Shown: piece by piece, positions 1-64,000 of the stretch
Layout: each line of letters starts with the position of its first letter
Numbering within the stretch: the first letter of the stretch is position 1
Source: Acidiphilium sp. PA
Lineage (GTDB): Bacteria; Pseudomonadota; Alphaproteobacteria; Acetobacterales; Acetobacteraceae
Length of the DNA stretch: 64,000 bases
Direction of reading: 5' to 3'
Assembly (NCBI RefSeq): GCF_026191915.1
Contig: NZ_JAIMBY010000001.1
Coordinates: 496,001-560,000, forward strand
Notes under the pieces: model-generated
Told to the model about the DNA's origin: nothing
Database searches by the model: none
What the model saw: only the letters and a program-made list of their open reading frames with translations
Program-made: the position numbers and the translations under genes

Positions 1-148
1 GACGCCCGGCGAGACGCAATCCCTCGAACGCCTGCGGCGACGTCACCTCATGGACAAGATGCCGGTCGATATACAGCATAGCCGTACCATCCGGCATCAC
101 ATCAACAACATGCGCCTGCCAAATTTTGTCAAACAACGTCGATGCCAT
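1..148 (-). CDS. leuC: 3-isopropylmalate dehydratase large subunit, N-terminal fragment (cut by window edge)
   Basis: The reverse strand from the ATG at 146-148 reads [15 protein letters not shown] followed by [20 protein letters not shown] and LAGR. This is the highly conserved start of LeuC, the [4Fe-4S] isomerase subunit that converts 2-isopropylmalate to 3-isopropylmalate in leucine synthesis. Only the first 49 codons are present; the rest lies beyond base 1. A GGAGTGA ribosome site sits 5 bases before the ATG. It is codirectional with and downstream of rplS, separated by a structured repeat that probably ends or attenuates the rplS transcript. Identification is firm even though the piece is short, because the [18 protein letters not shown] stretch is family-diagnostic. 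Confidence 0.93.
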
Positions 149-183
149 GCGGGTCACTCCGGTGGTTTGAGGTGGGTAAGAAG

Positions 184-370
184 GCAAGGGGCTCCGCCCC
201 TTGACCCCGCTGGGGCCTTAGGCCCCAGACCCCGCTAGTTTCAGGTGAGAGGGGGCATCAATTCCGTTGCCTTTCAAAGGGCGAAGCATGCCCCCTCTCA
301 CCTGAAACTAATGAGGTCCAGGAACTAAGTTCCTGGCGGGGGTCCAGGGGGCAGAGCCCCCTGGCCTTGC
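184..370. repeat. Pair of inverted REP-like elements with co-varying hairpins
   Basis: Two divergent copies of one element face each other. A perfect 23-bp inverted repeat (236-258 with 288-310) encloses a 29-base loop. Outside it each arm carries two hairpins. Left arm: CAAGGGGC/GCCCCTTG at 185-203 and TGGGGCC/GGCCCCA at 211-227. Right arm: CCAGGAAC/GTTCCTGG at 318-336 and CCAGGGGG/CCCCCTGG at about 345-364. Read in the same direction, the arms align along their length, but the stem bases differ and pairing is kept in both, so structure is conserved rather than sequence. The element lies just after rplS and before leuC on the minus strand. It probably acts as a transcript end or stabiliser and may be a mobile REP/BIME-type repeat. 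Confidence 0.8.
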
Positions 371-378
371 AACACGCC

Positions 379-753
379 TCAAGCCGCCGGTGTTTCCCGC
401 GCGGCTTCGGCGATGCGTGCCGATTTACCGCGGCGGCCGCGGAGGTAGTAGAGTTTCGCGCGGCGGACGTCGCCGCGGCGGGTGACGGCGATTTCGGTGA
501 CGTTGGGGGAGTAGAGCGGGAACACGCGCTCGACGCCTTCGCCGTAGGAGATTTTGCGCACGGTGAAGTTGGAGTTGATGCCGCGGTTGGAGCGGGCGAT
601 GCAGACGCCTTCGAACGCCTGGATGCGGGTGCGTTCGCCTTCCTTGACGCGGACGGAAACGCGGAGGTTGTCGCCCGGCTGGAAGTTGGGGACGCCGCGC
701 GCTTCGCCGAGTTTGGCGATCTGTTCGGCGTCGATGGTCTGGATGACGTTCAT
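379..753 (-). CDS. rplS: 50S ribosomal protein L19
   Basis: A 124-residue protein starting [17 protein letters not shown], with the L19 core [20 protein letters not shown] and the C-terminal [19 protein letters not shown]19 sits at the 30S-50S interface of the ribosome. The length matches the family. The ATG at 751-753 was chosen over longer in-frame extensions because the family begins here and AAAGGA lies just upstream. It is the last gene of the rpsP-rimM-trmD-rplS block, 23 bases after trmD, and is followed by the structured repeat pair. Confidence 0.97.
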
Positions 754-776
754 GGGTTGGTCCTTTCGAGGTCTCG

Positions 777-1478
777 TTATGGCCGAGCCGGCTGGCTGGC
801 AATATGGTGCGCCCACAGATCGGGTCTGCGGGTTTTGGTGATGGTTTCCGATCCGGCGCGGCGCCAGGCGGCGATACTTTCGTGGTTGCCCGAAAGCAGG
901 ATGTCCGGAACGGTGTGGCCGTTCCAGTCGGCCGGGCGGGTGTAGTGCGGGTATTCGAGCAGCGGGGCGGAGAAGCTTTCGTCTTCGGCGCTTTCGGCCG
1001 CACCCATCACGCCGGGCAGCAGGCGGATGGTGGCGTCGAGCAGGGCGAGGGCAGCGATTTCGCCGCCGGCGAGAACGTAGTCGCCGATGCTGATTTCCTC
1101 GGCGTTGCGGGCATCGAGGACGCGCTGATCGAAGCCTTCGTAGCGGCCGCAGAGCAGGATGACGCCCGGCGCTGCGGCGAGTGTTTTCACGCGGGCTTGT
1201 GTGAGTGGCCGGCCGCGCGGGGTCAGGGCGATCAGGGGGCGATCGTCCGTGACCGAGGCGATGGCGGCGTCGAGCACGTCGGGCCGCAGGACCATGCCGG
1301 CGCCCCCGCCGAACGGCGTATCGTCCACCGCGCGGTGACGGCCTTGGCCGAAATCGCGGATGTTGACGCAATCAAGCGACCAGATGGCTTCACGGAGCGC
1401 GCGACCGGCGAGGGAATGGCCGAGTGGTCCGGGAAACATCTCGGGGAACAGGGTAAGGATGGTGGCCCGGAAGCTCAT
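777..1478 (-). CDS. trmD: tRNA (guanine-N1-)-methyltransferase
   Basis: A 233-residue SPOUT-family methyltransferase that methylates G37 of tRNAs using S-adenosylmethionine and so prevents frameshifting. It starts [21 protein letters not shown], carries the knot-forming [16 protein letters not shown] and [11 protein letters not shown] segments, and has the C-terminal [20 protein letters not shown] region typical of TrmD. Its ATG overlaps the rimM stop by 4 bases, so translation is probably coupled. Length and motif order are normal and no defect is visible. Confidence 0.97.
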
Positions 1479-2005
1479 TCCTGCACCGCGCTCTGGCCGG
1501 GAATTTCGCCGGCGACCTCGACCGGGGGCACGACGATCGCGCGTTTTGCAGCAAGGTCGATTTCGGGCACCACGGCGCGGGTGAATGGGAGCAGCGAGCC
1601 ATCATCAAGCTCGATGCTCGCGCCCGCGCCGTAGTCGTGCACGGCGGTGATGGTCCCGTGGATCGTGCCGTCGGCGCCGATCGCGGCGAGCCCGATCAGG
1701 TCGGCGAGATAGTACTCGTCATCATCGGCCGGGGGCAGCGCGCTGCGTTCGACGAATAACTGCAGGTTGACCAGCTTCGCCGCGGCATCGCGGTCCGCCA
1801 CGACGCGCTTGCCCGTGGGTTCGTGCAGGGTGATGCGGGCAACACCTTCGGTGATCCAGGCGAGATCGATGGTGCGGCCGCGCTGATCGCGCAGGGCGAA
1901 ATCGGCCAGCGACGCGGGGTTTGCGGTGTAGGCGTGCACATGCACTGCCCCCCGCACCCCGTGCGGCTTGCCGATGACGCCCATCAGGATCAGCGACTGA
2001 TCCAT
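1475..2005 (-). CDS. rimM: Ribosome maturation factor RimM
   Basis: A 176-residue 16S rRNA processing factor that assists 30S head assembly and binds S19. The N-terminal domain shows the hallmark [19 protein letters not shown]. The PRC-barrel half contains [12 protein letters not shown] and the C-terminal [15 protein letters not shown]. It starts 3 bases after rpsP and overlaps trmD by 4 bases, the usual operon order. Length is typical and identification rests on clear family motifs. Confidence 0.97.
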
Positions 2006-2008
2006 TGA

Positions 2009-2353
2009 TCAGGCCGCGGCGGCTTTCGCGCGCTCGGCGGCACGTTCCTGGGCCTTCTTTTTCGGCGCCGCCTGGATCGGCTGATCGCGGTAGACGGGCA
2101 TCGGCGCAAGGCCGGCCTTGCCGAGGAACTTGGCAACACGATCGGTCGCCTGAGCGCCCTGGCTCAGCCAGTGGGTGACACGCTCGTTGACCAGGCGCAC
2201 GCGGTCTTCGTGCTCGGCGGGCAGCATCGGGTTGTAGCTGCCCAGGCGCTCGATGAACTTACCATCACGCGGGCTGCGCGCATCGGCCACCACGATGTGG
2301 TAGAACGGGCGCTTTTTCGCGCCCGCGCGGGCCAGTCTGATCTTCAACGACAT
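2009..2353 (-). CDS. rpsP: 30S ribosomal protein S16
   Basis: A 114-residue S16 protein: [20 protein letters not shown], then [22 protein letters not shown], and an Ala/Lys-rich C-terminal tail ([17 protein letters not shown]) as is common in alphaproteobacteria. S16 is an early 16S rRNA-binding assembly protein. It is the first ribosomal gene of the block and follows ffh by 54 bases, so ffh and rpsP may share a transcript. Confidence 0.98.
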
Positions 2354-2407
2354 TGTGTATAACTCTCCAAAGTAAACAAAAACCTAACTCCCGGACGATG
2401 GGACTTA

Positions 2408-3781
2408 TTAAAACGGACGCCGACCGCCGCCTTGCGGCATCAGCGCCGCCAGACCGCCGCGCGCCAGACCTTTCTGGCCCAGTTTCGAGGCGCGCTTCAT
2501 CATGTCCTTCATCATGTCAAACTGCTTCAGCAGACGATTGACTTCCTGCACCGAGGTGCCCGATCCGGCGGCGACGCGCTTTTTGCGGCTGGCCTTCATG
2601 ATGTCGGGATTGGCGCGCTCGGCCTTGGTCATCGACGAGATGATGGCGCCCTGACGTTTCAGGATCGAGGTATCGAGATCCGCATCCGCCAGCTGCTGCT
2701 TGATCTTGCCGACACCCGGCAACATGCCCATGATGCCGGAGAGCGAGCCCATTTTGGTGATCTGCTTAAGCTGCTCGCCGTAATCTTCGAGATCGAACTT
2801 GCCTTTCGCCATTTTTTTGGCGAGTTTTTCGGCATTGGCCTGATCGACGTTTTCCGATGCTTTCTCGACCAGCGAGACGATATCGCCCATGCCCAGGATG
2901 CGGCTGGCGATGCGTTCGGGGTGGAACTGCTCGAGTGCGTCGAGCTTTTCGCCCATGCCCATCAATTTGATCGGCGCACCGGTGATCGCGCGCATCGACA
3001 GGGCGGCGCCACCGCGGGCATCGCCGTCGAGCCGGGTCATGACGATGCCGGTGATGCTCACGGCTTCGTTGAAGGCGGTTGCGGTGGCAACAGCGTCCTG
3101 CCCGGTCATCGCATCGACCACCAGCAAGGTCTCGGCAGGATCGGTGGCGGCACGGATGGATTTGACCTCGTCCATCAGCGCTTCGTCGATCGAGAGGCGG
3201 CCGGCGGTATCGAGGATGACGACGTCGAAGACTTCGCGCCGGCCGGTATCCATGGCGCGGCGGGCGATCTGCACCGGGGTTTCGCCGGCGATGATCGGCA
3301 GCGAGGCAACGCCGGCGCGCTCGGCCAGCTGGGCGAGCTGCAATTGGGCAGCCGGGCGCTGGGTGTCGAGGCTGGCGAGCAGCACCTTCTTGCGCTGCTT
3401 GTCCTTCAGATAAAGGGCGATCTTGCCGGAGGTCGTGGTCTTGCCGGAGCCCTGCAGACCGACCATCAGGAACGGGATCGGCGCGGCGGCGTTGAGGTTG
3501 AGGGGCACCACGCCTTCGCCGCCGAGAGCCTCGACCAGAGCGTCATTGACGATTTTGACGACCTGCTGGCCGGGTGAGACGGCGCGGAGCACCTCCGCAC
3601 CCACAGCCTGGAGACGCACTTTCGCGATGAAGTCACGCACGACCGGCAACGCGACGTCCGCCTCGAGCAAAGCGAGGCGAATATCGCGCATCGCCTCGAT
3701 CACGTCGGTTTCGGACAGGGCGCCACGCCGGCGTAACCGGTCGAATACATCGCCTAGCTTGCCCGAGAGGGCGTCGAACAT
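2408..3781 (-). CDS. ffh: Signal recognition particle protein Ffh (SRP54)
   Basis: A 457-residue GTPase that binds signal sequences of nascent inner-membrane proteins and delivers them to FtsY. The N domain starts MFDALSGKLGDVFDRLRRRG. The G domain has GLQGSGKTTTSGK, DTAGR and TRLDGDARGG. The C-terminal M domain is methionine-rich (GIMGMLPGVGK, FDMMKDMMKRASKLGQKG). The start at 3779-3781 is set by the family N-terminus and an AGGAGA ribosome site; the longer in-frame extension upstream is not part of the family. It faces away from the GAF/EAL protein gene across a 172-base gap that must hold both promoters. No 4.5S RNA was recognised in the window. Confidence 0.97.
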   Translation of the reverse strand: MFDALSGKLGDVFDRLRRRGALSETDVIEAMRDIRLALLEADVALPVVRDFIAKVRLQAVGAEVLRAVSPGQQVVKIVNDALVEALGGEGVVPLNLNAAAPIPFLMVGLQGSGKTTTSGKIALYLKDKQRKKVLLASLDTQRPAAQLQLAQLAERAGVASLPIIAGETPVQIARRAMDTGRREVFDVVILDTAGRLSIDEALMDEVKSIRAATDPAETLLVVDAMTGQDAVATATAFNEAVSITGIVMTRLDGDARGGAALSMRAITGAPIKLMGMGEKLDALEQFHPERIASRILGMGDIVSLVEKASENVDQANAEKLAKKMAKGKFDLEDYGEQLKQITKMGSLSGIMGMLPGVGKIKQQLADADLDTSILKRQGAIISSMTKAERANPDIMKASRKKRVAAGSGTSVQEVNRLLKQFDMMKDMMKRASKLGQKGLARGGLAALMPQGGGRRPF

Positions 3782-3953
3782 CGGTCTCTCCTGCCCTCGA
3801 TTCGGGCACAACAAAAAAGGCGCCGCGGTGCGAGACTCGCAGCGCGACGGATCGAAGTCAGACCTATGACGGAAATGCGTTAAAAAGACAAGCGCCCAAA
3901 ATACAACCGTTCTGCCGTCATAATTATTTTTGCAATGGTGTAGTATTTGAGAT

Positions 3954-6900
3954 ATGTCGACCGTTATGAGTAATGTCGTGCACAACCTTGACACGAGTGA
4001 GCCGCAGCGCCTGGCAGCGGTGAGACGCTATAGTGGTGCTGATGTCGGACCTGATCAGCTATTCGATCGGTTCACGAAGCTGGCCGCCGCAATGTTCGAG
4101 ATGCCGATCGCGTTAATTTCATTGGTCGGTCAGGACGTCGTGCAGTTCAAGTCGAGTTACGGCGCCGATGTGACCGACTTGCCACGCCGGAACAAATTAT
4201 GCGACGCGGTGACCAACCGCGGGATGGCGGTGGTGTTGCATGACGCATTGAACGATCCGCTGGCAAATGACAGCCGGATGGTGCAAACGCTTGGCATTCG
4301 GTTTTATGCGGGCGCACCTTTAAAGACAGATGATGGCCTGACGCTTGGTGCGTTTGCGCTTGCTGACCGGGTTTTGCGACCTGATTTCGATGATCAGAAG
4401 ATCGCGATGCTGGGCGAACTCGCGCGTTCGGTGGTTGCGGAACTCGAGTTGCGCCGAAGGTTGACGGAAAAGCGCAGCATGATTGCCGAATTGTCGTTGC
4501 GACAGGAAATTGCGGAGATAACGGCAAGTGCCCCCAGTCTGACGGACGCACTCGATACGTTGCTGGCGCATGTCGGCCGCCGATTGGGCGCGACCTATTG
4601 TGCGGTCAGCGAGGGCGATCCGCAGACGATGACGTATCGGGTAATGGCAAGTCACGCCGATTTGCCCGAGATTGCCGCCATCCTGGGCCAGGAGCGGCGG
4701 ACCGCGTGGCGGCCGCTGGGAGAATTATCATGCGCCGCCGCCCTGAGCGAGCAGGTCGCGGTCGACTCCGGACCGGTCCTGGTTCCTGAACAGGTCAGTG
4801 ATTATCCGGCGCTTGCCTTCGCCGTCAGCTGCGGTACGCGCCGGCAGATCACGATGCCGATTGCAACGGACCACCGGCGGTTTGCCCTTACAATCGGATT
4901 TCGTGAACCGGAGTTGAGCGGCACGTTTCGGGCGACTTGCGCCGATCTGGTGCAATGGATCACACCCCTCCTTCAGGGCCGGTTGCGTGAGGACGCGCTG
5001 GCCCGTGCCAATGCTTTGCTCTCGCGGAGTAACCGCGCCCTGCAAACGGTTCAAGCCAGCCGGGAGGCCGTTGCTCGAGCGACCGATGAAGCAGCGCTAA
5101 CCCAGGCAATCTGCGATATTGCGGTCAAGCTCGGCCGTTACAGCGCCGCGTGGGTCGGTATGGCGGAAACCGATGAGGGGCGCACACTTCGCCCGGTCGC
5201 GATGGCGGGGCACGGAATCGACCGGATTTTCGACGTTCATATTTCCTGGGGCGACAATGTTCACGGTCGGGGACCGTCCGGCACGGCCGTGCGTGAGGCG
5301 CGAGCGGTTGTGATCGACGACGTGATGCACACCGCCGCGCTCAGCGTGTGGCACGACGATGCCGATCTGGAGGGACATGTATCAGCGGTTGCTCTGCCGC
5401 TGTGCGACGAAACGGGGGCGAGTTTCGGCTGCCTCACGTTGCTTGCGACCGATCGGGCGGCGAGCGTGCTGCCAGGAGATGAAAGTTTCGACGGCAAGGA
5501 GATCCGGTTACTGAGCCAGCTCGCCGGTGACCTGGCTTACGGACTCTGCGCATTACGAATGCGCCGTGCCCGGGATGCTGCCCTCGTCGGTCGGCGCGAT
5601 ACCGAACAGCGGTTGACCCGACTGCTCGAAGCCAGCCAGACCCTGGTCTATGCGTTGGAGCGTCCGAACGGCACGAGCGATTCCATGCTGTGGCGCGTGA
5701 CGGACTTCAGCGCCAACATAGAGCGTTTGTTTGGGTATGGTCCGGCGGCGGTCCGGGCACCGAACTGGTGGATAGACCATGTACACCCCGAGGATCGTGA
5801 TGCCGCGATAAGGGCCGTGCAGCGGTTGCTGGCGACCGGGCGAATTGTGCATCGGTACCGGTTCGCGCGGTCGGACGGCGTTTATCGGTGGGTGCGTGAC
5901 GAGGCTTCCGTCGTGATCGGTTCCGACGGTTGTCCCGACCAGATCGTCGGCGCGTGGGTCGACATTACCGAGAAGCATCAGGCGGACGCAGCGATTGAGC
6001 GCCTGGCCTATTACGACGCGCTGACGAACTTGCCCAACAAGGCGTTGTTGCTGTCACATCTGGCGCAGTTTCTGGTACGGGCCCGCCAGTCCGGCATGCA
6101 CAGTGCGTTGATGGTCCTCGATCTGAACGGGTTTGAGGCGATCAATGATCTCCACGGGCATGCCACCGGCGATGCCGTGTTGCGGCAGATCGGTCGGCGA
6201 TTGCCGGCCGTGGTACGCAAGGGTGATATCGTGGCACGGGTTGGCGATGATAAATTCGCGATCCTTCTGGCCGGGCTGGATGAGACACAGCCCCGGGCCG
6301 CCGCGATCGGGAAACGGATTGCCGAGAAGGTGCTGGCGACCCTCGCCCAGCCGATTCATGCGGTCGGGCACGAGTGCCGTGTCAGTGCCAACATCGGCAT
6401 CGCGATGTTCCCGGACGGGGCCCATGCCATCGAGGACATTATGCGCCAGGCGGACATGGCGGTACGTCAGGCCAAGGCGGGCGATCGGACGCCGATCGTC
6501 TATTTCGAGACGCGGATGCAGGCGCGCGTTGCCGAGCGGCATCTGATCGAAGTCGCGCTGCGGGATGCATTGATCCACGATCGGTTCGAGGTGTGGTTGC
6601 AGTCGCAGGTTGATCAACATGGTCATATTACCGGTGCCGAAGCGCTGATCCGATTGCGCCGACCGGATGGCGTGTTGGTGTCGCCCGACAATTTCATCGC
6701 TATCGCCGAGGAAACCGGCATGGTGTTCGCGATGGGACGCTGGATGCTGCGTTCGGTGTGCCGCATCCTTGCCGAGCAGGCGGCGCGGGGACGGCGGCTG
6801 CGCGTGTCGATCAACGTCAGCCCACGGCAGTTCCATGATCCTGATTTCATCGCCGATATCGAAGCGGCACTGATCGAGGCCGGGGCCGATGCGCAAGATT

Positions 6901-7292
6901 TGATGATCGAAATTACCGAGAGCCTGCTGATCGACCGCATCGATGAGACCAGGGCGCTGCTCGATGCGCTGGCTGCGCGCGGCATACGGTTTTCGGTCGA
7001 CGATTTTGGAGCCGGGTATTCGAGTCTCGGGTATCTGCAGAATCTGCCGATCGCGGAGATCAAGATCGACCGCAGCTTCATCCAGCGCCTTCCTGATAAT
7101 CCGCGCGATGCGACACTGGCCGAGGCAATTCTGTCCATGACGCGGCATCTCGGTCTGACGACGGTGGCGGAAGGGGTCGAGACCGAGGCGCAGGCGGCGT
7201 TTCTGCGGGCGCGCGACTGCGACATGATGCAGGGCTATCTGTTCGGCCGGCCGGAACCGGCGGCGGCCTGGTTGCGCGGTTGGGGCGGTTGA
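3954..7292 (+). CDS. Multi-GAF/PAS protein with degenerate GGDEF and intact EAL domain (probable c-di-GMP phosphodiesterase)
   Basis: An 1112-residue soluble sensor with no predicted membrane segments. Order: GAF (about 25-160, MFEMPIALISLVGQDVVQFK), a second GAF-like region (180-345), a third GAF (365-540), PAS with PAC (555-675, GVYRWVRDEASVVIGSDG), GGDEF (683-850) and EAL (855-1108). The GGDEF signature is degenerate: RVGDDKF near residue 762 replaces GG[D/E]EF, so cyclase activity is unlikely. The EAL domain keeps GAEALIRL near 895 and the DDFGAGYSSLGYL loop near 1016, consistent with hydrolysis of c-di-GMP. Family knowledge suggests such degenerate GGDEF domains can bind GTP to regulate the EAL domain. 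It is a single gene between ffh and the next ORF. Confidence 0.88.
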   Translation: MSTVMSNVVHNLDTSEPQRLAAVRRYSGADVGPDQLFDRFTKLAAAMFEMPIALISLVGQDVVQFKSSYGADVTDLPRRNKLCDAVTNRGMAVVLHDALNDPLANDSRMVQTLGIRFYAGAPLKTDDGLTLGAFALADRVLRPDFDDQKIAMLGELARSVVAELELRRRLTEKRSMIAELSLRQEIAEITASAPSLTDALDTLLAHVGRRLGATYCAVSEGDPQTMTYRVMASHADLPEIAAILGQERRTAWRPLGELSCAAALSEQVAVDSGPVLVPEQVSDYPALAFAVSCGTRRQITMPIATDHRRFALTIGFREPELSGTFRATCADLVQWITPLLQGRLREDALARANALLSRSNRALQTVQASREAVARATDEAALTQAICDIAVKLGRYSAAWVGMAETDEGRTLRPVAMAGHGIDRIFDVHISWGDNVHGRGPSGTAVREARAVVIDDVMHTAALSVWHDDADLEGHVSAVALPLCDETGASFGCLTLLATDRAASVLPGDESFDGKEIRLLSQLAGDLAYGLCALRMRRARDAALVGRRDTEQRLTRLLEASQTLVYALERPNGTSDSMLWRVTDFSANIERLFGYGPAAVRAPNWWIDHVHPEDRDAAIRAVQRLLATGRIVHRYRFARSDGVYRWVRDEASVVIGSDGCPDQIVGAWVDITEKHQADAAIERLAYYDALTNLPNKALLLSHLAQFLVRARQSGMHSALMVLDLNGFEAINDLHGHATGDAVLRQIGRRLPAVVRKGDIVARVGDDKFAILLAGLDETQPRAAAIGKRIAEKVLATLAQPIHAVGHECRVSANIGIAMFPDGAHAIEDIMRQADMAVRQAKAGDRTPIVYFETRMQARVAERHLIEVALRDALIHDRFEVWLQSQVDQHGHITGAEALIRLRRPDGVLVSPDNFIAIAEETGMVFAMGRWMLRSVCRILAEQAARGRRLRVSINVSPRQFHDPDFIADIEAALIEAGADAQDLMIEITESLLIDRIDETRALLDALAARGIRFSVDDFGAGYSSLGYLQNLPIAEIKIDRSFIQRLPDNPRDATLAEAILSMTRHLGLTTVAEGVETEAQAAFLRARDCDMMQGYLFGRPEPAAAWLRGWGG

Positions 7293-7367
7293 CAGCGACC
7301 CGGCGGATCAGGGACGATCAGACGGCACCGTAACGGATCATCCGACGATGCGTGCCAAGGAGCCCCG

Positions 7368-8495
7368 ATGCCGGACAAGCGCCCGCCTGTGATGCGCCGC
7401 CCGCGGTTCACCACGCTCGATCTGTTCCGGTTGATGGATAGCTACGTCCGGGCGGGCGAGGAGATGGTCGGCCGGCCTTGGCGGTTGACCGCCGATGCGG
7501 CGCGGCGCTCGGCCTCGCTGGTCGAGCAGGGGTTGCTGGGACCGTGGAGTGCCGCGACCGTGCTGCAGGGGTTGGGTCGCGAGTACTTTAATCTGCTGGC
7601 TAATCTCGCGACGGCGGTGCCGACCGCGATTGAGAACATCGCGAACCGGCTGGACAATCCGCCGGCCGGTCTGCTGAGTGATTACCAGGTGCCGATCGCG
7701 GGAGCCGATCCCGAGGAGATCGGTACGATGTTCGAGGTCGGGCCGGCAGGGGATGTGCCGTTCACGCTGCCGGCGCGGGTGATCGATGCGTCGCAAGGCT
7801 GGGCGGCGTGGTACGTCGATCGGGCGGCGATTGCCGGGTTGCTCGATCCGGCGACGGCCGCGGCGTTCGAACCGCTCGATTGCGGCCGCGGGCGGAGCAT
7901 GGTGACGCTGCTGGCGATCGATTTCCGGGTCAGCGATTTCGGGCGGTATCGCGAAATACAGCTTGCCGTGAGCCTGACGCCACGCGAATCGGCCGCCGAG
8001 CCTGGGGCGTTTTATGTGCGGATCATTGTAAGCGACGGATTTTCGGTTGAACCGGGTTGGCGGGCCTGGGGTTTTGCCAAGGATGTGTTCACCGACCTGC
8101 CGGTGCGCTACCGCGCGGATCATGCCGTGTTTCACACCGGCGACGACCGGCCGGGCGATTTTGCCCTGCGGTTGCCACGGTTTGGCTCGGGGCGTTCGCT
8201 CGATGTTCCGGTGGTGATCTACAGTGTGCGCGCGCCCGATGCGTCCGATGCGATCGCGGGGCCGGTACGGATCGTGCTGAACCGCAGCGGCAGCGGCGAA
8301 GCGACGCAGATTGGCGGGTCGATCGGGTTGCGGCTCGGCGATCCGGAGGGTGGACGGTGTTTCTGCAGCGCGCCCGGCGTCGCTTGCCTATGCGACACGC
8401 TGCGGCGGCTGGGGCTCGATCGGACGCTTCCGGCGGCGAACGGCTGGACCGAGCGGATGACCGGGCAACTGGAGGCACCCTGCCCGCTGGGCTGA
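7368..8495 (+). CDS. Acetoacetate-decarboxylase-like protein with N-terminal helical region
   Basis: A 375-residue protein of uncertain function. Residues about 18-100 are helical and phasin-like (MDSYVRAGEEMVGRPWRL, LANLATAVPTAIENIANRL). Residues about 170-360 resemble the acetoacetate decarboxylase superfamily: FGRYREIQLAVSL, then YVRIIVSDGFS and WRAWGFAKDVF. In that family a Lys in G-x-x-x-WGFPKK forms the Schiff base; here K238 of WGFAKD occupies that place, but the second Lys is Asp. A Cys-rich CFCSAPGVACLC stretch follows near 345. It starts 76 bases after the EAL gene, codirectional, and converges on the aldolase operon. Function is not established; the fold assignment is moderate. Confidence 0.55.
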   Translation: MPDKRPPVMRRPRFTTLDLFRLMDSYVRAGEEMVGRPWRLTADAARRSASLVEQGLLGPWSAATVLQGLGREYFNLLANLATAVPTAIENIANRLDNPPAGLLSDYQVPIAGADPEEIGTMFEVGPAGDVPFTLPARVIDASQGWAAWYVDRAAIAGLLDPATAAAFEPLDCGRGRSMVTLLAIDFRVSDFGRYREIQLAVSLTPRESAAEPGAFYVRIIVSDGFSVEPGWRAWGFAKDVFTDLPVRYRADHAVFHTGDDRPGDFALRLPRFGSGRSLDVPVVIYSVRAPDASDAIAGPVRIVLNRSGSGEATQIGGSIGLRLGDPEGGRCFCSAPGVACLCDTLRRLGLDRTLPAANGWTERMTGQLEAPCPLG

Positions 8496-8500
8496 TGGCA

Positions 8501-8515
8501 AGGCGATCATCGCCT
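8501..8515. terminator. Short palindrome between convergent genes
   Basis: AGGCGA-TCA-TCGCCT forms a 6-bp stem in the 25-base gap between the convergent decarboxylase-like and aldolase genes. The position suits a two-way transcript end, but no T-run follows, so support is weak. Confidence 0.3.
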
Positions 8516-8520
8516 GGAAC

Positions 8521-9189
8521 TCATGCGGCACTCGCCGGGGCGTCGTCCTGGATGCCGTAGCCGGCGAATTGATCGAGTGTCGCGTCGATTTCAGCGGCGG
8601 ACAGGATATGCGGCTGGCCGAGCAGCAGCGCATAGTAATACTGCCGGGCGATGGTTTCGAGCTCGACCGCCCGCCACATCGCCTTGTCGAGCGTTTCACC
8701 CAGGGCGATCATGCCGTGGTTGGCAAGCAGGCAGCCCATGCGGTCCTGCAGGGCCGCGAGGGCGTACTCAGAGAGTTCCTTGGTGCCGAATGTCGCATAG
8801 GGCGCGCAACGGATATCGGTGCTGCCGAAGGCGGCGACCATGTAGTGACACGCCTCGATCGGTTTGCGCGCAATTGCGAGCGTGGTCGCGAACGTGGGGT
8901 GGCTATGGACGATGGCGTGAACATCGGGCCGGGCGCGCAGGATATCGAGATGAAAGCGCCACTCGGTGGACGGTTTTTTCGGGCCGGTCCAGCTGCCGTA
9001 ATCGCCATCGATCGGCATGGCGGCCACCATGTCGGGCCCGATCAGGTGGTAGGGCGTCGCGGATGGCGAGATCAGCATGGTATCGCCATGGCGGATGCTG
9101 ATGTTGCCCGAGGTGCCCTGGTTGATGCCGAGTGCGTTCATTTGCTGGCAGGCGTGGATCAGGGATTTGCGCAGGTCGAGTTCAGTCAT
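8521..9189 (-). CDS. Class II aldolase/adducin family protein
   Basis: A 222-residue zinc-dependent aldolase of the fuculose/ribulose-phosphate group. It shows GTSGNISIRHGD (phosphate-binding region), STEWRFH with the catalytic-type Glu, IVHSHPTFAT with the paired zinc-ligand histidines, and LANHGMIALGE with the third histidine. The family cleaves or epimerises phosphorylated ketoses. It is the last gene of the operon after the FGGY kinase and the 2-hydroxyacid dehydrogenase, 33 bases downstream of the latter. By context it should act on the kinase product, splitting a ketose phosphate into dihydroxyacetone phosphate and an aldehyde; that is inference and the substrate is unknown. Confidence 0.85.
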   Translation of the reverse strand: MTELDLRKSLIHACQQMNALGINQGTSGNISIRHGDTMLISPSATPYHLIGPDMVAAMPIDGDYGSWTGPKKPSTEWRFHLDILRARPDVHAIVHSHPTFATTLAIARKPIEACHYMVAAFGSTDIRCAPYATFGTKELSEYALAALQDRMGCLLANHGMIALGETLDKAMWRAVELETIARQYYYALLLGQPHILSAAEIDATLDQFAGYGIQDDAPASAA

Positions 9190-9222
9190 ATGGGGTCACC
9201 TTGGATTGGGGGGTGCGGTTGG

Positions 9223-10272
9223 TCAGCACGGGTTGAGGGGTGGTTCGCCGGCGAGGAAACGGCGGAGTTCCTCGGCGGCGGCGGCGGCGGCGATGGTGAC
9301 GGTCTTGACCGACGCGCCGGCGATATGCGGCGTAATGGTTACGTTCGGCAGGCTCAGCAACGGCCAGTCCGGCGGGACCGGTTCGACCGCAAAGGTATCG
9401 AGCGCGGCGCCGGCGAGGTGATGGTCGCGCAGCGCGGCGGTGAGCGCCGGATAATCGACCAGCGGGCCGCGCGCGGTGTTGATGAGATAGGCACCGCGCC
9501 GCATCGCGCCGATGCGCTGCGCGTTCATCAATCCCGTGGTCTCGGCGGTGACGCGGGCGTGCAGCGTGACGACATCGGCTTCGGCGAGCAGGGTTTCGAG
9601 CGTGGCGGGGCTGACGCCGTCGGCAATATCCGCCGGATCGAGCGGCACGTAGGGATCGTGCACCAGGATGCGGCAGCCAAAGGGCTTGAGCAGGCGCACG
9701 ACACGCGTGCCGATCTGGCCGTAGCCAATCACGCCGACGGTCATTTCGGACAGTTCGCGGCCGGTGCGATCGGCGCGGTACAGATCGCCCCGCCAGTCCT
9801 GCCGGCGCAGACTGTCGTGGCCGGCGCCGATCAGGCGGGTTTGCGAGAGGATGGCGCCGATGGTGAATTCAGCGACCGCGCCGGCATTGCGGCCGGGGGT
9901 GTTGACCACGCGGATCTGGCGCAGCCGGGCAGCCTGCATATCGATATTGACCGGGCCGCCGCGCGATACCGCAATCAGGCGCAGCCGTGGCATCCGTTCC
10001 AGCATCTGCGCCGAGACCGGGGCGAGATGGGTGACCAGGATTTCCGCGTCGCCGACGAAACCGGTGATCTCTGCGGGATCGCCCTGGTATTCCTTCAACC
10101 CGTCCATGCCCGGCGTGGCATAGCCATGCTCCATGGGCAGATCGGGCCAGGGCAGCGTCATCGAGCGCAGCGCCACCGCATCACCGCAGGCGGCGCGGAT
10201 GGCCCGCTCGAACGCGGCCGGGCGCATGAAATGATCGCCGATCACCGCGCAGTCACGCGCCGTGTTATCCAT
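9223..10272 (-). CDS. D-isomer-specific 2-hydroxyacid dehydrogenase
   Basis: A 349-residue NAD(P)-dependent dehydrogenase. The Rossmann motif is VGVIGYGQIGTRVV. The catalytic Arg lies in NTARGPLVD, the Glu in FAVEPVP, and the His in TPHIAGAS, so the active site is complete. The ATG at 10270-10272 (MDNTARDCAVIGDHF) overlaps the kinase stop by 8 bases, indicating coupled translation; the longer in-frame N-terminal extension is Arg/Pro-rich and lies inside the kinase gene. The length suits the phosphoglycerate dehydrogenase-like group. In this operon it probably interconverts a 2-hydroxyacid and a 2-oxoacid derived from the sugar, but the substrate cannot be read from sequence. Confidence 0.87.
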   Translation of the reverse strand: MDNTARDCAVIGDHFMRPAAFERAIRAACGDAVALRSMTLPWPDLPMEHGYATPGMDGLKEYQGDPAEITGFVGDAEILVTHLAPVSAQMLERMPRLRLIAVSRGGPVNIDMQAARLRQIRVVNTPGRNAGAVAEFTIGAILSQTRLIGAGHDSLRRQDWRGDLYRADRTGRELSEMTVGVIGYGQIGTRVVRLLKPFGCRILVHDPYVPLDPADIADGVSPATLETLLAEADVVTLHARVTAETTGLMNAQRIGAMRRGAYLINTARGPLVDYPALTAALRDHHLAGAALDTFAVEPVPPDWPLLSLPNVTITPHIAGASVKTVTIAAAAAAEELRRFLAGEPPLNPC

Positions 10273-11827
10273 GCCGCGTCTCCGTGAAACGGGCGAACTG
10301 GTGCCAGAACGGCGGCGCAGCGTCACGGGCGGCCTGATAGATGGGCAGCAGCGGAGCGTAATGCTCGGCGAGCGCGAGATCGGGCGGTTCGGGCGCGCCG
10401 AGCAGCGGGGCGACCCAGGCGCGGGCGCAATCATCCATGCTGGGCGCGATGCCGAGCGAGACGGCGGCGATCATGGCCGCACCCAACGCACCGCTGCCGT
10501 GTTCCTTGATGATCCGCACCGGACGGTTGAGCATCGCGGCAAAGATCCGCCGCATTGCAACCGACCGTGAGGCGCCGCCGGTGATGCTGATCATGTCAGG
10601 CGTGCCACCGATCGCGGCGTAGCAATCGGCCGCCGCGAGGGCGAGACCTTCATAGATCGTGCGCATCAGTCCCGGCAGGTCGAGGCTGCGGTCGATGCCG
10701 GCGAGGCTGGCGCGAGCGTTTGAATTGGTGAACGGCCCGCGTTCGCCCGCCGCGGAGATGTAGGGGTGATAGACGGCGCGCGCCGGCGGCGCGGCGAGCA
10801 CCTGTTCGTCGAGGGCGCGCAGCATGGCGCCGTGATCGGACGGGTGGCCGGCGAGTTGGACCGCCTGATCGGCGATACCAACCAGCCAGTCGATGTTGAG
10901 CGTGGCGGCGAGGGTCGATTGCAGCAGCGCGGTCTTGCCCCTGACCGGAAACACCATGCGGTAGCCGCTGAGCGGTGCGCCGGCCGCGCGTTCGAACTCA
11001 TCGTCGGCGAGGCGGATGTTCATGCCGGTGCTGCCGATGATGGAGGTGCCGCAGTCGGCGCCCGTCCCATAGATCCCCGCGCCCAGCGCGCTGCACAGCA
11101 CATCGACATAGCCGAGCACCACCGGTGTGCCGGCCTCGAGGCCGAGCGTTGCGGCGACGGCAGGCGTGAGTGGGTGCTGCGTCGTCATGCCATCGATGAT
11201 CGGCGGTAGCAGATGGCGACAGGATTCAAGCGCATAGCCGGCGATCGTGACCGGCGAATAGGCACGCGTGCGCCACGATCCGAAGGTGAAGCACGCCTCG
11301 GACGGATCGGTTGCGCGGACACCCGTGAGGTTGAAATAAATCCAGTCCTTGCAGTGGAACGCGGTGGTGGCGCGGGCGAGCTGGTCAGGGCGGTTGGCGG
11401 CCAGCCACAGCAATTGGCCGGCCTGCTGGCAGGCCGCCGGGCCGGTGCCGGATTCGGCGAAGATCGCAAGGCCGGCATCGCTCGCGCGGATGCGCTCGAT
11501 GATCGGGCCGGCCCGGCCATCGAGCCAGAGCAGAGCGGGGCCGACCGGAGTGCCCGCGGCATCGATCAGCCAGGTGCCGTCGCCCTGGCCGGTGATGGCG
11601 AGGCCGGCGACGGGTGCACCATCGAGGCGGGCGACCAGGGCGGCAATGGTTGCCGCTGCATCGTCCCAGGTTTGCACCATGTCCTGCTCGGCGAGCCCGC
11701 CCGGTGCTTCGCGATAGCGGTTGGGCCGGCTTTCGATTGCGATCGGCTGGCCGGCCAGATTGAAGGCGACCGCCTTGAGCATGGAGGTGCCGGCATCGAG
11801 AGCGATGATGCAAGGTTGGATGGTCAT
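10265..11827 (-). CDS. FGGY-family carbohydrate kinase, EryA (erythritol kinase)-like
   Basis: A 520-residue two-domain ATP-dependent sugar kinase. It has LDAGTSMLKAVAFNLAGQ at the N-terminus, ITGQGDGTWLID, ATTAFHCKDWIYFNLTG, VVLGYVDVLCSALGAGIYG and the C-terminal SITGGASRS. From memory these stretches and the length resemble the erythritol kinase EryA of Brucella and rhizobia more than xylulokinase or LsrK, but no alignment was run. A GGAG ribosome site precedes the ATG. The SorC/EryD-like regulator lies upstream on the same strand, and the dehydrogenase and aldolase follow. Classical ery genes eryB and eryC are absent here, so the phosphorylated product probably follows another route. Confidence 0.85.
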   Translation of the reverse strand: MTIQPCIIALDAGTSMLKAVAFNLAGQPIAIESRPNRYREAPGGLAEQDMVQTWDDAAATIAALVARLDGAPVAGLAITGQGDGTWLIDAAGTPVGPALLWLDGRAGPIIERIRASDAGLAIFAESGTGPAACQQAGQLLWLAANRPDQLARATTAFHCKDWIYFNLTGVRATDPSEACFTFGSWRTRAYSPVTIAGYALESCRHLLPPIIDGMTTQHPLTPAVAATLGLEAGTPVVLGYVDVLCSALGAGIYGTGADCGTSIIGSTGMNIRLADDEFERAAGAPLSGYRMVFPVRGKTALLQSTLAATLNIDWLVGIADQAVQLAGHPSDHGAMLRALDEQVLAAPPARAVYHPYISAAGERGPFTNSNARASLAGIDRSLDLPGLMRTIYEGLALAAADCYAAIGGTPDMISITGGASRSVAMRRIFAAMLNRPVRIIKEHGSGALGAAMIAAVSLGIAPSMDDCARAWVAPLLGAPEPPDLALAEHYAPLLPIYQAARDAAPPFWHQFARFTETRHG

Positions 11828-11911
11828 GCGATGGCTCCGTGAACAGTTTGGACAGCGCGAGGGTGATCGCCCGGAGCCCCATCAGGATCGCCGGCCGGAT
11901 TGCCAAGTCTG

Positions 11912-12007
11912 TTAAACGCCGAGTATGCCCGCGCGTTTCGCGAAATTGCAGCGTGATAGACCGCGCGCCATGCAATCTTCGGCCAGATCTTCGATGTTTC
12001 GGATCAT
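11912..12007 (-). CDS. Possible 31-residue small ORF or gene relic
   Basis: On the minus strand an ATG (12005-12007) preceded by CCGGAGGCAACA, a strong ribosome site at good spacing, opens a 31-codon frame: MIRNIEDLAEDCMARGLSR then CNFAKRAGILGV and TAA. The LSRCNFAKRAGILG part looks like a damaged twin-arginine signal (SRRxFLKxAGxLG). It lies between the SorC regulator and the kinase, where related operons often carry transporter genes. It may be a leader peptide, or the start of a lost binding-protein gene. Nothing beyond the ribosome site and frame supports expression. Confidence 0.35.
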   Translation of the reverse strand: MIRNIEDLAEDCMARGLSRCNFAKRAGILGV

Positions 12008-12046
12008 TGTTGCCTCCGGTTTATTTGTTGCTATAAACGTACGATA

Positions 12047-13060
12047 TTACAAGGCGGCCCTCACCTTGGGCGTTCGGGCGGCTTTCAGTCGGGCCAGCCG
12101 GATGGCCGTATCTTCGTCGGTGATCAGCGCCGTCGCGAGGCCGGCGTTCAGGACGGCGTGGATTGCCCCTACCTTGTCACGCCCACCGGCGATCGCCAGA
12201 ACTTCGCGGCCGCGCATCACTTCAGGGTCAAGCGCGATGACCCGATCGTGCAGCTCGGTTTCAACCCGCTGGCCGGCTTCATTGAAGAAGCAGCCGAGCA
12301 GTTCGGCAACGGCACCATCGCGCCGGGCCGTTGCGAATTCTTCGGGCAGAACCATGCCGCTCATACCGAGGAAGGCGGTGGGTTTGACGTCGCCGACGCC
12401 GACGATGAACAGGGTTGCCTGTGCGGCCAGTTGAAATGCCTCGACCACGCCGCGCTGGCGGAACAGCATCTCGCGATCGGAGATCGAGTTAGCGTAGAAT
12501 GGCACCGGCGGCAGATAGGCTGCGGCACCGGTTTTGTCGGCAAGCGCATGAATGACGTCGAACGGGTTGGCCCCGGCCCGGCGCGGCACATCGCCGAGGG
12601 CTGAAACCACGGTGAGATCGGGATAGGATCCGGGCGTCAGATGATCGATCGATGCGGCGATGCTGCGGCCATGGCCGATCCCGATGATGCTGTGGCGACC
12701 TTGTTCGAACGCATCCGTCAGATAATCCGCACCGGCGCGGCCGAGCGATGAGAACAGCGTTCTACCCTCCGGCGGCGCGGGGACGACGCGGCAGAAATTG
12801 AGCGTGAACTTGTTCACAATCTGCTGTTCGAGGCCGACACAACTGGCTAACGCGCCGCTGATCGAAATACGGACGATGCCATCCTGCACGGCGCGGGCAA
12901 TCAGGCGTTGGACGCGGGTTTGCGGCAAGCCCAGCCTTGCAGCGATTTCAACCTGGGTCAGCGATGATTCGTAATAGAGCCACGCGACACGGGTTGCGAG
13001 TTCGATATCATCCTGTCCAAGACGCCTGCTGGAACGCACGGCCACCGTTTCCGCAATCAT
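12047..13060 (-). CDS. SorC/DeoR-superfamily sugar-binding transcriptional regulator (EryD-like)
   Basis: A 337-residue regulator. The N-terminal helix-turn-helix is at about 20-60 (LTQVEIAARLGLPQTRVQRL). The C-terminal sugar-phosphate sensing domain of the SorC family follows, with IIGIGHGRSIAASIDHL, LPPVPFYANS and FIVGVGDVKPTAFLG. Proteins of this type bind the phosphorylated intermediate and release the operator; EryD of the erythritol locus is one example. It is first in a leftward unit with the kinase, dehydrogenase and aldolase. An inverted repeat immediately before its start may be its operator. No strong ribosome site is seen, so the start could lie a few codons away. Confidence 0.87.
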   Translation of the reverse strand: MIAETVAVRSSRRLGQDDIELATRVAWLYYESSLTQVEIAARLGLPQTRVQRLIARAVQDGIVRISISGALASCVGLEQQIVNKFTLNFCRVVPAPPEGRTLFSSLGRAGADYLTDAFEQGRHSIIGIGHGRSIAASIDHLTPGSYPDLTVVSALGDVPRRAGANPFDVIHALADKTGAAAYLPPVPFYANSISDREMLFRQRGVVEAFQLAAQATLFIVGVGDVKPTAFLGMSGMVLPEEFATARRDGAVAELLGCFFNEAGQRVETELHDRVIALDPEVMRGREVLAIAGGRDKVGAIHAVLNAGLATALITDEDTAIRLARLKAARTPKVRAAL

Positions 13061-13094
13061 TGAATAATTCTTGTTTCTTTCGACGTTTTATTCA
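13061..13094. promoter_or_regulatory. Inverted repeat in front of the SorC regulator (possible operator)
   Basis: TGAATAA (13061-13067) and TTATTCA (13088-13094) form a perfect 7-bp inverted repeat with a 20-base A/T-rich spacer, directly upstream of the SorC regulator start. Spacing and place suit autoregulation by a dimeric or tetrameric SorC protein. This is a positional argument only. Confidence 0.35.
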
Positions 13095-13152
13095 TCCAAG
13101 CAGCAGTGTCAAGTGAAATCGGCGTTGTCGCAAAGTCATCGACCCCGATGGG

Positions 13153-14571
13153 CTAACGGGTTTTTGGAATGAAGCAGCGGAGGTCCGCGGTGGCCCGCAT
13201 GACCGTGCGGATCGCACCCGGGGCGATGACGCCGAGGCTGGCGGCCTGCACCAGCAGATTACCGGCGGTGGTGGCCTCGACCGGGCCGGCGATGACGGTG
13301 GCGTTGGTGCAATCGGCGATCGCCTGGCACAGCAGGTCGATCCGCGAACCGCCGCCGACAATGTGGATGCGCCTGGTCTGGTGATTGGCCACCTGATCGA
13401 TTGCGGCGAGGCTGGCCGCCACCGACGCCGCGAGGCCGCGCAATACGGCGCGGGTGATGACGGCAGGTGTGGGATCGAGCACGATGGCGCGGGCGGCACA
13501 CCAGCGGAGGATGCGGTCCGGCATGGTAACGCCGGGATGTGCGAAATCGGGTTCGGTCGGGTCGATCGCAATATCCGAACGCAGCGTTGTGGCGTCTTGC
13601 AGGATCGCCTCGATTGGCGGATCGCCCCAGGCGCGCAGACATTCCTGCAGGATGAACAGGCCGCTGGTGTTTTTCAGCAGTCGTGTGGTGCCGGCGATGC
13701 CTTGTTCGTTGGTGATGTTGGCGTCGCGCGTGGCATCGGTGATTAACGGAAGCGGGCGTTCGATGCCGGCAAGGCACCAGGTTCCACTGGAAATATAAGC
13801 CCAGTCCTCGCCCGCCTCGGCCGGCACCGCGGCGATTGCACTCGCGGTATCATGGGTCGCTGGGGCGATGACGAGGGTGCCGGCGAGGCCCGTGTCCGCG
13901 GCGATGGCGGGCAGCAGCGGGCCGAGGATGGTGCCGGGCTCGACCAGATCGGGAAACATGGCGCGCGGAATACCGAAAGCGGTCAGCACGACGTTCGACC
14001 AGTCGCGCTGGACGGGATCGTAGAGTTGGGTGGTGCTGGCGTTGGTATGTTCGCAGGCCATGACGCCGCACAGCCAGTAATGGATCAGGTCCGGCAGCAT
14101 CAGGAAGCGCGTTGCCCGGCTGAACAGGTCAGGCGATGCGCGCTGTGCGGCCAGGAGTTGCGGCAGCGTGTTGATCGGCAGAAACTGCACGCCGGTCGCC
14201 TGATATAAATCGGCGCGCGACATGATTTCATCGAGCCTGTCGATCACGCCGTCGGTCCGGCGGTCGCGGTGGCTGTGGACCATGCCGATCGCCAGCATGT
14301 CGGCATCGAACAACGCGTAATCGACCCCCCAGGTGGTCACGCCGATGCTCGCCACCGGCCCCCGGCCGGACGCAATGCGCAGACCATGGCGAATTTCGCG
14401 CCAGAGTTCGAGGATGTTCCAATACAGGCTGGCGCCGAGCGGTACCGCGCGGTTGGGAAACCGGTGCACAATATCGAAACTCAGCCGGCCCTCTTCGACC
14501 GCGCCGAGTGCGACCCGCCCGCCAGATGCACCAAGGTCGATCGCGATGTGGCGCGCAGGGCTACCGGACAT
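13153..14571 (-). CDS. rhaB: Rhamnulokinase
   Basis: A 472-residue FGGY kinase that phosphorylates L-rhamnulose to L-rhamnulose 1-phosphate. Motifs: HIAIDLGASGGRVALG at the N-terminus, WGVDYALFD, HSHRDRRTDG, ATHDTASAIAAVPA, WAYISSGTWCLAG and IHIVGGGSRIDLLCQ, in the order seen in RhaB. The ATG at 14569-14571 (MSGSPARHIAIDLG) overlaps the rhaD stop in ATGTCCGGTAG; a few earlier in-frame codons exist but lie inside rhaD. Last gene of the leftward rha operon. Function is strongly supported by the isomerase and aldolase next to it. Confidence 0.93.
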   Translation of the reverse strand: MSGSPARHIAIDLGASGGRVALGAVEEGRLSFDIVHRFPNRAVPLGASLYWNILELWREIRHGLRIASGRGPVASIGVTTWGVDYALFDADMLAIGMVHSHRDRRTDGVIDRLDEIMSRADLYQATGVQFLPINTLPQLLAAQRASPDLFSRATRFLMLPDLIHYWLCGVMACEHTNASTTQLYDPVQRDWSNVVLTAFGIPRAMFPDLVEPGTILGPLLPAIAADTGLAGTLVIAPATHDTASAIAAVPAEAGEDWAYISSGTWCLAGIERPLPLITDATRDANITNEQGIAGTTRLLKNTSGLFILQECLRAWGDPPIEAILQDATTLRSDIAIDPTEPDFAHPGVTMPDRILRWCAARAIVLDPTPAVITRAVLRGLAASVAASLAAIDQVANHQTRRIHIVGGGSRIDLLCQAIADCTNATVIAGPVEATTAGNLLVQAASLGVIAPGAIRTVMRATADLRCFIPKTR

Positions 14572-16636
14572 AGGCGGCGGGCACGCCGCCATCAACCGTC
14601 AGCACGCCGCCGGTGGTTTTCAGCGAGGCGGGGGAGGCGAAGAACGCGATGGCTTCAGCGACATCGTCCGGCAGGACGTTGACCTTGAGCGTGGTGCGCG
14701 CGCGGTAATGCGCTTCAAGCTCGGTCTCGGCGATGCCGTAGGTGGCGGCACGGTCGGCCCGCCAGGATGAGTTCCAGATCGAGGAGCCCGACAGAACGGC
14801 ATCCGGCAGCACGGTGTTGACGCGGATGCCCGCACTGCCGCCTTCCTCGGCAAGGCAGCGGGCAAGGTGCAGTTCCGCCGCTTTGGCGGCCGAATAGGCG
14901 CCGGCGTTGCGCCCGGCAGCGACTGCGTTTTTACTGGCGACAAATACCAGCGCGCCGCCACGAGCCTGCCGGCGCAGCACGCGAAAGGCGGCCCGAGCGA
15001 CCAGGAAATAGCCGGTGGCCAGAATGTCGAACATCAATTGCCAGTCGGCCAGGCTGGTCGCCTCGATCGGGTCGCTCTTGCTGATGCCGGCGTTGTTCAC
15101 CACGATATCGACCCCGCCGTAAGCGAGCGTCGCGGCGGTGAAGGCCGCATCGACCGCGGTTTCGTTGGTCACGTCCATCGGCATGGCGATCGCGCGGTGA
15201 AACCCGTGGCGGGCGGTGAGCGCGGCGGCGACTTCCGCGCTGCCCTCGGCATTGCGATCGGCAATGACGACATGCGCGCCATCCCGCGCGAGGCGCGCGG
15301 CGGCAGCACGGCCGATGCCGCTGGCGGCCCCGGTGATCAGCGCGACATGGCCATCGAGCGGCTTCGGCGGCGGTTTCAGTGAGAGTTTGTAGAGTTCGAG
15401 CGGCCAGTATTCGATGGCGAAGCTCTCGGCGGCGTCGAGCGTCTCGAAGCCGCCCACCACATCGGCATGGCGCATCACCGCGATGGCGCGGCGGTACAAC
15501 TGGCGGGAGACTTCGGCGGCGAAGGCATCGGGGCCGGTGGTGACCATGCCGATTCCGGGGATGAGAATGATGCGGGGCCAGGGCGCGGCCATCGTATCGC
15601 CGGGTTGGGCGTGGGATTGGAAATAATCCCGATAATCGCTCACGAAACGCGCGATGCCGGCGGTGGCTGCCGTGATCAGGGCGCCGGCACCCTGTTCGGG
15701 CTGCCAATCGAGCAACAGCGGCACGCGCTTGGTATGGACAAGATGGTCCGGGCAAGCGGCGCCGCGCATGGCAAGGGCTGCGCATTGGGCGCTGGTGGTG
15801 AAATTCAGCACATCATCGCTCGAATCGACGGTGAGGATCATGGTTCGATCCTGGCTGATCGCGCCGCGAATCACCGGCAGCACCTGGGTCAGCAGCGTGT
15901 CGCGCTCGGCAGCCGACGCGCGCGCGATCGTGGTATCGCCGAAGGGCGATGGGTTCGGTTTTGCCGCGAGAAATGCTTCGGCTTCGCCGATGATGCGCAA
16001 CGTGCTGGCATAGCAGGTCGCCGCGGTGTCGCCCCAGGTGACCAGGCCGTGCTTGCCCATGACGACACATTCGAGGTCAGGGTTGTTGCGCACGGCGGCG
16101 CCGATCTGTTTCGAGAGATCGAACCCGGGGCGGATATAGGGCACGAACGCCGCCCGGTTGCCGAACACCTGGTCGACCAGCGCCGCGCCGTGCGGGCTGC
16201 ACGCAATCGCGATGATCGCATCGGGGTGGGTGTGATCGACATGCGTCGCCGGAGTGAAGGCGTGCAGCAGGGTTTCAATGCTCTGGCGCGGCCGGCCGGG
16301 TTCGAAGGCGCAACGGTCGAGATAGGCGGTCATGTCTTCATCGGACATGGTGGGGCGCGCGAACAGCGGTTCGATGTCATCGAGGCGGAGGCCGGCGAAA
16401 TGCTTCGGCTCGATCGAGGCGAGATCGCTGCCGGAAGCCTTGACCCAGAGCGCCGGCGTCGCGCGGCCGAGGTGATCGCGCTCGATCGATTTGACCGAGG
16501 TATTGCCACCGAAAATATTCACAATGCGGCGATCCGCGCCGAGCAGGCGGGAACGGTGGGCGAGCGCCGCCAGTCCTTCGCCGGCCGGCGGCTGGGATGC
16601 TGACCACGTGGGGCAGCGTTGATCGGTATCGTTCAT
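14561..16636 (-). CDS. rhaD: Bifunctional rhamnulose-1-phosphate aldolase / short-chain dehydrogenase
   Basis: A 691-residue fusion. Residues about 20-400 form a class II aldolase with THVDHTHPDAIIAIACS supplying zinc-type histidines and VMGKHGLVTWGD the third. Residues about 425-691 form a short-chain dehydrogenase with ALITGAASGIGRAAA (NAD binding), VVNNAGIS and YSAAKAAELHLAR (catalytic Tyr and Lys). This domain pair is known from rhizobial and Bacillus rhamnose loci: the aldolase yields dihydroxyacetone phosphate and L-lactaldehyde, and the dehydrogenase oxidises the lactaldehyde. It overlaps rhaB by 11 bases and follows rhaI by 18. Length is normal for the fused form. Confidence 0.93.
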   Translation of the reverse strand: MNDTDQRCPTWSASQPPAGEGLAALAHRSRLLGADRRIVNIFGGNTSVKSIERDHLGRATPALWVKASGSDLASIEPKHFAGLRLDDIEPLFARPTMSDEDMTAYLDRCAFEPGRPRQSIETLLHAFTPATHVDHTHPDAIIAIACSPHGAALVDQVFGNRAAFVPYIRPGFDLSKQIGAAVRNNPDLECVVMGKHGLVTWGDTAATCYASTLRIIGEAEAFLAAKPNPSPFGDTTIARASAAERDTLLTQVLPVIRGAISQDRTMILTVDSSDDVLNFTTSAQCAALAMRGAACPDHLVHTKRVPLLLDWQPEQGAGALITAATAGIARFVSDYRDYFQSHAQPGDTMAAPWPRIILIPGIGMVTTGPDAFAAEVSRQLYRRAIAVMRHADVVGGFETLDAAESFAIEYWPLELYKLSLKPPPKPLDGHVALITGAASGIGRAAAARLARDGAHVVIADRNAEGSAEVAAALTARHGFHRAIAMPMDVTNETAVDAAFTAATLAYGGVDIVVNNAGISKSDPIEATSLADWQLMFDILATGYFLVARAAFRVLRRQARGGALVFVASKNAVAAGRNAGAYSAAKAAELHLARCLAEEGGSAGIRVNTVLPDAVLSGSSIWNSSWRADRAATYGIAETELEAHYRARTTLKVNVLPDDVAEAIAFFASPASLKTTGGVLTVDGGVPAAYVR

Positions 16637-16654
16637 CGGAGCCTCATGATCGGA

Positions 16655-17836
16655 TTAGTCGCCATAGCCGCCGCCGGTCGCGATGACGCCGCGGTCGCGT
16701 TTGATCGCCCGCAGATAATCGCCCTCGCGGTGGGCGCGCAGAGGGTCTTCCGGCAGATTGTGGCAGCGCCGCCAGGCGGCGAGACGCGGGCGGACATCGG
16801 TGCGGAAGGCATCGAGCAAAATGCGGTGTGCGCCCAACGCATCGCCCTCGGCCTGCGCGGCCGCGAGGCCGGCGCGATCGATCAGCAGAGCCTTCGCATA
16901 GGCTTCCTGGCAGTTCAGAATACTCATGATCATGCCTTCGATTTTCGCTTCGATATTGAAGCTCTGATCGATCATGTAGCTGACACCGCGGGCGCAGGCC
17001 TGGGTTGCCGGATCGTCGGCGGCCGCGACCAGTTCGGCGTAGATCAGGAAGAGTTCGAGCGGGTTGGTGGACCCGACGATCAGATCATCGTCGGCGTAGC
17101 GCCGGGCGTTGAAGTGAAAGCCGCCGAGCTTGCCTTCATCGAGCAGGATGGCGACAATGGATTCGATATTGGCGCCCTGCGCGTGGTGACCGAGATCGAC
17201 CAGCACCTGCGCCTGCGGGCCGAGCGCCTGCGCATGCAGCAATGCGGCACCCCAATCGGCCAGATCGGTATAATAGAAGGCGGGCTCGAAGAATTTGTAT
17301 TCGATCAGCATACGCGCATCATCCGGCAGGATGTCGGCGCAGGTTTGCAGCCCGGCGCGCAGGCGCCGACGCCGGGCGCGGATGTCGTCCTGACCAGCGT
17401 AATTGGTGCCGTCCGCGAACCAAAGGCTGAGATCGCGGGCGCCGGTCTGATGCATGATCGCAACGCAATCATGCAGATGGGCCATGGCCTTGTCGCGAAT
17501 CCGGGCATCGGGGTGGGTGAGCGAGCCGAGGCGATACTCCTCGTCCTGGAACAGATTGGGGTTGATGGCGCCGATCGCGATGCCGCGTTCGTCAGCGAAG
17601 CGGCCGAGGGCTGCGGCATCATCCACCTTGTCCCACGGGATATGCAGCGCAATGCGCGGGGCGATGCCGGTCATGCGGTGAACCTCTGCCGCGTCCTCGA
17701 TCTTTTCCCACACGCTGCGCGCGGCGCCGGGGGCGGCGAAGGTTTTGAAGCGGGTGCCCGTGTTGCCGAACGCCCAGCTTGGCGTTTCGATGATCTGCGC
17801 ATCGAGCCGCGCGATGAAAATTGCGTCGTCCATCAA
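16655..17836 (-). CDS. rhaI: L-rhamnose isomerase (Pseudomonas stutzeri/rhizobial type)
   Basis: A 393-residue TIM-barrel isomerase converting L-rhamnose to L-rhamnulose. Likely metal ligands are visible in [19 protein letters not shown] (Glu), [16 protein letters not shown] (Asp and His), and [15 protein letters not shown] (His and Asp). It begins [21 protein letters not shown], typical of RhaI rather than of enterobacterial RhaA. The start overlaps the DeoR regulator stop by 4 bases. It is the first catabolic gene of the leftward operon. The length is somewhat shorter than the Pseudomonas enzyme but no internal gap is obvious. Confidence 0.92.
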
Positions 17837-18594
17837 TCCTCCGCGACGATCAGCCGGATATCGGCTGCTTCCAAGGCCGCGAGATCGGCCTCGGCCGGCA
17901 TCGCATCGGTGATGACGATGTCGAGTTCGGTCAAACTTGCGATGGTTGCCAGCGCCCGCCTGCCGAATTTCGAAGAGTCGATCAGCGCGATCGCGGTTGC
18001 GCCCGAACGCAGCATGGCGCGTTTGGCACCGACCTCGGGCAGATGGGAATCGGTCAGGCCAAGGACCGCGTGAAATCCCCTGGTGGAAAAGAACACCTTG
18101 TCGGGGTGCAGGCGGGCCATGACATCTTCGAACAGAACCCCGGTGAAGGAGCGCGCCGGGGCGTGAAACGCACCGCCGACCAGCACGAAATCGACGCCGG
18201 CGGCGGCGAGCGTATTCGCGGCATCCAGGCTGGAGACGATGGCCGACACGTCGTGCCCCGCGAGCATGCGCACCAGATGCAACGCCGTGGTCGAGGCATC
18301 GAAAGCGATCGTGTCGCCTGGCCCGATCAGACCGAGGGCGGCCCTGGCGATTGCGGATTTCGCCGCGGTGTGACGGCTGGCGCGCAGCTGGTGGCTAAGT
18401 TCCTCGCTCATGCGCTCGCGCAACCGTGCGCCGCCGCGCACTCGCTCCATCAACCCCTGCTCCGCCAGCGCGTCGAAATCACGCCTGATCGTCATGTCGT
18501 GGACGCCGAACTCGGCGGCGAGATCGCGGACGCGCAAGACCGGCGCGTTGACGGCACGGCGGAGGATTTCCGCCTGACGCAGCGTGTCGCTCAT
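17833..18594 (-). CDS. rhaR: DeoR-family regulator of the rhamnose locus
   Basis: About 253 residues. The N-terminal helix-turn-helix [20 protein letters not shown] is the DeoR signature, followed by a DeoRC sensor domain with [17 protein letters not shown] and [20 protein letters not shown]. DeoR regulators sense sugar phosphates and repress in their absence. I chose [14 protein letters not shown] (ATG 18592-18594) since the family usually begins close to the helix-turn-helix; an in-frame ATG at 18618 adds 8 residues and cannot be excluded. It heads the leftward rha unit and faces rhaS across about 400 bases, as in rhizobial rhamnose clusters. Regulation of both arms by this protein is inference. 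Confidence 0.88.
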
Positions 18595-18760
18595 GGCCCG
18601 CACGCCGGTTTTGAACATTTATATGTGCGTTTCCACATCACGATCGTCGCTTACGCCACAATGCGCGGTCTCACAAGCGGTGATCTGATGAGTTTTTGAT
18701 TTGCGCTATATTGCGCCGCACAATTGCGAATTTACGCGGCGTATTCAAGCAAGCAAGAAA

Positions 18761-18878
18761 GCGCTTCTTTTTTGAAAAAAAGAAACAAAAAACTTTTTTA
18801 ATCTGGGCTAAAGCGATTTCAGCCGCATGAACCCAGCGAATAAAAGTTTTTTTGCTTCTTTTTTTACAAAAAAAGAAG
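18761..18878. repeat. A/T-rich inverted element pair with two hairpins
   Basis: Two inverted, imperfect copies of an A/T-rich element lie between rhaR and rhaS. The left copy holds TTCTTTTTT/AAAAAAGAA (18765-18784). The right copy holds CTTCTTTTTTT/AAAAAAAGAAG (18855-18878), a perfect 11-bp stem. The sequence AAAAAACTTTTTTAATCTGGG at about 18787-18807 is matched in reverse by the CCCAGCGAATAAAAGTTTTTT run near 18832-18852. Stem-loops ending in T-runs on both strands look like two-way terminators, yet the element sits between divergent genes, not at gene ends, so it may be a mobile repeat or insulator. Confidence 0.65.
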
Positions 18879-18907
18879 TCCTTTCTCCCCTGTACTGCCC
18901 GACTCAC

Positions 18908-18937
18908 TTGACAGATCAATGTTCATTCATGTTAAGT
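18908..18937 (+). promoter_or_regulatory. Possible sigma-70 promoter of rhaS
   Basis: A perfect TTGACA at 18908-18913 is followed after 18 bases by TTAAGT (18932-18937), 61 bases before the rhaS ATG. The -35 box is ideal and the -10 box is poor, so activity may need an activator or relief of RhaR repression. Confidence 0.35.
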
Positions 18938-18997
18938 TTGCCGGATAAACTGGACCCAAAGGGGCGGAATCAACAATCTATCGGAGGGAAACGCGCC

Positions 18998-19984
18998 ATG
19001 AAGCATCATTTTCGGTCATCAGCGATCCTGGTCGGCCTTGCCTTGCTGGTCGCTGGTGGCGGCATGGCACTGGCCGCTGAGCCGAGCATCGCGTTCGTGC
19101 CGAAACTGGTCGGCATTCCGTATTTTTCGGCGATGAAACAGGGTTTCGAGCAGGCGGGCAAAAAGTTCGGTGCCCACATCATTTATCAGGGACCGACCAC
19201 GGCTTCGGTTTCGGGCCAGGCTGAGATGGTGCAGAGCCTGATCAACAAGCATGTCACCTCGGTCGGTGTTTCCGCGAACAGCCCAACGGCGCTCGAGGCG
19301 CTGGCCAAGCAGGCGAAGGACCACGGCATTCTGTTCTATTCGACGGATTCACAGGTCGATGGTCCGGATGTGGATTTGCGGGTGCAGCAGACCAGTAACA
19401 AGGCGTTGGCTTATACCGTGATCGATCAATTGGCGAAGGCGATCGGCGGCAAGGGCGACGTGGCCTTCGTCTCCGGTGGTCCGACCGCGACCAATCTGAA
19501 CGAATGGATTGCGCTGATGAAGCAGCGGATCGCGGCGAAATATCCGGGGATCAAGGTGGTTTCGATCCAGTACGCCGGGGAGGACATCAACAACGCGACG
19601 CAGGTGACCGGGCAGTTGCTCTCGGCGTATCCGCATCTGAAGGGCGTGGTCGGCGTCAATTCGACGGCGGTGCCCGGCGCGGCGCAGGCGGTGTTGCGGG
19701 CCGGGCTCTCCGGCAAGGTGGCCGTGACCGGCATTACCGATCCGAATTCGATCCGCCCGTTCATCATGAACGGCACCGTCAAGAGCGTGGTGCTGTGGAA
19801 CCCGATTGCGCTGGGATATCTGACCGCCTGGGGCATCATGCAGGAGTTGGCGCATAAACCGTTCGCAACCGAGAACGCAGTGCCGGGGATCAAGGGCAAG
19901 GTGCACTATGATGCCGCAACGCATACGCTGCTGCTGGGCAAGCCACTGGTGATCGACAAGGCCAATGTCAGCCTGAATTTCTGA
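18998..19984 (+). CDS. rhaS: Rhamnose ABC transporter, periplasmic substrate-binding protein
   Basis: A 328-residue type-I periplasmic binding protein (ribose-binding fold). Residues 1-27 form a signal peptide (hydrophobic ILVGLALLVAGGGMALAA, cut probably after ALAA before EPS). The mature part begins IAFVPKLVGIPYFSAMKQGF and includes VSGGPTATNLNEW and GVNSTAVPGAAQAVLRAG. The ATG at 18998 follows GGAGGGAAACGCGCC; the longer upstream frame runs through the repeat region and was rejected. Here rhaS is used in the rhizobial sense (binding protein), not for the E. coli AraC-type regulator. It opens the rightward rhaSTPQ unit, divergent from the regulator. Confidence 0.9.
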   Translation: MKHHFRSSAILVGLALLVAGGGMALAAEPSIAFVPKLVGIPYFSAMKQGFEQAGKKFGAHIIYQGPTTASVSGQAEMVQSLINKHVTSVGVSANSPTALEALAKQAKDHGILFYSTDSQVDGPDVDLRVQQTSNKALAYTVIDQLAKAIGGKGDVAFVSGGPTATNLNEWIALMKQRIAAKYPGIKVVSIQYAGEDINNATQVTGQLLSAYPHLKGVVGVNSTAVPGAAQAVLRAGLSGKVAVTGITDPNSIRPFIMNGTVKSVVLWNPIALGYLTAWGIMQELAHKPFATENAVPGIKGKVHYDAATHTLLLGKPLVIDKANVSLNF

Positions 19985-19996
19985 GCGGTTCGCAGG

Positions 19997-21511
19997 ATGG
20001 CGCCGGTCGAGCTGAAAGGGATCGTCAAGCGCTTCGGCGGCGTGGTCGCGCTCGATGGCGTCGATCTGACTTTGGTGCCGGGCGAAACCCACGCGTTGCT
20101 CGGCGAGAACGGCGCCGGCAAATCGACCCTGATCCGGGTAATGACCGGCGCGATCGTGCCGGATGAGGGCAGCATCACGGTGGGCGGCACGCCGTGCCGG
20201 TTCACCCATCCGGCGCAGGCGAGCGCGGCGGGGATTGCAGCGGTCTATCAGGAGCCGATGATCTATCCGCATCTTTCGGTGCTCGAGAATATATTCGCGG
20301 GCGCCGAAATGACCGGACGGTTCGGCATCGTGCGGCGTGGCGCGATGGCTTCGGTGGTGCGGCCGCTGCTGGAACAGCTCGATCTGCCTGCGAGCCTGCT
20401 CGTGCGCCGGATGAGCAGCCTCAGCATCGGGTTTCAGCAGATGGTGTTGATCACCAAGGCGCTGATGCTGAATGCGCAGGTGATCATTTTCGATGAGCCG
20501 ACCTCGATTTTATCGCAGGCGGAGACCGATCGGCTGTTCGTGATCATCGAGCGCTTGCGTCGCGACGGCCGGGCGATCGTGTACATCACGCATCGGCTGG
20601 ACGAAATTCGCCGGATCGCCAGCCGGGTGACCGTGCTGACCGATGGGCGGGTGAGCGGCACCGCGCTGACGAGTGATCTGGATGAGGCGAAGTTGCTGAC
20701 GCTGATGGCGGGCAAGGCGAGCCGGGATTACGGCAAACCGCTGCGCGACCGCGCCGCTCCCGCCCACGGCAAGCCGGCGCTGCGAATTACCGGGCTCACG
20801 CGGGCGGGGTTATATCAGAATGTCGATTGGGACGTGCCGGCGGGCCAGGTGACCGGGGTTTACGGGCTGGTGGGATCGGGGCGCAGTGAGGTCGCGCTGG
20901 CGGCGTTCGGCGCATTGCGGCCCGAGCGCGGCACGATCGCGCTGGAGGGCCGGCCGATCGCCCCGCGCGATCCGGCCGAGGCGATGAGGCTCGGCATCGG
21001 GTATCTGCCGGAAGACCGGAAATTACAGGGTATTTTTGCGACCAAGCCGCTCGAGGCGAATTTGACGGCAGGCACCATCGGGCGGTTTCGCGCGCGCGGC
21101 GGGCGGCTCGATTTCGCGGGCTTGCGGGACGAGGCGCTCCGGCTGATCGGGCACTACCGGATCAAGGCACGCGATGAGACAATCGGCATCGGCACGCTTT
21201 CGGGCGGCAATCAACAAAAGGCGTTGTTCGCGCGCTGGGCGGGGCAAAGTTTGAAAGTGCTGATCCTGGATGAACCGACGCGCGGCATCGATATCGGCAC
21301 CAAGGCGGAGATCCACGATTTCATCCGCGATCTGGCGGCCGGCGGATTGGCGGTGGTGGTGATTTCATCGGACCTGCCGGAGGTTCTGGCGGTGAGCGAC
21401 CGGATCATTGTGATGCGGCGCGGCGGCGTGATCGGCGTTGCCGAGGGCGCGGCGATGAATGCCGAGGCAATTCTGGCCAGCGCGGTCGGCGCGGATGCGA
21501 GGGCCGCATGA
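19997..21511 (+). CDS. rhaT: Rhamnose ABC transporter, tandem ATP-binding protein
   Basis: A 504-residue protein with two fused ATPase halves of the sugar (CUT2) type. Half one has LLGENGAGKSTLIR (Walker A), MSSLSIGFQQMV (a weak signature) and VIIFDEPTSIL (Walker B). Half two has the degenerate Walker A GLVGSGRSEVAL usual for this family, LSGGNQQKALFARW (signature) and VLILDEPTRGID. It energises import through RhaP and RhaQ. It starts 12 bases after rhaS and overlaps rhaP by 4 bases (ATGA). Confidence 0.92.
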   Translation: MAPVELKGIVKRFGGVVALDGVDLTLVPGETHALLGENGAGKSTLIRVMTGAIVPDEGSITVGGTPCRFTHPAQASAAGIAAVYQEPMIYPHLSVLENIFAGAEMTGRFGIVRRGAMASVVRPLLEQLDLPASLLVRRMSSLSIGFQQMVLITKALMLNAQVIIFDEPTSILSQAETDRLFVIIERLRRDGRAIVYITHRLDEIRRIASRVTVLTDGRVSGTALTSDLDEAKLLTLMAGKASRDYGKPLRDRAAPAHGKPALRITGLTRAGLYQNVDWDVPAGQVTGVYGLVGSGRSEVALAAFGALRPERGTIALEGRPIAPRDPAEAMRLGIGYLPEDRKLQGIFATKPLEANLTAGTIGRFRARGGRLDFAGLRDEALRLIGHYRIKARDETIGIGTLSGGNQQKALFARWAGQSLKVLILDEPTRGIDIGTKAEIHDFIRDLAAGGLAVVVISSDLPEVLAVSDRIIVMRRGGVIGVAEGAAMNAEAILASAVGADARAA

Positions 21512-22485
21512 GTGCGGCGGTGATGGGCGCGCCAAAGGTGCCGCGCTTGCGCCTGCCGCAGGGGCGCGAGGCGCTGCTGCTGATCACGCTGGCGGTGCTG
21601 GTCGCGGGCATCGGCATGTTTTCGCACGGCGCGTTCTGGAGCCGGATCAATCTCGATAATCTGTTCGTATCCAGCGCGATCACGCTGATCCCGGCGATCG
21701 GCATGACGGTGGTGATGCTGACCGGCGGCATCGATGTTTCGACCGGTTCGATGCTGGGGCTGACCGCGGCGATCGGGGGGTCCTGTTTCGCGGCGGGGTG
21801 GAGCCTGGCCGCGACGGTGCCGGTATTTCTGCTCGCCGGCGCGGGCCTGGGGCTGGTGAATGCGGTGCTGATCATCAAAGGGAAAATTCCGCCGGTGATC
21901 GCGACGCTGGGAACGCTCAGTATTTATCGTATGATCGTGTTCATCGTGCTGGGCAGCAACTGGATCACGCAGATCCCCCCGGTGCTGACCCGTGTTTTCG
22001 TGGTCGACCATGTGCTGTGGCTGCCGGTGGTGGCGCTGATTGCGCTGGGCTTGGTGATCGTGGCGTCGCTGTTCCTGCGGTATTTCCGCTGGGGGCGGCA
22101 TGTTTATGCGCTCGGCAACAACGAGGAGGCGGCGCGGCTCGCCGGCATCCGGCCGGAGCGGATCAAGCTCGCGGCCTATGTCATGCTCGGCCTGCTGACC
22201 GGGTTTGCAGCATTGCTCACACTGGGGCAGAGCCCGATGGTGCAGACCTCGACCGGCAGCGGGTTTGTCTTGCAGGTGATTGCGGCGGTGGTGCTGGGCG
22301 GCACATCGCTGTCCGGCGGGCGGGGCACCATGGCGGGCACGCTGCTGGGCACGCTGGTGGTGCAGGTGGTCGATGACGGGATCGTGCTGCTGCACATCCA
22401 GCCGTTCTGGAACGGCGTGGCGCTGGGGGTGATCATTCTCGCGGCGATCGGGCTTAGCTCCCGCCGTGATGCGGGAGGGATGTGA
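21508..22485 (+). CDS. rhaP: Rhamnose ABC transporter permease 1
   Basis: A 325-residue inner-membrane permease of the ribose/xylose (BPD_transp_2) family with about 8-10 hydrophobic segments. Family motifs: TLIPAIGMTVVMLTGGIDVS, STGSMLGLTAA, ALGNNEEAARLAGIRPERIK and VVLGGTSLSGGRGTMAGTLLG. It is translationally coupled to rhaT and overlaps or abuts rhaQ. The pair RhaP/RhaQ forms the heterodimeric channel. Confidence 0.92.
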   Translation: MSAAVMGAPKVPRLRLPQGREALLLITLAVLVAGIGMFSHGAFWSRINLDNLFVSSAITLIPAIGMTVVMLTGGIDVSTGSMLGLTAAIGGSCFAAGWSLAATVPVFLLAGAGLGLVNAVLIIKGKIPPVIATLGTLSIYRMIVFIVLGSNWITQIPPVLTRVFVVDHVLWLPVVALIALGLVIVASLFLRYFRWGRHVYALGNNEEAARLAGIRPERIKLAAYVMLGLLTGFAALLTLGQSPMVQTSTGSGFVLQVIAAVVLGGTSLSGGRGTMAGTLLGTLVVQVVDDGIVLLHIQPFWNGVALGVIILAAIGLSSRRDAGGM

Positions 22486-22487
22486 GG

Positions 22488-23456
22488 ATGCATGCATCGG
22501 GGTTCGACCGCACACGGCCGTTGCTGCTGGCGGCGATGGCGGTGCTGGCGCTGGCCGGGTTCGCCGTCGGGCACCCCGATATTCTGAGCGGTGCGAATTT
22601 CGGCAGCATGGCGGTGTTCGGCGTCGAGATCGGGATGATCGCATTGGGGCAGACGCTCGTGATCAGTGGTGGCGATTCCGGGATCGATCTGTCGGTGGGC
22701 GCAATCGCCGGTCTGGCGCAGGTGGTGCTGGGCCGGCTGCTGCATGCCGATGTGACATGGCCGCTCGCCGTCGCGGTGACGCTGGGTGTCGGACTCGGGC
22801 TCGGTGCAATCAACGCGTTGGCGGTGACCTGGCTGCGGATTGCGCCGATCATTGCGACGCTGGCGACCTTGTTCGGATACGCCGGCCTCGCGCTGGTGCT
22901 GAGCGGGGGGACCAATATCGACCTGACGCAGCAATCCTCATGGTTTCTGGCGTTGGGCCAGGGGCATGTGCTCGGCCTGCCGTTTCAGTTGATCGCACTG
23001 TATCTGCCGCTGCTCGCAATGTTCGCGTTTTTGCAGCATGGCACTGGCTACGGCCGGGCGCTGTATCTGACCGGCACCAACGACCGGGCGGCGGCGCTGG
23101 CGGGATTGCGCGTCGGCCGGCTGCGCGGTGCGGCCTATGTGCTGTGCGGATTGACCGCGACGATTGCCGGCATCGTCGGTGCCGCGCGGCTCGGCACGGC
23201 GCGGCCGGATGCGGGGATGAACGACAATCTGATCAGCATCGCCATCGTGGTGCTGGGCGGCACCGGGATTTTTGGCGGGACCGGCTCGGTGGTGGGCACG
23301 GCGCTGGCGACGGTGGTGATCGCGATCGTCGATTACGGGCTAAGCTACAATGATTTCAACCCGATCTATCAGGCCGGCGTGATCGGGGTGATTTTGATCG
23401 GGGTGATCCTGGTCGAAAATCCGGTGCTCGCGTGGCGCGCCCGGCGCTTCAAATAA
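22488..23456 (+). CDS. rhaQ: Rhamnose ABC transporter permease 2
   Basis: A 322-residue permease of the same family as its neighbour: VISGGDSGIDLSVGAIAGLA, YLTGTNDRAAALAGLRVGR and VVLGGTGIFGGTGSVVGTALA. The start is ambiguous: GTG at 22482 overlaps rhaP but sits only 3 bases after the GGGAGGGA ribosome site, whereas ATG at 22488 has proper spacing, so I chose the latter. The last transporter gene of the unit; the epimerase follows after 13 bases. Confidence 0.9.
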   Translation: MHASGFDRTRPLLLAAMAVLALAGFAVGHPDILSGANFGSMAVFGVEIGMIALGQTLVISGGDSGIDLSVGAIAGLAQVVLGRLLHADVTWPLAVAVTLGVGLGLGAINALAVTWLRIAPIIATLATLFGYAGLALVLSGGTNIDLTQQSSWFLALGQGHVLGLPFQLIALYLPLLAMFAFLQHGTGYGRALYLTGTNDRAAALAGLRVGRLRGAAYVLCGLTATIAGIVGAARLGTARPDAGMNDNLISIAIVVLGGTGIFGGTGSVVGTALATVVIAIVDYGLSYNDFNPIYQAGVIGVILIGVILVENPVLAWRARRFK

Positions 23457-23469
23457 GGAGAGGCGGCAC

Positions 23470-24318
23470 GTGAAGGGATTTGGCATCCATACCAGCCTGT
23501 GGGCGCATGATTGGACCGAGCAGGCCGCACGGCTCGCCATTCCCGAGGCGGCGAAACACGGGCTCGCCTTTGTCGAGATCGCGCTGATCGAGCCGGACCG
23601 GGCCGAAACCGAGGTGACGCGGGCCTTGCTGGAGCAGCATGGGCTCACTGCATGCTGCTCGCTCGGTCTGCCCGAGGATGCGCGGCCGACCACCAACCCC
23701 GACAAGGCGCTGGAGTTCGTGACGCGCGCGCTGGAAAAGACCGCCGCGATTGGCGCCTCGCTGTTCACCGGCGTGACCTATGGCTCGATCGGCGAGCGTA
23801 CCGGCCAGGCGCCGACGTGGGCGGAGCTTGATGCGGTGGCGCGGTTTCTCGACAAAGCGGCGGCGGTGGCACGCGGCTTTGGCATCATTTTCGGGATCGA
23901 GGTGGTCAATCGCTACGAGTCGCACCTGTTCAACACCACGGAACAGGCGGTCGCGCTGATTGAGCGGGTTGGCGCGCCGAATATCGTGCTGCATCTGGAT
24001 ACCTATCACATGAATATCGAGGCGACCGGGCAGGCGAACGCCATACGCGCGGCGGGGGCACACCTTGCGTATATCCATTTGTCGGAGAGCCACCGCGGCG
24101 TGCCGGGGACCGGCACGATCGCGTGGGACGAGGTGTTTGCCGGGCTGGCGGGGCTCGGGTTTACCGGCGGCATGGCGCTTGAGAGTTTCATCCATATGCC
24201 GCCGCGGCTTGCTTCGGCATTGTCGGTCTGGCGGCCGGTCGCATCCAGCCGGGCGGCGATCGTCGAGGAAGGATTGCCGTTTCTACGCAACAAGGCGCGG
24301 CAGTACGGGCTGATCTGA
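23470..24318 (+). CDS. Sugar 3-epimerase-like TIM-barrel protein (D-tagatose 3-epimerase family)
   Basis: A 282-residue AP endonuclease-2-like TIM barrel starting at a GTG. Ligand-type residues of the tagatose/psicose 3-epimerase family are present in order: Glu in GIEVVNRYESHLFNT, Asp and His in LHLDTYHMNIE, His in AYIHLSESHRG, and the final Glu in MALESFIHM. The family inverts C3 of free ketoses. It closes the rha transporter unit, where rhizobia usually have the small mutarotase RhaU/RhaM. It could interconvert L-rhamnulose with its C3 epimer or admit another 6-deoxyketose; the substrate is inference. It is convergent with the cyclase gene, 9 bases apart. Confidence 0.82.
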   Translation: MKGFGIHTSLWAHDWTEQAARLAIPEAAKHGLAFVEIALIEPDRAETEVTRALLEQHGLTACCSLGLPEDARPTTNPDKALEFVTRALEKTAAIGASLFTGVTYGSIGERTGQAPTWAELDAVARFLDKAAAVARGFGIIFGIEVVNRYESHLFNTTEQAVALIERVGAPNIVLHLDTYHMNIEATGQANAIRAAGAHLAYIHLSESHRGVPGTGTIAWDEVFAGLAGLGFTGGMALESFIHMPPRLASALSVWRPVASSRAAIVEEGLPFLRNKARQYGLI

Positions 24319-24327
24319 CAGCAGCCT

Positions 24328-27300
24328 TCAGTCCAGCTTTTGCGCGGTGGCCTGTTCCAGCAGCGCGCGGGCGCGGCGCAGGTCGGCGTGGTCCGACCCT
24401 GGGGTGAACGCGGCGAGGGCCGGTAGGAGCAAGGATTTGATCTTATCCGGTTCTGCGTCCGCGGCGAGACTGACGGCCGCGCGCAACTCGTAGAATCGGG
24501 CGGTTTGCTGGCGGGCGATGCGCAATGCCGTGTCCAACTCGGCTTTTGCCCCGGCGTCGCCGCGCGCGCGGAGGATGCGGCCGCGCAGATGATGGACTTC
24601 GGCGAGCGCGTAGGCCTGGCCTGAGGACGCGATCAGGACGTTGCACTGGTCAAGCTTCACGAGGGCGACGTCGGTCTTGCCGTGTTCGACCATCATCGCC
24701 GCCTCGGTCAGCCGGTAGAACGGAGACCATACGTTGCTCTGGATTTTTGCAGCAAGGGCCGCGCCAACCTCCATCTGGGCGATTGCGCCTGACAGGTCGC
24801 CCGATTTGGCAGCGAGCCAGCCATTCAGATAGTCAGCGTGCGGCTTAAGCCACACGGCCCGTTCCACCGCAACGTTGAGCGCCGCGGCGACCGCTCCGGC
24901 GGCGGCGGCGTCATCGAGCAGAAGGCACGCGATAGCGAGATGCGAGAGCACATAGGCCTCGGTTGTCGGAGACTGCAGCGTCGCCGCTTCGGCGACCGCC
25001 GCCTCACCACGCGCCTTCGCGGCATCAAGCCGGCCCTGCTGGATCAGCAGCAGGACGTCCTGCGCCATCATGCTCGCATAAGGATCATGCGGCGAACCCG
25101 GCCGGATATCCCGATTGACGGTGGGGTCATACCCCTGCGCCGAGGTGGTGAACCAGTAATCGGCCTGCGCCAGATGACCGCGCAGCAAGGCGCTGTAACC
25201 GATAATGCGCTGGGGCAGGAACGGCAGATTGGGAATATCGGTGCGCTGGGCGATCTGCAGCGTGCGGCGCGCCAGACGCTCGGCGTGGTCGAGTTCCGAG
25301 CGCATCAACAGCCGTGCCGATTCGCTGTAGAGCAGCACCACGCCATCGAGGCCGGGCGGCGCATGCTCCAGCAGCTGGCTGAGGCGCTCGATATTCTTGC
25401 GGGCTTCCTCGGTGGTATAGCCGCCGATGCTGACCAGCGGCGTCATCATCGTTTTGCGCAGCACGATCTCGCGGTCGTCACGCTCGCGGCCTGGTGGCAG
25501 GGTGAGCAGCAGGCGGAGGGCGGCGCGCAGGTGCTGCATCGCCTCGACCCAGGCGGCCCGGGCGGTCGCGCGGATGGTTGCGCGCTGCCACCAGCGCAGG
25601 GCGGGTTCGACGGCGCTCGCCTCGGTATAGTGGTGGGCCACCAGTTCCGGCTGGTCTTCCGCGATGCGGGGAAATTTCTGTTCGAGCACAGACGCGATAT
25701 TGCCGTGCAGGCGCATCCGTTCGGTACGAAGGATCGAGTGGTAGGCCGCGTCCTGGATCAGTGCATGACGGAAGCTGAACACGGCATCGGGTGGCGCTCC
25801 GCGCCCGGTGATCAGACCCGAACGGATCAATTCGTTGAGACCGCCGATCAACCGGGTGTCGGCAACGCCCGCGCAGGCGGCCAGCCAGTTATAAGGAAAC
25901 CTGCGGCCGAGCACGGCGCCGGTCTGGGCGATCGCCTTGGCGGGGCCCAGGCGATCGAGCCTGGCCATCAGCGTGTCCTGCAGGGTGGCCGGCACGGTCA
26001 TCGTCGCGGTATCGCCTTCCAACACCGAGCGGGTCAGCTCTTCGACGAACAGCGGCACACCGCCTGCCCGTTCGGCGATGCGCTCGCGGATGTCTGATGC
26101 CAGAGTGCCGGCGCCGAGACGCTCGATAATTGCGGCGGCGGCGCTGGGCTCAAGCCGGTCGAGTTGCACGGTGGTGACGGCCGGATTGCCCACGGCTGCC
26201 CAGGGCAGCGCCAGTTCGGGCCTTGCGCTGACCAGGACCAGCACCTGCAGGCCCGGTACGCGCGCGACGATGCGGGCCAACAATTCGAGCGTGAGCGTGT
26301 CGCTCCAATGCACATCCTCGAATATCAGCAGGCGGGGACGTGTCACCCCACTGACGAGCAGATCGACCAGGGCCGCGAGGGTTCGTTCGCGTCGGGCGGT
26401 CTGGTCGGCGATCGCGTCGGCGCCATCGGCGAGGCCGAGCAGATCCTCAATCACAGCGCGCGCAACGCCACTGAGGCATAAAAATTCGTCGAGCCTCGCC
26501 TGTCGGCTGGCATCGGTTTCTTCCGCCGTGAAGCCCGCCCGGCGTTCGACCCAGTCAATTACCGGGCGCAGCGGGCTGGATTGGCTATAGGAGGCACATT
26601 GCAGGATGATCAGGTCGTGCGGTTCCAACTCGTGTGGTGCGTCGGCCAGGGCTTCGCGCAAGGCGGCAATGATGCGTGATTTGCCGAACCCGGGTTCGCC
26701 GAGCAGCAGAACGACTTGACCATCGGCGGCGGCAGCACGATTCCATCGGTCGAGCAGTGTGGCAAGTTCGGTGGTGCGGCCGATCATGGGGGCGCGGCGG
26801 CTACGGTGGGAGGCAGCGAACCGGCTGTCAGATGCGGCGGCACCAATTACGCGCCACGCGGGCTGCGGTTGATCGAACCCTTTGAGTTCGAGTGCGCCGA
26901 GGGGTTCGAGGGTGAACAGGCCGCCGAGCAGATCACCGGTGGCCTGGCTGATGACGATGCCCCCCGGCGGCGCAGCCGATTGCAGCCGCGCAGCCAGGGC
27001 GGGCAGTTGGCCGACGACGCCATTCTGACGATCAGCCGCGTTGCTGACAACGGCGAGGCCAGTCGCAATGCCGATGCGGGCCTGGATTGGAAACCCGGGC
27101 AGACCTGGAACCTGCCCGACGGCCTGAACGAGGCGCAGCCCAGCCCGAACGGCCCGTTCTGCGGCATCTTCGCGCGCCTCGGGGTAGCCAAAGAACGCCA
27201 TCAGCCCGTCACCGTGGTAGCTTGCGATATAGCCCCCCAGCTGGTCGATCACAGCGGTGCAGGCATCCATATACCGTTGCAGAATGACCCGCAGTTCCTC

Positions 27301-27585
27301 GGGGTCGAGCCTTGTGGCGAGCGTTGTCGACCCGACCATGTCGCAAAACAAAAGGGTGAGGTTGCGCCGCTCAGCCGCATCTGACGGCGGCTGGGGGCCA
27401 CCATGCAGCGCCTTGATCGCCCGCAGCAGTTTTTTGCGGGGCCCCATCGGCAGCCCCAGGGCGACGAGATCTGCTTCAGTCAGGTCGGCAAGGATATCGC
27501 CGTCGATCCCCTGCTCCCGAAAAATAGATGCGAATGCACCGAGGCCCAAGCCTTCGAGCCAGATCGTGATGTCGTCGCCCTGCAT
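24328..27585 (-). CDS. SAM domain-class III adenylate cyclase-AAA ATPase-TPR protein
   Basis: A 1085-residue soluble protein. SAM domain at 1-62 (ITIWLEGLGLGAFASIFREQ); class III cyclase at about 73-235 with metal aspartates D82 in FCDMVGST and D126 in YHGDGLMAFFG; MalT/LuxR-like ATPase at about 270-650 with Walker A GEPGFGKSR near 295 and LLIFEDVHWSD as Walker B; TPR-like helices to the C-terminus (about 660-1080). Such CyaA-like proteins, common in rhizobia and Acetobacteraceae, couple nucleotide cyclase, ATPase and protein-binding modules. The metal residues look intact, so cAMP production is plausible; substrate choice was not resolved. A perfect CRP consensus lies 143 bases upstream. Confidence 0.88.
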   Translation of the reverse strand: MQGDDITIWLEGLGLGAFASIFREQGIDGDILADLTEADLVALGLPMGPRKKLLRAIKALHGGPQPPSDAAERRNLTLLFCDMVGSTTLATRLDPEELRVILQRYMDACTAVIDQLGGYIASYHGDGLMAFFGYPEAREDAAERAVRAGLRLVQAVGQVPGLPGFPIQARIGIATGLAVVSNAADRQNGVVGQLPALAARLQSAAPPGGIVISQATGDLLGGLFTLEPLGALELKGFDQPQPAWRVIGAAASDSRFAASHRSRRAPMIGRTTELATLLDRWNRAAAADGQVVLLLGEPGFGKSRIIAALREALADAPHELEPHDLIILQCASYSQSSPLRPVIDWVERRAGFTAEETDASRQARLDEFLCLSGVARAVIEDLLGLADGADAIADQTARRERTLAALVDLLVSGVTRPRLLIFEDVHWSDTLTLELLARIVARVPGLQVLVLVSARPELALPWAAVGNPAVTTVQLDRLEPSAAAAIIERLGAGTLASDIRERIAERAGGVPLFVEELTRSVLEGDTATMTVPATLQDTLMARLDRLGPAKAIAQTGAVLGRRFPYNWLAACAGVADTRLIGGLNELIRSGLITGRGAPPDAVFSFRHALIQDAAYHSILRTERMRLHGNIASVLEQKFPRIAEDQPELVAHHYTEASAVEPALRWWQRATIRATARAAWVEAMQHLRAALRLLLTLPPGRERDDREIVLRKTMMTPLVSIGGYTTEEARKNIERLSQLLEHAPPGLDGVVLLYSESARLLMRSELDHAERLARRTLQIAQRTDIPNLPFLPQRIIGYSALLRGHLAQADYWFTTSAQGYDPTVNRDIRPGSPHDPYASMMAQDVLLLIQQGRLDAAKARGEAAVAEAATLQSPTTEAYVLSHLAIACLLLDDAAAAGAVAAALNVAVERAVWLKPHADYLNGWLAAKSGDLSGAIAQMEVGAALAAKIQSNVWSPFYRLTEAAMMVEHGKTDVALVKLDQCNVLIASSGQAYALAEVHHLRGRILRARGDAGAKAELDTALRIARQQTARFYELRAAVSLAADAEPDKIKSLLLPALAAFTPGSDHADLRRARALLEQATAQKLD

Positions 27586-27727
27586 GCAGCCATTGCCCTA
27601 CCCGCAGAGCGTGCATACGATGGCGGTACCTTTGTTACAATATTCCTGTGGGAGCGCAGCAGATCCCAGAAACTTGGTCAGCGGGTGCGCTAACCTAAGC
27701 CTATGAGGGGATTCCGGGCGATTTGTC

Positions 27728-27743
27728 TGTGACCTGGGTCACA
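27728..27743. promoter_or_regulatory. CRP-consensus palindrome between cyclase and P450 genes
   Basis: TGTGACCTGGGTCACA matches TGTGA-N6-TCACA exactly and is itself nearly fully palindromic. Two more TGTGA half-sites follow at 27746-27750 and 27753-27757. It lies in the 274-base divergent gap, so a CRP-type regulator bound here could act on both the cyclase gene (leftward) and the P450 gene (rightward). The match to the E. coli consensus is seen directly; the regulator is inferred. Confidence 0.55.
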
Positions 27744-27859
27744 TATGTGAGCTGTGAAACGCGATATTTTCCAGCTATGTGGCCGAAATACACTGCCGCC
27801 GCGCTCCAGATGCCCCTTCACAGCCGCCTTGACGGCGCTTTACGTTGGCTTTGGGAACC

Positions 27860-29173
27860 ATGACGGACAAAGGTGGGGCGCAGCGGTTGATACGCACCAA
27901 TCCCTTGGGTCTCTGGCCGGACTCGGCATATGACGAGATGGTGGTGCGCCAGGCTTTTTCGGGCCGTAGCCTGATCCTGGTCAATGCGCCGGACATGATC
28001 CGCCACGTGCTGATCACCCGCCACGACATCTATCGCCGGACATCGGCCGCAACTCGTTTACTCAGGCCACTGATCGGGCGCGGGTTGCTGTTGAGCGAGG
28101 GGCGGCTCTGGCGGCACCAACGGCACCTGATCGCGCCCACCCTTGCTCCGCGTTCGATCCCGACGCTCATGGTGCCGGCGGCCCGTGCGATCGATGCCTG
28201 GCGCGAGGCACTCGCCGCGCTGCAAGCACCAATTGATCTGCTCCAATCATTGCAGGGTCTGGCGCTGGAGGTTGCGTGTCAATCGATGTTCTCGCTCTCT
28301 GCAGTCCCGTTTGCCCGGGAGGTTCGCGCGCTGATCGGCAGCGCCACCATTATCAACCTGTCAAAACCGGATTATCTCGACATGATGCTGCCGGCACAAA
28401 TGCCGGCACCGCGCGATTTTCGGCGCTGGTGGTTTCAGCGACGCTGGATGGGCCTGATCAGCCGGATGATCGCGGCGCGGCAGGCGGCGCCGCCCGGTGG
28501 AGCGCCCCGCGACCTGTTCGATCTGCTACGGGCCGCCTCTGACGGGGATGGGGGCGGCGGCAAACGACAGCTGCGCGACGAGGTAGCAACCATGATCATT
28601 GCAGGGCATGAGACCACGGCGCTGACGCTGTTCTGGGCCTGCGTGCTTGTCGCGGATCATCCGGAGGCGCAGGCGAGGCTGGCGGCGGAGGCGGCGACCC
28701 TTGACCTCGCCGGCGGGGGCGCTGATCTGGCGGCAGCGCTGGAGCGGATGGTGTTTACCCGTGCCGTGGTGAACGAGACCCTACGGCTTTATCCGCCGGC
28801 GGCGATGATCACCCGGAGGGCGATGATCGCCGACCGGTGCGCAAGCGTTGCTGTACCGAAAGGCGCCACGGTGATGGTGGCCCCCTGGGTGCTGCATCGG
28901 CACCGGTCGTTATGGCGAGACCCGGAACGGTTCGACCCGGCGCGGTTTCTGCCTGATGCGCCCGGATACGATCGCTTTGCGTATCTGCCGTTCGGTGCAG
29001 GACCGCGGGTGTGCGTGGGTGCACAGTTCGCCTTGGCGGAGAGTTCGCTGGCGTTGGCCGCGCTGATGCAGCGCTTTGCTATCAGCCGGCTCGATTCTGA
29101 CCCGGTTGAGGCCGTCGTCGTATTGACAACTCACCCGAATCGAGCGCCGTTGTTTCGGCTGATACCGCGGTGA
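27860..29173 (+). CDS. Cytochrome P450
   Basis: About 437 residues. All P450 landmarks are present: I-helix IIAGHETTALTLFWA, ExxR in VVNETLRLYPPA, the meander (ERFDPARFLPD) and the heme loop FGAGPRVCVGAQFALAE with its Cys thiolate. No membrane anchor is visible at the N-terminus, so a soluble bacterial enzyme needing a separate ferredoxin or reductase is expected; neither lies nearby. The start at ATG 27860 is uncertain, since no good ribosome site is seen; an in-frame TTG at 27845 is an alternative. It is divergent from the cyclase gene with the CRP-like site between them. Substrate unknown. Confidence 0.9.
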   Translation: MTDKGGAQRLIRTNPLGLWPDSAYDEMVVRQAFSGRSLILVNAPDMIRHVLITRHDIYRRTSAATRLLRPLIGRGLLLSEGRLWRHQRHLIAPTLAPRSIPTLMVPAARAIDAWREALAALQAPIDLLQSLQGLALEVACQSMFSLSAVPFAREVRALIGSATIINLSKPDYLDMMLPAQMPAPRDFRRWWFQRRWMGLISRMIAARQAAPPGGAPRDLFDLLRAASDGDGGGGKRQLRDEVATMIIAGHETTALTLFWACVLVADHPEAQARLAAEAATLDLAGGGADLAAALERMVFTRAVVNETLRLYPPAAMITRRAMIADRCASVAVPKGATVMVAPWVLHRHRSLWRDPERFDPARFLPDAPGYDRFAYLPFGAGPRVCVGAQFALAESSLALAALMQRFAISRLDSDPVEAVVVLTTHPNRAPLFRLIPR

Positions 29174-30124
29174 TTCGGTGCGCAAGGTTCGGGCGCGGAC
29201 AGCGAGCTTGCGATAGGTCGATCCGGTCATGCGACACACAACGGTGCAGGCTGATACGCAAGCGGTGGGAGGTGGCCTGGATGAACAGGCGCACGGCACT
29301 GCCGTTGCCGCTCGGTCGCTCAAAATGTCCTGAACCATTGGCCAACAGCGCCGTGGGGACCGATCCAGCAAGTTTCGATACCGAGTGAGCAAACCCAGAG
29401 ACTATCGCAATCGCTACGGGCCGTGGGTTGGGGTAGCAGAGCGATCCGATCGACCGAGCGATCCAGGGCCCAGAACGGCATCGGCTCGGCGGCCGACGGG
29501 ATATTATGTAGAACAGCACGAAGGTCCTGCGCGGGCATGAGAAGCATAGGGTTTGCCGTCGAGAGCAGGCCACCGCAGCGGCCAGCCGGGGGGGGGCGTG
29601 CGAAAGCGCTTTGCGGCCACACTCGGCTTCGACTGCTGCGCAGTATTGCTGCTCATCGGGGAGGGGCGGACTGGCTGCCTGCATCGTATACTGACTGCTC
29701 GAAAGCTGAATACATGGTCTCCGGTTACATCGATCGAACCAGCCGCCACTAGCCGAGGAGTACCAATAAATGCGCCGCAATGCGGCGTGGGAGGCATACC
29801 CAATTTTGTTTTTGTATACTTTACGTTGGAGACAAAACATAAATTGCCAAATATTTTCGATTATGCAGAAAATTGAATAAGAAATTTAATTAGATCAAGA
29901 ATTTTACTATAGTATTACTGAATATTGGCTCCACGCATTATATTTTTATCTTTTTTACATATTCAGATTGAAGCTGAAAATAACGGCCGCTCTGCCAATT
30001 TCAGGCTGCGTTACGGCCGGCCACCTGATCTTGCCGGAACGTTACGAAGTTTTGTGGAGACAAAACGGCAGTATTGCCCTCTATTTCCATGATCGGACAT
30101 TCAAGAGATGGTGGAGGCGGTGGG
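29174..30124. other. Gene-poor 950-base interval, A/T-rich in its second half
   Basis: No frame here resembles a known protein. Several open frames up to 252 codons exist on the minus strand at 29082-29840, but they have Ser/Arg/Pro-rich compositions, overlap the P450 end and lack ribosome sites. From about 29760 to 29990 the base composition shifts to strongly A/T-rich (runs such as TTTAATTAGATC and TTTTTATCTTTTTTAC), unlike the surrounding coding DNA. It may hold promoters for the sigma4-like gene, or be remains of an acquired segment. I see no tRNA, IS ends or array. Confidence 0.5.
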
Positions 30125-30637
30125 ATGGATAAGCAGGCAGAAATGTTCGAACCGTCACACTTTGCGTGTGGCGCGGCAGTATACCCACACTCATCCGCGA
30201 AACGCACCGGTTGCCGCGATTATAGGTCACGCGTTCCCGCGCGGACAGCACGGATGGCCCTGCATGCTTTACAGTGGATCGCAGCGGCGGTCCCCACGAC
30301 GGCCCCGCTTTTCAGCCTGTCCGATTTGCGCTGGCTTGACACCGACCCAGCGGTTTCGGCGGTTATACCCTATGCACCTGAACAACATGGCTATGCCGTG
30401 CCCGTCATCAGCGAACTGATGGCCGCAGCGCTATCGCAGGTGGACGCGCGGACCCGTCACATCGTCACCTCCCTCCATCTCCTGGATGATCCTTTGTCGC
30501 TGTCAGTTCTGGGGGCACTGCATGGCCTCCTGCCGGAGCAGGTGCGTCAGATCGATGAACGGGCATTTGCGAAGATACGGCGCTGGATGCGCTTGACGAT
30601 TGCGGAACGCCGGCGATTGCGATCAGATTACGATTGA
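30125..30637 (+). CDS. Sigma-70 region 4-like protein lacking region 2
   Basis: A 170-residue protein. Residues about 98-155 resemble sigma-70 region 4 of RpoH/RpoD type: LSQVDARTRHIVTSLHLLDD, PLSLSVLGALHGLLPEQVRQ and IDERAFAKIRRWM, compared with the family pattern RERVRQIExRAxxKLR. The first 95 residues are not recognisable, and no region 2 (core and -10 binding) is present. The start at 30125 is fixed by GGAGG seven bases upstream. The -35-binding helix residues differ (LLPEQVRQ for ISRERVRQ). It may be a truncated sigma factor, a DNA-binding adaptor or a sigma mimic; its neighbours are a receiver-only protein and a double hybrid kinase. Confidence 0.6.
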   Translation: MDKQAEMFEPSHFACGAAVYPHSSAKRTGCRDYRSRVPARTARMALHALQWIAAAVPTTAPLFSLSDLRWLDTDPAVSAVIPYAPEQHGYAVPVISELMAAALSQVDARTRHIVTSLHLLDDPLSLSVLGALHGLLPEQVRQIDERAFAKIRRWMRLTIAERRRLRSDYD

Positions 30638-30824
30638 CGAATATTCTAGCATGTCGGCGGGATAACGAGCGAATACGGCATTATTGATTTGATTATGGAA
30701 TATTCTGGCTGACTTTATTCCTGCTGGATCAAAAAAAACCCTTGTGTTCATATCCGGGCCGCGCCATGTCGCCTGAAATGACGATCCTGTCAGAATGCGC
30801 GCGGCGGAAGGCCGAACAGGTTTG

Positions 30825-31196
30825 ATGAATCCCCGGTTGCCCGGTAAGCGGATTATGATTGTCGATGACGAACCGATGGTCGCAATGCTTCTCGAAAGTG
30901 CTCTCTCGGACGAGGATTGTACCATTATTGGTCCGTTCGATGGCGTCGCCAGTGCGTCTGAGGCCGCTCGCGGCGAAGATCTGGATTTTGCATTGCTCGA
31001 TGTGAATGTCGCAGATGGCAAAATTTATCCAATCGCGGAAGTTCTGGAAAGTCGAGGTATTCCCTTTCTATTGCTGTCCGGCTTCGGCGATGACGACGTG
31101 CCGGCGGGGCATGAACACTGGCCAACAGCTGGCAAGCCGTTTTCGATCGAGCCGATGATCGAGCGAATTTGCGCTGCCCTCGGTGTTGCGTGCTGA
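30825..31196 (+). CDS. Single-domain response regulator
   Basis: A 123-residue receiver domain: acidic pair in IMIVDDEP, phospho-acceptor D59 in DFALLDVNVADG, switch Ser in LLLSGFGDD and Lys in AGKPFSIEPM. There is no output domain, so it probably works as a phosphate relay or sink or by protein contact, as CheY-like and MprA-type stand-alone receivers do. The ATG at 30825 fits the fold; an in-frame ATG at 30795 adds 10 residues. It precedes the double hybrid kinase by 73 bases, which makes that kinase its likely partner. Confidence 0.88.
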   Translation: MNPRLPGKRIMIVDDEPMVAMLLESALSDEDCTIIGPFDGVASASEAARGEDLDFALLDVNVADGKIYPIAEVLESRGIPFLLLSGFGDDDVPAGHEHWPTAGKPFSIEPMIERICAALGVAC

Positions 31197-31269
31197 GCGC
31201 TACGCGTCTGATGCTGGCCATTGCTGGCATACGGGTGTCGTCTGTCGTTGGTAACATGAGGCAACACAG

Positions 31270-34200
31270 GTGACCGGCAAGGCGGCCCCGTCACCGCCGA
31301 ATATAGGTGAAGGCACTGAGCGTGGGCGGATCGTTTATGGGCACGATTGGTCCTGCACGCCGCTAGGCCCGCGCGCGAATTGGCCGGCAAGCCTGACATC
31401 GATCGTCCGCATGATGGTGAACTCCCGCTATCAGATGTGGATGGGCTGGGGTCCTGAGCTGATCTTTTTGTTCAACGACGCCTACCGGCCGACGCTCGGC
31501 GTCAAGCAGGACTGGGCGCTGGGCCAACCGGCAAGACTGGTCTGGGCTGAGATCTGGCCCGATATCGGCCCCTTAATCGACCATGTCATGCGGACTGGCG
31601 AGGCGACCTACTCCGAAGCCATGCTGCTTCTGCTCGAACGCAGCGGGTTTCCGGAAGAGACGTATCATACGTTTTCTTATAGCCCCTTGTTCGACGATGA
31701 TGGTGCGATCGCCGGCCTGTTCTGCGTCGTGGTCGAGGAAACCGATCGTGTGATCAATGATCGACGGCTAGACACGCTGAGGCATCTAGCCGCGGGCGCC
31801 GGGGCAAAGACCGAGGCTGACTTATTCAAAGTGATTGACCGCGAACTGTCGCGAAACCTCGCGGATCTGCCATTCGCCTTTACGTATGTGTTCGATGACG
31901 ACCGGACGGGCGCTCGCCTCGTCGCCCAATCAGGTCTTGTCAGCGATGATCCGGCTGTGCTGAGCGGCGAGATCTGGCCGGTGGCCGGGGTTCTGGCCGA
32001 AGCCGAAACAGTGATTATTGACGATCTCGGAACCCGGCTGGCCGGTTTGCCGCATGGCGTGTGGGACAGGCCGCCCGCGCGCGCCTTGCTGGTGCCGATT
32101 TTACAGCAGGCGCAGGGTAAGGTCGCGGCCGGGTTCATGGTGATCGGGTTGAACCCCTATCGCGCGCTCGATGCGGCGTATCGAGGCTTCATCAATCTGC
32201 TCGCCGGGCAGATCGCCGCCGGATTGGCCTCCGCCCGGGCGTTCGAGGCGGAGCGTCGGCAAGCCGCCGCGCTTGCCGCGCTCGACCGGGCGAAGACCAT
32301 GTTCTTCTCCAATGTCAGCCACGAATTTCGCACGCCTTTGACGCTCATGTTAGCGCCCCTCGAAGATGCCCTGGCGACAACCGAAGGCGCGCTGCAAAGA
32401 CAATTACTTCTTGCCCATCGCAACGGTGTCCGGCTGTTGCGACTGGTCAACAACCTGCTCGATTTTTCGCGGATCGAGGCGGGGCGCGCGCAAGCCCGTT
32501 TCGTGCCGACTGACCTCACCCTGTTCAGTGCCGAGATCGCCTCTAGCTTTCGCGCGGCGATGGAGCGGGCCGGCCTGACGCTGACCATAGAAACCGCGCC
32601 CCTGCCGGAGCCGGTGTACCTCGACCGAGATATGTGGGAAAAAATCCTGTTCAATCTGCTGTCGAACGCGTTCAAATTCACCCATGAAGGCGGCGTAACC
32701 CTGCGTGTGATGACGACCGCGGATCGCCGAGGCGCGCTGGTGAGCGTGTGCGATACCGGCATCGGGGTCGAGCCTCATGAGGTTCCACGGCTGTTTGAGC
32801 GGTTTCATCGGATCGAGGGCGCACATGGCCGCAGCATCGAAGGGAGCGGGATCGGTCTGGCGCTCGTGCAGGAACTGGTGCGCCAGCACGGCGGTGACAT
32901 CGCAGCGACCAGCACGCCCGGCGTCGGGACCTGCTTTACCGTGCAGTTGCGATTTGGATCGACACATCTGCCACCGGATCGGGTGATGCCTGGCGAAGCG
33001 CTTACGGGCTTAACCAACGCCGCTATGTTCATCGAAGAGGCGACGCGCTGGCTGCCGGCGGACGATGCGATCACGGAGGGCCCGGTCGAGCCCGACCTTA
33101 GCGTACGCGCGAGCAGCGGGCAGCATATCATCCTGGCCGATGATAATGCCGATATGCGCGACTACCTGCGTCGACTGCTCACGGCGCAGGGATACACCGT
33201 GACCGCGGCGGGTGATGGTGCCGCAGCGCTCGAGGCGGCGCGGGCGGCGCCGCCGGACCTGATCCTGTCGGACGTGATGATGCCGCAGCTGGATGGTTTC
33301 GGCCTGCTGCGCGCGGTGCGCGGGGACAAGGCGCTGGCCAGCACGCCCGTGGTGCTGCTGTCGGCCCGGGCCGGTGAGGAAGCAAAGATCGAAGGGCTGG
33401 ACGCCGGCGCCGATGATTATCTGACCAAACCCTTCGCCGCGCGCGAGTTGCTCGCGCGAGTGGCCACCAACATTCAGATGGCCCGTATCCGGCGCGAGGC
33501 CGCACGTGAGGTGATGCGGAGCGAGCAGCGTCTGGTGATGACGCGCGAGCGGCTGGATATCGCCCTGTCGACCGGACGAGTGGCAATTTTCGATCTCGAT
33601 ATCGAGAGCGGTTCCACGATGGCGTTCGGCGCGCTGGTGACGTTCTTCGGCGTACCGGAAGCGGTGGCCGCCGCCGGCCTGCCGATCGATGCATTTCTGG
33701 CAGCGATCGACCCCAGCGATCGGGCGCGCGTGACGGATGCTTTGGCCGCCGCCATCGCCGCGAACACCGCGTTCGAAGCCGAGTACCGGATAAACGGGGG
33801 CGATGCGCCAAAATGGGTGACGGCGCGCGGGACGATTCAGATCGACCGATCCGGGGGGCGGCGATTGGTGGGGGCGATCATTGATATCTCCGATGAAAAG
33901 ATCGCGCAGGATGCCTTGCTCGAACAATCCATGGCGCTCGAGGCGCTCAATCTGACGCTGGAAGATCGCATCAACACCGCCGTTGCGGAACGGTTGCAAG
34001 TTGAAGAGGCGCTGCGTCAGGCCCAGAAGATGGAGGCGGTCGGACAGTTGACCGGCGGGGTTGCGCATGATTTCAACAATCTACTGACGGTAATTCTGGG
34101 CGGGCTCGATACGATCAGGCGGCGGGGTCCGCAGGATAATCCGCGCGTGACGCGGGCACTCGACCTCGCAACGCAAGGTGCGCAGCGGGCGGCGACGTTG

Positions 34201-35160
34201 ACCGCGCGACTGCTGGCGTTCTCGCGCCGCCAACCGCTCGATCCCAAGCCGCTCGATCTTAATCTGGTCGTGCGGGACAGCACCGAATTGCTGCACCGGA
34301 CACTGGGTGAGACCATCGAACTCGAAACCGTGCTGGGCGCGCGGCTGTGGCCGGTAGAAATCGATCAGAACCAGCTTGAAAGTGCAATTCTGAACCTGGC
34401 AGTCAATGCGCGCGACGCAATGGCCGGCAAGGGCAAACTGACAATCGAAACCAGCAACACGATGCTCGATGATTCGTATACGGCAACGGATTCCGAGGTG
34501 GTGCCAGGGCAATATGCCTCGGTCTCGATCAGTGACACCGGCAGCGGTATGACTGCGGAAACGCTGAGCCGGGTGTTCGAGCCGTTCTACACGACCAAGG
34601 AAGTCGGTAAGGGGACCGGGCTCGGCTTGAGCATGGTGTACGGATTCGTCAAGCAATCGGCCGGTCATATCACGATCTACAGCGAGCCCGGCGAGGGTAC
34701 GACCGTGCGCCTTTATTTTCCGCGCTATCGCGGTGATCTTCCGGCGGCTCAAACTGATGAATGCCTCCCCACGCCTGGAGGCCTGAAGGATGAAATCATA
34801 TTGGTTGTAGAAGACAATGATGATGTGCGTTCATATAGCGTCATGATGCTGAACGAGTTGGGCTATAGCGTGATCGAGGCCGCAGATGGCGATGCAGCGA
34901 TGGTTCACTTGCAGCGTCCAGGACGGATCGATCTACTGTTCACCGACATCGTTCTGCCTGGACGGACCGGACGAGAACTCGCAACCGAAGCGCAGGCGTT
35001 GCGGCCTGGACTGCGTGTCCTGTTCACCACCGGCTACTCCCGCAACGCCATTATCCATCACGGTAGGCTCGACGCTGGCGTACACCTCCTGACCAAGCCA
35101 TTCACGTACGATCAATTGGCGCAACGCATCCGTGATGTGCTGGATGTACCGTCAGTCTGA
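31270..35160 (+). CDS. Double hybrid sensor histidine kinase (PAS-GAF-HK-REC-PAS-HK-REC)
   Basis: A 1296-residue soluble kinase starting at GTG. Order: PAS-like sensor (about 20-160, TPLGPRANWPASLTSIV), GAF (165-330), HisKA with H351 in NVSHEFRTPL plus HATPase (GSGIGLALVQELVRQHGG), receiver with D668 in LILSDVMMPQ, PAS (about 755-890), second HisKA with H933 in GGVAHDFNNLL plus HATPase (GTGLGLSMVYGFVKQS), and a terminal receiver with D1226 in LLFTDIVLPG. All catalytic sites appear intact, so it carries two kinase cores and two receivers in one chain. The second core is of the AHDFNN subtype also found in two other kinases of this window. Confidence 0.9.
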   Translation: MTGKAAPSPPNIGEGTERGRIVYGHDWSCTPLGPRANWPASLTSIVRMMVNSRYQMWMGWGPELIFLFNDAYRPTLGVKQDWALGQPARLVWAEIWPDIGPLIDHVMRTGEATYSEAMLLLLERSGFPEETYHTFSYSPLFDDDGAIAGLFCVVVEETDRVINDRRLDTLRHLAAGAGAKTEADLFKVIDRELSRNLADLPFAFTYVFDDDRTGARLVAQSGLVSDDPAVLSGEIWPVAGVLAEAETVIIDDLGTRLAGLPHGVWDRPPARALLVPILQQAQGKVAAGFMVIGLNPYRALDAAYRGFINLLAGQIAAGLASARAFEAERRQAAALAALDRAKTMFFSNVSHEFRTPLTLMLAPLEDALATTEGALQRQLLLAHRNGVRLLRLVNNLLDFSRIEAGRAQARFVPTDLTLFSAEIASSFRAAMERAGLTLTIETAPLPEPVYLDRDMWEKILFNLLSNAFKFTHEGGVTLRVMTTADRRGALVSVCDTGIGVEPHEVPRLFERFHRIEGAHGRSIEGSGIGLALVQELVRQHGGDIAATSTPGVGTCFTVQLRFGSTHLPPDRVMPGEALTGLTNAAMFIEEATRWLPADDAITEGPVEPDLSVRASSGQHIILADDNADMRDYLRRLLTAQGYTVTAAGDGAAALEAARAAPPDLILSDVMMPQLDGFGLLRAVRGDKALASTPVVLLSARAGEEAKIEGLDAGADDYLTKPFAARELLARVATNIQMARIRREAAREVMRSEQRLVMTRERLDIALSTGRVAIFDLDIESGSTMAFGALVTFFGVPEAVAAAGLPIDAFLAAIDPSDRARVTDALAAAIAANTAFEAEYRINGGDAPKWVTARGTIQIDRSGGRRLVGAIIDISDEKIAQDALLEQSMALEALNLTLEDRINTAVAERLQVEEALRQAQKMEAVGQLTGGVAHDFNNLLTVILGGLDTIRRRGPQDNPRVTRALDLATQGAQRAATLTARLLAFSRRQPLDPKPLDLNLVVRDSTELLHRTLGETIELETVLGARLWPVEIDQNQLESAILNLAVNARDAMAGKGKLTIETSNTMLDDSYTATDSEVVPGQYASVSISDTGSGMTAETLSRVFEPFYTTKEVGKGTGLGLSMVYGFVKQSAGHITIYSEPGEGTTVRLYFPRYRGDLPAAQTDECLPTPGGLKDEIILVVEDNDDVRSYSVMMLNELGYSVIEAADGDAAMVHLQRPGRIDLLFTDIVLPGRTGRELATEAQALRPGLRVLFTTGYSRNAIIHHGRLDAGVHLLTKPFTYDQLAQRIRDVLDVPSV

Positions 35161-35311
35161 TCACGATTACGTGGGTACATCGCTGTTTTGTAGGCGTGCA
35201 CGCGACTATTGGCAAAATACGTTGGTATACATGCGTGGATTTCAGTTGAAGTTTCGCTGGCCGGCCCTTTGATCGACAACAATCGGATGATCGAGCCACG
35301 CCCAATTACCA

Positions 35312-35340
35312 TTGACATCATTTTTTCCGTTTGTTATCGA
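35312..35340 (+). promoter_or_regulatory. Predicted sigma-70 promoter of the ytfQ-like operon
   Basis: TTGACA (35312-35317), 17 bases, TATCGA (35335-35340): an ideal -35 box, ideal spacing and a fair -10 box, 53 bases before the first binding-protein ATG. The surrounding DNA is A/T-rich, as expected for a promoter. Confidence 0.5.
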
Positions 35341-35392
35341 TAAAACACAACTAAATGACCGCTTCACCAGAGGCGGCGGAACGGAGGAAACA

Positions 35393-36418
35393 ATGAATTT
35401 CGCAAAGCTATTTTTGGCTACAACTGCTTTCCTCAGTGCCACGGCACTGGCAGGTACTGCGCCCGTCGACCCTTCAAAAATCACTCAGGCTCAGTCAAAG
35501 GCTGTGTGTATCAATCCATCGCCCTCGCATGTTAATCTGTCGAAGTTGGTCGTCGGGTTTTCCCAATCTGAATCGAACGCAAACCCGTTCCGCGCTGGCG
35601 AAACCAAGTCGGTTCGAGACGCTGCCGCCAGTTTTCATGTCAAGCACCTGATCTACACCAATGCTCATAGCGACGAGGCCCGACAGGTCGCAGATGTTGA
35701 GAGCATGATCAACCAAGGTGCCCAGGCTCTCGTGATTGCGCCGCTCGACGCTACTGGCCTGCAACCCGCCTTTGCCCAGGCCGCGGCGAAGCACATTCCG
35801 ATCATAACGCTGGACCGGCACACCGCCGGCACCATATGCACCGATTATATCAGCTTTATGGGATCGAATTTCTACTTCAAGCAGGGCGAGATCGACGCGA
35901 AAGAACTGGCTAAGGCAACAGGAGGCCACGCCAAAATCGCTGAAATTCAGGGCGCTTACGGCAACTCCGTCGAAGTGGCGCGCACCGAAGGGTTTGCGGC
36001 CGGGCTCAAGGCGTATCCGGGGATGAAAATCGTGACCGAGCAGACCGGCAACTGGTTCACCACGGACGCTGAGAAAGTGATGAGCCAAATTCTGCTGGCA
36101 CATCCGGACGTCAATGCCGTTTATGCGCAGGCCGATACAATGGCGTTCGGGGTGATGACGGCGTTGCGCGATGCCGGCAAAAAACCAGGTCAGGTCAAGA
36201 TCGTTTCGATCGACGGGACCAAACAGGGCGTGCAGGACATTGTGAGCGGCTGGATCTATGCCGATGATGAAACGAATCCGAGGTTTGGCCCCCTGGCATT
36301 CTACGAACTTCAGAATTGGTTCGACGGCAAGCCGGTACACCAGCACATGGTATTGACCGATCATCTGTATACCAGAGCAAACGCCGCAGCGGCCTTGAAG
36401 AATAAAATTCCGTTCTGA
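35393..36418 (+). CDS. ytfQ: Sugar ABC transporter periplasmic binding protein, YtfQ-like, copy 1
   Basis: A 341-residue type-I binding protein. Signal peptide 1-20 (FAKLFLATTAFLSATALA). The mature part has the YtfQ-type opening LVVGFSQSESNANPFRAGET, then VESMINQGAQALVIAPLDA, IQGAYGNSVEVARTEGF and NAVYAQADTMAFG. YtfQ of E. coli binds galactofuranose; ligand identity here is inferred from family. The ATG follows GGAGGAAACA. A tandem paralogue starts 255 bases downstream. Oddities: MGSNFYFKQGEID carries one extra Phe relative to copy 2, and two cysteines (in KAVCIN and GTICTD) are kept in both copies, perhaps as a disulfide. Confidence 0.88.
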   Translation: MNFAKLFLATTAFLSATALAGTAPVDPSKITQAQSKAVCINPSPSHVNLSKLVVGFSQSESNANPFRAGETKSVRDAAASFHVKHLIYTNAHSDEARQVADVESMINQGAQALVIAPLDATGLQPAFAQAAAKHIPIITLDRHTAGTICTDYISFMGSNFYFKQGEIDAKELAKATGGHAKIAEIQGAYGNSVEVARTEGFAAGLKAYPGMKIVTEQTGNWFTTDAEKVMSQILLAHPDVNAVYAQADTMAFGVMTALRDAGKKPGQVKIVSIDGTKQGVQDIVSGWIYADDETNPRFGPLAFYELQNWFDGKPVHQHMVLTDHLYTRANAAAALKNKIPF

Positions 36419-36434
36419 AACATGTCGGCGCGGG

Positions 36435-36456
36435 CCGGTCGAAGCTAGTCGACCGG
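36435..36456 (+). terminator. Hairpin after the first ytfQ copy
   Basis: CCGGTCGA/TCGACCGG forms a perfect 8-bp stem around AGCTAG, 16 bases after the stop codon. No T-run follows. It may attenuate transcription between the two binding-protein genes, or protect the 3' end of the first message so that the binding protein is made in excess. Confidence 0.45.
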
Positions 36457-36672
36457 TTCGCTGCGGCGGTCCATCAAAGGCATGATTGACGATGCAAGAA
36501 ACTGCGTTTATCTTCTAGTCCAGAACAAGGTTCTAAATTATGGAACAGACGAACGGTCTGAGGTTGGGTCAGCATGATCGTGCTGGCCCTAGCGGTTCAG
36601 GTTGTTCGATACGGTTCGGTCGGGATAATTCTGCCTTTTCTTGCTGCCGCCAATAAACGGAGGAAACCAACA

Positions 36673-37707
36673 ATGGCCATCAAGACATCATGGGTCGTCA
36701 CATCAGTCGCTTGTGCCGCAGCACTCGCGGGCGTGGCGCATGCCCAGTCGCCGTCGCCGCACGCCGCGCAGATGATCCGCTCGCGCTCCAAGGCGGTTTG
36801 CGTCAATCCGCATCCCAACCATATGAAAATCTCGGCCATTGTCGTCGGGTTTTCGCAATCGCAGGGCAATGAAAATCCGTTCCGCGCGGAGGAGACCAAA
36901 TCCCTCAAGGATGCGGCTGCATCGTTTCATGCCAAGCGCTACGTTTATACCAACGCACACAGCAACGAGGCCAAGCAGGTCGCCGATGTGGAGAGCATGA
37001 TCAATCAGGGTGCCCAGGCGCTCGTGATCGCGCCGCTGAACTCGACCGGGCTGCAACCGGCGTTCGCTCAGGCGGTCGGCAAGCATATTCCGATCATCAC
37101 GATCGATCGCCATACCGCCGGCACTGATTGCACCGATTATCTCAGCTTCATGGGCTCGAATTTTTACAAGCAGGGCGAGATCGACGGCGAGCAACTCGCC
37201 AAGGCGACCGGCGGCCATGCGGTGATCGCCGAAATCCAGGGTGCGTACGGCAATTCGGTCGAGACCGCGCGGACCAAGGGGTTTGCCGCAGCAATCCATA
37301 AATATCCGGGCATGAAGATCATTGCGGCACAGACCGGCAATTGGTCGACGACCGACGCGCAGACCGTGATGAGCCAGATTTTGCTGGCGCATCCGAACGT
37401 CAATGCGGTCTACACCCAAAGCGACACGATGGCGTTCGGCGCGATCACGGCGCTGCGGGATGCCGGCAAAAAGCCGGGTCAGGTCAAGATCGTGACGATC
37501 GATGGCACCAAGCAGGGCGTGCAGGATATCGTCAGCGGGTGGGTCTATGCCGATGATGAAACCAATCCGCGCTTCGGGCCCATTGCGCTGCACGAGATCC
37601 AGAACTGGTTCGACGGCAAGCCCGTGCCGCAGACCATCGTGATCAAGGATCATCTCTACACGCAGGCCGATGCCAAATCGGCTCTCGCGAGCGATGCGCC
37701 CTACTAA
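36673..37707 (+). CDS. ytfQ: Sugar ABC transporter periplasmic binding protein, YtfQ-like, copy 2
   Basis: A 344-residue paralogue of the preceding gene with nearly the same core (VVGFSQSQGNENPFRAEETK, VESMINQGAQALVIAPLNS, IQGAYGNSVETARTKGF). Signal peptide 1-24 (VACAAALAGVAHA cut before QSP). The ATG at 36673 follows GGAGGAAACCAACA; the longer upstream frame includes intergenic DNA and was rejected. Divergence is largest in the signal peptide and N-terminal linker. Its own upstream region of 254 bases may carry a second promoter, so the copies could be expressed under different conditions. It is followed directly by the ATPase gene. Confidence 0.88.
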   Translation: MAIKTSWVVTSVACAAALAGVAHAQSPSPHAAQMIRSRSKAVCVNPHPNHMKISAIVVGFSQSQGNENPFRAEETKSLKDAAASFHAKRYVYTNAHSNEAKQVADVESMINQGAQALVIAPLNSTGLQPAFAQAVGKHIPIITIDRHTAGTDCTDYLSFMGSNFYKQGEIDGEQLAKATGGHAVIAEIQGAYGNSVETARTKGFAAAIHKYPGMKIIAAQTGNWSTTDAQTVMSQILLAHPNVNAVYTQSDTMAFGAITALRDAGKKPGQVKIVTIDGTKQGVQDIVSGWVYADDETNPRFGPIALHEIQNWFDGKPVPQTIVIKDHLYTQADAKSALASDAPY

Positions 37708-37726
37708 TTGCGGAACTGATACGATC

Positions 37727-39244
37727 TTGTCCGATATCATCCTCGAAACCCGCGCCGTGTCCAAGCGCTTTGGCGCGGTGCAGGCATTATCCGACGTGTC
37801 GTTCGCCTTGCGGGCGGGCGAAGTGCATGGGCTGGCTGGCGAAAACGGTGCCGGCAAGTCCACGTTGATCAAGATCCTGACCGGGTTTTATCAGCCCGAT
37901 GAGGGTGAGATTATCTTGAGCGGCACTGCGGTTCGCCTGGATAGCCCGCGTGCCGCGCAGCGCCAGGGGATTAGTGCGGTGTATCAGGAGATCAACCTGA
38001 TTCCCGAGCGCAGCGTTGCCGAAAACCTGTTTCTCGGCAACGAGCCGCGCCGGTTCGGCGTGCTGATCGATCGGGCGCGGATGGAGCGATCAGCGGCCGA
38101 GCTGCTGGCGCGCTACGATCTCGCGATCGACCCGCGCGCACGGCTTGGCGCGCTGGGTCTTGGTTTGCAGCAGATGGTCTCGATCGCGCGGGGTGTCCGG
38201 CTTGGAGCACGGGTTGCGATTCTCGATGAGCCCAGCTCCGCGTTGACCGGTACCGAGGTGGAAACGCTGTATCGGGTGGTCGACCGGCTGAAGGCCGACG
38301 GTATTGCGATTTTGTTCGTCAGCCATCGGCTTTCGGAATCCTATCGGCTGTGCGACCGGCTGACGGTGCTGCGCGACGGCCGCGTGGTGGCCAGTGAAGC
38401 GGTTGCGGATTTGCCGCGCGCCGCGCTGATCGGCGCGATGCTTGGGCGCAATGCCGAGGCCATTCACGGCAATCGGCCCGCACGAACCCCGCGCGAGGGC
38501 GTCGCCGCGTTCGAGGCGAGTGGCCTGCGCTGGCGCAACCGGGTGCGCGACGTATCGTTCGCTGTACGGCCTGGTGAAGTTGTTGGGTTGGCAGGGTTGC
38601 TCGGTTCGGGCCGGACCGAGACGATGAAGGCGAGTTTTGGCGCCGAGACCAAAGAGGGCGGGGCAATCCGCGTCGGCGGCAGCTCTGTCCCCTCCACCAC
38701 ACCCGGACGCTCGATTGCGGCGGGTCTGGCGTTTTTATCCGAGGATCGGCGTGCGGAGGGGATATTTCCCAAGCTGTCGGTCGCTGAAAATCTGACCGCG
38801 ACCGCCCTGCCCCGCATTGCCCGGTTCGGCTTCGTCTCGCAGCGCAAGCAGGCGGCGATGGTTGCCGAATTCACCAAGGTTCTGGGCATCAAGACCGCCG
38901 GGCCGAATGCGCCGATCACCTCGCTCTCGGGCGGCAATCAGCAGAAGGTGCTGCTGGCGCGCTGCCTGGCCACGGCGCCGCGCGCGATCATGCTCGATGA
39001 TCCGACCCGCGGCATCGATGTCGGCGCGAAGGCCGAGGTGCATGAGGCGATCAACCGGCTGGTCGAGCAAGGTTTGGGTGTGCTGGTGACATCGTCGGAG
39101 ATGGAGGAATTGATGGCGCTGGCGGATCGGTTGATCGTGCTCACCGAAGGAGCGGTAACCGGTGCGACCAGCACCGACGGGCTGGAGGTGCAGGACGTGC
39201 TAGACATACTGGCCCAGCCGCACGAGGCGGTCGCGCACCCATGA
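37727..39244 (+). CDS. ytfR: Sugar ABC transporter tandem ATP-binding protein, YtfR-like
   Basis: A 505-residue double ATPase. Half one: LAGENGAGKSTLIKILTGFY, QQMVSIARG and VAILDEPSSALTG. Half two: the degenerate GLLGSGRTE in place of Walker A, LSGGNQQKVLLARCLAT and IMLDDPTRGID, where Walker B has Asp for the usual Glu (LDDP). The likely start is TTG at 37727, giving MSDIILETRAVSKRFG, which matches the family N-terminus; an ATG at 37694 overlapping the binding-protein stop is the alternative. It overlaps the permease gene by 4 bases. Confidence 0.88.
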   Translation: MSDIILETRAVSKRFGAVQALSDVSFALRAGEVHGLAGENGAGKSTLIKILTGFYQPDEGEIILSGTAVRLDSPRAAQRQGISAVYQEINLIPERSVAENLFLGNEPRRFGVLIDRARMERSAAELLARYDLAIDPRARLGALGLGLQQMVSIARGVRLGARVAILDEPSSALTGTEVETLYRVVDRLKADGIAILFVSHRLSESYRLCDRLTVLRDGRVVASEAVADLPRAALIGAMLGRNAEAIHGNRPARTPREGVAAFEASGLRWRNRVRDVSFAVRPGEVVGLAGLLGSGRTETMKASFGAETKEGGAIRVGGSSVPSTTPGRSIAAGLAFLSEDRRAEGIFPKLSVAENLTATALPRIARFGFVSQRKQAAMVAEFTKVLGIKTAGPNAPITSLSGGNQQKVLLARCLATAPRAIMLDDPTRGIDVGAKAEVHEAINRLVEQGLGVLVTSSEMEELMALADRLIVLTEGAVTGATSTDGLEVQDVLDILAQPHEAVAHP

Positions 39245-40197
39245 GCACCGGTTTGATGGCGCGGACCGGGCATGACAGCCCGATGGCTCTGCTGCGGGCG
39301 CAAAGCGTCTATGTGGCGTTTGCCGCGTTGATCGTGATCGATTTGATTTTCACACCCGGCTTTCGCAACGTGTTCGTGATCCGCAACCTGCTGTTCGAGG
39401 CGGCGCCGGTCATTCTGGTGACGCTGGGGCAGAGCCTCGCCATTGGTACGCGCGGCATCGATCTGTCGGTAGGCTCGACCATGGGGCTGGCCGCGGCGGT
39501 GATGGCACTGGCGCTGCCCGGCGGCTCATGGCTGGCGGTGGCGGCGGGGGTTGGTGCGGGGCTGGTGGTGGGGATGATCAATGGTGGCCTGATCGCGGCC
39601 CTGGACATCAATCCGCTGATATCGAGCCTGGCGCTGCTGGTTGCCGCGCGCGGCACCGCGGAAGCCCTGCTCGATGGTTCGCGCGTGAGCCTGCCGACCG
39701 GCGGCTTGTTCGATGCGCTGGGCATCGGCGCCGTTTGGATCGTGCCGACCGTCGCGATTATTGCCCTCGCGATTGCGGGGTTGGTCGCTTTTCTGGTCCG
39801 CACCACGATGTTCGGGCGATACGTGCTGTTCATCGGCGCGAACAAGGCGGCGGCGATGATTGCCGGGATCAAGGTGCGGCGCACGTTGTTGCTGGTCTAT
39901 GCCGCGAGCGGCGTGCTCGCGGGGCTGGCGGGTGTGTTCGCGGCGGCCAGGCTTGGCGCGTCCGACCCCAATTACATCGGCGTCAATTACGAACTCGATG
40001 CGATCGCCGCGGCGGTGATTGGCGGCACGCCGCTGTCCGGCGGGCGGATTTCGATTCTCGGCGGCGTGTTCGGCGTGTTGCTGTTGCAGGTGCTGGGGGC
40101 GAGTTTCATTATGAACGACATCAATTTCAGCTATGCGCAGATCCTCAAGGCGGTGTTCATCGTCGGTGCGCTGTATTTGCAGCGGGCGGGGGGTTGA
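39241..40197 (+). CDS. ytfT: Sugar ABC transporter permease, YtfT-like
   Basis: A 318-residue permease (BPD_transp_2 family) with about 8-10 membrane segments: VTLGQSLAIGTRGIDLSVGS, FIGANKAAAMIAGIKVRR and AAAVIGGTPLSGGRISILGG. Translationally coupled to the ATPase gene through ATGA and followed within 2 bases by the second permease. Together they form the membrane channel of the putative galactofuranose/hexose importer. Confidence 0.88.
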   Translation: MSTGLMARTGHDSPMALLRAQSVYVAFAALIVIDLIFTPGFRNVFVIRNLLFEAAPVILVTLGQSLAIGTRGIDLSVGSTMGLAAAVMALALPGGSWLAVAAGVGAGLVVGMINGGLIAALDINPLISSLALLVAARGTAEALLDGSRVSLPTGGLFDALGIGAVWIVPTVAIIALAIAGLVAFLVRTTMFGRYVLFIGANKAAAMIAGIKVRRTLLLVYAASGVLAGLAGVFAAARLGASDPNYIGVNYELDAIAAAVIGGTPLSGGRISILGGVFGVLLLQVLGASFIMNDINFSYAQILKAVFIVGALYLQRAGG

Positions 40198-40199
40198 GC

Positions 40200-41186
40200 G
40201 TGTCGGGTACAAGCGCGGCCGTACGGGCAGAAGGCGCCGCGCCGGAGCGACGGGCACGGTTGATCGCGCTGATCCAGTCGCGTGGGGCGATTGGCGTGCT
40301 GGTGCTGGCGACGATTGTCGCGAGCCTGCGCTTTCCGTTTTTTCCGACGGTTGCGAATTTCGAGAACATCGGTACCGCGGCGAGTTTTCTGGGCTTGGTG
40401 GCGATCGGCCAGACCTTCGTGATCATCCTGGGTGGGTTTGATTTATCGGTGGGTTCGTTGATCGGCCTTGGGTCCGTGTTGGCGGCCTATGCGCTGCCTT
40501 ATGGCTGGTGGGCGGCCTTGCTGGTGCCTGCGCTGGCCGGCGGCGCGGTGGGATTGGTCGATGGTCTGTTGATCGCGCGCGCCGGCATGGCACCGTTCAT
40601 TGTCACGCTGGCGGCCCTGCTCGGCGTGCGCGGGATTGCGCTGGTGTTGGCGAAGAACAGCCTGGTGATTGCCACGCCCGGGGTGTTCGGCCTGATCGCG
40701 AACGGGCAGATCCTTGGGATCGATAATCTGATCTGGATTGTGTTGATCGGGTTTGCGATCGCCGCCATCGTGCTCAACCGCACCCGGTACGGTGTGGCGG
40801 TGTTTGCGATCGGCGGCAATGAGGAAGCGGCGCGGATGCTGGGTGTGCCGGTGGCACGCATCAAAGTACTCACCTACGTGGTCTCCGGCACGCTCGCCGG
40901 CCTGTCAGGGGCGCTGCTGGCGGCGCATCTGTCATCGGGCATCTCCACCGCCGGCCAGGGCGAGGAATTGAAATCGATCGCGGCGGCGGTGATCGGCGGC
41001 GTGCTGTTGACCGGTGGCGTGGGCACCATGGCGGGCGCGCTGTCCGGTGTTCTGCTGCTCGGCCTGATCGAGAACGTGATCGATCAGATCGGGAATTTGA
41101 GCTCTTATTATCAAAATCTGGCGAGCGGGGTGTTTTTGCTGATCGCCGTGCTGATCCAGACAGTGCTGACCCGACGGCGCCGATAA
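40200..41186 (+). CDS. yjfF: Sugar ABC transporter permease, YjfF-like
   Basis: A 328-residue permease starting at GTG. Motifs: LVAIGQTFVIILGGFDLSVG, AIGGNEEAARMLGVPVARIK and AAVIGGVLLTGGVGTMAGAL. The order binding protein-ATPase-permease-permease is the same as E. coli ytfQRT-yjfF. A longer open frame in the same phase reaches back into the previous permease gene, but composition and family length support the GTG at 40200. A hairpin follows 34 bases after the stop. Confidence 0.87.
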   Translation: MSGTSAAVRAEGAAPERRARLIALIQSRGAIGVLVLATIVASLRFPFFPTVANFENIGTAASFLGLVAIGQTFVIILGGFDLSVGSLIGLGSVLAAYALPYGWWAALLVPALAGGAVGLVDGLLIARAGMAPFIVTLAALLGVRGIALVLAKNSLVIATPGVFGLIANGQILGIDNLIWIVLIGFAIAAIVLNRTRYGVAVFAIGGNEEAARMLGVPVARIKVLTYVVSGTLAGLSGALLAAHLSSGISTAGQGEELKSIAAAVIGGVLLTGGVGTMAGALSGVLLLGLIENVIDQIGNLSSYYQNLASGVFLLIAVLIQTVLTRRRR

Positions 41187-41220
41187 TCCGGGCCTGACGG
41201 CTTTGTGACGGGTTGGTCGC

Positions 41221-41246
41221 GCGCATCCGTTGATCGCCGGATGCGC
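41221..41246 (+). terminator. Hairpin downstream of yjfF
   Basis: GCGCATCCG/CGGATGCGC form a perfect 9-bp stem with an 8-base loop, 34 bases after the yjfF stop and before cyoA. The position suits the end of the sugar importer transcript; no T-run is present. Confidence 0.5.
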
Positions 41247-41373
41247 CATCCCAATGTGGGCTGAGGCGCCGTGACAGGACCCGCCATGAGCGCCACGCAT
41301 GCGCGCGGACATTATAGCCGCGGTGAACCAGGGGATTATTGCGATTGTGCAACTAAGGCATCGTGCAGATTTC

Positions 41374-42357
41374 ATGAGACGGCGATGCGGTTGGTTGCGG
41401 CTGTCGCCACTGGCACTGTTGGCGTCGCTGTCTGGGTGTTCGGGGCATCAGCTCCGGCTGCTGCATCCGGATGGGCCGATTGCGGCGACGTCGTTGCGGT
41501 TGAGCGTGATCGATGTGCTGATCATGCTTTGCATCATTCTGCCGACCGGTATTTTCGTTGCGATATCGCTATGGCGTTTCCGGGCCGCGCGCAAGGCTCG
41601 CTACGATCCCGGCTTCACGCATTCGGTTCGGCTCGAGGTTTTGATGTGGGGCGTGCCGTTCGCCGCGGTGGCGACACTCGCCTATTTTTCATGGCGCGGT
41701 GTGTTTCTGGTGAACCCCTATGCGCCGACGGCCCTAGGGCAACGCAAATCCTTGCTCGCCATGCCGGATCGGCCGGGGAAAGCGAATCCGCTGGTAATCG
41801 ACGTTGTCGCAACCGACTGGCAGTGGCTGTTTATCTATCCCGATCAGCACATCGCGATACTCAATGCGCTCCGGCTACCGGCGGGCCGGAACATTGAGTT
41901 CCGCCTGACCGCGACCGATGTCGTCAATGATTTCTATATCCCGCAACTGATCGGCATGATCGACGTCATGCCCGGGATGCGGACCAAGGACATGATGCGC
42001 GCTGACCGGCCCGGCGTTTGGCAGGGGTTTTCGGCGGACATCAGCGGCGCGGGATTTTCGTGGATGCAGTTTCCGACCCGCGTGATGACGCAAGCTGGAT
42101 TTGCGGCCTGGGTTGCGAAAACGCAGGCGGTGCCGACGCATCTCGACTATGCACGGTTTCGATCGATGGCGCGCCCGACCATCGATCTGGGCAATGTTAC
42201 CCAGGTGTTTTCGGCTGTGCAGCCGCATCTGTTCAGCCGGATCGTCCACGCAGCGATGAACGGTGTGACCTATACGACTCCAATGTTTTTGACCGAGCAT
42301 ATGCGGCGCGACCTGGCCAGGCGTGTGCCGTATCTATCGGGCTATCCGCATTCCTGA
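41374..42357 (+). CDS. cyoA: Cytochrome bo3 ubiquinol oxidase subunit II
   Basis: A 327-residue lipoprotein. The start at 41374 gives MRRRCGWLRLSPLALLASLS and a lipobox LSGC. Two membrane helices follow (about 50-70 and 90-115), then a periplasmic cupredoxin domain with DWQWLFIYPDQHIA. The CuA ligands of cytochrome c oxidases are missing (no Cys pair; FYIPQLIGMIDVMPGM), which marks a quinol oxidase. An upstream in-frame ATG at 41299 would add 25 residues but spoil the lipoprotein signal. First gene of cyoABCD; no cyoE (heme O synthase) is in the window. Confidence 0.93.
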   Translation: MRRRCGWLRLSPLALLASLSGCSGHQLRLLHPDGPIAATSLRLSVIDVLIMLCIILPTGIFVAISLWRFRAARKARYDPGFTHSVRLEVLMWGVPFAAVATLAYFSWRGVFLVNPYAPTALGQRKSLLAMPDRPGKANPLVIDVVATDWQWLFIYPDQHIAILNALRLPAGRNIEFRLTATDVVNDFYIPQLIGMIDVMPGMRTKDMMRADRPGVWQGFSADISGAGFSWMQFPTRVMTQAGFAAWVAKTQAVPTHLDYARFRSMARPTIDLGNVTQVFSAVQPHLFSRIVHAAMNGVTYTTPMFLTEHMRRDLARRVPYLSGYPHS

Positions 42358-42375
42358 AAGTATCGAGGTTCAACA

Positions 42376-44445
42376 GTGTTGGTTCATCTACAAGGTGCCT
42401 GGACCCCCTGGCTGGGGCGGCTGACGCTCTCGCAGATACCCTATAACAGCCCGATCGTGCTCGGTGCGTTTGTCTTTGCGCTGCTGATGGCGGTGCCGAT
42501 TGTTGCGCTGTTTACCTACTATCGCAGGTGGGGCTATCTGATCCGCGAGTGGATCACCACGCTCGACCACAAGAAAATCGGGGTCATGTACATCATTATC
42601 GGGCTGGTGATGCTGTTGCGCGGCTTCATCGATGGCGTGATGATCCGCACACAGCAATTACTGGCCGATGGGCCGCGGTCAGCAGCACATCTTCAGGCGG
42701 TGCACGGGTATTTGCCGCCGTTCCATTTTGATCAGATCTACAGCTCGCACGGCACCATCATGATCATTTTTGCCGTCACCGTGGTCCTGACCGGGTTTCA
42801 GAACATCATCGTGCCGTTGCAGATTGGCGCACGGGATATGGCGTTTCCCTATCTCAACGCGGTCAGCCTGTGGCTGACCGCGGCGGGGGCCGCGCTGGTC
42901 ATGATTTCGCTGTTCGTCGGCGATTTCTCGCATGCCGGCTGGGTCGGCATCATACCGCTCACCGAACTGCCCTATAGCCCCGGCGTAGGGGTCGATTACT
43001 GGGATTGGGCGTTGCAGCTGAGCAGCCTCGGCACCACGCTCGGCGCGCTGAACCTGATCACCACGATCGTCATGATGCGCGCCCCGGGTATGCGCTGGTT
43101 TCGGATGCCGTTTTTCACCTGGGCGACGCTAAGTACGCAGACCATCGGGCTCACCGCGTTTCCGGTTCTGGGCGTTGCCCTCGCTTTGTTGAGCTGTGAT
43201 CGTTATCTGGGTACACATTTCTATACTGCCGGTCTCGGTGGGAATTTGATGCTGTACACGGACCTGTTCTGGATCTGGGGACATCCCGAGGTTTATTTCA
43301 TCATCCTGCCGGCGTGGGGCATCATGTCTGAGGTGATCCCGACGTTTTCCGAGAAGGCGCTGTTCGGCTACACCGTCATGGTTGCGGCAACCTTATCAAT
43401 CGCCGGTCTGTCCTGGGCGGTATGGCTGCACCATTTCTTCACCATGGGTGCGGGGCCAGGCGTCAATCTGGTGTTCAGCGTCTCGACCATGCTGGTCGGC
43501 ATTCCGACCGGCGTGAAGGTGTTCAATTGGTCGCTCACGCTGTATCGTGGCCGTCTGCGCTTTGAGACGCCGATGTTATGGGCGATCGGCGCGCTGTTTC
43601 TGCTGCTGGTTGGCGGCCTGACAGGGATGATGCTCGCCATTCCTGCAATCAACTACACGGTGCATAACAGCGTATTTGTGGTGGCGCATTTCCACACGAT
43701 GTTCCTGGTCAGTGTATTCGGTATTTTTGCTGGACTGATGTACTGGTTTCCGAAAGTCTTCGGTTTCCGGCTCGATGAGCATAGCGGCCGGCGGTTCTTC
43801 ACGTTTTTCTCGCTCGGCACGGTGTTCGTGTTCGCCGCGATGTATATACTTGGCTTGATGGGCATGACCCGCCGGTTGGATTATCTGTATGATCCGCACT
43901 GGCAACCGTTGCTGATCATTCAGGAATTCGGCATTTTTCTGTATTGTGTATCGGTCTTTTATTTCTGCAAGATGATCTACGTCAGTATCCGCGATCGCGC
44001 GAAGGAAGCGCATGGCCAGGATGTGTGGCAAACCTCCCGCACGCTGGAGTGGATGACGCAGACTCCCGTGCCGTTCTATAATTTTGCGGTCATCCCGGTC
44101 GTGCATGGGCGTGATGCATGGGCGATGCGGCGTGACAGCGGGTTGACCGCGACATCACCGGACCAATACGAGGACATTCATCTGCCGAACAACACCATCG
44201 TGCCGGCGTTGCTTGGTGGGCTGGCGTTCGGGTTCGGCTTCGGCATGGTGTGGCGCATCTGGTGGCTGGCCGGGTTCAGCTTGCTCGGGATCATCGGCCT
44301 CGTCATTCTGCGCTCATTCGCGGACGATAAAGGTTTCACACTGAAGGCCGCGATGGTGCGCCGGATGGAACGCAATCATGAGGATACGGGGATCATGACC
44401 GATCATATCAGCCCGCCGGTTGCTGAACTGATGTTATTCCAATGA
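42376..44445 (+). CDS. cyoB: Cytochrome bo3 ubiquinol oxidase subunit I
   Basis: A 689-residue heme-copper oxidase subunit with about 15 membrane helices. WITTLDHKKIGVMYIIIGLV opens the conserved core; IYSSHGTIMIIFAV holds the low-spin heme ligand; WGHPEVYFIILPAWG holds a CuB ligand and the Tyr partner; VVAHFHTMFLVSVFG holds heme ligands. It reduces oxygen and pumps protons. It starts at GTG with GAGG eight bases upstream and overlaps cyoC by 4 bases. Confidence 0.96.
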   Translation: MLVHLQGAWTPWLGRLTLSQIPYNSPIVLGAFVFALLMAVPIVALFTYYRRWGYLIREWITTLDHKKIGVMYIIIGLVMLLRGFIDGVMIRTQQLLADGPRSAAHLQAVHGYLPPFHFDQIYSSHGTIMIIFAVTVVLTGFQNIIVPLQIGARDMAFPYLNAVSLWLTAAGAALVMISLFVGDFSHAGWVGIIPLTELPYSPGVGVDYWDWALQLSSLGTTLGALNLITTIVMMRAPGMRWFRMPFFTWATLSTQTIGLTAFPVLGVALALLSCDRYLGTHFYTAGLGGNLMLYTDLFWIWGHPEVYFIILPAWGIMSEVIPTFSEKALFGYTVMVAATLSIAGLSWAVWLHHFFTMGAGPGVNLVFSVSTMLVGIPTGVKVFNWSLTLYRGRLRFETPMLWAIGALFLLLVGGLTGMMLAIPAINYTVHNSVFVVAHFHTMFLVSVFGIFAGLMYWFPKVFGFRLDEHSGRRFFTFFSLGTVFVFAAMYILGLMGMTRRLDYLYDPHWQPLLIIQEFGIFLYCVSVFYFCKMIYVSIRDRAKEAHGQDVWQTSRTLEWMTQTPVPFYNFAVIPVVHGRDAWAMRRDSGLTATSPDQYEDIHLPNNTIVPALLGGLAFGFGFGMVWRIWWLAGFSLLGIIGLVILRSFADDKGFTLKAAMVRRMERNHEDTGIMTDHISPPVAELMLFQ

Positions 44446-45077
44446 GCCGCACTGCACATCGTCTGATCGGGCCTGAGGAACCGCTCTGGGCGCCGCATCA
44501 TCCCGAAGCGGACCCGGTTTCGATGCATACGCTGGGGTTCTGGCTTTATATGATGAGCGATGCCCTGATTTTCGCAGCATTGTTCGCAGCCTACGCCGTA
44601 CTCGACCACCCTTACAACGCCGCCGGCGGTCCGCAGATCCGCGATGTGGTTCACCCCGCCGGCGCTTTTATCCAGACAATCATCCTATTTACCAGCGTCT
44701 TTACCTATAGCCTTTCGATGGTCGGACTCAAAGCAGGCAACCGCGCCTTTGTCATCGGCGGTCTGCTTGCCGCAGTTGTGTTTGGTGCCGCCTTTCTCGG
44801 GCTCGAACTGCGGGACTTCGCTCGGCTCTTCGCCGAGGGTGCCACACCGGATCGAAGCGGCCTGCTGTCGATCTTCTTCGTACTGGTCGCGGCCCATGGG
44901 GTCCATATGGTGTTCGGGATTCTATGGATGCTGGTGATGATGGTTCAGGTCGCGGTGAAGGGATTTACGACGGCAGTGGTCACCCGGCTGCTCAACCTGC
45001 GGATTTTTTGGATGTTTCAGGCATCGATCTGGGTCTGCATTTTCGTGTTCGTGTATCTCAACGGAGCCTATCGATGA
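44442..45077 (+). CDS. cyoC: Cytochrome bo3 ubiquinol oxidase subunit III
   Basis: A 211-residue membrane protein with five hydrophobic segments: LGFWLYMMSDALIFAALFAA, IQTIILFTSVFTYSLSMV, and the C-terminal RLLNLRIFWMFQASIWVCIF. The family opening SMHTLGFWLYMMSD is clear. It overlaps its neighbours on both sides by 4 bases (ATGA), showing tight coupling of the cyo operon. Confidence 0.95.
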   Translation: MSRTAHRLIGPEEPLWAPHHPEADPVSMHTLGFWLYMMSDALIFAALFAAYAVLDHPYNAAGGPQIRDVVHPAGAFIQTIILFTSVFTYSLSMVGLKAGNRAFVIGGLLAAVVFGAAFLGLELRDFARLFAEGATPDRSGLLSIFFVLVAAHGVHMVFGILWMLVMMVQVAVKGFTTAVVTRLLNLRIFWMFQASIWVCIFVFVYLNGAYR

Positions 45078-45442
45078 ACCCGCATCCCGCCGATCCACTC
45101 GATCATCCGGATGTTCGCAATGCCAGTGCGGTCGGCTTTGTCGCTGGGTATGCGGCATCGGTCGGTTTGATGGCCATCGCACTGATGGTCACGCTGCAAC
45201 ATGAGATGTCGTATGCGGGGTTTGTGATCGCTATCGCCATCCTGGCCGGGTTGGCGTTATTGGCGCAAGCGCTGCTCATGTTCCAACTGAACTTGTCGGG
45301 TGCACAACGCTGGAAGACCATCTCACTGTTGCTGGTCGTGCCGCTGTTCGTGTTATCGATCGGACTGACAGGTTGGATGTTTCATACGCTCTACCCGCGT
45401 ACCATGCTCGATTTCATGCAAGTGCAAGGCAACGGGATGTAA
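45074..45442 (+). CDS. cyoD: Cytochrome bo3 ubiquinol oxidase subunit IV
   Basis: A 122-residue protein with three membrane segments: ASAVGFVAGYAASVGLMAIA, YAGFVIAIAILAGLALLAQA and ISLLLVVPLFVLSIGLTGW. This is the CyoD fold that helps assemble the CuB site of subunit I. Last gene of the operon; a hairpin follows 5 bases after the stop. Confidence 0.92.
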   Translation: MNPHPADPLDHPDVRNASAVGFVAGYAASVGLMAIALMVTLQHEMSYAGFVIAIAILAGLALLAQALLMFQLNLSGAQRWKTISLLLVVPLFVLSIGLTGWMFHTLYPRTMLDFMQVQGNGM

Positions 45443-45446
45443 TAAA

Positions 45447-45472
45447 CCCAGGCAGCGGTTCGGCCGCCTGGG
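45447..45472 (+). terminator. Terminator hairpin of cyoABCD
   Basis: CCCAGGC (45447-45453) pairs with GCCTGGG (45466-45472) around a GC-rich loop, directly after the cyoD stop. It also lies at the end of the convergent small gene, so it may serve both directions. Confidence 0.6.
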
Positions 45473-45491
45473 TCGATTTCACACGATGCGG

Positions 45492-45671
45492 TCAGTGCAT
45501 GCCAACGCCATGCGCGCCCATGCCGCCGACCAGCCAGACAACGATCAGGACGATCAACACGATACCGAGGACGCCGCCAAGTCCCCGGCCGCCGTAACGG
45601 TTATAGCCGTAGTAGCCGCCGCCGCCCCCGAACAGAATGACGATCAGAATGATCAGCAGAATGAGACCCAT
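45492..45671 (-). CDS. Small glycine-rich membrane protein, 59 residues
   Basis: MGLILLIILIVILF begins a hydrophobic helix, followed by the soluble GGGGGYYGYNRYGGRGLGG and a second helix GIVLIVLIVVWLVGG, ending MGAHGVGMH. The layout resembles DUF3309-type small membrane proteins often linked to stress. A GGAGG ribosome site sits 4 bases before the ATG at 45669-45671. A longer in-frame extension lacks a ribosome site. It is single, convergent with cyoD. Function unknown. Confidence 0.72.
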   Translation of the reverse strand: MGLILLIILIVILFGGGGGYYGYNRYGGRGLGGVLGIVLIVLIVVWLVGGMGAHGVGMH

Positions 45672-46236
45672 GAAACCTCCAAATGAATGATTCGATGCAG
45701 GGAATGTTAAAAATGCCTGGAGCCGTTCAAACGGCCACATAATTTTCAAAGTCGATGCACAAAATCTGTATTTTCGAACCTTGACGATTTGGGGATTCAC
45801 GTCCTCAAAACCAAGAGATTGGTTCCATCTCCTTCAAACATTTTCGAATGATTTACTGGACATTATATTTTTGAAACTTATGTCACACTATGATTTTCAT
45901 TTGAACACCGCATGCTGTTCTGCGCGTTCGATTGGATTGATCGACTGAAGAATTCATACCGTAGGCGAGGCTTGTCGAAGGAGATCGACTCCGCCAAGCA
46001 GTCCCATCGCGTATACACGAACGCTCACAAATCTGTGATAGATGAACGTCCGTACTGGGTTTTTATAAAGCCGCTTCCAGACATTACAGTAGTTCAGGTG
46101 GCACGCATGAGTGGAGCATATCGGCCGATCGTCTGCGCATTGTCGCCGGCGCGCAGCTTGATCAGATACGACCCACCAACCATATCGGGCTGGACAACGA
46201 GAAGAGATTGTTTCCCCTGGCTGTAAGGCGCTGACT
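45672..46236. other. 565-base interval without a supported gene
   Basis: The stretch upstream of both the small membrane protein (leftward) and the KaiC gene (rightward) has mixed composition, with A/T-rich parts near 45820-45900. A 104-codon open frame at 45912-46226 has no ribosome site and resembles nothing I know. Promoters for both neighbours must lie here, but I could not assign boxes with confidence. Confidence 0.5.
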
Positions 46237-47799
46237 GTGAACGACATTAAACGTGATGGAGGCCAAGTGTCGACATCTGGCGGCGACGCGCCGCAATCCC
46301 GTGGAGGGGACGACCCCGCCCGTATTTCGACCGGCAGCGCAGGGCTCGATGACATTTTGGGCGGTGGATTCGATGCGGATCGGATTTACCTTTACGAAGG
46401 TCGTCCCGGTACTGGCAAGACGACGTTGGCCATGCAGTTTCTGACCGAAGGCGTGCGGCAAGGAGAACGGACCCTTTACATCACCCTGTCTGAATCCCGT
46501 GTAGAACTTGCGGTGGTTGCCCAGAGACATGGGTGGTCGCTCGACGGGATCGATGTCTTCGAACTGCTTTCGCCAGAGGCACTGCTCAATCCGGATCATG
46601 AAATGACGGTTCTGCATCCGGCGGAGATGGAACTGAACGAAACGACAAGGTTGGTCTTCGACCGGGTTGAGACCTCCAACCCGACTCGCGTGGTGTTCGA
46701 TAGCCTGTCTGAAATGCGGCTGCTGGCACAGAATCCGTTACGCTACCGGCGGCAAATTCTTGCCCTGAAGCATTTTTTTGCGGGCCGACGCTGCACTGTT
46801 ATTCTCCTCGATGATCTTTCGTCGGCACAGAACGACCTGCAAGTGCACTCGATCTCGCATGGCGTGATTCTGCTCGAACAACTGGCGATCGACTACGGCG
46901 CGGAGCGGCGGAGGTTGCGCGTGATTAAGATGCGCGGCATCCGCTTTCGGGGCGGCTTTCACGATTTTACCATTGAAACTGGTGGCCTCGCTATTTATCC
47001 ACGGTTAGTCGCCGCAGAACATCATACCACATTCACTACCGAACAGACCCCGAGCGGCAATGCGGCGCTTGATCAACTGCTGGGCGGGGGGCTCGAACGT
47101 GGTACAAACGCGTTGCTGATGGGCGCCGCGGGCGTCGGAAAATCGACCCTCGCGCTGAGCTACGCGGTAGCCGCCGCTTCGCGCGGCGAGCACGCCGTGG
47201 TGTTTGCGTTCGATGAAGGACGGGGAACGATCATTGCCCGCGCCCGCGCGCTGGGCATGCCGCTGGATCGGGCGCTGGACGCCGGCCTGATCCAGATCAG
47301 GCAGGTGGACCCCGCCGAGTTGTCCCCAGGCGAGTTCGCCCATCAGGTGCGCGCCGCGGTCGAAGGGCAAGCGGCGCGGGTGGTGATCATCGACAGTTTG
47401 AATGGTTACTTGAACGCGATGCCGGATGGCCGATTCCTGGTACTGCAGATGCATGAATTGCTCAGCTATTTGAGCCAGATGGGTGTGCTGAGCATTATGG
47501 TGCTCGCGCAGCACGGCATCATCGGCACCACCGAAACACCGCTAGATGTGAGTTATCTGAGCGATGCGGTTATCATGCTGCGGTATTTCGAGGTTGCCGG
47601 CACGATCCGGCGGGCTCTGTCGGTCATGAAGAAGCGCAGCGGCGCGCATGAACATACGATTCGCGAGTTTCGTCTGACGGATGAGGGAATTTCGATTGGC
47701 GCGCCGCTCACCGGGTTTACGGGCATCCTGTCCGGCAATCCGGTTTATACAGGTGGTCCAGAACCGCTGCTCGCGGTCGGCGGAAAACGCGATGGATGA
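46237..47799 (+). CDS. kaiC: KaiC-like double RecA-fold ATPase
   Basis: A 520-residue protein starting at GTG, about the length of KaiC. CI half: STGSAGLDDILGGG, Walker A GRPGTGKTTL with K61, and VVFDSLSEM. CII half: Walker A GAAGVGKSTL with K302, and RVVIIDSLNGYLNAMP. KaiC is an ATPase that autophosphorylates on adjacent Ser and Thr in CII. Here the matching site, LDVSYLSDAVIML, reads S439-Y440, so Ser is kept and Thr is Tyr. No kaiA or kaiB is in the window. The stop overlaps the start of a histidine kinase gene, which argues for a joint role, probably in stress or light signalling rather than a full clock. Confidence 0.9.
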   Translation: MNDIKRDGGQVSTSGGDAPQSRGGDDPARISTGSAGLDDILGGGFDADRIYLYEGRPGTGKTTLAMQFLTEGVRQGERTLYITLSESRVELAVVAQRHGWSLDGIDVFELLSPEALLNPDHEMTVLHPAEMELNETTRLVFDRVETSNPTRVVFDSLSEMRLLAQNPLRYRRQILALKHFFAGRRCTVILLDDLSSAQNDLQVHSISHGVILLEQLAIDYGAERRRLRVIKMRGIRFRGGFHDFTIETGGLAIYPRLVAAEHHTTFTTEQTPSGNAALDQLLGGGLERGTNALLMGAAGVGKSTLALSYAVAAASRGEHAVVFAFDEGRGTIIARARALGMPLDRALDAGLIQIRQVDPAELSPGEFAHQVRAAVEGQAARVVIIDSLNGYLNAMPDGRFLVLQMHELLSYLSQMGVLSIMVLAQHGIIGTTETPLDVSYLSDAVIMLRYFEVAGTIRRALSVMKKRSGAHEHTIREFRLTDEGISIGAPLTGFTGILSGNPVYTGGPEPLLAVGGKRDG

Positions 47800-49516
47800 G
47801 ACTCCGGCGCCCCCGGCCGCGTTCGAACACGGGGATGAAGACCGATTTGCAATACTAGCGCCGATCGGGCGAGACGCGGCAGCTATTGCCGGGGTTCTGG
47901 GGCGCGCCGGCTATTCCAGCGTGATATCCCGCGATGCGGCCACGCTGGTCGCCGCGCTCGACAACGGCGCAGCGGCAGCGTTTATCGCCGAGGAAGGTTT
48001 GTTCGGGCCGGGTGAAGCGATTCTTGCGGCCTGGGTAAGCACGCAGGCACCCTGGTCCGATCTGCCATTCATTATCCTGACCAGCCGGCAGGTGCGACCG
48101 GAAGTGGAACGCTGGCGCCTGCGGATGATCGCAACGCTGCGCAATGCTTCGTTGATCGAACGCCCCCTCGATGCGTTGACGCTTTCGAGTGCCGCGGGGT
48201 CGGCCTTACGCGCCCGGCGCCGGCAGTATGAGGTTCGCCATCATCTCGCGGCGCGGGCGCAGACGGCGGTCATGCTCGAGCATCTGGTCGAGGACCGTAC
48301 CCGGGAACTAGCGCATGCCAACGCTGCGCTACACCAGCAGATCGCCGAACGCGAACGCACCGAAGAGGCGCTGCGCCAGGCTCAGAAAATGGAGGCGGTC
48401 GGCCAGCTGACCGGCGGACTTGCGCATGATTTCAACAATATGCTCGCCGGCATCACCGGTAGTCTGGAAATCATGCGTCGGCGTATCAATCAGGGCCGCC
48501 ATGGCGACCTTGGACGATATGTCGATATCGCCACCGTTTCGGCCACACGTGCCGCCGCCCTAACCCATCGACTTCTGGCATTTTCACGGCGCCAGACGCT
48601 CAGTCCGAAACCGACTGACGCCACCGCCCTGGTACTCGGCATGTCCGAACTGATCACCGGTACGGTTGGCCCAACGATCCGCGTCGAGACCACCCACGCG
48701 CCCAATGTCTGGCCGATCATGTGCGATCCGCATCAGTTGGAAAGTGCCGTGCTCAATCTAGTTATCAATGCGCGCGACGCGATGCCGGAGGGCGGGCAGC
48801 TGACAATTGAACTGGGGAACACCGTGCTCGATGCAGCCTACGTTGCCGATCATGCCGACCTCGAGCCGGGCGATTACGTGGTGCTGAGCATCAGTGATTC
48901 TGGAACCGGCATGTCACCCGAAGTGGCATCGCGGGCGTTCGATCCGTTTTTCACGACCAAGCCGCTGGGCGCCGGCACTGGGCTCGGTCTGTCGATGGTC
49001 TATGGGTTTACCAAGCAATCGAGCGGGCATCTGCGGATTTACAGCCAGCTTGGATCGGGCACGACCATCCGGCTCTATCTGCCGCGCCATCAGGGCGGGA
49101 TTGGCCACGCCGATGGTGCCGGACCCAGCACTGAGATACCGCGCGCGCAACCCGGTGAAACGGTGTTGATCGTCGATGACGAGTCCGCGATCCGCATGCT
49201 GGTGCGCGAGGTCCTGGATGATCTGGGCTACGCATCGCTCGAAGCCGAGGACGGTCGTGCCGCGTTACGCATTCTGCGCTCCGCCAGCCCGATCAATCTG
49301 TTAATCACCGATGTCGGGCTACCGAACGGTATGAATGGACGCCAGTTGGCCGATGCGGCGCGGCAGAACCGTCATGATCTGCGGGTCCTATTTATCACGG
49401 GTTATGCCGAGAAGGCCGCGGTCGGTAATGGTCTGCTCGATCAGGGGATGGACGTAATGACCAAACCCTTCGCCCTCCACGCGCTGGCCAGCAAGATCCG
49501 CGAAATGATCCACTGA
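47792..49516 (+). CDS. Hybrid histidine kinase coupled to KaiC
   Basis: A 574-residue soluble kinase starting at MDETPAPPAAFEHGD, whose ATG overlaps the KaiC stop by 8 bases. Residues about 15-130 form a receiver-like domain without the phospho-acceptor (FAILAPIGRDAAAIAGVLG, PFIILTSRQV), followed by a coiled-coil, HisKA with H212 in GGLAHDFNNML, HATPase with GTGLGLSMVYGFTKQS, and a C-terminal receiver with D507 in LLITDVGLPNG. The pseudo-receiver at the front recalls the CikA/KaiA type of clock-linked sensors, but that is analogy. The longer upstream frame lies inside kaiC and was rejected. Confidence 0.9.
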   Translation: MDETPAPPAAFEHGDEDRFAILAPIGRDAAAIAGVLGRAGYSSVISRDAATLVAALDNGAAAAFIAEEGLFGPGEAILAAWVSTQAPWSDLPFIILTSRQVRPEVERWRLRMIATLRNASLIERPLDALTLSSAAGSALRARRRQYEVRHHLAARAQTAVMLEHLVEDRTRELAHANAALHQQIAERERTEEALRQAQKMEAVGQLTGGLAHDFNNMLAGITGSLEIMRRRINQGRHGDLGRYVDIATVSATRAAALTHRLLAFSRRQTLSPKPTDATALVLGMSELITGTVGPTIRVETTHAPNVWPIMCDPHQLESAVLNLVINARDAMPEGGQLTIELGNTVLDAAYVADHADLEPGDYVVLSISDSGTGMSPEVASRAFDPFFTTKPLGAGTGLGLSMVYGFTKQSSGHLRIYSQLGSGTTIRLYLPRHQGGIGHADGAGPSTEIPRAQPGETVLIVDDESAIRMLVREVLDDLGYASLEAEDGRAALRILRSASPINLLITDVGLPNGMNGRQLADAARQNRHDLRVLFITGYAEKAAVGNGLLDQGMDVMTKPFALHALASKIREMIH

Positions 49517-49537
49517 GAGGCCCGCGGCTGGGGCAAA

Positions 49538-50092
49538 TCAGTCGTGGCCATGCACATGATGGGCAGCATTGCGCCTCAGGATATCCAGTGCGAGCCGCTC
49601 ATGCGCTGCCGAGCGCACGCGGACCCAAAGCAGCAGGCCGCCGGCATCCTCTTGCGCCGCGATCCCACGGTCCCGGTTGCGCGTCAACGCGTAAACGAGC
49701 GCACCGCCGATAAGGGCACCGACGCCGCCGGTTGCGGCGGTAACAGCCGCCGTTGCGGCAATCGCCGCGCCTGTTCCAGCCGTCGCGGCGGCCGCGCCCA
49801 TCGCGGGCAGAAGCGCAAAACCGGCGATCAGACCGCCCTGGGCATCGCCGACCGATTCCGGCGCCACATAGGGCTTGCGCTGCACGGTAGGATCATCCGC
49901 CAGATGATGCGGCGGCGCATCCTGGACCGCCGCGGGATCGAGCAGCCCGAGTTCGAAGCGAGCAAAACCCGCCAACATCAGTTCGTCGATTGCGGCCTGC
50001 AAAGAGGCCTGATCATCGAAAATACCGACCGCTTCACGCACGGCGACCGACGCATTGATGTCCTGATGGCCGTCGGGGACTGGATCTGTCAT
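49538..50092 (-). CDS. Putative stress protein with Ala/Gly-rich membrane segment
   Basis: A 184-residue protein starting MTDPVPDGHQDINASVAVRE. Residues about 15-55 (VGIFDDQASLQAAIDELMLA, GFARFELGLL) resemble the general stress protein 17M-type domain. Residues about 90-145 form a glycine/alanine-zipper hydrophobic stretch (GLIAGFALLPAMGAAAATAG, then ATGGVGALIGGALVYAL). The end is His-rich (NAAHHVHGHD). It is convergent with the KaiC-linked kinase and codirectional with the next small gene. The exact role is not known. Confidence 0.7.
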   Translation of the reverse strand: MTDPVPDGHQDINASVAVREAVGIFDDQASLQAAIDELMLAGFARFELGLLDPAAVQDAPPHHLADDPTVQRKPYVAPESVGDAQGGLIAGFALLPAMGAAAATAGTGAAIAATAAVTAATGGVGALIGGALVYALTRNRDRGIAAQEDAGGLLLWVRVRSAAHERLALDILRRNAAHHVHGHD

Positions 50093-50129
50093 GATAGGAC
50101 ATTCCGTTGTGATGCTCGGGCTTTGGTGA

Positions 50130-50351
50130 TCATAAGCGCCGTGGGCGGGCCTTTTTTTCCTCATCGAGCGCCCAGTTGATGATGTGGGACTGATCATCAG
50201 GACGCTCGGCTAGCCAATGTCCGTCATCCGTCCTGTCGCGCTCGTCGCACATACGCTTGATCGCTGACCCCGCATCCGGCGCGTCCCACAAGCCACCGAC
50301 ACGTTCAATGACGCCGTCGGTATCGCGGCGAAAGACAATCCATGGCGGCAT
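50130..50351 (-). CDS. Small hypothetical protein, 73 residues
   Basis: MPPWIVFRRDTDGVIERVGG then WDAPDAGSAIKRMCDERDRT, with a charged C-terminus (DEEKKARPRRL). The ATG at 50349-50351 has GGAGG eight bases upstream; a longer in-frame start lacks one. No family recognised. It lies 37 bases upstream of the stress-type gene and probably forms a two-gene unit with it. Its start region lies 247 bases before the hybrid kinase on the other strand. Confidence 0.65.
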   Translation of the reverse strand: MPPWIVFRRDTDGVIERVGGLWDAPDAGSAIKRMCDERDRTDDGHWLAERPDDQSHIINWALDEEKKARPRRL

Positions 50352-50598
50352 GAGAATATCCTCCAACGGGGTTTCGTTGAAACGAGACGTGGCAATAGAT
50401 GGCGCAATCACAAGCGCCGGCGAGCACGTCAGCATGAAACCTTGGTCATCTGCGTCACAGACGTTCACACACCGTGTTGATCGACCCCGGATGCCGGAAC
50501 ACTTTACGTTTACGCAAATCGCTTGGCGGTTTATAGGAATGGCGCATCGAGACGCTGATTGGTCACGGATCGGGCGTAGCGCAACCCAAGGAGACCGC

Positions 50599-53500
50599 GT
50601 GGCAAGACGGCAACCCGATGAAAACTCTCCCGCTGAAGCCGGAGCGGCGGTCGTCGGCCAGATGGCGTCCGAACGGTTTTATCGGGCAATTTTCCACAGT
50701 GCAGTCGATTTTGCGATCGTGGCGCTCGATTGTGCGGGCACAATTGTCGATTGGAACACCGGTGCCGTTCAGATTTTCGGGTGGTCGAGCGCGGAGGCGG
50801 TGGGGCGCGATGTCGCGCTGATCTTCACCCCGGAAGATCGTGAACAGCAACGGCCGACCACCGAAATGCGTCGGGCACTGGCCGATGGGCGTGCCAATGA
50901 CGAGCGCTGGCATTTGCGCAAGGACGGTACGAGCTTCTGGGCCAGCGGCGAGATGATGCCGTTGCGCGATGAGGCTGGCGCGCATGTCGGCTATCTGAAG
51001 ATCCTGCGCGACCGGACGGATCAGCGTGCGGCCGATGCCACGCTGCGCGAGGCGCGCGGCCTGAATACGCTGATCCTGCGTTCGGCGCGCGATTGCATCG
51101 TGGTGCTCGATCTCGACGGTCACACGCTGTTCGTCAGCCCTGGCGGCATCGAAAGCATGGAAATCAGCAACGTCGCCACCGTTCTGGGGTCGTCATGGCT
51201 GCGGGTATGGCAGGGCGAGGATCTGGTCGCCGCGCGTGCGGCGGTGGCGGAAGCCCGCGGCGGCGGCATCGGGCGGTTTCAGGGCTATTGCCCGACCCAC
51301 AAGGGCACCCCGAAATGGTGGGACGTGGTGATTTCGCCGCTCCCCGGTATCGACGGCACACCGGAACGGCTGGTTTCGGTCGGGCGTGACATCACGCAGA
51401 TCCACGATGTCCAGCAGCGCCAGGCCGCGCTGCTGGTGCTCGCCGATCGGATGCGCGACATGGTATCGATCGACGAAATTGCGCGCTGCGCGGCGGAAAC
51501 CCTGACGTTGACGCTCGGGGTGAGCCGGGCCGGCTACGGCGTAATCGATCTGGACACCGAGACGGTCGATGTGCTGCACGATTATCACAGCGACATGATC
51601 CCCGAGGTGATAGGCCAGCATCGGCTGCGCGACTTTGGATGCTATGTCGATGATCTAAAGCGGGGCGACGTCGTTGCGGTGAGCGATGTCCGGCTGGACG
51701 CCCGGACACGCGAGCAGGCGGGTAACCTCGAACGCATCCATGTGCGATCCTTCGTCAATCTGCCGATCTTCGAACGGGGCCAGTTCGTCGCGCTGTATTT
51801 TGTGGCGGGTCTTGCGCCGCGGGCGTGGTCCACCGATGACATCGAATTCATCCGCGCGATCGCCGATCGCACGCGCATCGTCACCGAACGGTTGCGGGCC
51901 CAGCAGGCATTGGAAATATTGAACGCCACGCTCGAACAACAAGTCGACCAACGAACGCGCGAGCGCGACCGCGCCTGGAAGAACTCGCAGGACCTGCAGT
52001 TGGTGCTGGACGAGGCGGGCGGTATCCGGGCCATTAACGATGCCTGGACCGAGCTGCTCGGCTGGGCCCGCGATGACCTGATCGGTCGTAGTTTTCTCGA
52101 ATTCGTCCACCCCGACGACCGGCCGGCGAGCGAGGCGCGGCTGGCCGTGGTCGGTTCGCGGCCTCTGCCGTTTCATGAAAATCGCTATCGCCACAAAGAT
52201 GGCTCGTGGCGGTGGCTCGCGTGGGTGACCGCCGTCGAAGAGGGGTTGATCTATGCCAGTGGCCGGCACACCACGATCGAACGCCAACAGGCCGAGGCGT
52301 TGGAACATTCCGAAGCACGCCTTCGAACGATTTTCAGCGCGAGTTCGCAGGCGCAGGGTCTGCTGACCCCGGACGGCATCCTGCTCGAAGCCAACGCCGC
52401 CGCGCTGAGCCTGGCGGCCACGACATTGGACCAGATTGCCGGCCTGCGGTTCTGGGAAACCCCTTGGTTCGCCGGCACCCCCGGCATGCCCGAACTGATG
52501 CAAGCCGCGGTGGCGACAGCGGCACGCGGGGAAACCTTTGTTCAGGAAATCAGCCTCGCCCTTCCCGTCGGCCGCCGGGTGTTCGAACTTTCGATCCGCC
52601 CGGTACTGAATGTCGCCGGCGAGGTGATCGCACTGGTGCCCGAGGCCACCGATCTGACCGATCGCCGGCAGGTCGAGGAGCAGTTGCGCCAGGCACAGAA
52701 AATGCAGGCAATCGGTCAACTGACCGGCGGCATCGCGCACGATTTCAACAATCTGCTGACCGGCATTTCGGGCAATCTGGAATTGCTGCGGCGCCGGATT
52801 GATCAGCGACGCTATGACTCGCTTCAGACTTACGTCACCGGCGCCCAGGGTGCGGCATCCCGCGCGGCGGCGCTGACGCACCGGTTACTGGCGTTCTCCC
52901 GCCGCCAGACGCTGGCACCGAAACCGACCGACATCAACCTGCTGGCATCCAGTATGGCCGATCTGATCGAACGGACAGTGGGGCCGGCCATCGATGTCGA
53001 GTTTGCTTTGTCCAAAGAACTATGGCCGACGTTGTGTGATCCCAATCAGTTGGAAAATGCGCTGCTTAATTTGTGCATCAATGCCCGCGATGCGATGCCG
53101 GACGGCGGCCGCCTGACCGTGGAGACGCGGAATCGGCGGCTTGAGGATCATGCGGCCCGCGCCTGCGACCTCGCACCCGGCCATTACGTGTCGCTCTGCG
53201 TCAGTGACAACGGCACCGGCATGACGCCGGAGGTGATTGCGCGCGCGTTCGATCCGTTTTTCACCACCAAGCCAATTGGGTTGGGGACCGGCCTCGGCTT
53301 ATCGATGATCTACGGCTTCGCCCGCCAATCGGGCGGCCAGGTCAGGATCTATTCCGAACCGGGTGAGGGTTCGATGGTGTGTTTGTATCTGCCACGGCAT
53401 CGTGGTCCAGCCACCGAACCGGAGGTTGCGGTAATGCCGAGCGACGCCGCGCAAGCCGGCGCCGGCGAGGCGGTGCTGATCGTGGATGACGAACCCGGGG

Positions 53501-53832
53501 TGCGCAGTTTGGTGACCGAGGCGCTCAGCGATCTGGGGTATCGCGCGATCGAGGCGGAGGATGGCGCGAGCGGCCTCGCGATCCTGCAGTCACCGGTGCG
53601 GATCGATTTGCTGATAACCGATGTCGGTCTCCCCGGCGGCATGAACGGACGGCAGATGGCGGACGCTGCACGCGCGCAACGACCCGCGCTGAAGGTGCTG
53701 TTCATCACAGGATATGCGGAGACCGCTGTGATCAGCCACGGTCATCTTGACCCGGGAATGCATGTACTCACCAAGCCGTTCTCAATCGAAGCGCTGGCCG
53801 GACAGATCAGCCGGTTGATCGCTGGAAGCTGA
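50599..53832 (+). CDS. Multi-PAS/GAF hybrid sensor histidine kinase
   Basis: About 1077 residues, soluble. PAS (about 20-145, FYRAIFHSAVDFAIVALD), a second PAS (150-275), GAF (285-435, VSRAGYGVIDLDTETVDVLH), PAS (470-580, RHKDGSWRWLAWVTAVEE), PAS (590-700), HisKA with H714 in GGIAHDFNNLL, HATPase with GTGLGLSMIYGFARQSGG, and a receiver with D1008 in LLITDVGLPGG. The start at GTG 50599 is supported by AAGGAGA just upstream; an ATG at 50539 is an alternative. Its kinase-receiver part is closely similar to that of the KaiC-coupled kinase. It converges on acnA across a strong hairpin. Confidence 0.9.
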   Translation: MARRQPDENSPAEAGAAVVGQMASERFYRAIFHSAVDFAIVALDCAGTIVDWNTGAVQIFGWSSAEAVGRDVALIFTPEDREQQRPTTEMRRALADGRANDERWHLRKDGTSFWASGEMMPLRDEAGAHVGYLKILRDRTDQRAADATLREARGLNTLILRSARDCIVVLDLDGHTLFVSPGGIESMEISNVATVLGSSWLRVWQGEDLVAARAAVAEARGGGIGRFQGYCPTHKGTPKWWDVVISPLPGIDGTPERLVSVGRDITQIHDVQQRQAALLVLADRMRDMVSIDEIARCAAETLTLTLGVSRAGYGVIDLDTETVDVLHDYHSDMIPEVIGQHRLRDFGCYVDDLKRGDVVAVSDVRLDARTREQAGNLERIHVRSFVNLPIFERGQFVALYFVAGLAPRAWSTDDIEFIRAIADRTRIVTERLRAQQALEILNATLEQQVDQRTRERDRAWKNSQDLQLVLDEAGGIRAINDAWTELLGWARDDLIGRSFLEFVHPDDRPASEARLAVVGSRPLPFHENRYRHKDGSWRWLAWVTAVEEGLIYASGRHTTIERQQAEALEHSEARLRTIFSASSQAQGLLTPDGILLEANAAALSLAATTLDQIAGLRFWETPWFAGTPGMPELMQAAVATAARGETFVQEISLALPVGRRVFELSIRPVLNVAGEVIALVPEATDLTDRRQVEEQLRQAQKMQAIGQLTGGIAHDFNNLLTGISGNLELLRRRIDQRRYDSLQTYVTGAQGAASRAAALTHRLLAFSRRQTLAPKPTDINLLASSMADLIERTVGPAIDVEFALSKELWPTLCDPNQLENALLNLCINARDAMPDGGRLTVETRNRRLEDHAARACDLAPGHYVSLCVSDNGTGMTPEVIARAFDPFFTTKPIGLGTGLGLSMIYGFARQSGGQVRIYSEPGEGSMVCLYLPRHRGPATEPEVAVMPSDAAQAGAGEAVLIVDDEPGVRSLVTEALSDLGYRAIEAEDGASGLAILQSPVRIDLLITDVGLPGGMNGRQMADAARAQRPALKVLFITGYAETAVISHGHLDPGMHVLTKPFSIEALAGQISRLIAGS

Positions 53833-53856
53833 GGGTATGAGGCGCCGGCGGGCGCA

Positions 53857-53884
53857 GCGATCAACCCTTGCCAGGGTTGATCGC
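53857..53884. terminator. Two-way terminator between the hybrid kinase and acnA
   Basis: GCGATCAACCCT and AGGGTTGATCGC form a perfect 12-bp stem with a 4-base loop (TGCC), in the 74-base gap between two convergent genes. The symmetry lets it act on both transcripts. Confidence 0.65.
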
Positions 53885-53906
53885 CGGACGGACAAGGCGC
53901 GATGGT

Positions 53907-56594
<2,688 letters not shown>

Positions 56595-56708
56595 GGTGCT
56601 TGTTCCTCTTCGCAGCGTTCGGCGTGTCGCGCCGCAGCAAAATCGATTTGTGATCCGCTTTAATCACGGTGACCGCCGCGCGTCCATCGCCACCATGGCG
56701 ATTTAGCC

Positions 56709-57314
56709 ATGCTCGAAGCACGGTCCCTGGCCGCGATTCGCGGCGAGCGCCTGGTGTTCCGGGATGTCTCGTTCAGCCTCGCTTCGGGCGGTGCCTTGCT
56801 CCTGATCGGGCCGAACGGGGCGGGCAAATCATCGCTGATCCGGCTGCTCGCCGGCCTGACGCCACCGGCCGCCGGCGATCTGCTCTGGCAGGGCGACAAC
56901 GCGCTCGACGATCCGCCTCTGCACGCGACGCGGCTGTGCTTCGTCGGGCATATGGACGCGATCAAGCCGGGCCTCACGGTCGCCGATAATCTTGGCCTCA
57001 CGCGCAAACGGACGCGCGCCGATATCCTTGCCGCCCTCGCCACGGTCGATCTCGATCGTTTTGCCGATCTGCCGGCGCGGCTGCTGTCATCCGGGCAGCG
57101 CCGCCGCCTTGCGTTATCGCGCCTCGCGCTGAGCGACGCGCCGCTCTGGCTGCTCGATGAGCCGACCACCGGGCTCGACGCCGCATCGGTCCGCCGGTTG
57201 GAACAGAATTTCGCTGGACATCGGGCCCGCGGTGGCATGGTGATCGCCGCCACCCATCTGCCGCTCGACCTGCCGGGCGCGGTCCCGTTCGATCTGAGCC
57301 GGATGGCAGCGTGA
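56709..57314 (+). CDS. ccmA: Heme exporter ATP-binding protein CcmA
   Basis: A 201-residue ABC ATPase of cytochrome c biogenesis. Walker A GPNGAGKSSLIRLLAGL, signature LLSSGQRRRLALSRLAL and Walker B LWLLDEPTTGLD are all present. With CcmB and CcmC it releases heme-loaded CcmE. The order acnA-ccmA-ccmB is seen here, with ccmB overlapping by 4 bases. Confidence 0.92.
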   Translation: MLEARSLAAIRGERLVFRDVSFSLASGGALLLIGPNGAGKSSLIRLLAGLTPPAAGDLLWQGDNALDDPPLHATRLCFVGHMDAIKPGLTVADNLGLTRKRTRADILAALATVDLDRFADLPARLLSSGQRRRLALSRLALSDAPLWLLDEPTTGLDAASVRRLEQNFAGHRARGGMVIAATHLPLDLPGAVPFDLSRMAA

Positions 57315-57964
57315 GTCGGTTTTTGGCGCTGATCCGGCGCGAGCTGATCCTCGCCCTGCGCCATGCGGGCGATTCGGTGGCTTCGCTGCTGTTTTTCATT
57401 ATCGCAGCCAGCCTGTTTGCCTTCGCGGTCGGCCCCTCGCCGGCGGTGCTCTCCGGCATCGCGCCGGGCGTGATCTGGGTAATCGCGCTGCTCGCCGCGC
57501 TGTTGCCGCTGAACCGGCTGTTCGCCGCCGATTACGAAGATGGCGGCCTCGATCAACTGATGGTCTCCGGCCTGCCGGCTAGCGCGGTCGCGTTCGGCAA
57601 GATCATCGGCCATTGGCTGACCACCGGGCTACCGCTGCTGATCATCGCCGGCCCGGTCGCGATCATGCTGCGGCTCGACGCCGGCGGTGTGCCGCAATTG
57701 CTGCTGACCTTGCTGCCGGGCACCATCCTGCTCTCGCTGGTCGGCGGCATGAGTGCCGCGATCACGCTCGGCGCGCGGGGCGGCACCGTATTGTTGCCGC
57801 TCATCGCCCTACCGCTGATGATCCCGGCGTTGATTTTCGGGGCTGCCGGTGCGGTGACACCGCATCCGATCGCGGAATTCGCGATGCTGCTGGGCCTGCT
57901 GGCGTTGTTTTTACCGCTGGCGCCGTTGGCGGCGGGTGCGGCATTGCGGGCCGCGGTATCCTGA
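57311..57964 (+). CDS. ccmB: Heme exporter protein CcmB
   Basis: A 217-residue membrane protein with six hydrophobic segments (SLLFFIIAASLFAFAVGPSP, GVIWVIALLAALLPLNRLF, LLTLLPGTILLSLVGGMSAA). It has the CcmB features DYEDGGLDQLMVSGLP and HWLTTGLPLLIIAGP. It starts at GTG. The following gene is on the other strand and is a glycosyltransferase, so ccmC and later ccm genes must lie elsewhere in the genome. Confidence 0.92.
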   Translation: MSRFLALIRRELILALRHAGDSVASLLFFIIAASLFAFAVGPSPAVLSGIAPGVIWVIALLAALLPLNRLFAADYEDGGLDQLMVSGLPASAVAFGKIIGHWLTTGLPLLIIAGPVAIMLRLDAGGVPQLLLTLLPGTILLSLVGGMSAAITLGARGGTVLLPLIALPLMIPALIFGAAGAVTPHPIAEFAMLLGLLALFLPLAPLAAGAALRAAVS

Positions 57965-58016
57965 TTTGGGGACGTAGCGAACGCTGCATCGCGCCGGGCG
58001 TGCGCGGCTGCGTCGA

Positions 58017-59549
58017 TCATCCAGCCGCGGCGGCATCGCTGGCCAGCGCCTGAGCCAAAGCCGCATCGACCCTGTCCACCGACCAATCCCGCTTGATCAT
58101 CGCCCGGCCCGCCAGCACGGACTGCCGGTGCAGCGCGGCATCGGAGCACAACGCGAGAATGGCAGCGCTCAGTCCCTCATCGTCATCGGCGACGCAATGC
58201 GCCAGTTTGGCGGGCCAATCGAGTCCCTCGATGGCAACAGACGTGGCAGCGCAGGGCACGCCGGCGGCGAGACTGTCGAGCAGCTTGCCTTTGATCCCGG
58301 CACCGAACCGCATGGGGGCGACCGTCAGGGTGAGGCGCGCGAAAAATGCCGCCAGATCATCGACCGCGCCGAGCAGTTGAACGCCGGTGGCGGCCCATTG
58401 GCGCATTGCCGGCGGCATCGCCGAGCCGGCGATCAGGCAGGTGATTGCGGGTATGGCGGCGCGCAGGCGCGGCATGATCTCGAACGCCAGCCGGTGCGCG
58501 GCGGCCAGATTGGGCGCATGACCGAAATGGCCGATGAACCCGATGGTCGCTTGCGGCACCACAGCGCGAGTCTTCGCCGGTGTCACGAGCCACGGCGCGA
58601 CAACCACGCGTTCGGCCGGCAGGGTGCGGCGCAGGATGGCGGCTTCGGTGTGCGAATGGGTGATGACCGCATCCGCCGCGCCGGCAACCGCCAGTTCGGT
58701 ATCGCGCACCTTGCGGGCATGGGCGATCAGCGCCGGTTCGCGTTCGCTGTAGCCGCGCCGGGCGAGGCGCAGATGATGCAGATCGGCCACGCTATAGATC
58801 ACCCGGGCGCGCGGCTGATGCAGGCGCACCAGCGGCATGTAGCCCGCCGCGGCATCGAGCCGGTGCAAATAGACCAGATCGAAGCGCCCGGCCTCGCGCG
58901 TCAGAACCTCCTCCACCGAGCGATGGACCGGCCGGCTGCGCCAGTCGATGCCGGGGTGGCGGGGCGGCGCCGAGCCGTCGGCCGCGGCGAAACTCACGGC
59001 GTAGCCGAGCCTGATCAACGCTTCGACATGTGAAAGGATGGCGTTCGACCCCGCATCACGCCCTGGCGCGGGCATCGTGGTGTCGATCACCAGAGCGCGC
59101 GGCTTGGTGCCGGCGGGGGCGAGGCGGCGGGCCGCGAGGCGATCGATTTGTGCCGACAGGGCGACGATCGCCGCATCGATCGCCGTGGTCGTGGCCAGAC
59201 CGTCCAGCACCGATTGTAGGAGCGACGTTTCATGCGCATCGAACGCATTGGCCGGGGCAATCACAGCGGGCGAGGCGGCGAGTTCCGCGCCGTCACGCTC
59301 ACGCACCACCCGGATCAGATGCTGGCCAAGGCCTGGCAACCCGCCTTCGTAGCGCAGATCGAACCCGTGCCGGCCATCGCCGATGCCGCCGGCCGCCAGA
59401 TCCGGCCGAAGCCGGTTGGCCACCACACGGTCGAGCAGAACATCATTGTCGATAACCAGGAGCGCGATCGGCTGGTGCGGCAGGCGCTCGTCCTGCGCCC
59501 AGCCGGAGATATGGGTTCGCGTGGCGATATCCAGCCTGCCGCGCAGCAT
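58017..59549 (-). CDS. Group 1 (GT4-like) glycosyltransferase with N-terminal GWA module
   Basis: A 510-residue protein. Residues about 2-70 form a small module (HISGWAQDERLPHQP, ANRLRPDLAAGGIGDGRHGF) that recurs at the C-terminus of the neighbouring Hint protein. After a linker, residues about 150-500 are a GT-B glycosyltransferase: VIDTTMPAPGRDAGSNAI, VYLHRLDAAAGYMPLV, TIGFIGHFGHAPNLAAA, and the nucleotide-sugar loop VAPMRFGAGIKGKLLDSLA. No signal peptide or membrane segment, so it acts in the cytosol. It starts 3 bases after the Hint-protein stop, so the two are cotranscribed. Acceptor unknown. Confidence 0.85.
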   Translation of the reverse strand: MLRGRLDIATRTHISGWAQDERLPHQPIALLVIDNDVLLDRVVANRLRPDLAAGGIGDGRHGFDLRYEGGLPGLGQHLIRVVRERDGAELAASPAVIAPANAFDAHETSLLQSVLDGLATTTAIDAAIVALSAQIDRLAARRLAPAGTKPRALVIDTTMPAPGRDAGSNAILSHVEALIRLGYAVSFAAADGSAPPRHPGIDWRSRPVHRSVEEVLTREAGRFDLVYLHRLDAAAGYMPLVRLHQPRARVIYSVADLHHLRLARRGYSEREPALIAHARKVRDTELAVAGAADAVITHSHTEAAILRRTLPAERVVVAPWLVTPAKTRAVVPQATIGFIGHFGHAPNLAAAHRLAFEIMPRLRAAIPAITCLIAGSAMPPAMRQWAATGVQLLGAVDDLAAFFARLTLTVAPMRFGAGIKGKLLDSLAAGVPCAATSVAIEGLDWPAKLAHCVADDDEGLSAAILALCSDAALHRQSVLAGRAMIKRDWSVDRVDAALAQALASDAAAAG

Positions 59550-59552
59550 CGT

Positions 59553-61067
59553 TCAGGCCGCCGCGAGGGCCGCCGCACTTGATAACACGGCGCGGTCGGC
59601 AGCACGGCGCACCGCAATATCCTCGAGCCCGGTGCCATCCGGCAGCCTGACCCGAAAGCCGCACCGACCGCTGCCAAACCCGGCATCCTCGACATCCGGC
59701 CGGTGCAGATTGGCCAGACCGCGATGGATCACCCGCCCGCGATGCAGCAGTTCGAAACAGACCGGAACCGCCGCATATTGTTGGCAGAACGCCCAGCCGA
59801 CCGCATGGGTGCCATCGCGGTCGGTCTCGACCCGTTCGAGCCAACCGGCCAGATCCCCGTGCCCTGCCTCGGCCGCAACCGCGCCGGCCAACGCCGTAAG
59901 CCGGGCCTGGATCGCGGCCAGGACGGGACCATCCTCGATCCGCGCCGCGCAATAGCGGCGATCGGGGACATCCGCGCCGTACCGGTCGGCATAATCGGCC
60001 GCGTTGTGAAACATCAATCGGTTATCGTCGTTGATATAGGTTTCGGAGGCTGCACCCTCGGCGAAAATCACATCATGCCGGTCAAGTTCGACATGGACGT
60101 ACTCGATGCGCTCGACCGCGGTTTCCTGCACGATCGATACGCCGTTGACGAGGCAGATTGCCGGGATCAGCGCGCCATCGACCAGCATGGCGTGCTGCGG
60201 ACTGACCCACAGCGGGCGCACCGGCCGACCGTTGCCGAGTGCACCGGCGGCAAACCGGACCGGCAGCAGATGCGGCTTGCCTGCGGCGAACCGGCCAGAA
60301 TAGGCCCGCCGGCCTAGCCATTTGATGGGTTTGCAGGATCCATCGGCCGTCAGCACACGATCGCCGATCGCCAAAGCCTCCACCGGCATATCGCCGCCCG
60401 CCGTGGCGATTCTGGTGCCCGCGCGATAGCAGGCCACTGTGATCGCTGAACCGCCGAACCCGTCGGTCGTGATGCTGAACTGGCTGCTGGTGAAACTGCC
60501 TGTCGAGAGCGTGACATCCGCGAGATCGGCCTGCGTCGCCGACTCCAGCGTCAGCACACCGCCCGCCGCTCCGGCGTTCTGGGTCCAGACCGCGCTGGCA
60601 ACACCGCTGACGCCGCGCAGATCGATCGTGTCAGTATAGGCGAAGCCTGAAATTGCACTCAGCGAACTGCTCGTGACGCCGGAATCGACGATCAACGCGT
60701 TGTTGGTGCCGGCGAATTTGAGCGGTGGGGGCGTGGTCACACTCGCGACGTTATCGCCGAGTTCAAGGGTGCCGAAGCCCGGGGCGCTCGCAGCACCCGG
60801 CGCGAAGCCGATCTCGAGAAACGGAATGATATTGCCGAGGGTTGTCGGGTTGAACGTCTCATACGCTCCGCCGCTGACCTCGTCGGTAAACAGAAAGCCG
60901 GTGCCGCTCACCGAGACGATGTCGATGACCAAGCTGGACTGGGCGGAACCGGAAACGTCGAGGATGCCTTGGCTGCCGTCCACGATGAGATCGACCGTAC
61001 CGCTGGTCGTCACCTGACTATACGATCCGAGCGTTCCTGTTCCCACCGTAATCGTCGTCGTGCTCAT
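59553..61067 (-). CDS. Hint-domain surface-type protein with C-terminal GWA module
   Basis: A 504-residue protein. Residues 1-205 are Ser/Thr/Gly-rich beta repeats (TITVGTGTLGSYSQVTTSG, GFGTLELGDNVASV), as in outer-membrane or secreted proteins of Acetobacteraceae. Residues about 210-365 form a Hint (hedgehog/intein) domain with nucleophile Cys in VACYRAGTRIAT, GDRVLTADG, SPQHAMLVDG and EGAASETYIND. Residues about 405-470 carry the same module as the next gene (THAVGWAFCQQ, GLANLHRPDVEDAGFGSG). The ATG at 61067 is chosen over an upstream one. Hint domains self-cleave in relatives; cleavage here is inferred. Operon with the glycosyltransferase. Confidence 0.8.
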   Translation of the reverse strand: MSTTTITVGTGTLGSYSQVTTSGTVDLIVDGSQGILDVSGSAQSSLVIDIVSVSGTGFLFTDEVSGGAYETFNPTTLGNIIPFLEIGFAPGAASAPGFGTLELGDNVASVTTPPPLKFAGTNNALIVDSGVTSSSLSAISGFAYTDTIDLRGVSGVASAVWTQNAGAAGGVLTLESATQADLADVTLSTGSFTSSQFSITTDGFGGSAITVACYRAGTRIATAGGDMPVEALAIGDRVLTADGSCKPIKWLGRRAYSGRFAAGKPHLLPVRFAAGALGNGRPVRPLWVSPQHAMLVDGALIPAICLVNGVSIVQETAVERIEYVHVELDRHDVIFAEGAASETYINDDNRLMFHNAADYADRYGADVPDRRYCAARIEDGPVLAAIQARLTALAGAVAAEAGHGDLAGWLERVETDRDGTHAVGWAFCQQYAAVPVCFELLHRGRVIHRGLANLHRPDVEDAGFGSGRCGFRVRLPDGTGLEDIAVRRAADRAVLSSAAALAAA

Positions 61068-61177
61068 GTACTGGCCCCGCTGTATCCCACAATCCGCAGA
61101 ATTTGGTTGCAATCGTTAACTTAAGGTTGCATTCTACGATGCGTCTCGAGGTTGTCAATAAAATATTAGTATTGTCA

Positions 61178-63148
61178 TTAATTTATAGTAGAATTCTCTG
61201 AAATTGAACGATCGCTCGTAGCCACGCGATTGGGATCGTCCGCGGCAACATGGGCGCCTGGAATTGCCAACGCGACGCGCCGCAATGCCCAGGCTTCGAT
61301 CATTCGATCAGGATGACGGGGCGGTTTCCGATCGGCAAGAATGTACGCATAGCGGTTAGCCCCGGATGGAAACGGATGATGCGGTCCCAACCCAACGCGG
61401 CCGGGCGGTACCGGTGGCTGCAAACCCAGATCGAACCGCGCGTTTATCGCGCGTAAAGCTGCACCCTCCAGTGGCCGAATGCCCACCATAGGGCCGATGC
61501 GGGCAATGATCCGCCCGACCGCCGGCGCCGCTACATAGCCGCCGGTCGTGAAACCGTGAGAAAAATCATACATCTTCGGCGTCGATTTCGGATGGACGAT
61601 CAACACATAGACCACGTAGCGCGGATGATCGGCCGGAAACATCGCCATGAACGAAGCGTTGTTCAGATGGTTGCGATAACGTCCATTCGCTGCAACCACC
61701 TGCGATGTCCCGGTCTTACCGCCTACACGATAGCCCTTTACCCGCGCATAGACGCCCGTGCCTGACAGCACGACGCCGCGCATCATTTTACGCATCAAAA
61801 CCGATACATGGTGGCGCATCACCCGCACACCCGTGCGTGGCGGCGCATTCGGCTTTCGCGCAAGCAGGGTGGGACGAAATAGGACGCCTCCATTGACATC
61901 GGCCACCACCGCATTGACCAGAATGATAGGCGCCATCGCAATACCGTTACCAAAACTGACCGTCATCGTGGTCAGCAACTTCCAACTGCTTTTCGGGTGC
62001 CAGATCGGCCGCTGGGTGCCGGGCATCTGCACTGGCGAGGGGCGGAAAAAACCCATTTTCCGTAGCCAGGTACGCTGGATTTTCCGGCCCAGAATGGTTG
62101 CGATACGCGAAGCGCCGATATTCGATGAGTAGGCGAGCACTGCGGGCATCGCGAGCCAATGGTGGACGGGCTCATAATCGGTCACCGAGAATCCATCGAC
62201 GGATAGCGGGTGGGTCGTATTGAACCGGTCCCAGTAGTGTATCAAACCCGACTGCAACGCCGCCGGCAGGGTCATCAGTTTCATCACACTTCCCGGCTCG
62301 TAATCGCCAGAAATACAGCGATCGAACAGCGTGTCCTGCGGTGCGCGGTGAAGATTATTGGCGTTGTAATCCGGCAGGCTGACCATCGCGACGATCCGGC
62401 CGGTCATGCTCTCAACAATTCCACACGCGCCGCGCGCGTGATAATCGCGCATCGCCCGCGCAACGGCCTGGTGCACGATGTCTTCGATACGCAAGTCAAT
62501 CGAAAGACGCAGCGGCCGGTTCGTCGCCCTGACTAACCGCTGGTTGAAATAGGCTTCGACGCCGGCAATGCCGCGCTGGTCCGGGGTGACGCCACCAAGA
62601 ATGTGCGCGGCAAGATCGCCCTGGGGATAATGGCGGACCCAGGTCGGTTGAAAATAGATCCCTGGCATTCCAAGCCTGTTCACGGCGACCTCCTGCCCGG
62701 CCGTGAGCGATCGATCGAGATAGACAAAGCGCTCGCGGGCCTGCCCCAACCGACGCGCAAGTGTGGCGCGGTTGAGCATCGGCAACACGTTCGCAAGCCT
62801 CCTGGCATCGCGACCTGGATGCGTGATTTGTTGGGGATCCGCGTACAACGCAGCGCCCGGGAGTGACACGGCCAGCAAACGGCCGCGCCGATCGAGGATC
62901 GGTGCGCGGTCGGGTGAAGGGAGCATCGTCCGAAAGTCGGGGCGCTGCGCCGCCAGGACTGCAGGGTTTGGCAGAACCGGCCTGATTATTGTGGCGTCGA
63001 TCAGCTTGATCGCCAATACGCCGTATAGCGTCGCGAATCCGACGATCCCTAGGCTCGTCCGCCCACGAAAACGACGCCGCCACCGCCGGATATCGGCAGG
63101 CGCGATGTCCTGGGCTGTTGCCGGATGAGGCTTATGCTCCAATGCCAT
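61178..63148 (-). CDS. FtsI-like class B penicillin-binding protein (peptidoglycan transpeptidase)
   Basis: A 656-residue protein with a short cytoplasmic start, one membrane helix (LGIVGFATLYGVLAIKLID) and a periplasmic transpeptidase domain. Active site: S287 and K290 in EPGSVMKL, S341-S342-N343 in YSSNIG, and K478 in GGKTGTSQ. APILDRRGRLLA is the class B N-terminal motif. It cross-links septal peptidoglycan. It lies outside any division cluster, so it may be a second FtsI homologue rather than the housekeeping one. A long C-terminal extension after the domain (about residues 575-656) is basic and unusual. Confidence 0.88.
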   Translation of the reverse strand: MALEHKPHPATAQDIAPADIRRWRRRFRGRTSLGIVGFATLYGVLAIKLIDATIIRPVLPNPAVLAAQRPDFRTMLPSPDRAPILDRRGRLLAVSLPGAALYADPQQITHPGRDARRLANVLPMLNRATLARRLGQARERFVYLDRSLTAGQEVAVNRLGMPGIYFQPTWVRHYPQGDLAAHILGGVTPDQRGIAGVEAYFNQRLVRATNRPLRLSIDLRIEDIVHQAVARAMRDYHARGACGIVESMTGRIVAMVSLPDYNANNLHRAPQDTLFDRCISGDYEPGSVMKLMTLPAALQSGLIHYWDRFNTTHPLSVDGFSVTDYEPVHHWLAMPAVLAYSSNIGASRIATILGRKIQRTWLRKMGFFRPSPVQMPGTQRPIWHPKSSWKLLTTMTVSFGNGIAMAPIILVNAVVADVNGGVLFRPTLLARKPNAPPRTGVRVMRHHVSVLMRKMMRGVVLSGTGVYARVKGYRVGGKTGTSQVVAANGRYRNHLNNASFMAMFPADHPRYVVYVLIVHPKSTPKMYDFSHGFTTGGYVAAPAVGRIIARIGPMVGIRPLEGAALRAINARFDLGLQPPVPPGRVGLGPHHPFPSGANRYAYILADRKPPRHPDRMIEAWALRRVALAIPGAHVAADDPNRVATSDRSISENSTIN

Positions 63149-63271
63149 GACATTGAATTAACATAAAGCCTGCACGTCGTTGTATAAGCCGCTGAAAAAC
63201 TTTATGTTACCACAATTCGCGCCTACAAATTCCACCGGCGCGGGTCAAGCCGTTCATCATGGGAGCCGATC

Positions 63272-63709
63272 ATGCCGGGATCGAAAGTGCGTTTTCTCAA
63301 GCGTTGGCTGTTACTGCTCAGCTTCGCGGGCACGCTGAGCGGCTGCGGCACCAATGCGCCGCACCGAATGGGCACCGGTACCGCCAGCGGTGCAGCGACT
63401 GGGGCCGCGTTTGGCCTGATCGGAGGACCAATCGGTGTTGTGATCGGAGGCGCGATCGGCGGCGGCATCGGCGCGCTTACGGCTTCGACCACGACGCCGC
63501 AGCAAATCAACCTGGATAATATCGGCAAAACCGGTACCGGACCCGGTGCAACGCCGCAGCAGCCGAGCACCACCTCCGCGCAGCCGGGATTACGCGACCA
63601 GATCAATTCGTATCGGTCTCAACCACAGTCCCTCACCCCAGCCGCGCCGCCTGCAGGCTATAACGCAAGCGTCCAGGCGCAACCGCTGGCGCCCCCCGCC
63701 ACCCAGTAG
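63272..63709 (+). CDS. Small lipoprotein with glycine-zipper segment
   Basis: A 145-residue protein. A basic start and hydrophobic helix (FLKRWLLLLSFAGTLSGC) end in a lipobox LSGC, so it is probably acylated and placed in the outer membrane. Residues about 38-68 (ASGAATGAAFGLIGGPIG, VVIGGAIGGGIGAL) form a glycine-zipper hairpin. The rest is Pro/Gln/Ser/Thr-rich and disordered. A GGGAGC ribosome site precedes the ATG. Similar proteins are called glycine-zipper or YMGG-like. Function unknown. Confidence 0.78.
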   Translation: MPGSKVRFLKRWLLLLSFAGTLSGCGTNAPHRMGTGTASGAATGAAFGLIGGPIGVVIGGAIGGGIGALTASTTTPQQINLDNIGKTGTGPGATPQQPSTTSAQPGLRDQINSYRSQPQSLTPAAPPAGYNASVQAQPLAPPATQ

Positions 63710-63901
63710 TGCGGATCACTGCGCTCAGCTGTATGCGCGCATACCCAAGTCCAGATGAGCGGCGCTATAAACTTCGTCCATGCATGACTTGACTCGGGTT
63801 GATCGGCCCGATCGCCATGCCCACCATATCGGTCCGTCAACGGTCCTATGCTCGGGACGACGACAGGTTGGCTCAATACGATCTCGGAAAGGAATACCGA
63901 T

Positions 63902-64000
63902 ATGACCCTCAAGAAAACCATGATTGCAGCGCCCGTTGCCTTGGGCATGGCTCTCGCCCTGGCCGGCTGCGGTACGTCGCAACCGGAGCGCGCTCAAGGC
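63902..64000 (+). CDS. Lipoprotein, N-terminal fragment (cut by window edge)
   Basis: MTLKKTMIAAPVALGMALAL followed by AGCGTSQPERAQG: a lipoprotein signal with lipobox LAGC. GGAAAGGAATACC precedes the ATG. Only 33 codons lie in the window. Its nearness to the glycine-zipper lipoprotein suggests a related small outer-membrane protein. Confidence 0.72.
   Translation, partial: MTLKKTMIAAPVALGMALALAGCGTSQPERAQG

Follow-up and report, generated by a model that had tools for sequence, protein, structure and literature searches.

We analysed a stretch of 64,000 nucleotides from the genome of Acidiphilium sp. PA (the window), in which a 170-aa ORF beginning with ATG coded for a sigma-like protein with region 4 only. 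Downstream of it, on the same strand, lay the genes of a single-domain receiver and of a double hybrid kinase (Table 1). The host is an acid-loving bacterium, and the region 4 protein is small, fast-evolving and preserved (see below).

The conserved start of the receiver was at 30825 and not at 30795. The receiver motifs, PFLLLSGF in the window and PFMLLSGY and RFLLLSGY in others, were degenerate forms of PFXFATG(G/Y), the FATGUY motif as given in excerpts of a published description (PMC5964349). The receiver also showed a weak match to PhyR (NCBIfam). The kinase was of the HisKA type, with no match to HWE or HisKA2 in Pfam. Past the kinase, two tandem periplasmic sugar-binding-like proteins (35312-37707) were 76% identical over 314 residues, the second being a Peripla_BP_4 protein. 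On the other side of the locus, a methyltransferase-like gene with an open frame in the related genome G005 (L026:5810-6373) had a diverged counterpart at 29151-29702 that seemed degenerate: the proteins were 33% identical, and two blocks of the DNA alignment were shifted by one base relative to each other.

Table 1 Features of the region 4 locus, in window positions
Feature	Position	Strand	Evidence or remark
Conserved upstream block, 57 bp; core GTTACNAAGTTTTGTG at 30041-30056	30022..30078	+	Common to all three carriers
Inverted repeat GTTTTGT-GGAG-ACAAAAC, putative operator	30049..30066	.	Arms 7/7 in window and G005, 6/7 in G012
Putative sigma70-like promoter GAGACA-N17-TCTATT	30057..30085	+	Inferred by eye; weak in G012
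Shine-Dalgarno-like GGAGG	30113..30117	+	Sequence; 7 nt 5' of ATG
Region-4-only sigma-like protein, 170 aa	30125..30637	+	ORF, profile matches, relatives, AlphaFold, Foldseek
Variable N-terminal part, residues 1-94	30125..30406	+	Low-confidence model (pLDDT), omega vs G005
Sigma region 4, RpoH type, residues 95-163	30407..30613	+	Pfam, NCBIfam, alignment, pLDDT, Foldseek, omega
Candidate RpoH-type promoter CTTGTG-N16-GCCATGT, 5' of receiver	30741..30769	+	Aligned CTTG-N19-CCA, 5/5 genomes
Single-domain receiver, 123 aa, FATGUY-like PFLLLSGF motif	30825..31196	+	Pfam Response_reg 29.8 bits, cut-off 30.2
Double hybrid kinase PAS-GAF-HisKA-HATPase-REC-PAS-HisKA-HATPase-REC	31270..35160	+	Pfam, NCBIfam; second PAS below cut-off

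Sequence and fold of the region 4 protein

A sequence-only reading of the locus had described the C-terminal part as an RpoH-like region 4, quoting VRQIDERAFAKIRRW, and region 2 as missing. The quoted residues were found in the protein, and both the profile matches and the fold found by Foldseek bore this description out. The best family match was to NCBIfam RpoH (residues 97-155, E=1.4e-9), at 38 bits over these residues only, as compared with the 323-bit cut-off of a full-length RpoH with regions 2, 3 and 4; the rest of RpoH had no match in this NCBIfam search, and region 2 was absent by Pfam and NCBIfam profile searches. Pfam Sigma70_r4 (PF04545) matched residues 102-152 (E=2.8e-4, 20.8 bits vs a cut-off of 24.1), and in a genome-wide Sigma70_r4 search the gene scored 23.1 bits, as one of ten matches in its own genome. 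The other Sigma70_r4 match in the window (12047-13060) belonged to a protein that has a Sugar-bind domain (PF04198), and we therefore regard it as a cross-match to the helix-turn-helix of a sugar-responsive regulator.

A PDB sequence search with the protein gave nothing significant, the best sigma match having E=0.066. In an AlphaFold model, whose input alignment held the three stand-alone proteins (see below) and 19 region 4 fragments of other sigma factors that we labelled as RpoH, the mean pLDDT per ten residues was 90-98 for residues 101-160 and 41-58 for residues 1-90. The fold likeness to region 4, whose lack would have spoken against the sequence-only reading, was found when this model was compared with the PDB by Foldseek: E. 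coli sigma32 ranked at the top (E=0.024), followed by isolated sigma region 4 chains with TM to target of 0.62-0.80, a probability near 1 and no E below 0.001. The part modelled with pLDDT of 90-98 thus resembled isolated region 4 chains at those TM values.

The protein shares with RpoH (sigma32) the best-matching residues, the fold and the V-R-Q-I core of the recognition helix, which was retained in all three stand-alone proteins. It differs from RpoH in its length, 170 aa vs the 302-338 aa of the RpoH-like frames of the genus, and in the loss of the R-E pair of the recognition helix, where the alignment showed PEQ, SDQ and PAR in place of RER. The R-E pair has a role in reading the -35 element, and since it is not kept, binding to the -35 may be weak or altered; with the core kept and the pair lost, contact with the flap may be more important than the reading of bases. 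In a tree of 69 columns, mostly unresolved apart from this group, the three stand-alone proteins formed a single clade (98/94) that fell with RpoH/RpoD, beside RpoH and away from the ECF sigmas.

The first 95 or so residues had been said to match nothing known, and indeed no Pfam family matched the N-terminus. We considered remnants of RpoH in this part: the alignment score to RpoH was reached by 112 of 300 shuffles for G005 and 192 of 300 for the third carrier, G012, neither of them significant. It was reached by four of 300 for the window, whose own N-terminus is therefore marginal in its likeness to RpoH.

Distribution, gene order and constraint

Short region-4-only genes were found in three of 13 Acidiphilium genomes, namely the window's own, G005 (about 53-54% protein identity) and G012 (43% over residues 84-164), and the other 14 matches listed for the 13 genomes were RpoH-looking frames of 302-338 aa. 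Of 397 genomes of the family, searched at E<=1e-9 with at most nine candidates scored per genome, 34 matched; the short frames were the three genes already mentioned and the other 31 were of at least 299 aa. At E<=1e-14 in 299 genomes of the order, only the window's genome and G005 had short frames among the matches listed, a list without G012, and the rest were of at least 295 aa. A first scan of a named contig collection gave no relative; in a second one, among the 80 of 172 relatives listed, two from Acidiphilium were short and the other 78 were of at least 271 aa. A divergent stand-alone relative below the thresholds of these wider searches could be missed, and at these thresholds the gene was found only in one Acidiphilium lineage. 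Among articles in PMC under open licences, none was found that deals with an RpoH region 4 standing alone or with the control of RpoH in Acidiphilium.

An origin from a phage or plasmid was also considered and rejected, as searches of plasmid and phage records (E<=1e-5) and of viral contigs gave no protein match. PHROGs returned a generic sigma factor only (E=8e-4). The BFVD set contains short phage proteins named for the region 4 domain (82-136 aa), which are comparable in kind; however, fold matches to BFVD were weak, the best listed (E 0.0035) being to a 256-aa sigma factor, and sequence relatives were absent from the phage records and viral contigs.

The order region 4 gene, receiver, double hybrid kinase was the same, on one strand, in all three carriers, so that the linkage suggested for checking by the sequence-only reading was conserved, with the pair adjoining the region 4 gene in 3/3. 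Two further genomes, G001 and G002, had the receiver (71-72%) and the kinase (74%) and lacked the region 4 gene; at its position they carried a NUDIX gene and an unrelated ORF that matched MDMPI_N weakly. These five pair-bearing genomes were placed by an RpoH tree outside the group of the other eight (support 80/85). Upstream, the window and G005 had isomerase-like, cyclase and P450 genes in common; none of these was found in the stretches of G012, G001 and G002 that we examined, and in G012 the locus was located between a PRC-barrel gene and a Mn-catalase gene. Since the locus is arranged one way in G012 and another way in the window and G005, the region 4 gene and the pair most likely remained together during a rearrangement. 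A Mn-catalase gene (PF05067) was present 3' of the kinase in G012 (L027:16751-17596), G002 (L095:2430-3164) and G001 (L096:2880-3629), and was not found in the window; the G005 contig ends 300 bp past the kinase, which bounds this comparison. The adjacency hints at a role of the receiver-kinase pair in oxidative stress.

A full-length sigma gene at this site in relatives, which had been named as the sign of a truncated pseudogene, was not seen in any pair-bearing relative within the stretches read (1.9 kb upstream in G001). The relatives carried either a region-4-only gene (G005, G012) or no sigma gene next to the receiver (G001, G002), and because G005 and G012 keep the former in the same order with no full sigma there, we discarded the possibility of a truncated pseudogene. 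G012 had a full rpoH (L027:5441-6445) on the same strand, some 5 kb upstream and separated by other genes; rpoH was on another contig in the window's genome and G005, and far away in G002. The proximity in G012 is compatible with an origin of the region 4 gene by duplication.

Relative to G005, omega was 0.17 for region 4, 0.42 for the N-terminal part, 0.08 for the receiver and the kinase, and 0.18 for the P450 gene. Among 300 neutral simulations, none was as low as observed for region 4 and three were for the N-terminus. Region 4 is under purifying selection, which is weak on the N-terminus, and by this measure the gene is kept though quickly changing. Together with the gene order shared by the three carriers, this selection upheld the claim that the stand-alone gene is real. 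The window and G005 proteins were about 53-54% identical vs 92% for both neighbours, receiver and kinase, and dS was doubled (1.09 vs ~0.55 for the neighbours; 30125-30637 vs L026:4804-5373); recombination, local mutation or a weaker constraint on codons could account for this.

Fast evolution, an N-terminus hardly alignable in G012 and a presence in only 3/13 genomes would also be expected if the gene were a slowly decaying fragment of rpoH, still translated and with little or no function; the neighbouring methyltransferase-like gene, open in G005 and degenerate-looking in the window, points the same way. This explanation seems rather unlikely, however, as omega of region 4 was similar to that of the nearby P450 gene, the reading frame was kept with indels in threes, the upstream element was conserved (see below), and the gene and the receiver-kinase pair stayed together in both settings.

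Upstream elements and candidate promoters

Compared with G012, 43 of the 57 positions of the conserved upstream block were identical, giving a score of 29, and none of 60 shuffles scored above 14. A search for the core GTTACNAAGTTTTGTG with up to two mismatches gave 22 matches in the 13 genomes of the genus: three were exact, each 5' of a region 4 gene, and the other 19 had two mismatches each, a chance level vs 37 for the reversed control pattern. The inverted repeat, allowing up to three mismatches, was found at a single place in the window (0.05 expected). It would overlap the putative -35 of the region 4 gene, whose promoter was not called by a consensus promoter scan. A second GGAGACAAAAC, which is half of the inverted repeat, was located 228 bp upstream at 29828-29838 (two found in the window vs 0.01 expected). 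No Rfam family was found within 29100-31400.

These elements bear on another explanation, in which region 4 would serve as a helix-turn-helix only, binding its own inverted repeat or the receiver promoter as a local regulator and leaving RNA polymerase untouched. The helix-turn-helix was modelled at high confidence and the exact upstream element occurred only with the region 4 gene. Nevertheless, an inverted repeat suggests a dimer and may belong to another regulator, and an isolated region 4 is monomeric and a weak DNA binder, all of which makes a purely local regulator about as doubtful as a decaying fragment.

Before the receiver, CTTG-N19-CCA was present at the aligned place in 5/5 genomes, the intervening sequence having diverged; since the window and G005, as well as G001 and G002, are close pairs, these genomes represent three lineages. 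G001 and G002 retained this promoter and the pair without the region 4 gene. The same pattern preceded one hsp20 gene in 12/12 genomes and 0/18 other hsp20 loci, on a background of 0.03 per 420 nt, and a first, stricter RpoH pattern had matched 7 of 30 hsp20 loci. No CTTG-CCA was seen upstream of groES (12 loci), where a TTGAC box was accompanied by an inverted repeat that we take to be CIRCE. RpoH promoters are given, after Barnett et al. 2012 as quoted in PMC4843759, as CTTGAA-N15-16-CCTATAT and CTTGCC-N15-16-CCTATCT; the receiver promoter agreed with these in the CTTG -35 and in the spacing, and in only 4/7 positions of the -10. By comparison, then, the receiver-kinase pair would have its own RpoH-type promoter. 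The conserved 57-bp block and this putative promoter are new here.

A possible modulator of RpoH-type transcription

Sigma region 4 holds the tip of the beta-flap and recognises the -35 element, as stated in excerpts of PMC7892883. A region-4-only protein cannot melt or open promoters because it is without region 2. With a probability of about 40%, we consider the protein to be an RpoH paralogue in reduced form, which would contact the beta-flap, -35 DNA or both and would modulate transcription of the RpoH type at the locus, its effect, partner and sign being presumed. This reading is favoured because of the missing region 2, the role of region 4 at the flap and the -35, the VRQI core kept and the R-E pair lost. 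A duplicate of rpoH would have lost regions 2 and 3, leaving a protein that might bind the beta-flap tip of RNA polymerase and/or CTTG -35 DNA. It would then act as a modulator at RpoH-type promoters, most likely by competing with the region 4 of RpoH itself. Its foremost target would be the RpoH-type promoter ~100 bp downstream of its own stop codon, and the outcome would be to set the degree to which the receiver-kinase pair is raised by heat or unfolded-protein stress. The inverted repeat over the putative -35 may provide dose control, by another regulator or by the region 4 protein itself.

In favour of such a modulator are RpoH as the best match, the clade on the RpoH side, the omega of 0.17, the 3/3 linkage in two settings, and the conserved promoter and upstream element. 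Against it are the lost R-E pair, the fast evolution, the doubled dS, the pair without the region 4 gene in G001 and G002, the assignment of the RpoH promoter by comparison, the 0/18 other hsp20 loci and the TTGAC-type box of groES.

A possible mode of action is suggested by the late coactivator gp33 of phage T4, which clamps the beta-flap tip in the manner of region 4, although gp33 is structurally unrelated to region 4 (both after excerpts of PMC7892883) and no sliding-clamp link was seen here. In Bacillus subtilis, SigO-RsoA shows that region 4 can exist apart from region 2 (PMC8103513, in excerpt). Our protein, a region 4 without region 2, is alike in this, but it is RpoH-like, linked to a two-component pair, and no region 2 partner was found for it. 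The B. subtilis precedent speaks for the proposal of the sequence-only reading that the protein is half of a two-subunit sigma, with region 2 on a separate protein. That proposal did not hold up well: each of the seven Sigma70_r2 matches in the own genome, a search that a region 2 protein too divergent for Pfam would escape, was in a protein also matching region 4, one of these below the region 4 cut-offs, which weakens the case and makes a split sigma very improbable. Stand-alone sigma region 4 is thus already known in kind, and the RpoH-type family here is small and fast-evolving.

The control of sigma factors usually falls to unrelated anti-sigmas or, in the case of PhyR, to a receiver protein acting as a sigma mimic. 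If the favoured reading is true, a free-standing RpoH-type region 4 tied to a two-component pair would be a sigma's own domain turned regulator, and the effect of a lone region 4 on RNA polymerase in the living cell would become a testable question. Acidiphilium offers natural controls for it, because two related genomes carry the signalling pair without the region 4 gene. A bolder version, in which the RpoH-derived region 4 is a dedicated antagonist or retuner of its parent RpoH, gated by the receiver and the kinase in a genus apparently devoid of the PhyR-NepR stress switch, is a long shot; alphaproteobacteria would then have evolved sigma mimicry as a switch for a second time, independently.

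PhyR is an instance of sigma mimicry by a receiver protein, and the locus recalls the PhyR-NepR-EcfG system, with its SdrG/MrrA FATGUY receivers, in having a sigma-like domain beside a receiver and in the FATGUY-like PFLLLSGF of the latter. In that system the sigma-like domain is fused to the receiver and NepR is present, whereas here the genes are separate, the region 4 is of RpoH and not of ECF type, the kinase is HisKA, and NepR (PF18557) was found in 0/13 Acidiphilium genomes (the own and 12 relatives; the Caulobacter control was positive). The comparison is loose, given the type of region 4 and the 2/5 receiver-kinase pairs without a sigma-like gene. These same two facts, together with a kinase that lacks an HWE/HisKA2 match, also argue against a split analogue of PhyR, in which the phosphorylated FATGUY-like receiver would bind or release the region 4 protein; the linkage in 3/3 carriers, the weak PhyR match of the receiver and the apparent absence of the canonical PhyR-NepR pathway argue for it, and on the whole we regard such a partnership as improbable, though less so than a split sigma. 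The classical general stress switch seems absent on the grounds of NepR in 0/13 genomes of the genus and of no PhyR above cut-off in the own genome. This absence is suggestive and does not amount to evidence of a replacement. One ECF sigma of the own genome (G000:C10, L267) presented a PhyR_sigma2 match above cut-off.
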